NCBI GenBank assembly: GCA_013792135.1
Contig: VMSP01000119.1
Location: 1-42,117, forward strand
DNA from: Desulfocapsa sp.
GTDB taxonomy: Bacteria > Desulfobacterota > Desulfobulbia > Desulfobulbales > Desulfocapsaceae
DNA: 42,117 bases
Direction: 5' to 3'
Both the position numbers and the translations under genes were made by a program. This document shows, in pieces, positions 1-42,117 of this stretch. Under the pieces are notes generated by a model. The model was not told the origin of the DNA and searched no databases. It saw nothing but the letters and a program-made list of their open reading frames with translations. Each line of letters begins with the position of its first letter. The stretch's first letter is position 1.

Positions 1-35
1 ATGATACCTTCGCACTGTGGGAGAAATCCCATATT

Positions 36-98
36 GCCCTCCTTTATTATGGTTAGTTTGCCAAAACTATTATTACCATAAAGGGGAGGGCATTTTTT
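36..98 (+). terminator. Rho-independent terminator of a gene left of the window
   Basis: The arms GCCCTCCTTTATTATGG (36-52) and CCATAAAGGGGAGGGC (76-91) pair imperfectly, and TTTTTT follows at 93-98. The T-run lies on the plus-strand 3' side, so it would end a plus-strand transcript entering from the left. I see no gene between here and 300. Confidence 0.55.
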
Positions 99-299
99 AC
101 TCTCACATCGTCAAGGTCTCTCTTTTTCTACGCTACCAATCTTTTTACACAACGCTTCTTTTGAATACATGGCAAGCCTCCTGTTGTTACCTTAAACTCA
201 ATCTAACCAGCATGATGTTGATGCAGCGCAGAGCAACATCCATTTTCTCTTCAAGACTCAAAAAAACATATAAGGCCAATGCTCAGCACTCAGCAGCCT

Positions 300-674
300 T
301 CATTTTTTTTCGGCACTTTCTTTGTTGCCGGCCTGGTTGCCAACCAAAGTTTGTATGTAGGCGATCAGATCCTTCATATCCTGGCCCTGGCTGTCAATGG
401 CGATACCGCCCAAGGGCTTTTCGATGCAGATATTGATAACTTCTTCCAGACTTTTCTTGTCCATCTTCATGATAGTGATTTGCTTGCGTGCGAACAAGTC
501 ACTGCCCAGATTTTTCCCACCCTCATGACAGGTACTGCAGCTTTTGCCGGTGGTTCCACCGCCAAGGTCTGGGCTTTCAAAAAGGGCTTTCCCTTTCTCT
601 ACGTTCACTGCATAGGCCAGGGTCAAACCTCCTGTCATCATCAAAGCCGCTACCAGAATAAATGCCCTTTTCAT
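300..674 (-). CDS. Small periplasmic monoheme c-type cytochrome
   Basis: This 124-residue protein has an N-terminal signal peptide (about residues 1-22, ending LAYA) and one heme c attachment motif CSTCH (C46, C49, H50). Met100 in QGQDMKDLIAY is a plausible sixth heme ligand, as in class I cytochromes. The mature protein of about 100 residues is expected in the periplasm as an electron carrier. A GGAGGG ribosome binding site precedes the ATG. It is the last gene of a minus-strand series with desulfoferrodoxin and a rubrerythrin-like protein, 64 bp after the latter, so it may be co-transcribed and serve the same oxygen-stress response. Its redox partner cannot be read from sequence. Confidence 0.85.
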   Translation of the reverse strand: MKRAFILVAALMMTGGLTLAYAVNVEKGKALFESPDLGGGTTGKSCSTCHEGGKNLGSDLFARKQITIMKMDKKSLEEVINICIEKPLGGIAIDSQGQDMKDLIAYIQTLVGNQAGNKESAEKK

Positions 675-738
675 ACCAACCGCCCTCCGTTAATAGTTGA
701 TGTATTTACAAATATTCGCCAGAACTCCCTTCTCACCT

Positions 739-1233
739 TTAATACTCCTCGAGATGGTGCCATTCAGCATTTTCAAGCCAGTTTCCAGGCTCCGGTCTGG
801 CAACGAATTCGACGATATTTTCCATTATCCGCAAATGTTTTTCTTCTTCGCCGGCAAGACGCAAAAATATCTGTTTGACATCTCCCTCATCAGCATTGGC
901 AGCCTTGTCGAGATAAAATTTCCAACTCATCTCCTCAATGGACATTGCTTTTCGGTATGATTCAAGTTCAGATGAATCAATGCGCACATTGGCTTTTTCT
1001 TCCTTCATTCTGACAAAAATATTTTTCACATTCTCCAGAACTGTTGTTTTCACCAGCGAAGAATTTCCAGCATTTTTTAGTAAGTGTACAATGGTATTGT
1101 AGTGCTTCACCTCTTCGTTGGCCAGCATAGTAAAAATAGTTGCAATACCTTCTACCTGACAATTTTCGGCCAGGAGAAGGTAATACTTTTCCCCATCCTG
1201 CTCCATCTGCATGGCATATTCATAAATACTCAT
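739..1233 (-). CDS. Rubrerythrin-type ferritin-like di-iron protein
   Basis: This 164-residue helical protein has the two-fold E...ExxH pattern of the ferritin-like superfamily: EQDGEKYY near residues 11-18, EEVKH (40-44), then IEEMSWKFY (99-107) and GEEEKH (128-133). Such proteins bind a di-iron centre and usually reduce hydrogen peroxide or store iron in the cytoplasm. The C-terminal rubredoxin domain of true rubrerythrin is absent, so electrons must come from another protein. I chose the ATG at 1233 because AAAGGAAG lies just upstream. An in-frame upstream start would overlap desulfoferrodoxin and has no such site. It sits 43 bp after desulfoferrodoxin, which fits one operon removing superoxide and then peroxide. 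Confidence 0.85.
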   Translation of the reverse strand: MSIYEYAMQMEQDGEKYYLLLAENCQVEGIATIFTMLANEEVKHYNTIVHLLKNAGNSSLVKTTVLENVKNIFVRMKEEKANVRIDSSELESYRKAMSIEEMSWKFYLDKAANADEGDVKQIFLRLAGEEEKHLRIMENIVEFVARPEPGNWLENAEWHHLEEY

Positions 1234-1276
1234 AGCGCTTCCTTTGAAAATGGAATAATGAATAATTCGAGCATGC

Positions 1277-1654
1277 TTACCCCTTCCACAGACCATGCAA
1301 ATTACAATATTCTCGAGCAGTTATCTTGTTGGCGTCGATTTTAAAGACGGCCTCCGGTGCTTTTCCGGGGTTGAGGAACTGCCGGTATGCCCTGCCGTCG
1401 TCGGTAATTACTTCAATCCACTCTATGTAATGTTTATCTTCCATGGGATGGGGCACACTCCCGACCTTTACCCTGAAACCACCTTCGATCTTTTCGATCA
1501 CGGGGACATGCTTTTCTTTTGCCGCGTCAACAGTGTTCTCCAAGAATAGTTTCATCGACGCTCCGCAACAGACAAGCTCGCCCTCTCCTGCATGAAGCAT
1601 TTCCACAATATTCCCACAAATTTCACACTTATAGATTTGTAATTTTTCTGTCAT
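1277..1654 (-). CDS. dfx: Desulfoferrodoxin (class I superoxide reductase)
   Basis: This is a 125-residue cytoplasmic enzyme that reduces superoxide to hydrogen peroxide, using electrons usually from rubredoxin. The N-terminal desulforedoxin-like domain has the iron ligands CEIC (C10, C13) and VCC (C29, C30). The catalytic domain carries the His/Cys ligands in [22 protein letters not shown] and CNLHGLW, with the Glu-Lys loop near residue 47. The length is the usual 125-126 for two-domain proteins. The ATG at 1654 is chosen because AGGGAGA precedes it and the protein then starts with the family's [13 protein letters not shown]. It is the first gene of the operon with the ferritin-like protein and cytochrome c, about 90 nt downstream of a predicted sigma-54 start. 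A rubredoxin gene is at 25304-25462. Confidence 0.95.
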
Positions 1655-1704
1655 GACTGTATTTCTCCCTGATTTTGATATCATTGCGGCCAAGTTGGCC
1701 AGTT

Positions 1705-1720
1705 CATCTGTTTACAGATG
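1705..1720. promoter_or_regulatory. Inverted repeat in the dfx leader
   Basis: CATCTG-TTTA-CAGATG is a perfect 6-bp inverted repeat. It lies in the predicted 5' untranslated leader of dfx, downstream of the sigma-54 start, so it may be an operator or a small hairpin. Function is unproven. Confidence 0.3.
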
Positions 1721-1757
1721 GCAACACACACCCTGGTACTATTCAACATATAAGCAG

Positions 1758-1773
1758 AGCAATATTTGTACCA
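1758..1773 (-). promoter_or_regulatory. Sigma-54 promoter of the dfx operon
   Basis: Read on the minus strand, the site is TGGTACAAATATTGCT, a full match to the sigma-54 consensus TGGYACRNNNNTTGCW, with GG and GC spaced correctly. Transcription would start near 1746 and give a leader of about 90 nt before the dfx ATG. Sigma-54 promoters need an enhancer-binding protein; none is encoded in the window. Confidence 0.75.
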
Positions 1774-1903
1774 GGCTCGAAGCACTCAACATTATATCAC
1801 CTAAGTTTCTGTTATTTAGGGATAATTAACGAAAATTGTTTTTATTGGGCCGTTGTGAGGAATTATAAGAAATGGGGCCATATTTAACCAATGGTTCCAT
1901 GTG

Positions 1904-1917
1904 ACCCTTTTCAGGGT
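1904..1917. promoter_or_regulatory. Candidate shared enhancer site between divergent promoters
   Basis: ACCCT-TTTC-AGGGT is an inverted repeat lying 100-150 bp upstream of both sigma-54 promoters, where an enhancer-binding protein would be expected. The position is suggestive, but the sequence matches no site I know. Confidence 0.25.
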
Positions 1918-2007
1918 TGTCTCGAAAGGCACCTTGAAAATGCTTATCAAGCTAATTATTTTTTATAATCAAAAAGATAGGTGATCTGATGCTGAGCATT
2001 TGAAGCC

Positions 2008-2023
2008 TGGCACAAGAATTGCT
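2008..2023 (+). promoter_or_regulatory. Sigma-54 promoter of the lipoprotein gene
   Basis: TGGCACAAGAATTGCT matches the sigma-54 consensus at every conserved position. The start would be near 2034, leaving a leader of about 150 nt before the lipoprotein ATG at 2182. It diverges from the dfx sigma-54 promoter 235 bp away. Confidence 0.8.
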
Positions 2024-2181
2024 TCAATAAAAAACAATGCAGAACAGCACACATCGACCGCTGCCTATGAATTCTTTGAATTTAAACACTCATACCGGAA
2101 CAATGACCGGTAACAACTTAATATAAGTTATAATTTTAGTCAGTTACCTTAACTCAAAAAGTTAAAGACAGAGGGAGCAAA

Positions 2182-2748
2182 ATGAGAAAAAATATTTTTA
2201 TTACAGTGCTCATGCTTTTTGGATTGTCCTTGTTTTCGGGCTGTGCCTCAATGATGCACACATGGCCAGATCAGGAAAGAAGTGCGGAAAACAAAATGAT
2301 TGTAATCCAGGAGAGGATTGGGGATGGGCTGAAAACCGGCGCGCTTAGCCTTAATCAGTCCCAGAGATTTTTGGCGACCCTACAGGTTATTCGAACAGAC
2401 TATATTGAGTTGAGAGACAAAATTGTCTACCAGGAAGAATGGAACAGCCTTCACAGAAGACTTGATATGCTTGGAGAAGATGTAAACAGGGCGTTTACCA
2501 GGACTATAAAAAATGAATCCCCAAGGAATGGGGACACGATTATCACACTCCAAAGACGAATTGATGATGGACGAATCAGCAGGCGTTTGCCTCTAACTGA
2601 GGAAAGAGAATTTCAGGCCAGATTAGACTCCATTCGCAGAGAATATTTACGGATCACGGAGGGAGGGAGACCTGCTACGTACGAAGAAAGAGTAGACATC
2701 TCCCGCCGGCTTGATTCTTTGGCAATGGATATAGACAGGTTTCGTTAG
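2182..2748 (+). CDS. Putative lipoprotein with repeated helical segments
   Basis: This 188-residue protein has a lipoprotein signal peptide with the lipobox LFSGC (lipidated Cys21), so it should be membrane-anchored, probably in the outer membrane. The mature part is charged and mostly helical. It appears to repeat itself: NKMIVIQERIGDGLKTGALS near residue 37 resembles DTIITLQRRIDDGRISRRLP near 118, each followed by a segment of the RFLATLQ/EFQARLD type and then RRLDMLGEDV/RRLDSLAMDI. I know no named family. A GAGGGAG ribosome binding site precedes the ATG. The sigma-54 promoter at 2008 and the stress genes on both sides suggest a role in envelope stress; this is inference. Confidence 0.8.
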   Translation: MRKNIFITVLMLFGLSLFSGCASMMHTWPDQERSAENKMIVIQERIGDGLKTGALSLNQSQRFLATLQVIRTDYIELRDKIVYQEEWNSLHRRLDMLGEDVNRAFTRTIKNESPRNGDTIITLQRRIDDGRISRRLPLTEEREFQARLDSIRREYLRITEGGRPATYEERVDISRRLDSLAMDIDRFR

Positions 2749-3356
2749 AATTAGCTGGTAGTAAAAACTACAGTTTAAGGTCACCTTGAACAATCAGGAT
2801 TCAAGATCAAGGCGTGAAAAGAAACAATTTTTCAAAGAACCCTTAACCGACAACAATTATTATCAACTCTCAACCTGAATACACGCAAATTAATCCCACT
2901 CCATGGTGTCCATTTTTTCCATACCACTTCACCGGTAAAGGAACCTTTTTCATGCGCCACCCTGTACTGCCCAAACATTGAGGACAGCAAAAACCGGACG
3001 GCCAGCGCAGCCAGTCCACTCCTTGTGCAGTGTTGTTGAAATATGGCCATTTGGTTCCATATAACCTTTAACATCTAAATTCTTGATAACAGCCCGCTTG
3101 GCAATGATCTTACAAATTATCATAATTTCAGTAAGATAGAATTGATAATGACAAATAAAAAAACTCGGCAAAAGGCTTGAAATGTTCTTAATGAGGTGGA
3201 CAAGACTGCGAGAGTCGCTCGCGCCTAAAAGCGGGTCATCGGCAATCTTTCCTTTAATTTATATTGTAAAATGCTGTTGGCCCGGCTGGCGGTGTTTTTT
3301 TCTGATATCCACATGGGGTGGATTATCGAAGCTCAAATATAACAAGGAGGAATATC
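2749..3356. other. Intergenic stretch without a recognisable gene
   Basis: I find no supported gene, RNA or known promoter in these 608 bp. Minus-strand open frames at 2832-3074 and 2950-3171 overlap each other, have no ribosome binding site and resemble no family I recognise. They could be remnants of a broken gene. Confidence 0.4.
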
Positions 3357-3557
3357 ATGAATTGGGATCAAATCAAAGGGCTGTGGAAACAAGCCAAAGG
3401 AAAAGCCCAACAACAATGGGGCAAGCTCACTGATGATGACCTCGATGTCATCGATGGCAAGCGCGAAGAGCTGATCGGTAAGGTACAGGAACGCTATGGT
3501 ATTGAAAAAGATGAGGCCGAAAGACAAGTTTCCGATTTTGAAACCAAATATCACTAA
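3357..3557 (+). CDS. CsbD family stress protein
   Basis: This 66-residue, highly hydrophilic protein has the CsbD signature: MNWDQIKGLWKQAKGK, then WGKLTDDDLDVIDGKREEL and a C-terminal GKVQERYGIEKDEAE segment. CsbD/YjbJ proteins are small cytoplasmic proteins induced by general, osmotic or stationary-phase stress; their molecular role is unknown. The ATG at 3357 follows AAGGAGG at ideal spacing. Upstream in-frame residues are not family-like and were excluded. It opens a run of small plus-strand genes with similar binding sites. Confidence 0.9.
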   Translation: MNWDQIKGLWKQAKGKAQQQWGKLTDDDLDVIDGKREELIGKVQERYGIEKDEAERQVSDFETKYH

Positions 3558-3724
3558 TTAATCGGACTGTCACTTGTCTGCTCAGGTTTTACTGGCAAGG
3601 TAAGCACTATGCCCTGTCCCGATGTCAGTAATAATGGAGATAAATACTTTTCATATTTACTCACATAGTGGCATGGCTCATCGGTCCTTATGTGGATGCG
3701 TGGCTCAAGGAATGGAGGAACGTT

Positions 3725-3829
3725 ATGCTGAACAATGAAAAAGGCAAGATAGGCTGGATACTGCTTTGGGCCTTGGGAATCCCGATCCCGATCCTCGTGC
3801 TGCTGTATCTCCTACGTGGTTGCACCTGA
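3725..3829 (+). CDS. 34-residue single-pass membrane peptide
   Basis: A short gene with a good GGAGG site 8 nt before its ATG encodes MLNNEKGKIGW, a hydrophobic stretch (ILLWALGIPIPILVLLYLL), then RGCT. The charged N-terminus, single membrane span of about 19 residues and positively charged end are typical of small stress-related inner membrane proteins. The frame stays open upstream to 3644 and reads plausibly (WLIGPYVDAWLKEW), but without a start or binding site, so a longer ancestral protein is possible. I know no named family. Confidence 0.55.
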   Translation: MLNNEKGKIGWILLWALGIPIPILVLLYLLRGCT

Positions 3830-3970
3830 GAGACTGCGCGACAAAGAGTGAGCGTGAAAGATCAGGGAGGAATCGAAATCTGCCAACGAGGATAAGATCA
3901 TGCGAAGCGAACTCCGTTAAGGTTGTCGGTGGCAGTATTTACAAAGTAAACCAAATAGAAGGAGTATGTA

Positions 3971-4063
3971 ATGAACGAAACAAACGAGAAGTCAGTGCCT
4001 AAGTACGGTATTGGGCCGGGCTTCGAAGATCATCGGAGAAACGGTGGTCAACCGCCAGAGTGA
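3971..4063 (+). CDS. Possible 30-residue hydrophilic peptide
   Basis: The ATG at 3971 follows AAGGAG at 6 nt and opens a 30-codon frame with the charged sequence MNETNEKSVPKYGIGPGF...NGGQPPE. The spacing and site match its neighbours, which is the main reason to list it. It overlaps a PRC-barrel-like fragment in another frame, so it could be the start of a gene broken by a frameshift. I do not recognise the family. Confidence 0.35.
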   Translation: MNETNEKSVPKYGIGPGFEDHRRNGGQPPE

Positions 4064-4106
4064 GAATGTGGGCAAGAATGACATGCGCCTTAAAGAGAAA
4101 CGCTAA
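3975..4106 (+). pseudogene. PRC-barrel domain fragment
   Basis: This frame, open from just after a TGA at 3972, contains RASKIIGETVVNRQSENVGK, which resembles the first strands of a PRC-barrel domain (ASxLIGxxVxNxxGExVGxI). It then ends at 4104 with DMRLKEKR. PRC-barrel proteins are often stress-linked and about 80-250 residues, so only the first part remains. There is no good start codon; TTG at 4011 has no binding site. Read as a degraded or frameshifted gene. Confidence 0.35.
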
Positions 4107-4119
4107 ATTGGCTCGCCGT

Positions 4120-4160
4120 CAGTGACTTCCCCTGGACCAGATGTCCGGGGGAAGTCACTG
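4120..4160. terminator. Strong 18-bp stem-loop
   Basis: CAGTGACTTCCCCTGGAC (4120-4137), a 5-nt loop CAGAT, and GTCCGGGGGAAGTCACTG (4143-4160) pair over 18 positions with one T-G wobble. No T-run follows on either strand, so it may be a factor-assisted terminator, an RNA-processing or stabilising hairpin, or part of the leader of the gene at 4235. Confidence 0.5.
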
Positions 4161-4234
4161 ATGGCATATATAATAAGACGATGTTCTCTGGCCTCTGATG
4201 GCCGGCAGAAGCCATTTCCAGCAAGGAGGAATCT

Positions 4235-4639
4235 ATGGAAAAGACAGCGGGTTTGTGGATTGACCATCGTAAGGCCGTGATAGTGGTGGTTTCGGACAAA
4301 GGGGAAGAAACAAAAGTGATCGAATCAAAGGTGGAAAAGCAGAGCGCACCGTCTGCTGGTGAACCTTCAACGTCCCCCTATGAATCCCATATGGTTCCAG
4401 CGGATGATATCCTTCAGAGAAAGTTTACAGACCAACTCAACACCTATTACGATGAGGTAATTTCGCTTATTCGTAACGCCGAAGCGATTTTAATATTTGG
4501 CCCTGGCGAGGCAAAGGGCGAGCTAAAAAAACGTCTCGAAAGAGACAAACTTGATGGCCTCATCGTGGCTGTGGAAACAGTTGACGACATGACAGATCGC
4601 CAGATTGCCGCGAAAGTCCGGGAGTATTTTCAAAAGTAG
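4235..4639 (+). CDS. eRF1/pelota domain 3-like protein
   Basis: This 134-residue protein begins KTAGLWIDHRKAVIVVVSD and ends with an alpha/beta segment, AILIFGPGEAKGELKKRLE...VETVDDMTDRQIAAKVREYF. The pattern (WIDH start, GPGEAK, a final 'ddMTdrQiaAkVreyF') belongs to small bacterial proteins related to domain 3 of eRF1/pelota, sometimes annotated as translational machinery proteins. The family's function is unproven; ribosome-associated or stress roles have been proposed from the fold. A perfect AAGGAGG site lies 5 nt before the ATG. It sits between CsbD and a small membrane protein, in line with a stress role. The middle third (about residues 30-60) is polar and probably disordered. Confidence 0.65.
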   Translation: MEKTAGLWIDHRKAVIVVVSDKGEETKVIESKVEKQSAPSAGEPSTSPYESHMVPADDILQRKFTDQLNTYYDEVISLIRNAEAILIFGPGEAKGELKKRLERDKLDGLIVAVETVDDMTDRQIAAKVREYFQK

Positions 4640-4741
4640 AACTACGAGAAAAGAGTATTTCAGCATAAATGAATTGTGACAGCGACGCAGCCGCGTTTCA
4701 TAATCTCTGTCTTCACCGACAGACAAAAAAAGGAGGATCAT

Positions 4742-4891
4742 ATGTTGTGGACAATTGCCGTGATACTGATAATTCTGTGGGCGTTGGGACTGGTCAGCAG
4801 TTACACGATGGGAGGGTTCATTCATATCCTGCTGGTACTTGCTGTTATTGTTGTGCTGCTCAACCTCTTTCAGGGGCGGCGGCGTGGGTAG
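4742..4891 (+). CDS. lmo0937-family small membrane protein
   Basis: This 49-residue protein has two hydrophobic segments, [17 protein letters not shown] and the later [15 protein letters not shown], joined by SSYTMGG and ending in RRRG. It matches the lmo0937/DUF5670 type of tiny two-span membrane protein, often found next to CsbD and other stress genes. The ATG at 4742 is set by AAGGAGG 5 nt upstream. The function is unknown. Its 3' end abuts a minus-strand lactate dehydrogenase fragment. Confidence 0.7.
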
Positions 4892-4902
4892 CCTTCTGGA
4901 AA

Positions 4903-5328
4903 GGGCAAACCGGCGATATTGGCCTGGCTCCAAACCGGCACTTCACTGTCGCCGTGCTCACCAATTATATAGGCATGAACATTGTGGGGGTCGACCCGGC
5001 AATGTCTGCTGAGCAGGAATCTGAAGCGCGCCGTATCCAGAGTGGTCCCCGATCCAATGACCCGAGTCATGGGATAACCGGAAACTTTGAGGGCAACATA
5101 CGTCAAGATATCGACGGGATTGGATATGATCAGCAAAGTTCCCGGTTCGTGCGCCGCGATCTTGGGAATGATATCTTTGGAAATATCCGTGTTCTTGCTA
5201 ACGAGATCCAGCCGGGTCTCACCCTGCTTCTGAGCGGCGCCCGTGGTAACGACAACAATGTCGGCGCCCTTGCAGTCCGAGTAGTTTCCTGCGAAGATTC
5301 TTGCCGGTTGGATAAAGGACAGGCTTAG
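4903..5328 (-). pseudogene. ldh: L-lactate dehydrogenase internal fragment
   Basis: About 142 residues match the middle of L-lactate dehydrogenase: [61 protein letters not shown] and the catalytic-His segment [20 protein letters not shown]. The first 70 or so residues, with the NAD-binding GxGxxG, and the C-terminal third are missing. The frame runs into unrelated sequence on both sides. It lies between the lmo0937-like gene and the permease gene, both of which look intact, so it is a displaced gene fragment that cannot make an active enzyme. The well-kept internal frame suggests a fairly recent event. Confidence 0.85.
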
Positions 5329-5366
5329 CATTCCTCTCAAGGTTTTCTTCATGATGTTTGCCCGGC

Positions 5367-6581
5367 TCAGTTGCTCACAGACTGCTTTTCGCGCAAGGTT
5401 CTTCTGGCCAGATGTTGCAGGTCTTCGTCCGTCACCGTGGGGAGAAATCGTTTTCGATAAAGCTCGTCGTGCAGAATATCTACAATGGAAACCAGCGGGG
5501 CCGCAACCAGAACACCCAGCACGCCGAAAGCAGCCACGCATAAGAGCATCGAAAAAATCACCGCCACCGGATGCAATTTCATCCCTCGCGCCATGATGAA
5601 AGGGGTAATCACATTATTTTCCAAAGCCTGGACCGCGATGTAGGCTAACAATACCCACATCGGGGTCATGCCTCCGATGCCGAGAGCGAGCAACAGTGCA
5701 GGTACTGCGCCGAGGGTCGGACCAAGATATGGAACAGCTTCCATGATTCCTGCTATCAACCCCAGAACTAGCGAGTCCATGAATCCGAAGATCGGCAACA
5801 TGATCAAAAAAACTAGCAGGCCGATCGTCACCATCCCCACCAGCGTTGTCCCTGCCCAATTTGGCGCGAAATTTCCAATGCGCTGCATGATGATCAGTGC
5901 CCTTCCATGATGGCGCTCGGGCACCAATGAAAACATTGCCCCAAGGATCGGGCGGGGATTCATGAGCGTAAAGCATACGCCGAAAAAAACCGTCACCAAA
6001 ACGACCAGCATCTGCCCCGCGTTGAACGCCATCGCCGTGAAGCTACCGACCACGCCCTGTAACATCTCGCTCAACCTGGAACGGATAGATTCCGACGCCT
6101 TGGCAGTTTCAGGCGGAGCCGACTTCGTGGTTTTGGCCGCTACTACAGGCCGGCCCTCCGACGCCTCGATCTTGGCGATTTCTGTGGTGACTTCCGCCTG
6201 GAGTTTTTTTTCGGAAAGAACGACCTTTTGCTCCATTTTAATCAGAGGTTTCTGGAACCGTTCCCAGTAACCTGGCAACTCTGCAGAGAGGTTTATGATC
6301 GAGATCTTCAACGGCCCGAAAAAAGCCCCACCTGTCAGAACAATGAAAATGACCAAGGCCGCCACCAAAAGCCCCGCCGCGCCTTTTCTTCCACCGGTCA
6401 AGGTTCGTATCCGGGAGATCATGGGATTCACTGCGAGCGAAATCAGTAGAATAAGTAGAAACGACAAGAGGATGGGGGCCAGCAGTGAAAACGTCTTGAT
6501 GAAAGCAATCAACGATGCTCCCAGGATTATGTAGAAAGATATCGAGTGGTTATTCACCTCTGGCTCGGGGTTGCTTGGCAT
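5367..6581 (-). CDS. AI-2E family transporter (PerM/YdiK type)
   Basis: This 404-residue inner membrane protein has several spans: two near the start ([34 protein letters not shown]), one near residue 80, and a C-terminal block with [20 protein letters not shown], which contains the family's E-x-x-P-Y-x-G-P motif. Members are linked to autoinducer-2 export or Na+/H+ exchange; the substrate here is unknown. An insertion of about 50 polar residues with [15 protein letters not shown] lies in the periplasmic or cytoplasmic loop around residues 145-195. I chose the second Met (6581) because GGGAG lies 4-5 nt upstream. The Met at 6596 lacks a site. Confidence 0.85.
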
Positions 6582-6656
6582 GGCATTTTCTCCCATTGTT
6601 AACTTGTTGTCAGGAAACCGGACATTGAAGTCCTGTGGCCCAGTCCTTGGTAAGCG

Positions 6657-6875
6657 TCAATTAAGCCCCAGTATCTTCTGGTCTAAGCTCAAGTCAGCCA
6701 TAGTAAGCTTCATGGGCAGCAATTCTCTGTAATCATCCACGGATGAAGCAAACGGGAGCTTCTCAAAAAGGTAGCGAAGATATTTATCAGGAGAAAGCTT
6801 GACTCCCTGAGTCAGGAATTCGTTACGTATAAACAGTAGACTTCTGAGTTGTTCCGTCAATAATAATTTAAACAA
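6657..6875 (-). pseudogene. IS66-type transposase C-terminal remnant
   Basis: The 72-residue frame contains SPDKYLRYLFEKLPFASSVD followed by DYRELLP, the typical IS66 transposase C-terminus (PxxYLRYLFEKLP...DYxxLLP). The other 400 or so residues of the transposase are gone. It directly adjoins an IS110 remnant. The 6597-7868 interval holds only such mobile-element pieces and the ung-tail copy. Confidence 0.7.
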
Positions 6876-7150
6876 ATTCCAACAAAGGAGAATTTGTTCT
6901 CTTTAATGTTTGTATGTATTTAATCTCATCATAGGGAGTCCTGTTCTTCCAACAGCAGTACATGATTCTGATCCACTTAAAAGCAAGAGCTCTAATGGCT
7001 GTATGATGGGATTTGCCTCGTTCTCGTAGTATTTCATAATATGCTTGAGCCCATATTAATGACCTGCGTAAGGAATTTGCAAACTCATGAAAAGTTTGTA
7101 GTAAAAATTTCGGACAGGCATGGCAGCGTATGACCATTTTTGATTGACCG
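6868..7150 (-). pseudogene. IS110-type transposase C-terminal remnant
   Basis: The frame reads SLRRSLIWAQAYYEILRERG, KSHHTAIRALAFKWIRIMYC and then CWKNRTPYDE. This matches the C-terminal region of IS110/IS116/IS902 transposases (kGKxHhxAlRALArkwirilyxxWkxxtpYDe). The N-terminal DEDD nuclease half is missing. Its upstream part runs into unrelated sequence near 7150, where an IS3 fragment on the opposite strand begins. Confidence 0.6.
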
Positions 7151-7157
7151 CTAGCCT

Positions 7158-7493
7158 TTGATCCTTCCTTCTGATCGCGGGAGCCAAGATTGCTCCCATG
7201 CCTTTGCAAGAGTACTTAAACAGTTTGATATGAAGCCTTCTATGAGGCGCAAGGGTAACTGTTATGATAATGCCCCGAGGGAAAGCTTCTGGGGGACGTT
7301 GAAAACCGAGATGGTCCATCACAGAAAGTATGCCACAAGAAAAGAAGCTGAGGTTGAGATCCGTGAGTATATAGAAATATTCTACAACCGCCAACGTATA
7401 AAGAAAAGGTTAGGTTTTTGTTCTCCGGCTGCTTTTGAGAGAAAATATCTTATTGAAAGGAACGTGGCAGAGAGGTTTGGTTTCCACTATTGA
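7158..7493 (+). pseudogene. IS3-family transposase (OrfB) C-terminal fragment
   Basis: The frame starts inside the integrase core (PSDRGSQDCSHAFARVLKQF), continues through KGNCYDNAPRESFWGTLKTE, which holds the last catalytic Glu, and ends with YIEIFYNRQRIKKRLGF and SPAAFERKYL. This is the last third of an IS3/IS150-type OrfB; the usual motif is HSDRGSQY. The rest of the element and its ends are missing at the junction with the IS110 piece. Confidence 0.85.
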
Positions 7494-7663
7494 CGACCTC
7501 AGGCTTAGCGCCTGAACACATCATAAGCTTCAGGTTTACATCAGATTTTGAGTTGCCCTTCGGATCATGATAGGCATTACTCTCTCGCCTATCAAATTTT
7601 ATTTTTAATGTGTTCGTAGAGATTGCATCTTGGGCACGCCCCACCCCAATTTGCTTTTCCGAT

Positions 7664-7832
7664 GGGTTGTTGTTCCCTTAATTCAGTACAGGCAGTTCCC
7701 AGTTAATCAGTGATTTTGCCTGATCCTGCAGATAGGCATTGGCTTTGGAAAAATGTTTATTACCAATTACCAATAAAAACCACGATGCGCAGATAAGGGG
7801 GATGGGTGAAGCTACTGCAGGACCAGGTGACG
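7664..7832 (-). pseudogene. Degenerate second copy of the ung 3' end
   Basis: This stretch is a diverged direct copy of 10498-10658, the 3' part of ung and its downstream sequence. The minus-strand frame still reads [18 protein letters not shown] and INWELPVLN against [18 protein letters not shown] and IDWELPLLS in ung. A small insertion (ATTACCAA-like) and scattered changes destroy the rest. The two copies flank the SWIM and Cys-rich genes. Confidence 0.85.
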
Positions 7833-7868
7833 TGCATCCGGCAAAAGGTCTGGAATTCAATCAGACAA

Positions 7869-9809
7869 TCAATCAATGATCCGTTTATTCTCTAATAAAT
7901 CCAGAACTTCCATCAGCCTCCGTTTTGCCTTGTGCGTGGTTCGCAGGATCTGGAGGAGAGTCCGCCACTGTTCGAGCCGTCCTGTTTTCTGGTAGATATT
8001 GTGCATCTTGCGCAGATAGCCGGCAGCCACTTCATATGCCTTGGGTTTTACTAGATCGATCTGCCCCTCGGCCAGTTTTTTCCAGATGGCAAGTGAAATG
8101 TCAGGATGGGTCCCGGCAACTGCCGCAGCCACCTCTCTCCCCTTGCCGATTCCCCACCGGATCGTTTTCTGCTGCGTCTGGTAAAGCTGGACAACATCGT
8201 CGAATCGCTTTTCAAGGATGGCAATTTCAATGAGATTGCCCAGGTCGGGAAAGTCCCGACGGAACCTTTTGTCAGACCTGACAGCGACCTCAGGACTGGG
8301 CAAAGGCCATGGCTGTCCGGAGCTTCCCGCATCAGTCATGTCAGGACGCTGGCCGCTTTCCAGAAATGAGAGGGCTTCGGCACGAACAGTCGGCCAGCAA
8401 CCAATCGCTTCAGCCGCCTTTTCTAATTCCAGATAATTGGCGGGGGTTGGATTATTGAAAAAATCCTGGGCCCGGTAGGCAGCAACCAGATCAAATTTAT
8501 TTTCCTGCCAGGCAAGCTCGCGAAGTTTTTTCTGCAGACTAGCGGCGATGCCGGGGGCATTCTCTACCGTTTTTTGAAATCCCTTGACACACCACTCCCT
8601 TGCCTTGTCATAATTGCTGCTCTGTAAATATGTATCAACGAGTCGTTCATAGCATTGAGTCAAATCCGCCTCCCTTTCGAGCAGAGGAATAACTTTTTTC
8701 CGCTGACCACTTCGTTCAAGGGCCTCAATCAGCCAGTTCATCACCCTTTCCCGATGATATCCGCTTGAAAAGTTGTCCGGCATGTGAGCAGGCATAGTGT
8801 TAAGCCTTTCCTGGAGGCTGACTGCAACCTCAGCCCAGTCTGTCCGGCCATATATCTTATTTCGGATGAATTGTTCACAGGAATCGCTGATGGAATACTG
8901 GTCTTCAAGAAAGATATCGATCATCCAGAGCAACTGTTCCGGCCTGGACAGCGAAGAGACCTCTACCGCCTGAAAGACAATTTCCATGCAGTCCCCGATT
9001 TCATAAGCCACGTCACCATCGTCATGGGATTGTTCCACCTGCTCGTTGCCCCTTTGCCAGAGATCGCAGCCAAGTTCCACCACAATATCGGCATGCCCTT
9101 CTTTCAACAAGGCGGCGAACTGCTCCTTGATATGAGAATAGTCGGGGCTATTCCCCTCGTCATTCCAGTGGTTATTCCAGGCAGGCTCACCGGTCACCGC
9201 TTTGATTTCCTTCCGCAGGGCAATGGCAAGCTTATCAATTCTGCCGCTTCGCAGCTGATCGTCTTCCAGAATCTTCCGTTTGACCTCAGGATGACGGGCC
9301 GCAAGATCAGTCAACAGCACGATCAGCTCCTCCTTGCTTTTCTCACCCAGGATTCCGGCCACTGCCGGATTCTTTCCACCATCTGATCCTGACGACCCAA
9401 CCGTGACCTCTTGGTCATCCGGATCATCCTCATCCAGGAACTCATCGTCGTCATCGGTTTCATCAAAAACGGCCAGATACAGGTCTCCCCGCTTATCCAC
9501 CAGAGGGAGCTTCCTCCCTGCTTTTTCCTGTTCCAAGGCGGCCAGGACAACGGCCACGGCATGTTTGCAGGGCCCCCAATCGTATGGGCAGGAGCAGAAC
9601 CAGTCGAGTTCACCATCTTCATCAGCCTCAACATTGGTGGCGTAATCCTCAGTGCCTGCAACCCATGCAATCAGCCCGCCGCTTTCGGTCCTGGCCAAGT
9701 CGGAGACATTCTTGATGTATGTCTTGCCACGGCCCATGATGGTACTGCCGGCCCACTGTCGCAGATCCTCCCAGGTCAGACTAAGTAATGATTCATTCAT
9801 CGAATTCAT
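7869..9809 (-). CDS. SWIM zinc-finger protein
   Basis: This large 646-residue cytoplasmic protein has an N-terminal SWIM zinc finger at about residues 70-86: FCSC (C72, C74) followed by GPCKH (C81, H83). SWIM domains bind DNA or protein; bacterial ones occur alone or with SNF2 helicases. Downstream is an acidic low-complexity stretch (residues 115-132, rich in D and E) and then about 450 residues of helical repeats resembling TPR units (for example SNYDKAREWCVKGFQKTVEN, KRFDDVVQLYQTQQKTIRW). It looks like a scaffold protein with a metal-binding head. GGAGG lies 4 nt before the first ATG. It follows the Cys-rich gene by 44 bp. The molecular role is unknown. Confidence 0.8.
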   Translation of the reverse strand: MNSMNESLLSLTWEDLRQWAGSTIMGRGKTYIKNVSDLARTESGGLIAWVAGTEDYATNVEADEDGELDWFCSCPYDWGPCKHAVAVVLAALEQEKAGRKLPLVDKRGDLYLAVFDETDDDDEFLDEDDPDDQEVTVGSSGSDGGKNPAVAGILGEKSKEELIVLLTDLAARHPEVKRKILEDDQLRSGRIDKLAIALRKEIKAVTGEPAWNNHWNDEGNSPDYSHIKEQFAALLKEGHADIVVELGCDLWQRGNEQVEQSHDDGDVAYEIGDCMEIVFQAVEVSSLSRPEQLLWMIDIFLEDQYSISDSCEQFIRNKIYGRTDWAEVAVSLQERLNTMPAHMPDNFSSGYHRERVMNWLIEALERSGQRKKVIPLLEREADLTQCYERLVDTYLQSSNYDKAREWCVKGFQKTVENAPGIAASLQKKLRELAWQENKFDLVAAYRAQDFFNNPTPANYLELEKAAEAIGCWPTVRAEALSFLESGQRPDMTDAGSSGQPWPLPSPEVAVRSDKRFRRDFPDLGNLIEIAILEKRFDDVVQLYQTQQKTIRWGIGKGREVAAAVAGTHPDISLAIWKKLAEGQIDLVKPKAYEVAAGYLRKMHNIYQKTGRLEQWRTLLQILRTTHKAKRRLMEVLDLLENKRIID

Positions 9810-9853
9810 CCGGCCTCCATAAAGGAATTCAATTTTCTACGCAACAAAAGTCA

Positions 9854-10390
9854 CTACTTTGGGTATATCTGTGTAAAATGGCTGACAAATTCAAGATAAC
9901 TGCTGCCGCCAATGGTTCTTCTCTGAATGGCCCGGTACACAGCGGCCAACACCTTAACCAGCTTCTCGGTAGGGACGTGCTCCAGTTCTTGACTGACAGC
10001 CTGGGAAAGCAACTGGTCCCCTGACGCTATGGCCAGTTCCGCCATTGGCTGCTTGTCATCCTTGAAATGATATTTGTCGATCATCCTTTCCACGAGGCGG
10101 GCCGCAGTCCCGTCATTGAAGTTTTTACTATCGGCTGCCCATACCATGCAGAGAAGTTTTTCGATATTTTCAGCAATTCCTTCAAGCTCAGGGGATTTAG
10201 CCATCTCCTCGGTGCTGAAATAGGGCACACTCCGGTAGTTCCGACTGGCCAAAACGGGACTGATAAAAGAACAGCCTTCGCATTTTTCCTGTTCACGAGT
10301 CTCACCGCAGCAGAGGCTACAGATAAAAGTCCCGGTACTCTTGCATTTCCTTTTCCCTTTCCGGGAATCACATACTGTGCATTTCGCCAT
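9854..10390 (-). CDS. Cys-rich zinc-binding protein of unknown function
   Basis: This 178-residue protein has a dense N-terminal Cys cluster: C4, C7, C16, C24, C27, C28, C37, C40 (CTVC, KC, CSLCC, KCEGC). It probably binds two zinc ions in a treble-clef or B-box-like fold. The rest (residues 55-178) is helical, with ELEGIAENIEKLLCMVW and ASGDQLLSQAVSQELEHVPT. I recognise no named family beyond the zinc-ribbon look. It sits 64 bp after ung and 44 bp before the SWIM gene, so the two metal-binding proteins are probably made together. Confidence 0.65.
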   Translation of the reverse strand: MAKCTVCDSRKGKRKCKSTGTFICSLCCGETREQEKCEGCSFISPVLASRNYRSVPYFSTEEMAKSPELEGIAENIEKLLCMVWAADSKNFNDGTAARLVERMIDKYHFKDDKQPMAELAIASGDQLLSQAVSQELEHVPTEKLVKVLAAVYRAIQRRTIGGSSYLEFVSHFTQIYPK

Positions 10391-10454
10391 ATTACTTCAC
10401 TCCGTTAGCTATAATGTTGCTACCGTCTCATCATGAAAAATCAAGATGCTCCAT

Positions 10455-11210
10455 TCAGGATTCAACACGGGGGTAACAAGAATTTCCATTTTTCGCTGGG
10501 TTGTTGTTCCCTGTACTTAATAATGGCAGTTCCCAGTCAATCGGTGATTTTGCCTGATCCTGCAGATAGGCATTGGCTTTGGAAAAATGCTTGTTCCCAA
10601 AAAAACCACGATGCGCAGATAAGGGGGACGGGTGAACCGATTGCAGTACCAGGTGACGCTTTTTATCAATAATCGCCCCTTTTTTCTGGGCATAACTGCC
10701 CCACAGGAAAAACACCAGCCCGGAATGTTCTCTGTTCAGCGTTTGAATAATGACATCAGTGAAATGTTCCCACCCCTTTCCCTGGTGAGAAGCCGCCCTG
10801 TTCTGTTCCACGGTCAGCACACTGTTTAGCAGAAGGACACCCTGTTCTGCCCAGCTGTTGAGATATCCATGGTTGGCCGGAGTGATACCAAGATCCGCAT
10901 GGATTTCCTGGAAAATATTTTTAAGGGATGGAGGAGGCGCTACCCCCGGCATTACGGAAAAGCACAAGCCGTGTGCCTGTCCCGGGCCGTGATACGGGTC
11001 CTGCCCGATGATCACCACCTTCACGTCCTCAAAAGGAAGCAGGTTCATGGCATTGAAAATATTTTTCCCTTCCGGGTAAATGATCTTTCCGGCCCCTTTC
11101 TCCTGGATCAGGAACTGTCTGAGGTTTTGCATATACTCTTGGTCAAATTCACCTCCGATCCGACTCTTCCAGGAAGGCCGTAACTGAACTCGATCTTGCA
11201 TCTCAGACAT
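10455..11210 (-). CDS. ung: Uracil-DNA glycosylase (family 1)
   Basis: Removes uracil from DNA as the first step of base excision repair. The family 1 motifs are complete: GQDPYHG at residues 69-75 with catalytic Asp71, [10 protein letters not shown] at 126-135, and the DNA-clamping [20 protein letters not shown] from residue 193 (His193). The core ends near residue 232 (IDWELPLL), as in E. coli Ung. About 20 extra residues ([13 protein letters not shown]...) follow, so the 3' end looks altered. A diverged copy of this 3' end lies at 7664-7832. The gene lies within a closely spaced minus-strand series. Confidence 0.95.
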
Positions 11211-11259
11211 TTCCCAACACCTTTGTGTGGTTATATTCCAACCCCATTATCCGCTCCCC

Positions 11260-12279
11260 TTACCCCAGCGGGTAAAGAATCTCTTGATTGACGCTGTCAC
11301 ACTCTCGCAGGAGTTCTGTAGAGAAGACAGTTTCCGATGCTTTGAGGGTATCGTCAAGTTGGGAAGGATGAATCGCCCCGACGATCGTGCTGGGCACAAA
11401 ATCAAAACTGAGCGTCCATGCCGCCGCCATAGTGGCCGGAGCAAGCCCATGTTTTGTGGCGATGGCGGCATATTTTTGGGCCGCTGTTATCGATCGGTCG
11501 TTGGCGAATCGTCCGGCCTGCGCTTTCATCCTCGGATCTGGATCGGCCAGGTAATCCCCGTAGCGAAAACCGCCCCATTGCCTGCCGGGCGTATACTTGC
11601 CGCTCAATACCCCGCCGGCCAACGGCGAATAAGGGAGGAGGCCGACCTGCTCTTTTTTGCAGACGATGGCAATTTCGTCAAGGAAGCGTCGATTGAGCAT
11701 GGAGAAGTTGTTCTGGATGCTCTCAAAGCGCTTGAAGCCCCGATAACGGCTGGTCTCCAGGGCCTTTGTCAAACCGTAGGCGTTCTCGTTCGATGTCCCG
11801 ATATAACGCACCTTCCCGCTTCGTACCAGTTGATCGAGAGCTTCAAGACTCTCTTCAATGGGAACGACGGTATCGGGCCAGTGGACCTGATACAGATCGA
11901 TGTAATCGGTCTTGAGCCTTCGCAAGCTCCCTTCGACGGCGGTGGTGATATGAAAGGCATCGATGGCAGTCAGACCGTGCCGCACCGGTGGCACGAACCA
12001 GCCATTGGCCGCCCCCGCGACTTTCGTGGCAAGGATTATTGAGTCTCTTGGCTTATCCGCCAGCCACTCACCAAAGATTGCTTCCGTGACCCCATACGTT
12101 TCCGCAGTCGGAGGAACGGGATAGACTTCAGCCATATCAAAAAAGTTGACCCCGCTGGCATAGGCTTTATCAAGGATCTCAAACGCTATTTTTTTATCGC
12201 ATTTTTTCCCGAAGGTCATCGTCCCCAGGCAGATGTTGGAGACTCTCAGGCCGCTTTTGCCGATATAATTGTATTTCAT
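11260..12279 (-). CDS. Aldo/keto reductase
   Basis: This 339-residue cytoplasmic NADPH-dependent oxidoreductase has a TIM barrel fold. The catalytic tetrad is visible: Asp48 and Tyr53 (NFFDMAEVYP), Lys86 (LATKV) and His133 (YQVHWPD). The C-terminal cofactor-binding part (PSTIVGAIHPSQLDDTL) is present. The start KYNYIGKSGLRVSNICLGTM is standard. The sequence is closest in style to Tas/YghZ-type reductases; substrates are not predictable, though aldehydes from oxidative damage are common. It lies 40 bp after the ABC-class ATPase and 49 bp before ung, so it is likely in the same transcript. No clear ribosome binding site precedes the ATG, which suggests coupling. Confidence 0.9.
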   Translation of the reverse strand: MKYNYIGKSGLRVSNICLGTMTFGKKCDKKIAFEILDKAYASGVNFFDMAEVYPVPPTAETYGVTEAIFGEWLADKPRDSIILATKVAGAANGWFVPPVRHGLTAIDAFHITTAVEGSLRRLKTDYIDLYQVHWPDTVVPIEESLEALDQLVRSGKVRYIGTSNENAYGLTKALETSRYRGFKRFESIQNNFSMLNRRFLDEIAIVCKKEQVGLLPYSPLAGGVLSGKYTPGRQWGGFRYGDYLADPDPRMKAQAGRFANDRSITAAQKYAAIATKHGLAPATMAAAWTLSFDFVPSTIVGAIHPSQLDDTLKASETVFSTELLRECDSVNQEILYPLG

Positions 12280-12319
12280 AGAGGTACCAGGATTTTGCTT
12301 GAAAAGTTATGAATGGAAA

Positions 12320-14011
12320 TTACCCTACCACCCGTATTCGGTTGATCGCGGCTGCCACCTCGTGCAGCCGGGGCAGAGCGAGTGTCCCGGTTTTCCAGGG
12401 CGACAAGATATCGAGCCCCTTTTCTTCCACATCTTTGAGAACCATCTTCAGGCCTTCCGTAAAATTTTCAGCCTTATAAATATAATTTTTGGCGTAATAG
12501 AGGATGATGAGGCCGATGGCCCTGGTCTGACCGATATCGATCAGCTGCTCCACTTTACTCAGATCAATCTCATGTCGACCATACAAAAGGGTGTCAACTC
12601 CGCGGGTCTCAATGGAGACATCCTTTTTCCCCCGCGCCGGATTTAATCGTCGAGCGTCCAGACGTCTTTCCAACTTTCTGACAATCGGGGGTAAACCGCT
12701 CGGTTTTTCTTGAACCTGTTCCTGGTCGACAAGACCATGCGCCTTGAGGGTGACATCCTCCGGTCTATAGGAATCCATCATGATGACCGTGTCGCTTACC
12801 GCAAAATAATCGCCGGAACCTCCCATGACCAGAATCGTGGATACCCTAAGCTCGTGATACATCTCTCTCACCCGACAAAGAAATGGCGTTATCGGTTCCT
12901 TTTCCTTGACCACCAGCCTCTGCATCCGCTCATCGCGAATCATGAAATTCGTGGCCGACGTATCCTCATCAATCAGGAGCAGAGCGGCATCATCTTCCAG
13001 GGCTTCAATAATGTTCGCTGCCTGGGATGTACTTCCACTTGCATTTTCAGTGGAAAAACTGGTCGTATTTCTCTCAAAGGGCAGCTGATCAATGAAGGGG
13101 CTGATATTAATATTGGAAACGACTCGATTGTCTTCAGCCCGGACCTTGACTGCTGTGGAATCGGTGGCAATCAGTTCTCTGCCATCGCCGGGGATATGGT
13201 TATAGACACCCCTTTCGAGGGCATGAAGGAGTGTTGATTTCCCATGAAAACCGCCGCCGACAATCAGGGTTACCCCCTTGGGAATTCCCATCCCCCGAAC
13301 CTTGCCCCTGTTGGGCAAAACAAGCGTGCAGGCCAATGATTCCGGGGAAACAAAGGGGATCACCTTTTCTTTAAGAGGCCGATCATCAATCCCGCTTTGT
13401 CTTGGCAACAGGGAGTTGTCAGCCACAAAAGCGGCAAGATTGTTTGGCAACAACAGGCCACGTAAATAGTGCTGATCTTCAACTGACTCGACATGCCTTT
13501 GAAAGCTGCTTTTATCCAGATTCTCAAAATAAAGACCATGCAAGACAACCTCCGGGAGTTCCCTGAAAAACATCTCCTCCACTTCCCTTGCCATGATCGT
13601 TCGCCCTGCAGCAGGCAGACCGACGGTCAACCGTGCCTCGACACCTTCACTGTCTATCAGCACCGAGTTTCTGACCAGGATCTGCTGACCACTCGTTTCA
13701 ATCCGGATCTCGCCACTCTTGCCGATCCCTCGATGCCCCTTCACCTTTGCTTGAATTGCCTTGGCAACGGCTCTTGCCAGAAAATCTTCCGCAGCAGTTT
13801 TCCGTATCTTGCCGGAGTAGAATTCAGGGGAAAGAAGAGCAACCGATGACGAGACATGAATGCTTATCCGCGAAGGCTGGGCAAAAGGATCACCCTGGAT
13901 ATGATCGAAAGTGAGCTTGTAGCCATTAAACTGATAGCTCCCCTTCAGTTCCTTATAGGCCTTGTACCCTCGCCCATCAATTTTTTTTAAAAGTGTTCGT
14001 AGACGTTCCAT
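12320..14011 (-). CDS. ABC-class ATPase of unknown function (PF09818 type)
   Basis: This 563-residue protein is of the 'predicted ATPase of the ABC class' family. It has a long N-terminal domain starting LRTLLKKIDGRGYKAYKELK, then Walker A GGGFHGKST (residues 252-260), an ABC-signature-like SGSTSQAA (325-332), Walker B ALLLIDED (343-350) and MGGSGDYF (396-403). There are no membrane spans, so it is not a transporter. The family's role is unknown; its layout resembles nucleic-acid-handling ABC ATPases such as UvrA or SMC relatives. The ATG at 14011 is chosen over an in-frame TTG at 14029. It appears to head the series that continues with the reductase, ung, the Cys-rich protein and the SWIM protein. 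Confidence 0.85.
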   Translation of the reverse strand: MERLRTLLKKIDGRGYKAYKELKGSYQFNGYKLTFDHIQGDPFAQPSRISIHVSSSVALLSPEFYSGKIRKTAAEDFLARAVAKAIQAKVKGHRGIGKSGEIRIETSGQQILVRNSVLIDSEGVEARLTVGLPAAGRTIMAREVEEMFFRELPEVVLHGLYFENLDKSSFQRHVESVEDQHYLRGLLLPNNLAAFVADNSLLPRQSGIDDRPLKEKVIPFVSPESLACTLVLPNRGKVRGMGIPKGVTLIVGGGFHGKSTLLHALERGVYNHIPGDGRELIATDSTAVKVRAEDNRVVSNINISPFIDQLPFERNTTSFSTENASGSTSQAANIIEALEDDAALLLIDEDTSATNFMIRDERMQRLVVKEKEPITPFLCRVREMYHELRVSTILVMGGSGDYFAVSDTVIMMDSYRPEDVTLKAHGLVDQEQVQEKPSGLPPIVRKLERRLDARRLNPARGKKDVSIETRGVDTLLYGRHEIDLSKVEQLIDIGQTRAIGLIILYYAKNYIYKAENFTEGLKMVLKDVEEKGLDILSPWKTGTLALPRLHEVAAAINRIRVVG

Positions 14012-14174
14012 TGTGGTCACCACCCGCAAAAAAACATTTTTTATTCATCTTAAACAGAACTCGTTTAATCAGGGTAAGGAGTATACTTGCCTTCCTACCC
14101 AGTCGTATTTGGCGCTAACCCGCACCCGAGTCTTGATCCTATCCAGCTGGAAGATAGCCGGTTTATTTATTTAA

Positions 14175-14200
14175 TGGCAAAGGGTCAATCCCCTTTGCCA
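14175..14200. terminator. 10-bp perfect hairpin
   Basis: TGGCAAAGGG-TCAATC-CCCTTTGCCA is a perfect stem-loop. It lies about 140 bp beyond the stop of the Mrr-like gene and upstream of the ATPase gene, and could end the Mrr transcript, though no clear T-run follows. The rest of 14030-14340 shows no gene. Confidence 0.4.
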
Positions 14201-14340
14201 TGCTCATTCTGAGACAGCCCTGGCCATCAGTTGCGTGTCGCTATATTTGCGTTTTTGGCCTTATAAACATCATTATAGCCCCGAAAACCAAAAAACAGAA
14301 TTTGTTATGTATGGTTCCTAATTGACTAGATTTCCAACAC

Positions 14341-15513
14341 CTATTTATCCAATTTAATTTTCTTCATGGTTTTGACTTCTTCTCTGTTGAGAGAAACGAC
14401 AAGACCCTTATCACTTATGTATGTAACTTCCTTATTTGTGATAGTTACATTATCTGTGGAAATCCGTCCCCCTGAAAAAAATTCTATCTCATAAAAATAT
14501 TTTTTTTCCTCTCCTTTCTGACCCGCCTTTATATTTTTAAGCTGCTCAATTTTCTTTTCACTAAGAACTTCTTTCATGGCTCTTGTGACCTGCTCATCTG
14601 TAAATCTGCCATTTTTTTGTTCCGTCTGCTTAATTGGCATGCTGATTTTAGTACTTCTTGCGTCGCGATACTCCTGATCGTTAGGGAGAAATCCCCTTAT
14701 CTGGGATGGTAAAATTGAATAAAAGCATGTACTCGATTCGGGGTACAATAAAAAATAGCCCGCTGCAACAAACAAAAGGCCTACGAAAGCCCATGCTGTT
14801 TTTTGCAGATTTCCGCCTTTTTTCTTCTCTGGTTGACTTTCAAATATCGCATATGATCTCATGCTGTTAAACAATTCTTTGCCATCCAATATCAAAATAT
14901 TGTTAGCCTTTGCAAAGTCTATTGCATCTTTAGTGAACTCACCTGAAGTAACTACAAATCCACCTGTTGCTCCGACTCCAACCATAACTCCCAGCAGCTC
15001 CCGGACAACATTCACTCCGACCTTGTATGCTTTCCAATGCTTACATTGAATAAGATATTTTTCCATGCCTTTCGTAGCAATCAGATCAACGCCCCCATCT
15101 GCACCAGATTTTGTTTCTTCCACGCTGAACTGTCGACGCCGGAAGTATTCTCCTACCAAATATTCAAAATCTTGCCATGACATATTACCTAAAGAATTAT
15201 GAGAAACGCTGCGAGATGTTTTGTCATATAACTTTGTTCTTTTAAAATTCAGAATTACAGAAGCCATTGATCCCAACAAAAATGCTACGGGGATTACAAT
15301 CTGACCAAAGAACGCAAGAACGTGCAGCAAACCGGGGAGTACATTCTTAAAGATCCCATCTATCCCTGATGCTGTAACTGGCGGAAGCTCTTTTCCTGCA
15401 TACGAGTGTAAAAACAAGAAGGAGACCAAGGCTAAAGAGACACCTACCCACCAGGGGAATTTTGATGTTATATCAGCAATGTCCTCAAAAATACTGTTTG
15501 CTCTACGGGCCAT
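14341..15513 (-). CDS. Membrane-anchored Mrr-type restriction endonuclease
   Basis: The 390 residues have three parts. The N-terminus has two membrane regions (about 20-38 and 60-88). A cytoplasmic Mrr_cat PD-(D/E)xK nuclease domain (110-215) has MSWQDFEYLVGEYFRRRQFS, the catalytic Asp143 in GADGGVDLIA and Gln156-x-Lys158 in LIQCKHW, and ends FVVTSGEFTKDAIDFA. A third membrane span (238-256) precedes a charged C-terminal domain with ISTDNVTITNKEV. Mrr enzymes cut modified or foreign DNA, so a membrane location suggests action at DNA entry, though some membrane Mrr-like proteins have other roles. The catalytic residues are all present. It lies downstream of the methyltransferase/DUF3883 pair on the same strand. 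Confidence 0.8.
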   Translation of the reverse strand: MARRANSIFEDIADITSKFPWWVGVSLALVSFLFLHSYAGKELPPVTASGIDGIFKNVLPGLLHVLAFFGQIVIPVAFLLGSMASVILNFKRTKLYDKTSRSVSHNSLGNMSWQDFEYLVGEYFRRRQFSVEETKSGADGGVDLIATKGMEKYLIQCKHWKAYKVGVNVVRELLGVMVGVGATGGFVVTSGEFTKDAIDFAKANNILILDGKELFNSMRSYAIFESQPEKKKGGNLQKTAWAFVGLLFVAAGYFLLYPESSTCFYSILPSQIRGFLPNDQEYRDARSTKISMPIKQTEQKNGRFTDEQVTRAMKEVLSEKKIEQLKNIKAGQKGEEKKYFYEIEFFSGGRISTDNVTITNKEVTYISDKGLVVSLNREEVKTMKKIKLDK

Positions 15514-15561
15514 AACACTTTTGTACCAAATTATTGGTTGTCTAATAAGGGGTTTAGTAAT

Positions 15562-15597
15562 TTCTGTGAAGCACGCATTTTAGCGTGTTTCACAGAA
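15562..15597. terminator. 15-bp hairpin between the nuclease genes
   Basis: TTCTGTGAAGCACGC (15562-15576) pairs with GCGTGTTTCACAGAA (15583-15597), with one wobble and a 6-nt loop. It lies 90 bp after the DUF3883 gene stop and before the Mrr-like gene. It probably ends or attenuates the first transcript, but it lacks a strong T-run on the minus strand. Confidence 0.5.
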
Positions 15598-15684
15598 TGA
15601 TGGCATAATTTAAGGATACCTTGTTGGAATTATGGTATCAATTGCTTAACGTGGCAGGACCCAGTTCAGTTGAGTTTCACCGGC

Positions 15685-16986
15685 TCAAAAAATTGCTTTG
15701 TAGGTATTGGCTACAAGATGCACACTTCGGCTAATATCACCTGGCAAAATAAATAATTTGGGTACTCGCTTAAAATTGAACACTCGGTATAAACTATATA
15801 TCTCTGAATTTTCTTTTGAGAAAACCACTTCATTTTCAGAAATATAAAATGGTTGGTATTTCCCACAGTTTGAAGTTTTCACCTCTATAAATAAATCTTT
15901 TTCATTTTCCGGGTTAAAAGACCGTATATCATAACCTGTGCCATCACCCCTCTCTTTGCTTGTCCACTCTACCTCTTTGGCAAGATCGTCACGGCCCAAA
16001 AAAGTGAGGCGGTTTCTTTCGAATTGGAGCGCAAATTCCTCGCCCCGTTCACCCATCCGTCGATTGCCGATCTCTCTTTCTGCAAAATTATAAAAGCGAG
16101 GTGTGAACTCTCGCGTCTCGGCTTGAGGTGGTAAAATGTTCTTTACAGGGGCAGATTCGAGCACATCCCTCCAGACGAACTCGTTGAACTGTGGCGGTTC
16201 CTGTTCGATAAATGAATCCACTTGTTTTTCAAGTACATGCCTGTCTTCGACAAGACGCATGAGTATGACATCTTTTAATTGCTGTTGGTAATTAAACGCG
16301 GGTTTGTATCCGGAGATATATGGGTATCCCAGTTCAATCATGATGGCGCTGATATTCTGGTGTTTGAATTCTATTGAGCCATCGGAACGGTTGTTCAACT
16401 TCGTTTGCAATTCTCGCCTGTGCTGGCTCTTGTTGTACCTTTCTCCCCTCAACTCAAGCTCCATCATTGCTAAATAATCCGCTACAACCGCTTCACACTC
16501 CAGCCAGTCCCATGCATCACCTAGGTTTAACAACGTGCGTTGCGAATCGAAATTGAGATTTCCCAAGAGAGAAGCTTTTAAATATTCTCGAACAACCGGA
16601 CTGTGCAATAACTGGAACAGCGCTTCATCCAAATAGGCGTAAGCAACATTATTATTGAGCTCGCCTGGGCCGCTCACTGTGGATAATCTTTGGTAAGCTA
16701 CGGCTCGCCCTGGTTTAGGTTGATGATGCCAAAAATTTTCACTTCGAAGATGGAAAAATGGGAGGTGTGGATTATCGCGATCGGTTTCAGTGCGATATTT
16801 ATTGAAGTTGTGGCTGAAGCTCAGTCGTAAGTTCTGGTCAAAGAAAATCCGATTATTATTAATTGTTTTATTGGCGATCAGATCCATTACCGCCAACAGC
16901 ATACAAACTTTATGGGGGCTGACGCCCCCTTTCTGGCGGTTCATGTTCAGTGCATTAAATTTATCGGCGTAAAACTCTAAGCTCAT
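15685..16986 (-). CDS. Restriction-like nuclease: McrA-N-like head plus DUF3883
   Basis: This 433-residue protein appears to have three modules. Residues 1-110 (GGVSPHKVCMLLAVMDLI, RIFFDQNLRLSFSHNF, PFFHLRSENFWHH) resemble the N-terminal head of ScoMcrA-like modification-dependent endonucleases. Residues 165-245 (AVVADYLAMMELELRGERYN, GSIEFKHQNISAIMIELGYP, GYKPAFNYQ) form a conserved domain that often accompanies such nucleases. Residues 300-410 are a DUF3883 PD-(D/E)xK nuclease with Asp353 (GTGYDI) and Glu368-x-Lys370 (FIEVKTS). It should cut DNA, perhaps modified DNA. Its ATG overlaps the methyltransferase stop as ATGA, so the two are translationally coupled. The region is AT-rich compared with its flanks, as is common in defence islands. 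Confidence 0.75.
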   Translation of the reverse strand: MSLEFYADKFNALNMNRQKGGVSPHKVCMLLAVMDLIANKTINNNRIFFDQNLRLSFSHNFNKYRTETDRDNPHLPFFHLRSENFWHHQPKPGRAVAYQRLSTVSGPGELNNNVAYAYLDEALFQLLHSPVVREYLKASLLGNLNFDSQRTLLNLGDAWDWLECEAVVADYLAMMELELRGERYNKSQHRRELQTKLNNRSDGSIEFKHQNISAIMIELGYPYISGYKPAFNYQQQLKDVILMRLVEDRHVLEKQVDSFIEQEPPQFNEFVWRDVLESAPVKNILPPQAETREFTPRFYNFAEREIGNRRMGERGEEFALQFERNRLTFLGRDDLAKEVEWTSKERGDGTGYDIRSFNPENEKDLFIEVKTSNCGKYQPFYISENEVVFSKENSEIYSLYRVFNFKRVPKLFILPGDISRSVHLVANTYKAIF

Positions 16987-17579
16987 CTGAACACTCTTTT
17001 CTCAACTATGATGGTCTGCCATGTAACTCCTTCTCTTTTCAGCACATCTTCCAGAGTATTAGTAACTTCGACCTGCAAAGATTTAGTCTCGGCAAATTGA
17101 ACAATCTCATCAGCCGGAACCTGATAAAATTCTCTTCCTTCAGAGTCCGGTCCTTGGCGGAGAGAGACAACCAGCAGAGAATCCTTAGCCATTAACCCGG
17201 TAAGTGTTTCCATGGAATCAATGCGCTGTTGATAAGGAAGATGCATCAAAACCCCACTCACCAGAATTAAAGAAAAACTGTGCTGATACGTTTGAAGCTT
17301 AGCCAAAATCGGCAAACAATCATTGATCCATAAAACCGGATAAATCCCAGTAGTTTTTTGGCCCAACTCAAGCAATACCGTCGCAGGTTCAACCACAATT
17401 ACTTCCCATCCCCTTTTGGCCAACCAAGCAGCATCGCGACCGGAACCCCCACCAACGTCCAAGGCCAAACCGGGATTTTGGGGTAAATGCCTGAGCCAAC
17501 TTGCATGAACCTTGTCCGGGTCCAAACTTTGATATTTATCAAATAACTGTTTGGCGTTATGGTTGTAGTAATTCAACAT
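16983..17579 (-). CDS. SAM-dependent methyltransferase coupled to the DUF3883 nuclease
   Basis: This 198-residue class I methyltransferase has motif I LALDVGGGSGRDAAWLA (residues 38-54), an acidic motif II (VIVVEPA), then SLILVSGVLMHLPYQQR and LLVVSLRQGPDSEGREFYQV. It lacks the (D/N)PPY motif of adenine- or N4-cytosine DNA methyltransferases and the PC motif of C5 enzymes. It resembles TehB/UbiE-like small-molecule or protein methyltransferases, so classical DNA modification is not supported. Its stop overlaps the nuclease start, so the two make a fixed pair. The substrate is unknown. The ribosome binding site is weak (TGAGAA). Confidence 0.8.
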   Translation of the reverse strand: MLNYYNHNAKQLFDKYQSLDPDKVHASWLRHLPQNPGLALDVGGGSGRDAAWLAKRGWEVIVVEPATVLLELGQKTTGIYPVLWINDCLPILAKLQTYQHSFSLILVSGVLMHLPYQQRIDSMETLTGLMAKDSLLVVSLRQGPDSEGREFYQVPADEIVQFAETKSLQVEVTNTLEDVLKREGVTWQTIIVEKRVFR

Positions 17580-17647
17580 TTCTCATCAACGTCAAATTCG
17601 GGCTCACAATTCTTAATAACCGCCAACAAAATCATAACTAATCAATC

Positions 17648-17853
17648 TTACAACAAGAAGTCAATCGAGTTCGTGCCGCGTTTGGAATTAACCCGGTAGC
17701 CGACGGAGATAATAGCGTCCAGATTGTACCATTTTATATTCCTGGAGACCTTTCTCCCGCCCTCTTCTTGAACTGTTGCATTTTCTGCAACAGTTGCACG
17801 TTTTTCCAATTCCCCCGTGGAGTAAATCGTGCAAGTGCCTTGAAATCAGACCT
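17648..17853 (-). pseudogene. RhuM-family fragment B
   Basis: Two frames of the minus strand carry pieces of a second RhuM-like protein. LISRHLHD recalls the helix-turn-helix segment, and after a frameshift come YSTGELEKRATVAENATVQE, then GGRKVSRNIKWYNLDAIISV and GYRVNSKRGT, before a premature TAA at 17650. RhuM genes accompany type I restriction loci and pathogenicity islands; their function is unclear. This copy lacks its beginning and its C-terminal half. Confidence 0.75.
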
Positions 17854-17855
17854 GT

Positions 17856-18125
17856 CTATCGTCGGTCCTCATCGCCAAAAGTATAAAAGGCGGCAGGTTT
17901 GTCTGAATTTGCAATATGCATTTTTTGCATATTGCTTTCTTCGTCCAATTCCCCTTCCTTGAAGACATTCCGGATATGACGGGAGATAACAGACTGATCT
18001 CTCTGGAAAAGTTCCACCATTTGTGCCTGAGTCAACCAGACCGTCTCCTTCCCGAGGTGAACTTCAAGCAGGCTTTGCCCGCCCTCGGTCTGATAAATGA
18101 CTATTTCACCGTATTCACTTTGCAT
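17856..18125 (-). pseudogene. RhuM-family N-terminal fragment A
   Basis: The 89-residue frame starts MQSEYGEIVIYQTEGGQ, runs through VWLTQAQMVELFQRDQSVIS, RHIRNVFKEGELDEESN and IANSDKPAAFYTFGDEDRR, then stops where RhuM would continue with YNLDVIISVGYR. Normal length is about 330 residues. The ATG lies one base after the stop of the hsdR remnant, the arrangement expected when rhuM follows hsdR in one operon. Fragment B takes over directly after it, so the two come from different rhuM alleles or copies. Confidence 0.75.
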
Positions 18126-18126
18126 A

Positions 18127-18245
18127 TTACGCCGCCAAAGCCTCATTCCATTCTTCAACAATCATATTCAACTCATCGCCAAAAAACTGATGCACCATGT
18201 AAATCCACCTTCCTGGGCCAAGGGAGCATAATCAAAATCACCTCT
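18127..18245 (-). pseudogene. 3' end of a type I restriction subunit gene (hsdR-like)
   Basis: The last 23 codons read MVHQFFGDELNMIVEEWNEA then LAA and stop. This is the typical C-terminus of HsdR-type restriction subunits (hQ.FGdeLn.iieELNEaLaA). A frameshift earlier, GDFDYAPLAQEGGF continues the match upstream to about 18245. The remaining roughly 900 residues of the helicase-nuclease are absent. It lies between fic and the RhuM pieces, which fits a decayed type I restriction locus. Confidence 0.65.
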
Positions 18246-18301
18246 ATCAATTCAAGGTACCCATCAGCCACTGGCTCTTCTCATCGGTAGACATTATTGA
18301 C

Positions 18302-19450
18302 TCATCCTTCCACAAAGAGGCGGACATAGTCGTTGAAGATAAAAAGACGGTCGCGTTTTCGGCCTGTGAGTTCGCGCAGAATAGTGTGTTCGCAGAAATC
18401 ACTGATCAATTTGCTTGCCGTATTAGGCTGTGCATTCAACAAGGCCGTTACCTGTTTAATGCTGACCACAGGATTCTCATAGAGATGCCGGATAAGGGCC
18501 TGGGCGTTCTTTTGTCGGCGGACATGGAAGCACGGCAGAATTTCACGTTCGATACGTTCCTTAAGAACAATTATCTCTTTGAAGACCTGGATGGATTGGC
18601 TGGCCGTCTCCCGCACGCCGTACAGAAAGAACCTGAGCCAATCAATCAGGTTATGGTTGGTGCGGACGGCGGTCAAATGATCGTAATAATCGCCCTTGCG
18701 CTGTTCAAAGAAAAAAGAAAGATACAGGGCCGGTTTGGCAAGCAGCCCGAAGCTGACCAGATAGAGAACAATAAGCAATCGCCCAAGACGGCCATTGCCA
18801 TCCAGAAAAGGATGAATGTTTTCAAATTGATAATGAATGATGCCGATCTTGACCAGATGGGGAACATGGATCTCTTCATTATGCATGAATTTTTCCAGGT
18901 CACTCATCAATTCCGGGACATGTTCATGATGCGGTGGAACAAAGGTGGCATTTTTCAGAGTCATGCCGATCCAGTTCTGGCTGGTGCGGAATTCCCCCGG
19001 CTGTTTGTGCTTGCCACGCACACTTTGCAAGAGGATGCGGTGGATATCCTTGATCAGGCGGCTGGAAAGCGGCAAGGTCTGCAGTTGGCTGATGGCTGCG
19101 TTGAGGGCCTGGATATAGTTTTGAACCTCCTGCCAGTCATCACGTTTTTCAGGATCAAGGTCCAACTCGTCCACCAGGGCTTCTTCCATATTGGTTCGGG
19201 TGCCTTCTATGCGGCTTGAAGTGGTGGCTTCCTTGGTGACATGCATTTTTATAAAAAAGTCCACATCGGGAATAAGCTGGGAAAAAGCATTCAGCTCGCC
19301 AAGCAGGCGGCTGGACTCATCCAGGAGGGTGATGATTTCAGGGGTGGAAATCTGCCATTCCAGATTGATCGGTTCAGGCAAAAAGCTCCGGTATTGGTAC
19401 TGTTGTTCAAAACGACCGGAATGGAATTGGCTTATATCTTTTCTCAACAT
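18302..19450 (-). CDS. Fic family protein (predicted AMP transferase)
   Basis: This 382-residue protein has an N-terminal Fic_N region with the inhibitory helix motif SSRIEGT (residues 78-84, with the blocking Glu82), a complete Fic core HPFLDGNGRLGR (213-224, catalytic His213) and a C-terminal winged-helix segment (PVVSIKQVTALLNAQPNTAS). Such class II Fic proteins transfer AMP to target proteins and are held inactive by their own helix. The winged helix may bind DNA. All key residues are intact. It sits where Fic genes often occur in type I restriction loci. An IS1595 element is inserted 12 bp upstream of its ATG, so its native promoter is separated from it. Confidence 0.9.
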   Translation of the reverse strand: MLRKDISQFHSGRFEQQYQYRSFLPEPINLEWQISTPEIITLLDESSRLLGELNAFSQLIPDVDFFIKMHVTKEATTSSRIEGTRTNMEEALVDELDLDPEKRDDWQEVQNYIQALNAAISQLQTLPLSSRLIKDIHRILLQSVRGKHKQPGEFRTSQNWIGMTLKNATFVPPHHEHVPELMSDLEKFMHNEEIHVPHLVKIGIIHYQFENIHPFLDGNGRLGRLLIVLYLVSFGLLAKPALYLSFFFEQRKGDYYDHLTAVRTNHNLIDWLRFFLYGVRETASQSIQVFKEIIVLKERIEREILPCFHVRRQKNAQALIRHLYENPVVSIKQVTALLNAQPNTASKLISDFCEHTILRELTGRKRDRLFIFNDYVRLFVEG

Positions 19451-19461
19451 GTAAAGACCCT

Positions 19462-20505
19462 TTTGGAAATTTGATTACCACTCTTTCTCAGCCAAAGTTA
19501 GTAAACGATCTGGCATAGGAGGTGTTCGAACTGCTACATAGGCCAACCGTGGTAGCAGGTTTTGCAAATCAAAGCGACGATTAAAGCGATATTGAAATTC
19601 TGCAAGATATCGTGGGATATGCTTTGGTTGGAATGTATGAAAAGTTCCCCTTAAAGAATTTTTCAAATTTCCGAGTATCGTATTAACCCATTTGAAGGAA
19701 GGATGCTCTACTGCTTTTTTCCCTCCTCCAACGACATGTCGCTCATGGGAACAGTTGGCTTTTTCAACAGCCTTAAAACAGGCGAGTCCGTCGGAAACAA
19801 CGTTTGAATGAGGAGATAGATGATGATTGCTCCAACGTGCAATTTCTGTCAATTGAAACCCTTTGATTCTTGAAAGTTTCATGCAATATGGCTTGCCATC
19901 ATGTGTTTCAATGGCTGCCACAAAAGGAGTTTTACCTGCGGCCCCACGACCTCTTTTACCAGGCGCCCGTTTGCCACCAAGATAGGAGTCATCGATTTCA
20001 ATGCGGCCAGTAAGTTTTTTAGTGCTGTCATGTTCAAGCATGACTTGCATTAATTTGTGTTTCAACCGCCAAGTGGCATTGTAAGAGGCACCGATGTGGC
20101 GGGAAAGCTCTAATGCGGAAATGCCATTCTTACCTTGAGTCATTAAAAACATTGCAAGAAACCATTTGGTTAAAGGCAAATTACTGGAGTGAAAGATCGT
20201 CCCAGCAGTAACAGATGTTTGAAAATGACAACGATGGCATTGAAAAACGTTTCTTTTCTTGATTTCACAGTATGTTTTATTACCACATTTTGGACAAATG
20301 AAGCCATTGGGCCAGCGAAAACGGAATAGAGCTGAACGACATTTTTTTTCAGATCCGTATTGGTCCATGAAATCTAGGATACTCATCCCTTTTTGAAATT
20401 GAATTTTATTTTTGGCCATGTTGCTACCTCCTATTTTTAAGGGGTTGCGTTCTTACATCTACAATATAAGCATGGCTGTAAAAGAGTGGTAATCAGATTT
20501 GGAAA
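19462..20505. mobile_element. Complete IS1595-family insertion sequence with target duplication
   Basis: The element spans 19470-20497 (1028 bp). Its ends TTTGATTACCACTCTTTCTC and (reverse complement of the right end) TCTGATTACCACTCTTTTAC are inverted repeats, and the outer 8 bp TTTGGAAA occur at both 19462-19469 and 20498-20505 as a target-site duplication. Eight-bp duplications are typical of the IS1595 family. One intact transposase gene fills it. It separates fic from its upstream regulatory region. Confidence 0.9.
19475..20419 (-). CDS. IS1595-family transposase
   Basis: This 314-residue transposase has an N-terminal zinc ribbon (CPKC at residues 42-45, CHRC at 61-64) and then the ISXO2-like core: Asp143 in RIEIDDSYLGGKRAPGKRG, Asp210 in NVVSDGLACF, and VNTILGNLKNSLRGTFH, where the third catalytic position is Asn, as in one branch of this family. 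It ends in PRYLAEFQYRFNRRFDL. It cuts and pastes or copies its own element. AGGAGG precedes the ATG. Length and all motifs are complete, so it may be active. Confidence 0.93.
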   Translation of the reverse strand: MAKNKIQFQKGMSILDFMDQYGSEKKCRSALFRFRWPNGFICPKCGNKTYCEIKKRNVFQCHRCHFQTSVTAGTIFHSSNLPLTKWFLAMFLMTQGKNGISALELSRHIGASYNATWRLKHKLMQVMLEHDSTKKLTGRIEIDDSYLGGKRAPGKRGRGAAGKTPFVAAIETHDGKPYCMKLSRIKGFQLTEIARWSNHHLSPHSNVVSDGLACFKAVEKANCSHERHVVGGGKKAVEHPSFKWVNTILGNLKNSLRGTFHTFQPKHIPRYLAEFQYRFNRRFDLQNLLPRLAYVAVRTPPMPDRLLTLAEKEW

Positions 20506-20521
20506 TGACATTTCATTTTTT

Positions 20522-20571
20522 TATGTCAATTGCATGGGATCAATTTGACATAGCGTGGGGGGTTATGTCAA
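20522..20571. promoter_or_regulatory. Three TATGTCAA half-sites, candidate operator of fic
   Basis: TATGTCAA occurs at 20522-20529, inverted (TTGACATA) at 20545-20552, and again at 20564-20571; the last two form a 9-bp inverted repeat, TTTGACATA/TATGTCAAA. Before the IS insertion this region would have lain about 40-90 bp upstream of the fic ATG. It may be a repressor operator with overlapping TTGACA -35 boxes on the minus strand. Confidence 0.35.
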
Positions 20572-20674
20572 ATCAAAAGCGGTCGAAATTTCAGCTGCAA
20601 ATTTATCATGCCGCCAACTGAGAAACAAATCAAGAAAAACAAAGGCCACAGGGATGGAAACCCTCGCGGGTGAT

Positions 20675-20740
20675 AGCCTGGGCCACCGGCCTCATAAAAT
20701 TATGGGATGCAAAGCCCCATTTGAGGTATTCTTTGCTTAG
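20675..20740 (+). pseudogene. Possible IS30-type transposase C-terminal scrap
   Basis: The frame LGHRPHKIMGCKAPFEVFFA and stop resembles the end of IS30-family transposases (LNxRPRKxLGxxTPxEVF). Only about 20 residues match. The interval 20573-20989 otherwise holds the inverted repeat below and no gene. Confidence 0.35.
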
Positions 20741-20819
20741 ACGATACGCTATACTGCATCATCACTGGGAGTTGCACTTATAAGGGATGTAGAATTTGCT
20801 GACATACCATTTTACTTGG

Positions 20820-20897
20820 TAGGGTGCGCCGTGCGCACCGTTTGTGCTATCATCCTACCTGGGCATAAAACAACAACGGTGCGCACAGCGCACCCTA
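20820..20897. repeat. REP-like or MITE-like inverted repeat
   Basis: TAGGGTGCGCCGTGCGCACC (20820-20839, continuing GTT) and its partner at 20875-20897 are inverted copies with 22 of 23 matches, separated by 32 nt. Palindromes of this GTAGGGTGCGC...GCGCACC type are scattered in many bacterial genomes. It lies about 90 bp before the RND genes. Confidence 0.75.
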
Positions 20898-20989
20898 CTA
20901 AAAACGGTATTTTAATATTTTCCAAGCCCCTAAGTGCAATCTGCCAAAGCTACAATTGTATACAAAATCCAAAACCCCGGAGACCAGTA

Positions 20990-22063
20990 ATGAAATCCGT
21001 TCATGTTCGCCTTATTCAGATAGCCTGCCTGGCGCTTCTGACATCCTTGACTCTTTCCGGCTGCAGCAACGGCGAGGAGACCGCGACCCAGCCCCCCTCT
21101 TCGCCGCAGGAAAAGGTTACCAACGTCGCACTGAGCACGGTAGTCCGACAGGACATACAGGAGACCTTCACCCTCCCCGGCACTCTGGAGGCCTGGGAAG
21201 ATCTGACCCTGGCCGCTGAGATGGCCGGCCCGGTCCGCTGGATCGGCCCCAAAGAGGGCGATCGACTGAAAAAAGGGGAAGCCATCCTGCGCATCGATCC
21301 TGAAAGACGCGAGGCTGAGCTGGCCCGCGACCAGATTGAGTTTGAGCTGCAGCAAAAACACCTGGAGCGCCGCCGAACCCTGTTTGAGCGCGAGCTGGTC
21401 AGTCAGCAGGAATTTGAAGATGCCCGCAAGACCTTCGAACAGGCCCAGGCCCAGCTCCGGCTCTCAAAGGTGGCTCTCGACAAAAGCACCCTGCGCAGCC
21501 CGGTGGACGGCATTCTCGACCGGCTACTGGTGGATCGGGGTGAGTACGTTTCCGACGGGGACCCGGCAGCGGTTGTGATGCAGGTCAACCGGCTGCGGGC
21601 CTTGGTCGATGTGCCTGAGAAGGAGATCCAGGGCTTGGCCGTGGGCGGGAAGGCCCGGATTTTCGCAGCCCCGGTACGGGGAGAGAGTGGCCCGGGACTG
21701 GACGGCGAGATCATCCACCTCTCTTACGGGGCCGATCCCGCCACCCGCACCTATCTGGCCAAGATCGCGGTGGACAACAGCACGGAGGCCCTGCGCCCCG
21801 GGATGATCGTTCAGGTCGGCTTTACCCGCCGGGAACTCACTCAGGTGATCGCTGTCCCCCTCTATGCCCTGGTCGATCGCGACGGGGTTAAGGTGGTCTA
21901 TATCGAAGAGGGCGGCAAGGCGCTGCTGCGTCCGGTCAAGGTCGGCCCCATTGTCGGCAATCTGGCTGTGATTGAAGAGGGGCTCGCGCCCGGGGAGCAC
22001 CTCATCGTCAAGGGTCAGTATCTGGTCAAGGATGGTGCCTCCGTGCTTGAGGAAGGAAAGTGA
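20990..22063 (+). CDS. RND efflux periplasmic adaptor (membrane fusion protein)
   Basis: This 357-residue lipoprotein of the HlyD/AcrA type has the lipobox LTLSGC (Cys25). It has a split biotinyl-lipoyl domain (LPGTLEAWEDLTLAAEMAGP and STLRSPVDGILDRLLVDRGE), a helical hairpin between them, and C-terminal beta-barrel and membrane-proximal parts (ALRPGMIVQVGF, GLAPGEHLIVKGQYLVKDGA). It links the inner membrane pump to an outer membrane channel. The ATG at 20990 follows GGAG and gives a proper signal peptide; an upstream frame from 20816 runs through the repeat and is not a gene. The pump gene follows after one base. GC content is visibly higher than in the surrounding genes. Confidence 0.9.
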   Translation: MKSVHVRLIQIACLALLTSLTLSGCSNGEETATQPPSSPQEKVTNVALSTVVRQDIQETFTLPGTLEAWEDLTLAAEMAGPVRWIGPKEGDRLKKGEAILRIDPERREAELARDQIEFELQQKHLERRRTLFERELVSQQEFEDARKTFEQAQAQLRLSKVALDKSTLRSPVDGILDRLLVDRGEYVSDGDPAAVVMQVNRLRALVDVPEKEIQGLAVGGKARIFAAPVRGESGPGLDGEIIHLSYGADPATRTYLAKIAVDNSTEALRPGMIVQVGFTRRELTQVIAVPLYALVDRDGVKVVYIEEGGKALLRPVKVGPIVGNLAVIEEGLAPGEHLIVKGQYLVKDGASVLEEGK

Positions 22064-22064
22064 C

Positions 22065-25000
22065 ATGCTGATTTCCAATGTTGCCATCGGACACCGCAGC
22101 ACCATTTTCGTCTTGATGCTGATGTTCATCGTGGTCGGGGTCTACAGCTATATCACCCTGCCCCGGGAGTCGACCCCGGACATCACCATCCCCTACGTCC
22201 TGGTGAGCACCACCTATGAGGGGGTGGCGCCCTCGGACATCGAGACCCTCATCACCCTGCCCATTGAGCGCAAACTCAAGGGCCTCAAGGATGTGAAGGA
22301 AATCCGTTCGCTGAGCGCCGAGGGTTCCTCCTTGATCACCATCGAGTTTACCCCCAAAGTAGACATCGACAATGCCCTGCAATGGGTCCGCGACAAGGTG
22401 GACCAGGCCAAGGGGGATCTCCCGGATGACCTGGAAAACGACCCCTCCATCCTCGAAATCAACCTCTCCGAATTCCCGATTCTGATGCTGGCCGTTGCAG
22501 GCGACGTCGAGGAGTCCGTGCTCAAGCGGGTGGCGGAGGAACTGGAGGACCGGATAGAGGCGATTCCCGGTGTGCTGGAGGCAAATCTTATCGGCGCCCG
22601 TGAGCGGGAGATCCGCGTGGAATTCAACCCGGATAGGATGGCCGCCTACAAACTCTCCTTTGCCGAAATTCTCCAATCCGTCCAACGTGAGAACGTAAAC
22701 ATTCCCGGCGGCAGCCTTGATCTCAGCCAGGGGAAATATCTACTGCGGATCCCCGGGGAGTTCACCGACCCGGCCGAGGTAGACACCTTGATGGTGGCGA
22801 TCCGCGACGGCCGGCCAATTTACCTCACGGATGTGGCCACGGTCCGCGACACCTTTGAAGACCGCACCAGCCACGCCAGACTCAACGGTCGCAACAGCGT
22901 GACTCTGGCGGTCAAGAAGCGGACCGGCGAGAACATCATCGCCGTTGCCGACCACGTCTTCGCCCTGCTTGAGATCGCTCGGAACCAGATTCCCGAGGGG
23001 GTCGAGATTTCCGTCACCCTGAACCAGTCCAAGGATATCCGGCGCATGGTTTCGGATCTGGAGAACAACATCCTTACCGGTCTGATCCTGGTGGTTGTGG
23101 TTCTCTTTTTCTTCCTCGGGCTGAACAACGCCCTCTTCGTCGCCTCGGCTATTCCTTTTTCCATGCTGCTCTCCTTTGCCGTCCTTCAGGCCCTGGGGAT
23201 CACCCTGAACATGGTGGTTCTCTTCAGTCTGATCCTGGCACTGGGGATGCTGGTGGACAATGCCATCGTCATTGTCGAGAACATCTACCGGCACATGCAG
23301 GAAGGCAAGGACCGGGTCAGCGCATCCAGGCTGGCGGCGAAAGAGGTCGGCTGGCCGATCATCACCTCGACTGTGACCACCCTGTGCGCTTTCGGGCCGA
23401 TGATGTTCTGGCCGGGAATAATGGGTGAGTTCATGAAGTACCTGCCGCTGACCCTGATCATCGTCCTGAGCTCATCGCTCTTTGTCGCCCTGGTCATTAA
23501 CCCGGTGCTCTGCGCCTCCTTCATGCGCATCGGCCATAACAATAAGAGCGATGGCGGCGATGAGTCCCGCGTCCTCCGCGGCTATCGCTGGCTGCTGGAG
23601 AGGTCGCTTGATCATCGCGGCCTGGTGGTCGGCGGTGCGATTCTGCTGATGGTTTTGATCGTCGCCAGCTACGGCCTGCTCGGTCACGGAGTGGAGCTCT
23701 TCCCCGATTCCGAGCCGAACCGGGCCTTCGTCGAAATCAAGGCTGCAGAAGGGGCCAATCTGGAGACCTCAAACCAACTGGCCCTGACGGTGGAGAAGGT
23801 CGCCCGCCAGGAAGCGGACCTGGAATTCGTCACCGGCGAGGTTGGCGTTGCCGCAAGCGGCGAGGCAAGCGGAGGATCTGCGGGGCAGTCGCATCAAAGC
23901 AAAATCTCCCTGGACTTTGTCGACCGGCATGAACGCCACGACGATTCAAATAGTGTGCTGGGCCGTATCCGCAAGGCGCTGAGCTCCATGGCCGGGGCGG
24001 AAATAAAGGTGGAGAAAGAGAAGCATGGCCCGCCCACAGGGCCGCCGGTCAATATCGAGATCAGCGGTGAAGAGATAGGCATCCTGGGAGCACTGGTGGA
24101 GCAGTCCAAGGCCCTGATCAAGGATGTCCCCGGCCTGGTCGATCTCAAGGATGATTTTTCCAAGGCCAAGCCCGAGATCCGGGTGCTGGTGGACCGCAAC
24201 AAGGCGACGCTGCTGGGGCTCTCCACCGCGGTAATCTCCACCACTGTCAAGGCCGCCATCAGCGGCAGCAAACTCGGGATCTACCGTGACGGCAAGGATG
24301 AGTATGACATCGTGGCCCGCCTGCCAGAACCACGTCGCCAGAACCTGTCTGATATTGGCAGTCTGCTCATTCCCACCATGACCGGGGCTCCGATTCCCCT
24401 CTCCACTGTGGCCAGGATCGAACTGAGTGCAGGCTTTGGCGCAATCCGCCACCTCGATCAGAACCGGGTAGTGACCATCTCCGCCAACACCTTCGGTCGC
24501 AACAGCAACGAGGTGTTGAAGGAAGTGCAGAGCCGCCTGGCCACCCTCGATCTGCCCGCCGGCTACACGATCATTTTCTCCGGCGAGCAGGAAGAGCAGC
24601 AAGATGCGACCGCCTTTCTCGGCAAGGCATTTGTGGCCGCGGTCTTCCTCATCGCCATGGTGCTGCTCGCCCAGTTCAACTCGGTGCGCCAGATGCTGAT
24701 TGTCATGAGCTCCGTAATCCTCTCACTGACCGGGGTCTTCCTCGGCCTGATGGTGACTGCGACCCCCTTCGGCATCATCATGACCGGCATCGGGGTCATC
24801 TCTCTAGCCGGGGTGGTGGTCAACAACGCCATCGTTCTCATCGACTACATCAATCAGCTGCGAGCAAGGGGGCTGGAGCTGCGCGAGGCCTTGATCCGGG
24901 CCGGATTGGTACGCTTTCGCCCGGTCATGCTCACCGCCGTGACCACCATTCTCGGTCTGCTCCCCATGGCCGTGGGGGTGAGTTTTGACTTCCGTAATTT

Positions 25001-25175
25001 CGCCTGGGAAATCGGCGGCGAATCAGCCCAATGGTGGGGCCCGATGGCAGTGGCGGTAATTTTTGGTCTGGCTGTGGCAACCTTGTTGACCCTGGTAGTC
25101 GTCCCCGTGCTCTACTCCCTGTCGCAGACCTTTTCCTTAGGGAGAAGCCAACCTGAGCTGGATCAAGCAAAATGA
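22065..25175 (+). CDS. RND efflux pump, AcrB/MexB-like inner membrane subunit
   Basis: This 1036-residue proton-driven exporter starts MLISNVAIGHRSTIFVLMLM with the first span. It has two large periplasmic halves and 12 spans. The proton-relay region reads GMLVDNAIVIVENIYR (about residues 391-406), with Asp-Asn rather than the Asp-Asp of AcrB, as in many HAE1-type relatives. Repeated halves are visible: the second has GVISLAGVVVNNAIVLIDYI and FRPVMLTAVTTILGLLPMAV. Substrates could be drugs, solvents or bile-like compounds and cannot be told from sequence. There is no outer membrane factor gene nearby, so it must share a TolC-like channel. I chose the ATG at 22065, just after the adaptor stop. 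Confidence 0.93.
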   Translation: MLISNVAIGHRSTIFVLMLMFIVVGVYSYITLPRESTPDITIPYVLVSTTYEGVAPSDIETLITLPIERKLKGLKDVKEIRSLSAEGSSLITIEFTPKVDIDNALQWVRDKVDQAKGDLPDDLENDPSILEINLSEFPILMLAVAGDVEESVLKRVAEELEDRIEAIPGVLEANLIGAREREIRVEFNPDRMAAYKLSFAEILQSVQRENVNIPGGSLDLSQGKYLLRIPGEFTDPAEVDTLMVAIRDGRPIYLTDVATVRDTFEDRTSHARLNGRNSVTLAVKKRTGENIIAVADHVFALLEIARNQIPEGVEISVTLNQSKDIRRMVSDLENNILTGLILVVVVLFFFLGLNNALFVASAIPFSMLLSFAVLQALGITLNMVVLFSLILALGMLVDNAIVIVENIYRHMQEGKDRVSASRLAAKEVGWPIITSTVTTLCAFGPMMFWPGIMGEFMKYLPLTLIIVLSSSLFVALVINPVLCASFMRIGHNNKSDGGDESRVLRGYRWLLERSLDHRGLVVGGAILLMVLIVASYGLLGHGVELFPDSEPNRAFVEIKAAEGANLETSNQLALTVEKVARQEADLEFVTGEVGVAASGEASGGSAGQSHQSKISLDFVDRHERHDDSNSVLGRIRKALSSMAGAEIKVEKEKHGPPTGPPVNIEISGEEIGILGALVEQSKALIKDVPGLVDLKDDFSKAKPEIRVLVDRNKATLLGLSTAVISTTVKAAISGSKLGIYRDGKDEYDIVARLPEPRRQNLSDIGSLLIPTMTGAPIPLSTVARIELSAGFGAIRHLDQNRVVTISANTFGRNSNEVLKEVQSRLATLDLPAGYTIIFSGEQEEQQDATAFLGKAFVAAVFLIAMVLLAQFNSVRQMLIVMSSVILSLTGVFLGLMVTATPFGIIMTGIGVISLAGVVVNNAIVLIDYINQLRARGLELREALIRAGLVRFRPVMLTAVTTILGLLPMAVGVSFDFRNFAWEIGGESAQWWGPMAVAVIFGLAVATLLTLVVVPVLYSLSQTFSLGRSQPELDQAK

Positions 25176-25253
25176 CGCTATAAAAAGGGCGCCAAGCAAT
25201 GAGTTCAATATCGAGTAAAGGCTATGACAGGATAAAAGAGTAAAGGAGAGGTT

Positions 25254-25288
25254 GCCGGAGATCGGAGTCAATGACTTCGATCTCCGGC
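25254..25288. terminator. 17-bp hairpin between converging genes
   Basis: GCCGGAGATCGGAGTCA and TGACTTCGATCTCCGGC pair with one wobble and an almost absent loop. It lies between the converging RND and rubredoxin genes and is likely a bidirectional terminator, although T-runs are weak. Confidence 0.55.
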
Positions 25289-25303
25289 AGGTGCTAATCC
25301 GAC

Positions 25304-25462
25304 TTAATCAGCTTTAAAAAATTCTTCTTTGGCTGCACCGCATTTAGGACAGACCCAGTCTTCCGGAACGTCTTCCCACGCGGTCCCAGCCTCCACTCCA
25401 TGTTCATAATCTCCTTCTTCAGGATCGTAAATATAGCCGCAAGGGCATTCCCACTTTTGCAT
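25304..25462 (-). CDS. Rubredoxin with an atypical first metal knuckle
   Basis: This 52-residue iron protein is a one-electron carrier in the cytoplasm. The C-terminal knuckle VCPKCGA and the segments [14 protein letters not shown] and [11 protein letters not shown] are standard. The N-terminal knuckle reads [14 protein letters not shown], with one residue between the cysteines (C6-P-C8) where CxxCGY is usual. A single-codon deletion is the simplest cause. The frame is otherwise perfect and an AAGGAGG site precedes the ATG, so it is expressed; whether it binds iron normally is open. It could donate electrons to the desulfoferrodoxin at 1277. The downstream MTase-like gene is separate. Confidence 0.9.
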
Positions 25463-25566
25463 GACACGCCTCCTTTTGAGAATAGATGAATAAATTCAAA
25501 GTTATTTTATAATTCTAAGGTTTATTTCGCTTCCTTAAGAAGATGGTACCTCAACAAATGACCACA

Positions 25567-26664
25567 TCAATCTCGGCAATTTTTCTCCGATGGAACCTTG
25601 CACAGGTAATGGAGATTGAAAAGATCATATTCCATCTCGGCAATCTCAATCTGCTCAAAACCGGCTTCTCCGAGCAGGGCTTCTGCCTTTTCCCGCCCCC
25701 ACATCATTCCCAACCCGCTGCCCTTATCGTTCAGTCCCACCGGCAGACAGTGCATCAGGCTCACGGTATAGAGAAAAGGCCCCATGGGGTGATCCATATT
25801 GTCAGCCTGGTTTGACCTGGCTTTAATCTCAATCATTGAAAACATCCCGCCAGGAGCCAGCATGTGCCTGACTCCCTTCAAAACGTCCAGCGGATGGCTT
25901 TGATCGTGGATGGCATCAAAGGCACAGATATAATCAAAGCGGCTGAAAAATTCTTTTTTTCCGTTGATTGCTGCCGCATCGAGCACCTTGTAAACCGCGT
26001 TGCCGATGCCTGTCTCCTGCGCCGCTTCCGCAGCTTTCCTGACCGCATCCTCGTGGTTGTCAATGCCAACAAAGGTACTTTTGGGGAAGGCCCTGGCCAT
26101 AAGATTCATCGCGACGCCATGGCCGCAACCCAGATCACAAACACGTATGCCGTCGGTGAGACGGGCAAGCAGTTGTCCATTGTCAACGGTTGGCAGAAAC
26201 TTGTCGATAAGCACATTTTCATGTTTTGCATCTGAAAGTTCAGCCATGAATGCCTGAAAATCAGGATAGCTTGAGAAGGGAACCCCTGCCCCGCTTTTAA
26301 AGGCAGTGCTGACAGAGTCCATGGCACAGGATGTCAGGATCGGAATTTCCTGGGTATAAACCCCCATATTCATGCTTCCTGCCTTGCGGGTCAGGAAGGA
26401 AGCATGTTCGGGTGGCAGAAGATAGGTGTCTTCTGCGTTTTGCTCACTGAATAGTTCAATGATCTTGCCTGTCACCATTATCCCCAGCCATTCTTTGAGA
26501 TACCTGGGATGGAGTCCTGAAGCGGAAGCGAGCTCTGATACCGTTACCGGTTTGTTCAGATCTTCAAGGATATCGAAGATCTGATTTTTGTATCCTATGG
26601 CCATGGCAAGATTTAAAGCACCATAGTTGAGAATCTCAGTCATCCTTTGGGCAAAATCACTCAT
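25567..26664 (-). CDS. SAM-dependent methyltransferase with winged-helix N-terminus
   Basis: This 365-residue protein resembles the Rv2258c type. Residues 1-75 form a winged-helix dimerisation domain (NLAMAIGYKNQIFDILEDLN, TVSELASASGLHPRYLKEWL). The class I methyltransferase domain has motif I VCDLGCGHGVAMNLMARAF (residues 175-193), motif II FVGIDNHEDAV and YICAFDAIHDQ, followed by LAPGGMFSMIEI. These are cytoplasmic enzymes acting on small molecules; the substrate is unknown. The start lies 3 bp after the preceding gene's stop, so the two are co-transcribed and probably coupled. Confidence 0.85.
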   Translation of the reverse strand: MSDFAQRMTEILNYGALNLAMAIGYKNQIFDILEDLNKPVTVSELASASGLHPRYLKEWLGIMVTGKIIELFSEQNAEDTYLLPPEHASFLTRKAGSMNMGVYTQEIPILTSCAMDSVSTAFKSGAGVPFSSYPDFQAFMAELSDAKHENVLIDKFLPTVDNGQLLARLTDGIRVCDLGCGHGVAMNLMARAFPKSTFVGIDNHEDAVRKAAEAAQETGIGNAVYKVLDAAAINGKKEFFSRFDYICAFDAIHDQSHPLDVLKGVRHMLAPGGMFSMIEIKARSNQADNMDHPMGPFLYTVSLMHCLPVGLNDKGSGLGMMWGREKAEALLGEAGFEQIEIAEMEYDLFNLHYLCKVPSEKNCRD

Positions 26665-26667
26665 TTT

Positions 26668-26997
26668 CTATTTTTTCGTTTTCTTTTCCATTACTGCCTG
26701 AGACCAGGACAGGGCGGCCATGGCCTGGGGAAAGCCTATCGTTGTAATCAGAAGCAACAGGGTGTGAGAGATCTCCTCGGGACTTGCTCCTACCTCCAGT
26801 GCCCTGCGAGTATGGGAAGATACCGATCCTTCCGACTGCATCGCAGCTGCGGCCGCTAACTGGATCAGATGAGTGGTCTTCTCATCGAGGGGGCCGGCCG
26901 TGCGCAGTGTTGAGCCAAGACTTGCAACGACTGTCATAACCTCAGGAAACTGTTTGCTCACTTTCTTGTGAAACGACGGTTTGTTTTTCTCAGACAT
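26668..26997 (-). CDS. Carboxymuconolactone decarboxylase family protein
   Basis: This 109-residue all-helical protein has the CMD/AhpD layout: LDEKTTHLIQLAAAAAMQSE, then GSVSSHTRRALEVGASPEEI and an amphipathic end with GFPQAMAALSW. The redox CxxC of AhpD is missing: the active-site stretch reads EGSVSSH, keeping Glu and His but no Cys. It is therefore not a thiol peroxidase of the AhpD kind. It is the first gene of a two-gene operon with the methyltransferase, with an AAGGAGA site before the ATG and a perfect palindrome upstream. The function is unknown. Confidence 0.85.
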   Translation of the reverse strand: MSEKNKPSFHKKVSKQFPEVMTVVASLGSTLRTAGPLDEKTTHLIQLAAAAAMQSEGSVSSHTRRALEVGASPEEISHTLLLLITTIGFPQAMAALSWSQAVMEKKTKK

Positions 26998-27036
26998 TAG
27001 ATGTCTCCTTGTTTTAGGTGCTGTAAGGTGGATAGC

Positions 27037-27052
27037 CTGAAAATATTTTCAG
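27037..27052. promoter_or_regulatory. Perfect 16-bp palindrome, candidate operator
   Basis: CTGAAAATATTTTCAG is self-complementary over all 16 bases and lies 40 bp upstream of the first gene of the decarboxylase/methyltransferase operon. It is flanked by GGTGG and CCACC, which could extend it as a stem in RNA. Likely a repressor site. Confidence 0.45.
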
Positions 27053-27127
27053 CCCCCCACCATACTTGAAATTACAGTTTACCAGATTTTCCTGACTTTG
27101 CCTGCTTGATATCTTCTCCAATCTCTT

Positions 27128-27445
27128 ATGCAAAAGCAAGGTGTTCAGATTGCATCAGCACAGCAATGGAAAGACCGTGATTTTTCCGGCAAAAAACTGC
27201 GCGAGTTGACAGTTCATCACAAAGACCATAATTACAAGAACAATCCACCCGATGGCAGCAACTGGGAGCTGTTATGTATCTACTGCCATGACAATGAGCA
27301 CTCCCGCTCCCTGGACGCCGAATGGCTGCCCACTCAAAATTCAGATGCAGAAAAGAAACCAACCGCCACCCACACCCCTTTCGCAGATCTCATGAACCAG
27401 TTGCGTACGCCCGGTGACCATGCAGAGAAGGACAATACAGAATAA
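27128..27445 (+). pseudogene. YajD-like HNH nuclease, N-terminally altered
   Basis: From about residue 19 the protein matches the YajD family of HNH nucleases: FSGKKLRELTVHHKDHNYKN, then DGSNWELLCIYCHDNEHSR, with the HNH core (His-His, Asn, His) and one CxxC zinc pair. The usual N-terminus with the other zinc pair (CGRC) is not in this frame. A different frame just upstream shows CSDC. The ATG at 27128 has no ribosome binding site. The tail PFADLMNQL is family-like. It is most likely a gene damaged at its 5' end; a functional shortened protein is less likely. Confidence 0.6.
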
Positions 27446-27604
27446 GTGATCTGACAGCCTTGCGTCCAACCGTGTCGGCTAAACAAGGACACTCCCCATA
27501 GAGTCGCTCATCGTTATGCGGCTTTACTGATTATCATTCCAGGCTCGGAAAAAAAATCGTGGTCACAGCAGGTCATTAACTGCCAGGGTACGAATCAGGA
27601 GATA

Positions 27605-27970
27605 TCACCACAGAACGATGACCTTTTTACCATCCTGCATGGCCGCGCGTATTTTTTCCATATGCCGCAAGGCAGCGATCTCTCTTTCTATATTTCCCTG
27701 ACGGACAGACAGTTTTTCGGCAAGTTCGGCAAGGCTCAATCCACCTGTTTTTTTTATCAAGTCGATGATCTTCTGCTGGAGGCTGCCACCATGTTCGGTT
27801 GTATCTCCTCGCTCTTTGGAAAAGCCAGCGCTGCGTACAGCCCAGGGATCACAGGTTCGCGCCGGAGACAAGGCATCCATGTAGCAGTCATCGCACAATA
27901 ACTGTCCATGAAAATCTCTTCCCTCACCCTCTTCAATCTCTACCTTACAATTTTCTTTTTGACACAACAT
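27605..27970 (-). CDS. Zinc-binding winged-helix protein
   Basis: This 121-residue protein has an N-terminal zinc-binding part (C3, C8, C26, C29, C40: MLCQKENCK, LLCDDCYMD, RTCDPWAVRSA) and a C-terminal winged helix (LQQKIIDLIKKTGGLSLAEL, AEKLSVRQGNIEREIAALRH), ending in GKKVIVLW. The RTCDPWAV motif recurs in unnamed proteins of anaerobic Deltaproteobacteria. A role as a DNA-binding regulator is plausible. The ATG at 27970 follows GGAG at 6 nt. It is preceded by a heptamer repeat array 43 bp upstream. Confidence 0.7.
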   Translation of the reverse strand: MLCQKENCKVEIEEGEGRDFHGQLLCDDCYMDALSPARTCDPWAVRSAGFSKERGDTTEHGGSLQQKIIDLIKKTGGLSLAELAEKLSVRQGNIEREIAALRHMEKIRAAMQDGKKVIVLW

Positions 27971-28012
27971 GATCAACTCCGTTTCCTAAAAGTTTAAAGA
28001 TTCAAATTTTCC

Positions 28013-28059
28013 GTTTGCAGTTTGCAGTTTGCAGTTTGCAGTTTGCAGTTTGCAGTTTG
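28013..28059. repeat. Tandem heptamer repeat (GTTTGCA, 6.7 copies)
   Basis: Six exact GTTTGCA units and a partial seventh (GTTTG) run head to tail. The array lies between the ACR3 stop (28092) and the zinc-binding regulator's start (27970), both on the minus strand. Such arrays are prone to length change by slippage. Confidence 0.95.
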
Positions 28060-28091
28060 GAAGATCTGCCCCACTATCAGCACCGCAACCG

Positions 28092-29276
28092 TTATTGTTC
28101 GAAGTATTTCTCTGTTCTGAGGCAGAATTTAACGAGCACCAACATGACCGGCACCTCAATGAGTACTCCGACTACAGTTGCCAAAGCTGCACCGGAGGAA
28201 AGACCAAACAGCATTGTTGACGTGGCGATTGCAACTTCAAAATGATTTGACGCTCCAATCATTGCCGCCGGGGCTGCATCCTGATATGGCAATTTCAATA
28301 GTTTGGCGGCACCATACCCAAGACCGAAAATAAAGATCGTCTGGATGAGAAGCGGAATGGCAATCCAGACAATAGTCAATGGGTTGTGCAGAATAACATC
28401 CCCCTTGAAACTGAACAGGAGAACAAGGGTTGTCAGCAGAGCGATAATGGTCAGTGGGGTGAGAACATGTAAAAACTTTTCCTGAAACCACTCCCTACCT
28501 TTTGTCTTGATAATCCATCTTCTTGAGATGTATCCGGCCACAAGTGGCAATGCTACATAAATTGAGATGGAGAGCGCCAGGGCCTGCCAGGGCACAGGGA
28601 GTCTACCGACCCCAAGCAGAAAACCTCCTAAAACACCATACAGCACCAGCATAGTCAGAGAGTTGATGGCAACCATAACAAGTGTCAATCCATCGTTGCC
28701 TCTCGCCAGATAGCCCCAGACCAGAACCATTGCCGTACAGGGAGCAACTCCCAAAAGAATGCAGCCGGCCAGGTAACTGCGCCACAGCGGTATTTGCAAC
28801 AGTTTCACCCCTTCAGACAAAACCACGGTTCCGGCCCCATATTGAGCGCCTACCGTTAAGTCCAGTCCAAAAGGCATTTTTACCAAGTCTGTGGCATCCG
28901 GGCCGATAAATTTATTTAACAAAACCCCTAGAAATAAAAGAGCAATGCCGTACATGGTAAATGGTTTGACGGCCCAATTAATAAACAGAGTTAAAAAAAC
29001 AGGTTTACCGCTTTTGCCGGCCTTAATAACCTCGCCGAAATCTATTTTCACCATGATTGGATACATCATGAAAAACAGGCAAATAGCGATAGGGATGGAA
29101 ACTACAGGCGCTCCGTTGACGGAGATAGACATGTTGTCGAGTGTTTTTGCTAAATCGGGCGCTATCTTCCCCAGGAGGATGCCGCCAACTATGCACAGCC
29201 CAACCCACAGGGTGAGATATCGCTCAAAGATACTAGTCATGTGTCGATCTTGTACTGGAGAAATTTCAGCACTCAT
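28092..29276 (-). CDS. ACR3-family arsenite efflux transporter
   Basis: This 394-residue inner membrane exporter has about ten spans and the ACR3 features: [18 protein letters not shown] at the start, the central [19 protein letters not shown] with the conserved Cys, and [17 protein letters not shown]. It pumps As(III) out using the proton motive force. It is not ArsB of the other family; ACR3 genes are often labelled arsB. No arsR, arsC or other arsenic gene is adjacent, which is unusual. AGGAGG precedes the ATG. It ends before the heptamer array. It starts 55 bp after rsgA, so it may share a transcript with it. Confidence 0.92.
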
Positions 29277-29331
29277 TCAAATTATCCTCCTGCAGGTAAA
29301 GATAGCCGTAAACATTGATGATAATTTCATC

Positions 29332-30408
29332 TTATTTCTGTTTATTTGACTGTTTCATTTCAGATTGACCAAATCTGCCAACAGTTTTGTCTTTTTTCCG
29401 CTTCTCACTATATGCTGTCTCATTCAACTCTGATTCCTGCTTGAGCTTCACATAATTCCCATAATGTTCCGGCTGCAGTTTACCGTCTTCTATTGCCTGC
29501 AGGACTGCGCATCCAGGTTCTTTGGTGTGGCTGCAATTGGTAAAGCGGCAACTGAATGATATTTTTTGAATATCATCGAAGATCTCATTGATTCCTTCGC
29601 TCACACCAAAAGTGCCGATCTCTCGCATTCCCGGCGTATCGATAAACATGGAGCCCTGCTCAAGAACAATAAGTTGCCGACGTACAGTTGTGTGTCGGCC
29701 TTCTCCGGAATCACTTACTGTTCCTGTTTTCAAGGTATCCTGGCCACTAAGTTTGTTAATGAGCGTTGACTTGCCAACTCCCGAGGAACCTAGGAGACAG
29801 TATGTTTTCCCAAGGCTCATAAGCTCTTTGATCTGGTCCAGACCAGCTCCGGTTACATTGCTGACAATAATAATTCTGGTGCTGATCCCTCCACGACGAA
29901 TCAGCAGGATTAATTGTTCCAGTTCATCAGCAGTCACCAGATCTGACTTGGTCAGAACGAGCAATGGTTCAACATGACCTTCTTTGGCCATCACAAGATA
30001 GCGCTCCAATCTGGCCACATTAAAATCGTAGTGACATGATTGAACGATGAAGGCGACATCGATATTGGCCGCGATCATCTGCAACTCAATGTTCTTGCCG
30101 GCAGATTTCCGATGAAGAAAGGATTTTCTTGGCAGAACCGTATGGATACTTGCGGAATCTTCAGAATCATAATGCACACAGACCCAATCACCGACGCAAG
30201 GCATATTCATCGTCGATTCGGTCGAGTTCAGGAATTTACCTGTTGCCCTGGCGGGGACTTCCCCCTCTTCATTTCTGACGACATACCAGCCTCGATCAAC
30301 CGCCGTTACCCTGGCAATTCGCTGTTCGGGCAGACATAGTTTACTGGCCTGATCTTGAAACCAAGGATCGAATCCCAGTCTGCTCAATTCCATGGGGCTA
30401 ATTCCCAT
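29332..30408 (-). CDS. rsgA: Ribosome biogenesis GTPase RsgA
   Basis: A GTPase that matures the 30S ribosomal subunit. It has an N-terminal OB-fold (VTAVDRGWYVVRNEEGEVPA) and a circularly permuted GTPase domain with TKSD (about residues 153-156), GSSGVGKST (207-215), DTPG (257-260), and GRHTT for the effector region. A C-terminal zinc domain (CRFTNCSHTKEPGC) holds the Cys and His ligands. The open frame has a TTG start at 30432; I prefer the ATG at 30408, but 30393 (MELSRLGF) is also possible. The downstream neighbour is the arsenite exporter. Confidence 0.9.
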   Translation of the reverse strand: MGISPMELSRLGFDPWFQDQASKLCLPEQRIARVTAVDRGWYVVRNEEGEVPARATGKFLNSTESTMNMPCVGDWVCVHYDSEDSASIHTVLPRKSFLHRKSAGKNIELQMIAANIDVAFIVQSCHYDFNVARLERYLVMAKEGHVEPLLVLTKSDLVTADELEQLILLIRRGGISTRIIIVSNVTGAGLDQIKELMSLGKTYCLLGSSGVGKSTLINKLSGQDTLKTGTVSDSGEGRHTTVRRQLIVLEQGSMFIDTPGMREIGTFGVSEGINEIFDDIQKISFSCRFTNCSHTKEPGCAVLQAIEDGKLQPEHYGNYVKLKQESELNETAYSEKRKKDKTVGRFGQSEMKQSNKQK

Positions 30409-30561
30409 TTTTGGGCCTGATTTTGCATACAATCACTCAATTTTGGGTACTACGTATGAAGGGATGAAAGAAAAAGGTGGTCAGGTTTGCATTATTGTGT
30501 TCATTATTTCAAACTAATCTATACGAGAAAGGCCTTTTAGCAAACAATTCGTTAACTAGTC

Positions 30562-30600
30562 CCTGCCCACAAATGGTCTTTTTGTCCGATCTCTTTATGA
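30562..30600. repeat. Direct repeat copy A, 39 bp
   Basis: CCTGCCCACAAATGGTCTTT followed by TTGTCCGATC matches copy B at 31318-31356 over 29 of 39 positions, with nearly all differences transitions in the first 31. It lies 155 bp beyond the stop of the Cys-rich secreted protein. The interval 30409-30754 otherwise shows no gene. Confidence 0.7.
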
Positions 30601-30754
30601 CTAAGCAGGATGCCGGTCGATCCAGCATTAGGGGCTACGTTCTCAGGTAGGTAAAATGCGCTTCTTCGGGATTAATGGACGTGCGGGATAAGATGGACAA
30701 TATTTTTATTTCATTGACGATTACCTGAATTTACCACTTTGTCAGCTCCAATAA

Positions 30755-31297
30755 TTAAAGCCCCCCATTTCCCCCACAAATAAAACCACCGACATTATAG
30801 GGGTTATATATGGAGAAAAGGTTATAAATACCGTTGCAAAAATTTATGCATCCGACTGCACCGAGGCCTGAAAGCTGAATACAATCTACGGCGCATGCGG
30901 TAGAATCCCAACGGTCTGTACCCAATCGACAACCCCAGAACATACCAAGGCTCCCCATCACACCATAAATGTTTATTTTTTTAAATATATAAATATTCTT
31001 TAAGTCTCCATCGCCAACTACCATGCCTGACCCATCATGATACCCCCTGGTTATTGTTTGATTATAAGTCGTTGGCGTTATAACCTGTCTGCCTACATTG
31101 GGCATGATACCAGAAATACCCACAGCATACTTATTGGAAAAAGTCTTGCCCACAAGCACATCACTGGCCACAGCATCGCCTGTGTTCTTGTTACAACCTA
31201 TAGGCACAATCATAAACGAGCCATGGTCGGCAGCAAAAACAGAGCAAGCAAAAATACAACTTGTTACCAAAAGGATAATGGATACAACTCTCTTCAT
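30755..31297 (-). CDS. Secreted Cys- and Gly-rich protein
   Basis: This 180-residue protein has a clear signal peptide (cut after CSVFA near residue 22). Residues 40-100 match a module common in DUF1566-type and phage tail-like proteins: GDAVASDVLVGKTFSNKYAV, GISGIMPNVGRQVITPTTYN, then ITRGYHDGSGMVVGDGDL. The last 65 residues are rich in Gly and Cys (CRLGTDRW, CAVDC, GCINFC, FICGGNGGL), which suggests disulfides or surface attachment. It could be a surface or tail-fibre-like protein. AAGGAG precedes the ATG. Direct repeats flank the gene. The function is unknown. Confidence 0.7.
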   Translation of the reverse strand: MKRVVSIILLVTSCIFACSVFAADHGSFMIVPIGCNKNTGDAVASDVLVGKTFSNKYAVGISGIMPNVGRQVITPTTYNQTITRGYHDGSGMVVGDGDLKNIYIFKKINIYGVMGSLGMFWGCRLGTDRWDSTACAVDCIQLSGLGAVGCINFCNGIYNLFSIYNPYNVGGFICGGNGGL

Positions 31298-31317
31298 CCT
31301 TCGCTCCTTCGTTAGCG

Positions 31318-31356
31318 CCTACCCATAAGTGGTCTTTTTGTTCGGTCTATGCGTCA
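31318..31356. repeat. Direct repeat copy B, 39 bp
   Basis: CCTACCCATAAGTGGTCTTT followed by TTGTTCGGTC corresponds to copy A at 30562. It ends 21 bp upstream of the secreted protein's start codon, so it may also carry its promoter. Confidence 0.7.
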
Positions 31357-31402
31357 TTCTCAAAAAAAATAATGGGAATATCATTCATATCCGTGACAGA
31401 TT

Positions 31403-32560
31403 TCAACCAGCAACCTCTTCCTGGTTGTTCACATAGACGACCAGTGGTTCCTGTATCCCGATATATTTGGAGAAGCTATCCAGGCTCTGAATCTTCGCCC
31501 AACTAACCTCTTCATCCTTTCGAACAAGCACCGCTCCGTCTTTGGCCAAGGCATCTTCCGCCATGACCATACCCGGCATCAGGTCCTGATAAGGAATACG
31601 GGCTATATTTCCATGCCGGGTCCATCCCTCATATTCAGCCAGAACCGATAGGAACTCAGGATCATAAAGATATTCACTCTGGAGAACAGCCAACGCGGAA
31701 GAATGGGACTCTCCCTGACCGAGTAAACGATCATAGGCAAGGGCAATCTGCAATATTTGAGCACCAGCCCGCACCTCGTCATGAATGAGGGCCTCATGCT
31801 CTCCATCCCACTTTTCCTTCGGGGGCATCTGCATGCCGATGATCGCCGCAACTTTTTCCAAACGCGGAATCTGACTGATCAGCTTCTCAGCGACCTGTGG
31901 ATGATTTTCACACATCTGCATCTCTTCTGCACCTAAGGGAACGCCAGCATGATATTTTTCCAGGACATCTCTGGGCAGGGTGACACAGCCGACCTGAGAT
32001 AAAAGGGCAGCAATCTCTATCTGCCATTTTTTACCAATTGCTAACCGCTCCGCCATATAAACTGCTATCTCGCGCAACCGATAGCTGCTGCGAAACGCTG
32101 AGGGATTGGCAAGACCTAAAAGTTCACAAAGGACCTTGATGCTGTTTTTCAAGGTATTATTGAGCAGATCTCGTTCCCCCTGCAGCAATTCATATTGCCT
32201 CAGCCCTTGCTGCAAGGCAAACTCAAGTACTGAAATGGTACAGGGCTTGGTAAGAAATCGAAAAATATGACCGGTATTCACGGCCTCAATTGCGTTCTCC
32301 AAATCCGCATTCCCAGTGAGTATGATTCTGATCGTCTGCGGATAAAGGGATTTCACCTTGGACAAAAGCTCAATTCCGCCCATCCCCGGCATAGACATAT
32401 CGGAAACAACCACAGCACAAGGTCCTTTTGTCTTCAGGATCTGGAGTGCTTCCTCTCCACTTGAGGCTGTCCAGAGTGAAAAAGAGTTTCGTAATTGTCG
32501 GCGCATAGACTCAAGGACATGGGATTCGTCATCCACAAAAAGAATCGTTTTGGTAATCAT
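31403..32560 (-). CDS. Response regulator with degenerate HD-GYP-like domain
   Basis: The 385 residues start with a receiver domain: acidic pair Asp10-Asp11, phosphoacceptor Asp54 (VVVSDMSMPGMGG), Thr82 (IILTGNAD) and Lys (FLTKPC). The output domain resembles HD-GYP phosphodiesterases in layout, but the metal-binding HD is replaced: ALLSQVGCVTLP where ALLHDIGKVGIP is expected, and GMQMPPKEKWDGEHEA where HHERWDGTGYP is expected. It probably cannot cut cyclic di-GMP and may act through protein contacts. The gene is next to a GGDEF protein and a histidine kinase. Confidence 0.85.
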   Translation of the reverse strand: MITKTILFVDDESHVLESMRRQLRNSFSLWTASSGEEALQILKTKGPCAVVVSDMSMPGMGGIELLSKVKSLYPQTIRIILTGNADLENAIEAVNTGHIFRFLTKPCTISVLEFALQQGLRQYELLQGERDLLNNTLKNSIKVLCELLGLANPSAFRSSYRLREIAVYMAERLAIGKKWQIEIAALLSQVGCVTLPRDVLEKYHAGVPLGAEEMQMCENHPQVAEKLISQIPRLEKVAAIIGMQMPPKEKWDGEHEALIHDEVRAGAQILQIALAYDRLLGQGESHSSALAVLQSEYLYDPEFLSVLAEYEGWTRHGNIARIPYQDLMPGMVMAEDALAKDGAVLVRKDEEVSWAKIQSLDSFSKYIGIQEPLVVYVNNQEEVAG

Positions 32561-32811
32561 GGTCTGGCTCTCCGGAGAAAATAATCAAAATACGTGCAAT
32601 TAAAAAATGAGGTGAAAATTTATACCAATCTGTCACACATTAAAGCTGAAAGCAAACTCAGTTTACTGTATTTCCTCTTGTGGGCGACCTTCATTCCTGC
32701 AACAAATCAGTTTTCCACAGAGTAGAAAAAACATGAAAAGATTCTGGCGAAAGAGGATGAAACAGATAAAAGAGAGATTTAATGATAAATAAAGAGAAGA
32801 ATCCTCTCACC

Positions 32812-34440
32812 TCAATGAGAAGCCACGTCACCGATCAGAACCTCGACACGATTTCTGCCCTTATTCTTCGCCTGATAGAGCGCATCGTCCACCCTTTTCA
32901 GGAGTGACGTCAAATCATCCTGTGGTTCAAACACAGTGACCCCAAAACTGACCGTCAGTGTGTCCACCTTATCGAAGTGATAGCTGGCTATTGCCAACCG
33001 CAGTTTCTCGGCCGTATTTCTGGCGGACTCGATGTCCGATTGCGGCATCAGCACCATGAACTCTTCTCCTCCCCACCGCCCCACAATATCAGAAACGCGG
33101 ATATTTTCCTTAACCAGTCCGGTGATGGCCAGCAACACATAGTCACCGACATCGTGACCGAAAGTATCATTCACGCACTTGAAATAATCGAGATCGTACA
33201 TGGTCAGCGCCATGGGAGTGCCATACCTCTTGGATTGATCCATTTCTCTCACCAGGATCGAAGTGAACTCCCGGCGGTTGGCAATGCCTGTCAGGCTGTC
33301 GGTGGTAGCGAGAAGGTATATTGCCTCCTCATCCCGTTTGCGTTGGGTAATGTCCATAACATAGATGCGAATAAGATTAACATCATGAACGTAGGAGATA
33401 TGCAGTTCATACGTCGCTTTGCCTATCTTTACCTCATCGACGATCTCTCCTCGCTCTTTACCTTGCCGCAAGGCGTTAATCTGCTCCGCCGTGCTATGCA
33501 GTAGAGGATGTGACTGCCCAAGCGCACCCAACTTGGGGAATAAGTTCTCAGCTGCCGGATTGAGATAGGAGATCTCCCCGGCAGCGTCAAGTTCGATCAC
33601 CGGACTGGGATGCAACGTGGGGAATGAGGCCAGACGGATAATTTCCTCCTGCACCTGTTTACGCTCAGTGATGTCGCGATCTATGCCACGATACCCGGCA
33701 AATTCGCCGTTCGAATCAAAAAAAGGGACCCCACAGCTCTCCAGAACCACCAGCCGACCATTCTTATGAAGATTTATATTCTCCAGTGCGACGATAGGCT
33801 CCCGTTTTTTGATAATTTCACCGAGAACTTCGGCGACGCGTTGCCCCTCTTCCGGCGACATTAAATCAAAAGGCGACTTACCCAGTAGCTCTTCCGGTGT
33901 ATACCCAAGCATGGTTTCGACCCTGGGGCTGACATAGGTATAGTTGCCGTTCTGGTCCATCTCCCATATCCAATCGCTCGTCGACTCGACCAAGGCACGG
34001 TATTTCTCTTCGCTCTGCCGCAGTGCTAAAGATGTTCGCTTCCGGGCGGTAATATCACGCACAATGCACAACCCATAGGGCTTATCGAGATTAACAAATC
34101 CCACGCTGACCTCTACAGCGAAGATTGAGCCATCCTTGCGCCGGTAACTAGTTTCAAAGCGCGCGGCTCCCGATTTCAGTTTCTGCTCCTCGATAAATTT
34201 ATAGCCCTCGGGGTTCAATCCAGAATCGATATCGCAAAGGCTCATGGACAGAAGTTCTGCCCTGCTGTAGCCAAGATCACGACAGGCAGTCTCATTCACA
34301 TCAAGAAATCGGAGTGTCAGGGGATCGATTACCTCAATGGCATCGCTGGAATGATCCAGCAATTTGCGCAAGAGACTGAGTTCGACATTCGCCTTGTGCA
34401 GAGCATCTGCCTCAAGTTTGGTCTTGGTGAGGTCATCCAT
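32812..34440 (-). CDS. Diguanylate cyclase with three PAS domains
   Basis: This 542-residue signalling protein has PAS domains at about residues 30-140, 150-265 and 285-365 (for example LLDHSSDAIEVIDPLTLRFL, TSDWIWEMDQNGNYTYVSPR), then a GGDEF domain. The active site is RWGGEEF, and RVSD five residues upstream is an intact inhibitory I-site. It should make cyclic di-GMP in response to signals sensed by PAS, without membrane spans. The frame has a TTG start at 34491; I prefer the ATG at 34440, preceded by AAGGAAA. It diverges from the histidine kinase across 298 bp. Confidence 0.92.
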   Translation of the reverse strand: MDDLTKTKLEADALHKANVELSLLRKLLDHSSDAIEVIDPLTLRFLDVNETACRDLGYSRAELLSMSLCDIDSGLNPEGYKFIEEQKLKSGAARFETSYRRKDGSIFAVEVSVGFVNLDKPYGLCIVRDITARKRTSLALRQSEEKYRALVESTSDWIWEMDQNGNYTYVSPRVETMLGYTPEELLGKSPFDLMSPEEGQRVAEVLGEIIKKREPIVALENINLHKNGRLVVLESCGVPFFDSNGEFAGYRGIDRDITERKQVQEEIIRLASFPTLHPSPVIELDAAGEISYLNPAAENLFPKLGALGQSHPLLHSTAEQINALRQGKERGEIVDEVKIGKATYELHISYVHDVNLIRIYVMDITQRKRDEEAIYLLATTDSLTGIANRREFTSILVREMDQSKRYGTPMALTMYDLDYFKCVNDTFGHDVGDYVLLAITGLVKENIRVSDIVGRWGGEEFMVLMPQSDIESARNTAEKLRLAIASYHFDKVDTLTVSFGVTVFEPQDDLTSLLKRVDDALYQAKNKGRNRVEVLIGDVASH

Positions 34441-34738
34441 TTGGGGTTTCCTTGTTCTTCCGGGTGACACAAAATAGATTTTTTCAGACAAGAATAAAAT
34501 TCTACAAGCTTAGACTAACAAAATAGCAAACTGCAAGTCAATGGATATTGATTTCAATACCTTTTTCACCTGGAAGCCATGATCGCAACTGTTACTTCCG
34601 TATTGTTATCGTTTTATGATAGGATAAATGAGTATCTAATTCTGTGATACTGTAGATGGCCATCAGAGAGCAAGCCACCGTGTCTATGTTAAAGTGTAAA
34701 CAAGGGCGGTACAAACTGCGATCAAGGGGATGGATATA

Positions 34739-35992
34739 ATGTTTATTCCAGAAGGGTACCCAGGACGGATCCTCAGTGGGTCGTACTCACAGGCCTTACG
34801 TGAGCACGTGCAGCGCAGTATCGAACGGCTTGAGAATTTCGAGCGGCTGGCCCTCGCTCCCATGGTATATGTGGCAGCCTGGCGGGAGCAGGAAAAGGTA
34901 ATCTGGTACGAATTTGTTGGCCAACGTTTTCTCAGACTTCTGGACTGCCCAGGTAACCAGGCCGCGTCCCGTTTCCGTTCCCTGGTTCTTGACCAACGAA
35001 CCTACAGCTCCCATGTAGGCGATCTGGACGTCCATGAGGTGATTATCCCCTCTGACCACTTACGAGAAGAGGAGGACAACCTACGCCGACACCGATTGCA
35101 GGCTGGACGGATGGAAGCCATCTACAAGATGAACCTTGCCGGAACCAGCTGGCTCAAAGATAGCTCTATTCTTGAGACATGGCCGGCGGACGGGATCTGC
35201 CTCTCCTTTGGCTGCCTGCTCGATGTCTCCAAAGAGATGGAACAGAAGGATCAAATCCACCGGGAGAATATGGTAGTCCAGCGGGACAAGTCTATCTTGG
35301 TGGCAGTGGAGCGGACCAATGCCCTGAACAACATGGCGACACGGCTCTGTCACGAGATTCGCAATCCCATTGCCTCACTCGGTGGTTTGGTCAAACGGCT
35401 GCACACCATGTGTGAGCTAGAGACCAAGATGGCACGCTATCTGGAGGTGGTCGAACACGAAGCGGTCAGGCTGGAAAAGATCCTGGCCGGATTCGTCGCC
35501 TATACCCGTTCCCTTGAACTGCGCCGTGAGACGGTCGAGCCCAGGACCCTGCTCAGCTCGGTCCTCTGTCTGCTCAAAACCGACCTGGAACGCCAAGGCA
35601 TCGAGCCGTTTCTCCATGATCAGACGGATCTGCCGACCCTCTTTATCGACCGAGAACTGATGGAAGAAGCCCTTCTCCATGTCGTTAAGAACGGGATCGA
35701 GGCATTACCGGGAGGCGGAACGATTGAGTGTTTCCTCGAAAGGACGGAGGGTGCATTGCGGATCAGGATCCTCGACCATGGTGCCGGGATCCAGGAGAAT
35801 ATTCGGGCGCGGATCTTTGAACCCTTCTTTACCACCAAGTTGTACGGAGCTGGGCTCGGTCTTTCCATGGCCGACAAGATAATCCAGATGCATGGCGGCA
35901 CTCTGGGCCTTCAGGCAGGCCAGGAACAAGGGACTGAGGCGATAATTCTCCTGCCTGAGCAGGAAACAACCGGGAGATCAACTGCACTATAA
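34739..35992 (+). CDS. Soluble sensor histidine kinase
   Basis: The 417 residues have an N-terminal region of about 180 residues without a clear named domain or membrane span, a coiled segment (KDQIHRENMVVQRDKS), the HisKA box RLCHEIRNPIASL with His205, and an ATPase domain with the N box (HVVKNGIEALPGG), DHGAGI and GAGLGLSMADK. It is a cytoplasmic kinase that should phosphorylate a response regulator, perhaps the one at 31403. The ATG at 34739 is chosen because AAGGGG lies 7 nt upstream; the ATG at 34730 is too close to that site. Confidence 0.88.
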   Translation: MFIPEGYPGRILSGSYSQALREHVQRSIERLENFERLALAPMVYVAAWREQEKVIWYEFVGQRFLRLLDCPGNQAASRFRSLVLDQRTYSSHVGDLDVHEVIIPSDHLREEEDNLRRHRLQAGRMEAIYKMNLAGTSWLKDSSILETWPADGICLSFGCLLDVSKEMEQKDQIHRENMVVQRDKSILVAVERTNALNNMATRLCHEIRNPIASLGGLVKRLHTMCELETKMARYLEVVEHEAVRLEKILAGFVAYTRSLELRRETVEPRTLLSSVLCLLKTDLERQGIEPFLHDQTDLPTLFIDRELMEEALLHVVKNGIEALPGGGTIECFLERTEGALRIRILDHGAGIQENIRARIFEPFFTTKLYGAGLGLSMADKIIQMHGGTLGLQAGQEQGTEAIILLPEQETTGRSTAL

Positions 35993-36002
35993 TGAACAAG
36001 CC

Positions 36003-36138
36003 AATCTCGCAAAAAAATCAAGATTGTCATAATGTCAGTTCGACCATCTGGACAAATCTTAATAGTATCAGTCGATCAAGAAGAAAGATTTCTCTCTACC
36101 GCTCGAAATGACAGACTTTTTTGACTTTTTGCGAGATT
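36003..36138. mobile_element. MITE-like element with 13-bp terminal inverted repeats
   Basis: AATCTCGCAAAAA (36003-36015) is exactly inverted as TTTTTGCGAGATT at 36126-36138. Inner parts also pair loosely (TGTCAGTTCGA against TCGAAATGACA). The 136-bp unit has no gene and lies between two unrelated genes. No target duplication is obvious. The remainder of 35993-36237 shows nothing. Confidence 0.55.
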
Positions 36139-36237
36139 ATCAGACAGGAATCGGACTTCGGTTCCAATTTACCCCTGATGCCAAAAGAGATGAATGAATA
36201 TTCCCGAGCAATTTCTGTTGTGAACACCATCTATTTC

Positions 36238-37143
36238 TCAGTCACAGAAGGGATGGACATCGGGCCTTTCCATGCTTGAACCAGGCAGAATGATCCGAAC
36301 CTTTTCTACCAGATGATCAGGATAATAACTTTCTTTAGCTCTGCGCAAGCCGGGAATACCGAGATCCTGTTCCCGATTGACATAGGTAAAATCGCCAAGG
36401 TTTTCTCTGGCAAACCGTTGATTGATCAACTGGGACAATCCTTGAAACTGAGACATGGCCTTCTCAAAATGGCAGACCGCGGTTAAGGGATTGAGCGCCT
36501 CTCCCACTGTAAAGGCCTCGATGGTTTCATCAATCCGGATGGCACCGCCGGTGAGTCCAAATTCCGAATAATGATGCAGGGTTTCTACTATTGCCTGATA
36601 TTCTCCGCATAAGCCCGGTTCGGTTTTACAATCCCTGGCAGCACACCATCGATCCTGCATCACCAGACATTCAGGAATTATATCCGCGGTGATGATTTCG
36701 TATCGGCAGTCATACGCAGCCAGACACTGATTTATGTGATTTCTTTTTTTAGTGAAATTCCTACCGGCGAGGGTGGCAAGATCTTCTCGGCAGTAAACAT
36801 AGTCACTATTATCCCGGTCCTCGATAAGCATTGCATCAGTCGGCAGGACCACATCGACAAGTCTTTCCTGCGGAAAACGGTCCACTCCTGCTATCTGGCT
36901 GCCATATTCACTGAAAACATCGGACAGGGATACCGGACCGACTGGATTTCCCAGGAGCAACCGTCCCATTTTTGTATCGGCAAAAAATATCAATGATTCT
37001 CTGAACGTATCCAGCCAGACCTGCCGTGTACGGTGCCATGCATAGAGATTGGTAAAAGTCAGTTCAGAGATCTCCGGGGGAAACCGTGTGAGGTATTCCA
37101 TAACGATCGGCCTGTCATCAAGAGAAAGAGGATGTAGTTTCAT
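36238..37143 (-). CDS. DUF2156 protein (GNAT-like, lysyltransferase-related)
   Basis: This 301-residue soluble protein begins MKLHPLSLDDRPIVMEYLTR and has FTNLYAWHRT, KKRNHINQCLAAYDCRYE and GAIRIDETIEAFTVGEALNP, then YVNREQDLGIPGLRRAKESY. These are features of DUF2156, a double acetyltransferase-like fold shared with the C-terminal part of MprF-type lysyl-lipid transferases. No membrane spans are present, so it acts in the cytoplasm. The substrate is unknown. It diverges from waaA across 231 bp. Confidence 0.85.
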   Translation of the reverse strand: MKLHPLSLDDRPIVMEYLTRFPPEISELTFTNLYAWHRTRQVWLDTFRESLIFFADTKMGRLLLGNPVGPVSLSDVFSEYGSQIAGVDRFPQERLVDVVLPTDAMLIEDRDNSDYVYCREDLATLAGRNFTKKRNHINQCLAAYDCRYEIITADIIPECLVMQDRWCAARDCKTEPGLCGEYQAIVETLHHYSEFGLTGGAIRIDETIEAFTVGEALNPLTAVCHFEKAMSQFQGLSQLINQRFARENLGDFTYVNREQDLGIPGLRRAKESYYPDHLVEKVRIILPGSSMERPDVHPFCD

Positions 37144-37374
37144 TGAATTCCTCTGTAATTGTATAAAAGTTTAAAAATAATGGTAATTTTCATTTCACGA
37201 ATTATATCTTGCTTTATCATATTCAGCGTAAAGAAATTGTGATACAGTTATTTTTGAACGACAGAGGCTTTTGCAGGTAAATAAGCCGGAACCGGGACTC
37301 CGGTCATGGCCGTCACCCTTCAGTCAAAAATGACTAAACTCCTTTTTTTGACTTTTACAAGAGGCTCATCCATC

Positions 37375-38649
37375 ATGCTTACACTCTATAATATTACCCA
37401 GATCATCTTTCTGATCATTACTCTCCCCTTCCTGCTGGCCGTGGTACTGCTGACTCCCAAGTACCGCTTACGAACCTGGAAGCGGCTTGGGTTCGGCCTC
37501 AGATCACAGATTAAACACACGAAGAAGGAAGAGCGCAAGACTATCTGGATTCACGCCCTCTCAGTTGGGGAAGTAACCTCAGCTCTGGCGCTCATCTCCG
37601 GCGTCCGGAACCGCTTCCCGGAAGCATTTCTGGTATTTTCCACCTCAACCAGTTCCGGGGCCAAGGTCGCGGAACAACTCATGGCCGATCACGCTGACAT
37701 CCTGATCCCATTTCCGCTCGATATTCTGCCAGTGACTGCCTTTTTTATAAAGCTCATCCAACCTGATCTTTTCATCCTTGTGGAAACCGATTTCTGGCCC
37801 AATATACTAACATGTCTGCAGCGAAAAAAGATCCCTGTCATGCTGGTTAATGGCCGAATTTCTCACAAATCCATGGCCTCATATCGGCGTTTTGCTTTTT
37901 TCTTCAGGCCCTTGTTTCAAACCTTTCACCACCTCTGCATGCAGACCGAAACCGACCGGGTCCGCATGATTGATCTTGGCGTACCTGAAGATCGGGTCCT
38001 CACTCTTGGCAACCTGAAATTCGACACCCCGCTCATCACTGCCAGCTCAACGTTGCAAGAGGAACCTATGGTGCTTCCTGATGACAGTCTGCTGCTGATC
38101 GCCGGTTCGACTCACAAAGGCGAAGAGGAAATCATCCTCTCAGCGTATGTCAGGCTTAGAACAGCATACCCCAATCTTTTTCTCATTATTGCCCCAAGAG
38201 ATATCAGCCGGGGCAAAGAGATTCAAGAGCTGGCCAGGACCAAAGGCATCACCGTCAGCTGTCGCTCAGATAAAACCGAGCACAGCCAGAGGCTTCTCGT
38301 CCTCGACACCATTGGCGAGTTGGCCGGCTGTTACCGTTTTGCCGACATTGCCTTTGTAGGAGGAAGTCTGCGGCACAAAGGGGGACATAATCCCATTGAG
38401 CCTGCAGTCATGGGTGCTCCTGTACTCTTTGGCCCGCACATGGAAGACTTTGCCGAGATCAGCCAGGATCTTCTCACCGCCGGCGGGGCCATAAGAGTCG
38501 GTGGTGAAGAGTCTCTGTTTCAGGCTGCCGACACATGGCTGTCCGATGTCCGGCTTCGGAAAGAGGCAGGTCTGGCCGCCCTCAAATGCGTGGAGAACCA
38601 GCAGGGCGTCATTGAGCGCCATCTGCAACTGATCCAAGCAATACTGTGA
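37375..38649 (+). CDS. waaA: 3-deoxy-D-manno-octulosonic acid (Kdo) transferase
   Basis: This 424-residue inner membrane glycosyltransferase adds Kdo to lipid A in LPS synthesis. It has an N-terminal anchor (IIFLIITLPFLLAVVLL), the N-terminal domain with HALSVGEVTSALALISGV and TSTSSGAKVAEQL, ETDFWPNIL, LVNGRISHKS, and the C-terminal donor-binding domain AGSTHKGEEEIIL and GGSLRHKGGHNPIEPAVMGA. The ATG at 37375 gives the usual N-terminus; the open frame upstream has no family match. The 3' end overlaps comEC by 4 nt (GTGA). It shows that the host is Gram-negative with LPS. Confidence 0.93.
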   Translation: MLTLYNITQIIFLIITLPFLLAVVLLTPKYRLRTWKRLGFGLRSQIKHTKKEERKTIWIHALSVGEVTSALALISGVRNRFPEAFLVFSTSTSSGAKVAEQLMADHADILIPFPLDILPVTAFFIKLIQPDLFILVETDFWPNILTCLQRKKIPVMLVNGRISHKSMASYRRFAFFFRPLFQTFHHLCMQTETDRVRMIDLGVPEDRVLTLGNLKFDTPLITASSTLQEEPMVLPDDSLLLIAGSTHKGEEEIILSAYVRLRTAYPNLFLIIAPRDISRGKEIQELARTKGITVSCRSDKTEHSQRLLVLDTIGELAGCYRFADIAFVGGSLRHKGGHNPIEPAVMGAPVLFGPHMEDFAEISQDLLTAGGAIRVGGEESLFQAADTWLSDVRLRKEAGLAALKCVENQQGVIERHLQLIQAIL

Positions 38650-41123
38650 GCAGGGTATTTTATTCCCTTTCCACCCACCTCCTGCTGGTTGTCACTTTCT
38701 TTTTCGCCCTTGGTATCAGCCTCGCCCTGCAAATCGACATCATGCAAGGCCGGATTTTCCTCCTGCCCCTGTTCACAGGTAGCTGTGCCCTGTTCAGTCA
38801 CCTGCGAAGACATCACCAAACAACGCTCTTTCTGCTCCTGCCTTTTGTCGCCAGTCTCGGCTTTGTTCATGGTTCCCTTGCCGGCAGAGAACCGCCATCT
38901 TCTAATCATATCTTTCAACTGATTAAGCAGGAACAAGAGGCAATTCTGCTCTGTACCCTGACAAAGATGCCTGGATTTAATGGCGAGAACAGCAGCCTGC
39001 TGGTTGAGGCCCAGTCCCTGCGTCTCAAAGATAGCACTGATTTTAACGCCGCACGCGGTCTGGTACAACTGAAACTCAAGGCCCACTGGCCAAAAAACCT
39101 GCTGCCAGGCGACCAACTCGCCATCCGCGCCAGGCTGGATCGTCCCCGCACCTTTCACAATCCCGGCAGTTTTGACTACCCCACCTTTCTGGCCCGGCAG
39201 GATATTCGCATAACAGGCTGGATCAAATCCCCTTTGCATATCTACAGACTGGAAGAGCATTCCTCATTCCTGCACCAGATGCGCTACCTGCCAGAGCGGC
39301 TCCGCAGCCAAATCGGTTCTTTTATTGAGCAGACCGTGACCACACCCGAGATCAGCAGTGTCTATAAGGCGCTGCTGATCGGCGACGCTTCAGGGATAAG
39401 TCAGGAGACCCTTGAAGCCTTCAAAGGATCGGGCTGTCGACATATCCTCTCAATTTCCGGAGCCCATTTATCCATCCTGGCCACCTTTCTTTTCTTTATT
39501 ATTTACTGGCTGCTGAGAAGATCGGAATATCTTATCCTCCGTTATCCGGTGAAAAAAATCGCCGCCGGACTCTGCCTGCTGCCGCTTGCCATTTACACCC
39601 TGCTGGCCGGGGCCAATACCCCGGTCATTCGCGCCATGATCATGGTGACCGTGTTCATGGTCGCCCTCTGTGCCGACAAACGAAAATCCCTCTTTATCCC
39701 CCTGGCCCTGGCCGCTCTGCTTATCCTCATCTGGGATCCAAACAGTCTTTTCACCGCCTCCTTTCAACTTTCCTTTATGGCAGTCGCCTCCATTGCACTT
39801 GTGTCTCCTATCCTTACCAGACTGGTGACAGCAGAAGAGAGAAATGAAACTTTTTACCAGAGGATGAGAAGTCGTCTTTGCCAATTTATCCTGGCTGCCC
39901 TGACCGTATCCATGGCCGCCACCATCGGCACCGCCCCCCTGCTTCTCTATTATTTCAACCGGATCTCAGTCGTTGGTCCCGCCGCCAACCTGCCTGTTGA
40001 GTCTCTGATCTGCCTGTGGAGCCTACCCCTCGGTTTTCTAGCCTGCCCGCTTATCTTTATCGCCCCGCCTGCCGCCGCTCTGCTCCTCCACCTCGGTTCC
40101 ATCGGACTGATGCTTTCGCTGAAGATAACCACTTTCTTCAATAGTTTTCCCTTTTCCTCTCTCTGGCTGCCAACACCGTCACCGACTCTCATCGTTCTTT
40201 ATTATGCAGCCATCTTCATTGCCATGTCAGGAATTCCCGTCAGCAGGAGCGCCAGGGCTCTTAGCGCCGGCGCCGGGGTCCTGATCATTTTCCTCTTTAT
40301 CTTTCCACCTTCCGAACTCCTGAAACAAAGAATTATCTCCAGTGAAATCACCTTTCTCGACGTGAGCCAGGGCAGCTCCACCTTCCTCCAGCTCCCCGCC
40401 GGCAAACGGGTGCTCATCGATGGCGGTGGCGGTGCGACCTCTCCCAACTTCAATACCGGAGAAAACATCATTGCCCCTTTCCTCTGGCAGAGGGGAATCA
40501 AGCACTTGGACGCCATCATTATCACCCATGGCGATTCGGATCATTACAACGGCATCCCTTTTCTGCTGCAACGCTTCCGGCCGGAAATTCTCTGGATCAA
40601 TGACCGTAGCGGACACGAAAACGCCTGGCGGCAGATGCTGGCACTGGCTGATCAACTTCATATCCAGATCAGGATACCACGGCCAAGGGAACAACTGATC
40701 GAGAGTGGGGGTGCAGAGATTGTCCACCTGGGAAATCCAGGAGAACCTGACGGGACCAGATCAAACGATCAGAGCTTGATTCTTCGTTTTGCCCACGCCA
40801 AGCTTTCCTGTCTCTTTGCCGGAGATATCAGTCACAAGGTGGAGTCGCAACTGGTCGATAAAAAGTTGCCGCTCCAATCGACCCTCCTGCTCTCACCGCA
40901 CCATGGCTCATCAACATCCAACTCCGAAAAATTCCTCAAGGCCGTCAATCCAGATATGATCGTGGTCTCGGCGGGACGGTTCCAGCCCGATCATTTTCCA
41001 ACGCCTGAGGTGCGAAAACGTTGCCTTGATCTGGGAATCAAGATGTTGATTACTGCTGAACAAGGGGCAATCACCTTTACCGAAAAAAATGTCATTCCCA
41101 CGGTCATAAGCAAATCATATTGA
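38646..41123 (+). CDS. comEC: ComEC/Rec2 DNA-uptake channel protein
   Basis: This 825-residue inner membrane protein forms the channel for single-stranded DNA uptake. It has an N-terminal OB-fold-like DUF4131 part (GLVQLKLKAHWPKNLLPGDQ, FDYPTFLARQDI), the Competence membrane domain (SGCRHILSISGAHLSILATF, GANTPVIRAMIM) with many spans, and a C-terminal metallo-beta-lactamase domain with ITHGDSDHYNGI and SPHHGSSTSNSEKFL. The start is GTG at 38646, overlapping the waaA stop, which suggests coupled translation. All three domains are present. Other competence genes are not in the window. Confidence 0.93.
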   Translation: MSRVFYSLSTHLLLVVTFFFALGISLALQIDIMQGRIFLLPLFTGSCALFSHLRRHHQTTLFLLLPFVASLGFVHGSLAGREPPSSNHIFQLIKQEQEAILLCTLTKMPGFNGENSSLLVEAQSLRLKDSTDFNAARGLVQLKLKAHWPKNLLPGDQLAIRARLDRPRTFHNPGSFDYPTFLARQDIRITGWIKSPLHIYRLEEHSSFLHQMRYLPERLRSQIGSFIEQTVTTPEISSVYKALLIGDASGISQETLEAFKGSGCRHILSISGAHLSILATFLFFIIYWLLRRSEYLILRYPVKKIAAGLCLLPLAIYTLLAGANTPVIRAMIMVTVFMVALCADKRKSLFIPLALAALLILIWDPNSLFTASFQLSFMAVASIALVSPILTRLVTAEERNETFYQRMRSRLCQFILAALTVSMAATIGTAPLLLYYFNRISVVGPAANLPVESLICLWSLPLGFLACPLIFIAPPAAALLLHLGSIGLMLSLKITTFFNSFPFSSLWLPTPSPTLIVLYYAAIFIAMSGIPVSRSARALSAGAGVLIIFLFIFPPSELLKQRIISSEITFLDVSQGSSTFLQLPAGKRVLIDGGGGATSPNFNTGENIIAPFLWQRGIKHLDAIIITHGDSDHYNGIPFLLQRFRPEILWINDRSGHENAWRQMLALADQLHIQIRIPRPREQLIESGGAEIVHLGNPGEPDGTRSNDQSLILRFAHAKLSCLFAGDISHKVESQLVDKKLPLQSTLLLSPHHGSSTSNSEKFLKAVNPDMIVVSAGRFQPDHFPTPEVRKRCLDLGIKMLITAEQGAITFTEKNVIPTVISKSY

Positions 41124-41258
41124 CCAAGAGGTCGAGTAGACCGGCTCCTTTGATGAAAGTAACGTATCCATGGCGAGTCTTTAATGACGCCTCGTCGCAC
41201 GCGACTACTACGTGAGTCCCACTTTACCTTATCTCATCATTGTCACCGGCCCCTCTCA

Positions 41259-41291
41259 GAACCGTGCTTGCGCTATTTACGCACACGGCTC
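41259..41291 (-). ncRNA. Group II intron A, domain V
   Basis: On the minus strand the sequence is GAGCCGTGTGCGT-AAATAGCGCAAGCACGGTTC, the catalytic domain V hairpin of a group II intron. It lies directly after the stop of the maturase fragment. The intron's 3' end should lie in the next 100 bp toward comEC (41124-41258), which has no other gene. I cannot place the exact splice site. Confidence 0.85.
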
Positions 41292-41292
41292 C

Positions 41293-41855
41293 TCACATAG
41301 TATTCACAGGTACTCCGAACATACTGACCATAATTCGTGGTTTCGGTAGTGGGAATCGCTTCAGCATTTTATTGAATTCTTCCCAGTTAAGGCAGCTTCT
41401 CTTTCCTCTACGGTTCAGCCACTTGAACAGCAACCTTTTTATCGCTTGATCAAATCGCATAATCCCACGATAATTATCGGTTACTCCGTAGTAGTTGTAA
41501 TGGCCCCTCAATTTGGCCTTGGCTATTTCCCAGAGTTCCTTGGTTTTCAAGGTCCTGGCCTTCATTAGCCATTCTTTGAAGATCCTCAGCTTGGCGACAA
41601 ACTTCTTGCGGGCAGTAACCCGCTTCATCCGAAACCCCGTGCCGTTCCGTCTTGTGCCGCAATAGTGGGTAAGGCCAAGAAAATCAAATGTCTCTGCCCT
41701 TTCCCCTCTTTTATTGGCACTCTGGACGGCAAATCTTCCAAACTCCATCTCCTTGGTCTTAGTCGGTTCTACCTCAAGGCTAAACTTGCCCAACCGTTGC
41801 CCCAACTCTACCCGAAACCGCTCGGCGTCTGCCTTGCACTGGAAGCAGACAACAA
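41293..41855 (-). pseudogene. Group II intron A reverse transcriptase/maturase, 3' part
   Basis: The frame begins at LVVCFQCKADAERFRVELGQ, just after where YADD should be, and continues through KTKEMEFGRFAVQSANKRGE, AETFDFLGLTHYCGTRRNG, then the maturase X domain (KLRGHYNYYGVTDNYRGIMR, RLLFKWLNRRGKRSCLNW) to PLPKPRI. The N-terminal RT motifs are not in the window. Another intron's 3' end abuts exactly at the YADD position (41856), so the gene is interrupted. Open-frame sequence upstream of 41855 belongs to the other intron. Confidence 0.85.
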
Positions 41856-41929
41856 GTCGAGTAGCCCGAGGGACCTTCCCCCTCGGGCTCTCACAGAACC
41901 GGACGTGAACGTCTCCGCTCATCCGGCTC
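41856..41929 (-). ncRNA. Group II intron B, domains V-VI and 3' end
   Basis: On the minus strand, GAGCCGGATGAGCGGAGACG followed by TTCACGTCCGGTTC (41929-41896) is a domain V hairpin of a different intron type. It is followed by a stem GCCCGAGGG/CCCTCGGGC (domain VI) and CTACTCGAC, the expected intron 3' end at 41856. It lies right after intron B's maturase stop. Confidence 0.8.
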
Positions 41930-42117
41930 CTATTGTCCAGCCAATGCATACAGCAATCTCCAGTGAGCAAACAAAGTTGGCTATTTTTGTGCAATACCAT
42001 TCAACCACTGTGCTCCTCGTCTCTGGTGATTCCGTAGGCGTTTGTATTTCCGCGTCGCCCACATGACAAGGCGGCGTTCCAGGCATTTCAGGGTCGGGTA
42101 CAGGGCGGACTTGTAAT
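41930..42117 (-). pseudogene. Group II intron B maturase C-terminus (runs off the window)
   Basis: The minus strand reads YKSALYPTLKCLERRLVMWA, TRKYKRLRNHQRRGAQWLNG, IAQK, then a TAG, then PTLFAHWRLLYALAGQ and stop just before domain V. This is the C-terminal (X/DNA-binding) end of a group II intron maturase. The internal TAG would remove the last 16 residues, so the protein is probably not fully functional. The rest of the gene lies beyond the right edge. Confidence 0.75.

What the first reader, a model, noticed from the sequence alone, without database searches (positions are those of the whole stretch)
15685..17579. Coupled methyltransferase and McrA-N-like/DUF3883 nuclease, a possible defence system
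The two genes overlap by 4 nt (ATGA). The nuclease joins a McrA-like N-terminal head, a conserved middle domain with SIEFKHQNISA, and a DUF3883 nuclease with all catalytic residues. The methyltransferase is small and lacks DNA-methyltransferase motifs, so this is not an ordinary restriction-modification pair. It sits among defence gene remnants. I know of no experimentally described system with this exact make-up.
Basis: partly seen in the sequence, partly recalled or inferred. Interest (0 to 1): 0.65.

Follow-up and report, generated by a model that had tools for sequence, protein, structure and literature searches.

The report
Sulfur-DNA-sensing nuclease with methyltransferase partner
This is a pair of overlapping bacterial genes: a nuclease whose front end belongs to a family that recognises sulfur-marked (phosphorothioated) DNA, and a small methyltransferase that in related bacteria is swapped for a nucleotide-hydrolysing (HIT) enzyme, which suggests a two-part defence that cuts sulfur-marked foreign DNA and deals with the sulfur-bearing debris.

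Summary
The pair is real: a 198-aa methyltransferase (MTase) and a 433-aa nuclease overlap by ATGA. The "McrA-like head" is a DNA sulfur-binding domain (SBD). It is 50% identical to PDB 8h0l (SBD of Hga with phosphorothioated DNA), keeps the sulfur-pocket residues, and its AlphaFold2 model has the same fold (Z 22.3). The rest is the PADLOC candidate PDC-S36 with an intact NOV_C/PD-(D/E)XK nuclease. The 8h0l domain comes from the Hahella ganghwensis orthologue, whose gene is also preceded, with a 4-nt overlap, by the same MTase.

In 17 SBD-NOV_C loci the gene immediately upstream is this MTase in 7 and a HIT hydrolase in 7. Two lack both, and these two have lost the pocket histidine. The tree forces repeated swaps. 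The MTase family is rare (42 hits in 249 genomes), and 13 of 30 fetched copies sit beside an SBD gene; some are fused to NUDIX or HNH domains. It has no DNA-MTase motif.

Best reading: a phosphorothioate-dependent (type IV-like) restriction nuclease with an interchangeable nucleotide/sulfur-processing partner. HINT1, a HIT enzyme, is reported to turn dGMPS into dGMP and H2S. The partner's role is inferred. Against it: 18 SBD loci from plasmid, viral and E. coli records have neither partner.

The parts
16983..17579 (-). Small class I SAM-dependent methyltransferase, 198 aa; partner gene
   Evidence: Methyltransf_25 E 1e-6; PADLOC mad2 C-terminal part E 1.9e-10; AF2 model pLDDT 91.7, small-molecule MTase fold; no DNA-MTase motif IV
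16983..16986 (-). 4-nt overlap ATGA of the two genes
   Evidence: the same overlap in L041, L042, L043, L049, L051
16525..16986 (-). Nuclease residues 1-154: DNA sulfur-binding domain (SBD), pocket residues H25, K26, L75, P76, H79
   Evidence: phmmer to 8h0l_A E 4e-43; Foldseek E 8.2e-14, 50% id; VIA Z 22.3, rmsd 2.2 over 143 residues; pocket columns
16057..16521 (-). Nuclease residues 156-310: middle domain of PDC-S36 with (S/A)xE(F/L)KHQNISA
   Evidence: PADLOC PDC-S36 matches residues 156-432, E 2.1e-95; invariant columns in A4
15748..16044 (-). Nuclease residues 315-413: NOV_C, PD-(D/E)XK nuclease with D353, E368-V-K370
   Evidence: PF13020 E 3.1e-21; catalytic columns 36 of 36; weak fold matches to Hjc resolvase and I-Ssp6803I, Z 7.3
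14341..15513 (-). Membrane-anchored (by eye) Mrr_cat protein, possible third gene of the unit
   Evidence: PF04471 E 2e-33; same family beside the SBD gene in L041, L043, L051, L009; none in 64 core-only PDC-S36 loci
17856..18161 (-). Truncated RhuM-family (PDC-S05) gene, defence-island remnant
   Evidence: PADLOC PDC-S05 E 1.1e-31; 331-336 aa frames of like sequence (by eye) in L041 and L042
18302..19450 (-). SoFic-type Fic protein, neighbour
   Evidence: PADLOC SoFic E 3.3e-121; Fic_N and Fic Pfam matches

Best explanation
The 433-aa protein is a phosphorothioate (PT)-sensing restriction nuclease. Its SBD docks a PT sulfur in incoming DNA, the middle domain couples or dimerises, and the NOV_C PD-(D/E)XK domain cuts. 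The host genome has no detectable DndC, so PT probably marks DNA as foreign. The co-transcribed MTase does not mark DNA. It is one of a set of exchangeable small-molecule enzymes (MTase, HIT, NUDIX-MTase) that act on nucleotide or sulfur products linked to PT-DNA destruction. Shown by comparison: SBD identity and pocket, intact catalytic site, gene overlap, partner exchange, MTase fold and absence of DNA-MTase motifs. Inferred: PT-dependent cutting by this protein, defence activity, and what the MTase methylates.
For: SBD: 8h0l E 4e-43, same fold Z 22.3. The crystallised chain as printed lies letter for letter in the L049 protein of Hahella ganghwensis, which has the same SBD-middle-NOV_C make-up and the same MTase upstream at a 4-nt overlap. 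Pocket: K26, P76, H79 in 16 of 16 and H25 in 14 of 16 full-length rows, corresponding to sulfur-pocket residues reported for ScoMcrA (PMC6224610, passages). Catalysis: E316, E323, D353, E368, K370 in 36 of 36. Partner slot in 17 SBD-NOV_C loci: MTase 7, HIT 7, HIT further downstream 1, none 2, against 4 of 64 core-only PDC-S36 loci (Fisher p 1e-9). Other SBD loci of the phylum: 12 of 31 against 0 of 19 HNH-only loci (p 0.0015). The tree forces at least 3 label changes for MTase and 2 for HIT. The two partnerless loci, L052 and L053, are the two with altered H25. No DndC match in 5 of 5 genomes searched, own genome included. HINT1 (HIT) acts on dGMPS with H2S release (PMC8775712, abstract and introduction).
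Against: No activity data. SBD loci from plasmids, viral contigs and E. coli/Klebsiella records have neither MTase nor HIT (0 of 18), so the partner is not needed for PT-dependent restriction in general; outside the SBD-NOV_C branch the association was seen only within the window's phylum. PDC-S36 cores without an SBD sometimes have the same partners (4 of 64: L059, L068, L096, L120), and the MTase also sits beside ResIII/PLD helicase-nucleases and HNH_4 nucleases, so its substrate need not be PT-linked. Fold search does not single out a sulfur methyltransferase: TPMT has the top TM-scores among the 50 rows of Foldseek (0.75-0.79) but is not among the 50 rows of the second aligner. Only 34 of the 64 control loci have the full 6 kb on both sides.
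Confidence: 0.6

Rival explanations
1. The partners (MTase, HIT, NUDIX) are regulators in a signalling or toxin-antitoxin arrangement: they destroy or modify a nucleotide signal that would otherwise switch the nuclease on, so infection that disturbs them frees the nuclease.
For: Partners are nucleotide-type enzymes in the first gene position; the MTase also accompanies nucleases without an SBD; PADLOC matches the L054 HIT protein to ThsC2 and the L193 NUDIX part to PDC-S07.
Against: The nuclease carries a DNA-modification reader and no nucleotide-sensor domain was found by Pfam; the two loci that lost the pocket histidine also lack the partner, which hints at a tie to sulfur reading.
Confidence: 0.2
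2. Ordinary restriction-modification pair: the MTase methylates host DNA bases and protects it from the nuclease.
For: Overlapping MTase and restriction-type nuclease genes.
Against: No [NDS]PP[YFW] or PC motif, 198 aa, no further domain found; best fold and family matches are small-molecule MTases; replaced by a HIT hydrolase in 7 of 17 loci.
Confidence: 0.06
3. The SBD of this branch reads something other than phosphorothioate, and PT is incidental.
For: L052 and L053 have lost the pocket histidine yet keep the nuclease.
Against: The parent of the domain solved with phosphorothioated DNA (8h0l) is a full-length orthologue, L049, about 48% identical to the window protein; pocket residues are kept in the window protein.
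Confidence: 0.1
4. Chance neighbours in a defence island; the MTase is a passenger.
For: A truncated RhuM gene, a Fic gene and (by eye) an IS-type transposase nearby show turnover.
Against: 4-nt overlap kept in 6 of 7 MTase loci across two phyla; the MTase family is rare (42 hits in 249 genomes) yet beside an SBD gene in 13 of 30 fetched loci; MTase-HNH and MTase-HIT fusions next to PDC-S36.
Confidence: 0.03

Closest known systems
Hga protein of Hahella ganghwensis (parent of PDB 8h0l, SBDHga1; locus L049)
   Same: Same three-part architecture, 48% identical over residues 1-433, same MTase gene immediately upstream with a 4-nt overlap; SBD solved with phosphorothioated DNA
   Different: Nothing found in the held library on its NOV_C nuclease or its MTase neighbour (searches; the paper behind the structure is recalled only, and the DOI that I tried was not held)
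SBD-HNH phosphorothioate-dependent restriction enzymes (ScoMcrA, SprMcrA, EcoWI)
   Same: SBD fold and pocket; likely PT-as-foreign logic; no DndC found in the host, and PTDRs are rarely beside dnd genes (PMC7461809, sections read)
   Different: NOV_C PD-(D/E)XK nuclease instead of HNH; [quoted passage not shown] a partner gene is present
PADLOC PDC-S36 (candidate single-gene defence family)
   Same: Residues 156-432, E 2.1e-95
   Different: In most of the 64 core-only loci read it stands alone at about 280 aa, in some with another head; here fused to an SBD and paired
MADS protein mad2 (PADLOC)
   Same: MTase domain related to the C-terminal part of mad2, E 1.9e-10 (window) to 5.1e-18 (L123)
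   Different: mad2 model is 492 positions long and belongs to a multi-gene system (recalled); of the five window proteins scanned none matched another mad model
HINT1/HIT phosphoramidase family
   Same: Occupies the same upstream slot in 7 of 17 loci; HINT1 acts on dGMPS with H2S release (PMC8775712)
   Different: Not present in the window's operon; activity of these bacterial HIT proteins untested

Membership tests
SBD-type phosphorothioate-dependent restriction endonuclease | DNA sulfur-binding domain fold | tested here: met
   8h0l E 4e-43; Z 22.3, rmsd 2.2, 143 aligned
SBD-type phosphorothioate-dependent restriction endonuclease | Sulfur-pocket residues (ScoMcrA H116, R/K117, P165) | tested here: met
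   H25, K26, P76 by alignment and conservation; residue roles from PMC6224610 (passages); the residue-to-residue match with ScoMcrA is my reading of the motifs
SBD-type phosphorothioate-dependent restriction endonuclease | HNH nuclease C-terminal to the SBD | tested here: not met
   Pfam finds NOV_C only; so not an SBD-HNH enzyme, but works like one by inference
SBD-type phosphorothioate-dependent restriction endonuclease | PT-dependent DNA cleavage | not testable with these tools
   needs protein and PT-DNA
SBD-type phosphorothioate-dependent restriction endonuclease | Host lacks its own PT writer | tested here: inconclusive
   No DndC (TIGR03183) match in 5 of 5 genomes, own included; one PAPS_reductase match below cut-off in own genome; Ssp genes not searched by a model of their own; draft genome
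PADLOC PDC-S36 | Match to the PDC-S36 model | tested here: met
   E 2.1e-95 over model positions 4-278 of 280
Type II restriction-modification | DNA methyltransferase with catalytic motif IV or PC motif | tested here: not met
   no [NDS]PP[YFW], no PC; small-molecule MTase families and folds
MADS | Other mad genes beside the mad2-like MTase | tested here: not met
   five window proteins scanned, no other mad model
Thiopurine/tellurite S/Te-methyltransferase (TPMT, TehB) | Curated family score | tested here: not met
   TPMT 20 bits against 26, TehB 17.8 against 20.4; NCBIfam TehB 26 against 218

The most novel reading that the evidence does not exclude
Phosphorothioate-dependent restriction carries its own sulfur-nucleotide sanitation module. 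When PT-marked invader DNA is shredded, deoxynucleoside phosphorothioates are released that could be recharged and built into the host's own DNA, turning the cell into a target of its own PT-sensing nuclease. The operon partner removes them: HIT by desulfuration to dNMP plus H2S, NUDIX by hydrolysing the alpha-thio triphosphates, and the MTase by S-methylating the thiophosphate (or the released sulfide). The three are interchangeable solutions to one autoimmunity problem. This would be a new layer of self-protection, acting on the nucleotide pool rather than by masking sites in DNA.
Probability: 0.3. Interest if true: 0.82.

Novelty: new variant of a known kind. Interest (0 to 1): 0.62.

Why it matters
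PT-dependent restriction enzymes are described as SBD 'almost exclusively' with HNH domains (PMC7470945). Here is a distinct SBD-NOV_C branch with a dedicated, exchangeable partner gene, in Desulfobacterota and Gammaproteobacteria. If the partner handles sulfur-bearing nucleotides, it answers how a cell survives destroying PT-DNA without marking its own genome, and it gives a first substrate class for a rare, nuclease-associated methyltransferase family also found in other defence contexts (mad2). The claim can be tested directly with purified HIT or MTase and dNMPS.

Tried and rejected
Plain R-M pair: rejected on motifs, fold and replacement by HIT. Generic McrA head: rejected, because the plasmid PDC-S36 protein read has a different head while the window protein has an SBD. 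S-methyltransferase by fold alone: not decided (TPMT best by TM-score in the rows, not among the 50 rows). NF045808 as a search model finds mostly HNH domains, so it served as a source of HNH-only controls rather than of SBDs. Viral contigs gave only 3 SBD loci, none with a partner. DndC was not found in the own genome or four relatives.

Rows left out before counting: SBD fragments or partial loci L005 and L168 (both with the MTase beside them), L131/L167, L165, L170 and L173 (no partner); L169 (no SBD match at the cut-off); the large SBD-NERD-kinase type or long-frame proteins L006, L012, L018, L019, L163, L164, L166, L154 and L171 (no partner at the cut-off). Of the 31 other SBD loci counted, 28 have SBD and HNH in one frame; L025 (with a NUDIX-MTase gene), L028 and L030 (no partner) have no HNH match, so the strict SBD-HNH figure is 11 of 28. 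Broken rows kept: L029 (MTase broken), L174 (nuclease with a stop). The pocket-versus-partner match (p 0.007) was noticed after the fact on 17 related loci. NUDIX genes were also met beside one SBD-HNH locus without MTase (L121) and in one HNH-only control (L146).

Literature: searches listed no paper in the held library on an SBD-NOV_C enzyme, PDC-S36, or HIT/NUDIX/MTase partners of SBD nucleases, judged by titles, abstracts' beginnings and term counts; most subscription papers are not held. Read: PMC7461809 (abstract, introduction, neighbourhood section, part 1 of the discussion), PMC6224610, PMC7470945, PMC9646914 and PMC9521924 (passages), PMC10853773 (passages, outline and abstract), PMC8775712 (part 1 of 6: abstract, introduction, start of results).
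Full report
WHAT IS THERE. On the minus strand of the window a 198-aa methyltransferase gene (17579-16983) overlaps a 433-aa nuclease gene (16986-15685) by ATGA. Downstream on the same strand, after about 170 nt, lies an Mrr_cat protein with membrane segments by eye (15513-14341). Upstream are a truncated RhuM (PDC-S05) gene, a SoFic-type Fic gene and, by eye, an IS-type transposase. The own genome (4.2 Mb, 186 contigs) holds one copy. In the same class, 30 of 257 genomes match the nuclease query somewhere, but only four show it full length (own, G176 94%, G178 93%, G098 72%; in G163 the match runs into a contig end), and in each of the four the MTase gene precedes it.

THE NUCLEASE. Residues 1-154 match PDB 8h0l, 'SBDHga1', at E 4e-43. 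An AlphaFold2 model from 36 aligned relatives (mean pLDDT 87.8) superposes on that domain with Z 22.3, rmsd 2.2 over 143 residues, 50% identity, and on the sulfur-binding domains of ScoMcrA and SprMcrA with Z about 12 (Foldseek E 8.2e-14 for 8h0l). The pocket residues reported for ScoMcrA (H116, R or K117, P165; PMC6224610, passages) correspond, by my reading of the motifs, to H25, K26 and P76. K26, P76 and H79 are kept in 16 of 16 and H25 in 14 of 16 full-length rows. Residues 156-432 are PADLOC's candidate PDC-S36 (E 2.1e-95), of which 315-413 are NOV_C (E 3.1e-21); E316, E323, D353, E368 and K370 are invariant in 36 of 36. Weak structural matches of this part are to Holliday resolvase Hjc and I-Ssp6803I (Z 7.3) and SPARDA chains (Z 6.5-8.1), as expected of a PD-(D/E)XK domain. 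[quoted passage not shown] this branch departs from that.

One full-length member, L049 from Hahella ganghwensis, contains the crystallised 8h0l chain as printed letter for letter. So sulfur binding has been shown structurally for an orthologue 48% identical over residues 1-433, and its gene has the same MTase directly upstream with a 4-nt overlap.

THE PARTNER SLOT. Profile scans of all open frames in the loci show what precedes the nuclease in the 17 SBD-NOV_C loci (window plus 16): the MTase in 7 (window, L041, L042, L043, L049, L050, L051) and a HIT (histidine triad) hydrolase in 7 (L044-L048, L054, L055; PF01230 E 1.5e-23 for L054). L057, whose nuclease frame is broken, has a HIT gene 1.7-1.9 kb downstream; L052 and L053 have neither. 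The 4-nt overlap is kept in 6 of the 7 MTase loci and 4 of the 7 HIT loci, taking the start that corresponds to the window's. Among the 64 core-only loci (up to 6 kb of flank; 34 with the full length), 4 have one of these partners (L059 MTase; L068, L096, L120 HIT): Fisher p 1e-9. In a tree of 16 of the full-length proteins with six cores, the MTase and HIT labels are interleaved; supported branches force at least 3 and 2 changes. L052 and L053, the two without any partner, are exactly the two whose pocket histidine is changed (D and E; p 0.007 with L057 counted as partnered, post hoc).

Other SBD genes of the window's phylum show the same partners: of 31 loci (1.5 kb flanks or less), 8 have the MTase family beside them (two as NUDIX-MTase genes, one broken) and 4 the HIT family, against 0 of 19 HNH-only loci (p 0.0015). 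Of the 31, 28 have SBD and HNH in one frame, of which 11 have a partner. Result against: 18 SBD loci from plasmid, viral-contig and enterobacterial records have neither MTase nor HIT nor NUDIX at the cut-offs used. In E. coli, 246 of 5426 genomes match the EcoWI-like query locus and 46 cover at least 80% of it, that is, including a convergent 5'-nucleotidase gene (PF06189); in three other E. coli loci and one Klebsiella locus read, no annotated nucleotide enzyme lies next to it.

THE METHYLTRANSFERASE. Across 17 family members, Y5, the D41xGxGSGRD49 loop, G57, H113, R149 and W187 are invariant. It has no DNA-MTase motif, matches only generic or small-molecule models, and its model (pLDDT 91.7) resembles many small-molecule MTases with Z of about 19-21; thiopurine methyltransferase has the highest TM-scores among Foldseek's 50 rows (0.75-0.79) but is not among the 50 rows of the second aligner, so fold does not settle the substrate. 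The family is rare: 42 hits (E <= 1e-20) in 37 of 249 genomes of the class. Of 30 loci fetched, 13 have an SBD gene next to the MTase; these overlap with the loci counted above. Others sit beside ResIII helicases, some with PLD domains (L188, L190, L199; also downstream in L183), or HNH_4-type nucleases (L184, L200 by Pfam; L191, L202 by eye). In six the MTase domain starts at residue 131-176, behind a NUDIX domain (L187, L190, L193, L203, L204, L205; Pfam for L193). Two fusions tie the parts together: in L059 a PDC-S36 core is followed, at a 4-nt overlap, by an MTase-HNH_4 protein, and in L120 a divergent MTase domain is fused to a HIT domain 16 nt upstream of a PDC-S36 core. The family is also related to the C-terminal part of mad2 of MADS (E 5.1e-18 for L123).

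MECHANISM. The SBD reads a PT sulfur and the NOV_C domain cuts. PT is probably a mark of foreign DNA here, since no DndC is found in the own genome or four relatives, in line with PT-dependent restriction enzymes being rarely linked to dnd genes (PMC7461809). These steps rest on homology. For the partner, the common denominator of HIT, NUDIX and small MTase is small-molecule, mostly nucleotide, chemistry. HINT1, a HIT enzyme, acts on dGMPS with release of H2S (PMC8775712, abstract and introduction). Digestion of PT-DNA should release just such thiophosphates. I therefore infer that the partner clears or modifies sulfur-bearing nucleotides (or sulfide). This is the bold part: p about 0.3. A signalling role is the main rival.

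THIRD GENE. The Mrr_cat family of the window lies beside the SBD gene in the window, L041, L043 and L051 (4 of 17) and in L009 beside an SBD-HNH/HIT pair, more weakly near L193, and in none of the 64 core-only loci; it may be a loosely attached third component.

VERDICT. Nothing on such partners was found in the held library, which lacks most subscription papers, including the one recalled behind 8h0l.

Noticed in passing
L224 (G129:C1:4334000-4352000), 4769-10139 and 14674-16701: An SBD-like N-terminus fused to NERD and kinase domains (MAD6-like, 1521 aa), next to a PAPS-reductase-like gene and a TIGR04096 dnd_rel_methyl gene: an SBD inside what looks like a sulfur-modification defence cluster; L012 also has SBD, NERD and kinase beside a gene of like sequence.
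   Followed up: partly
L223 6530-12083: A compact row of PAPS-reductase-like gene, SBD-HNH gene, the MTase and a 1056-aa ResIII helicase: the MTase beside a possible sulfur writer.
   Followed up: partly
L120 5127-5981 and just upstream: MTase-HIT fusion 16 nt upstream of a PDC-S36 nuclease and downstream of a frame that looks HNH-like by eye.
   Followed up: partly
L031 5722-6858, L032, L033: 1251 of 72,556 plasmid records match the nuclease query, none over 80% or more of it; the 40 listed match from about residue 152 on, so without the SBD. In two of the three loci read an aac(3)-IId resistance gene lies close by.
   Followed up: no
L218 2435-4353: EcoWI-like SBD-HNH gene with a convergent PF06189 5'-nucleotidase; 46 of 246 matching E. 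coli genomes cover at least 80% of this two-gene query.
   Followed up: partly
window 17856-18161: RhuM-family gene is truncated in the window; 331-336 aa frames of like sequence stand near the pair in L041 and L042.
   Followed up: no
L210 3448-4299, L211 3448-4302, L214 3448-4308, L215 3379-4239: Cyanobacterial plasmid SBD-HNH genes are followed at a 4-nt overlap by a 283-286 aa protein; the one scanned (L210) has no Pfam match, so another possible partner family.
   Followed up: no
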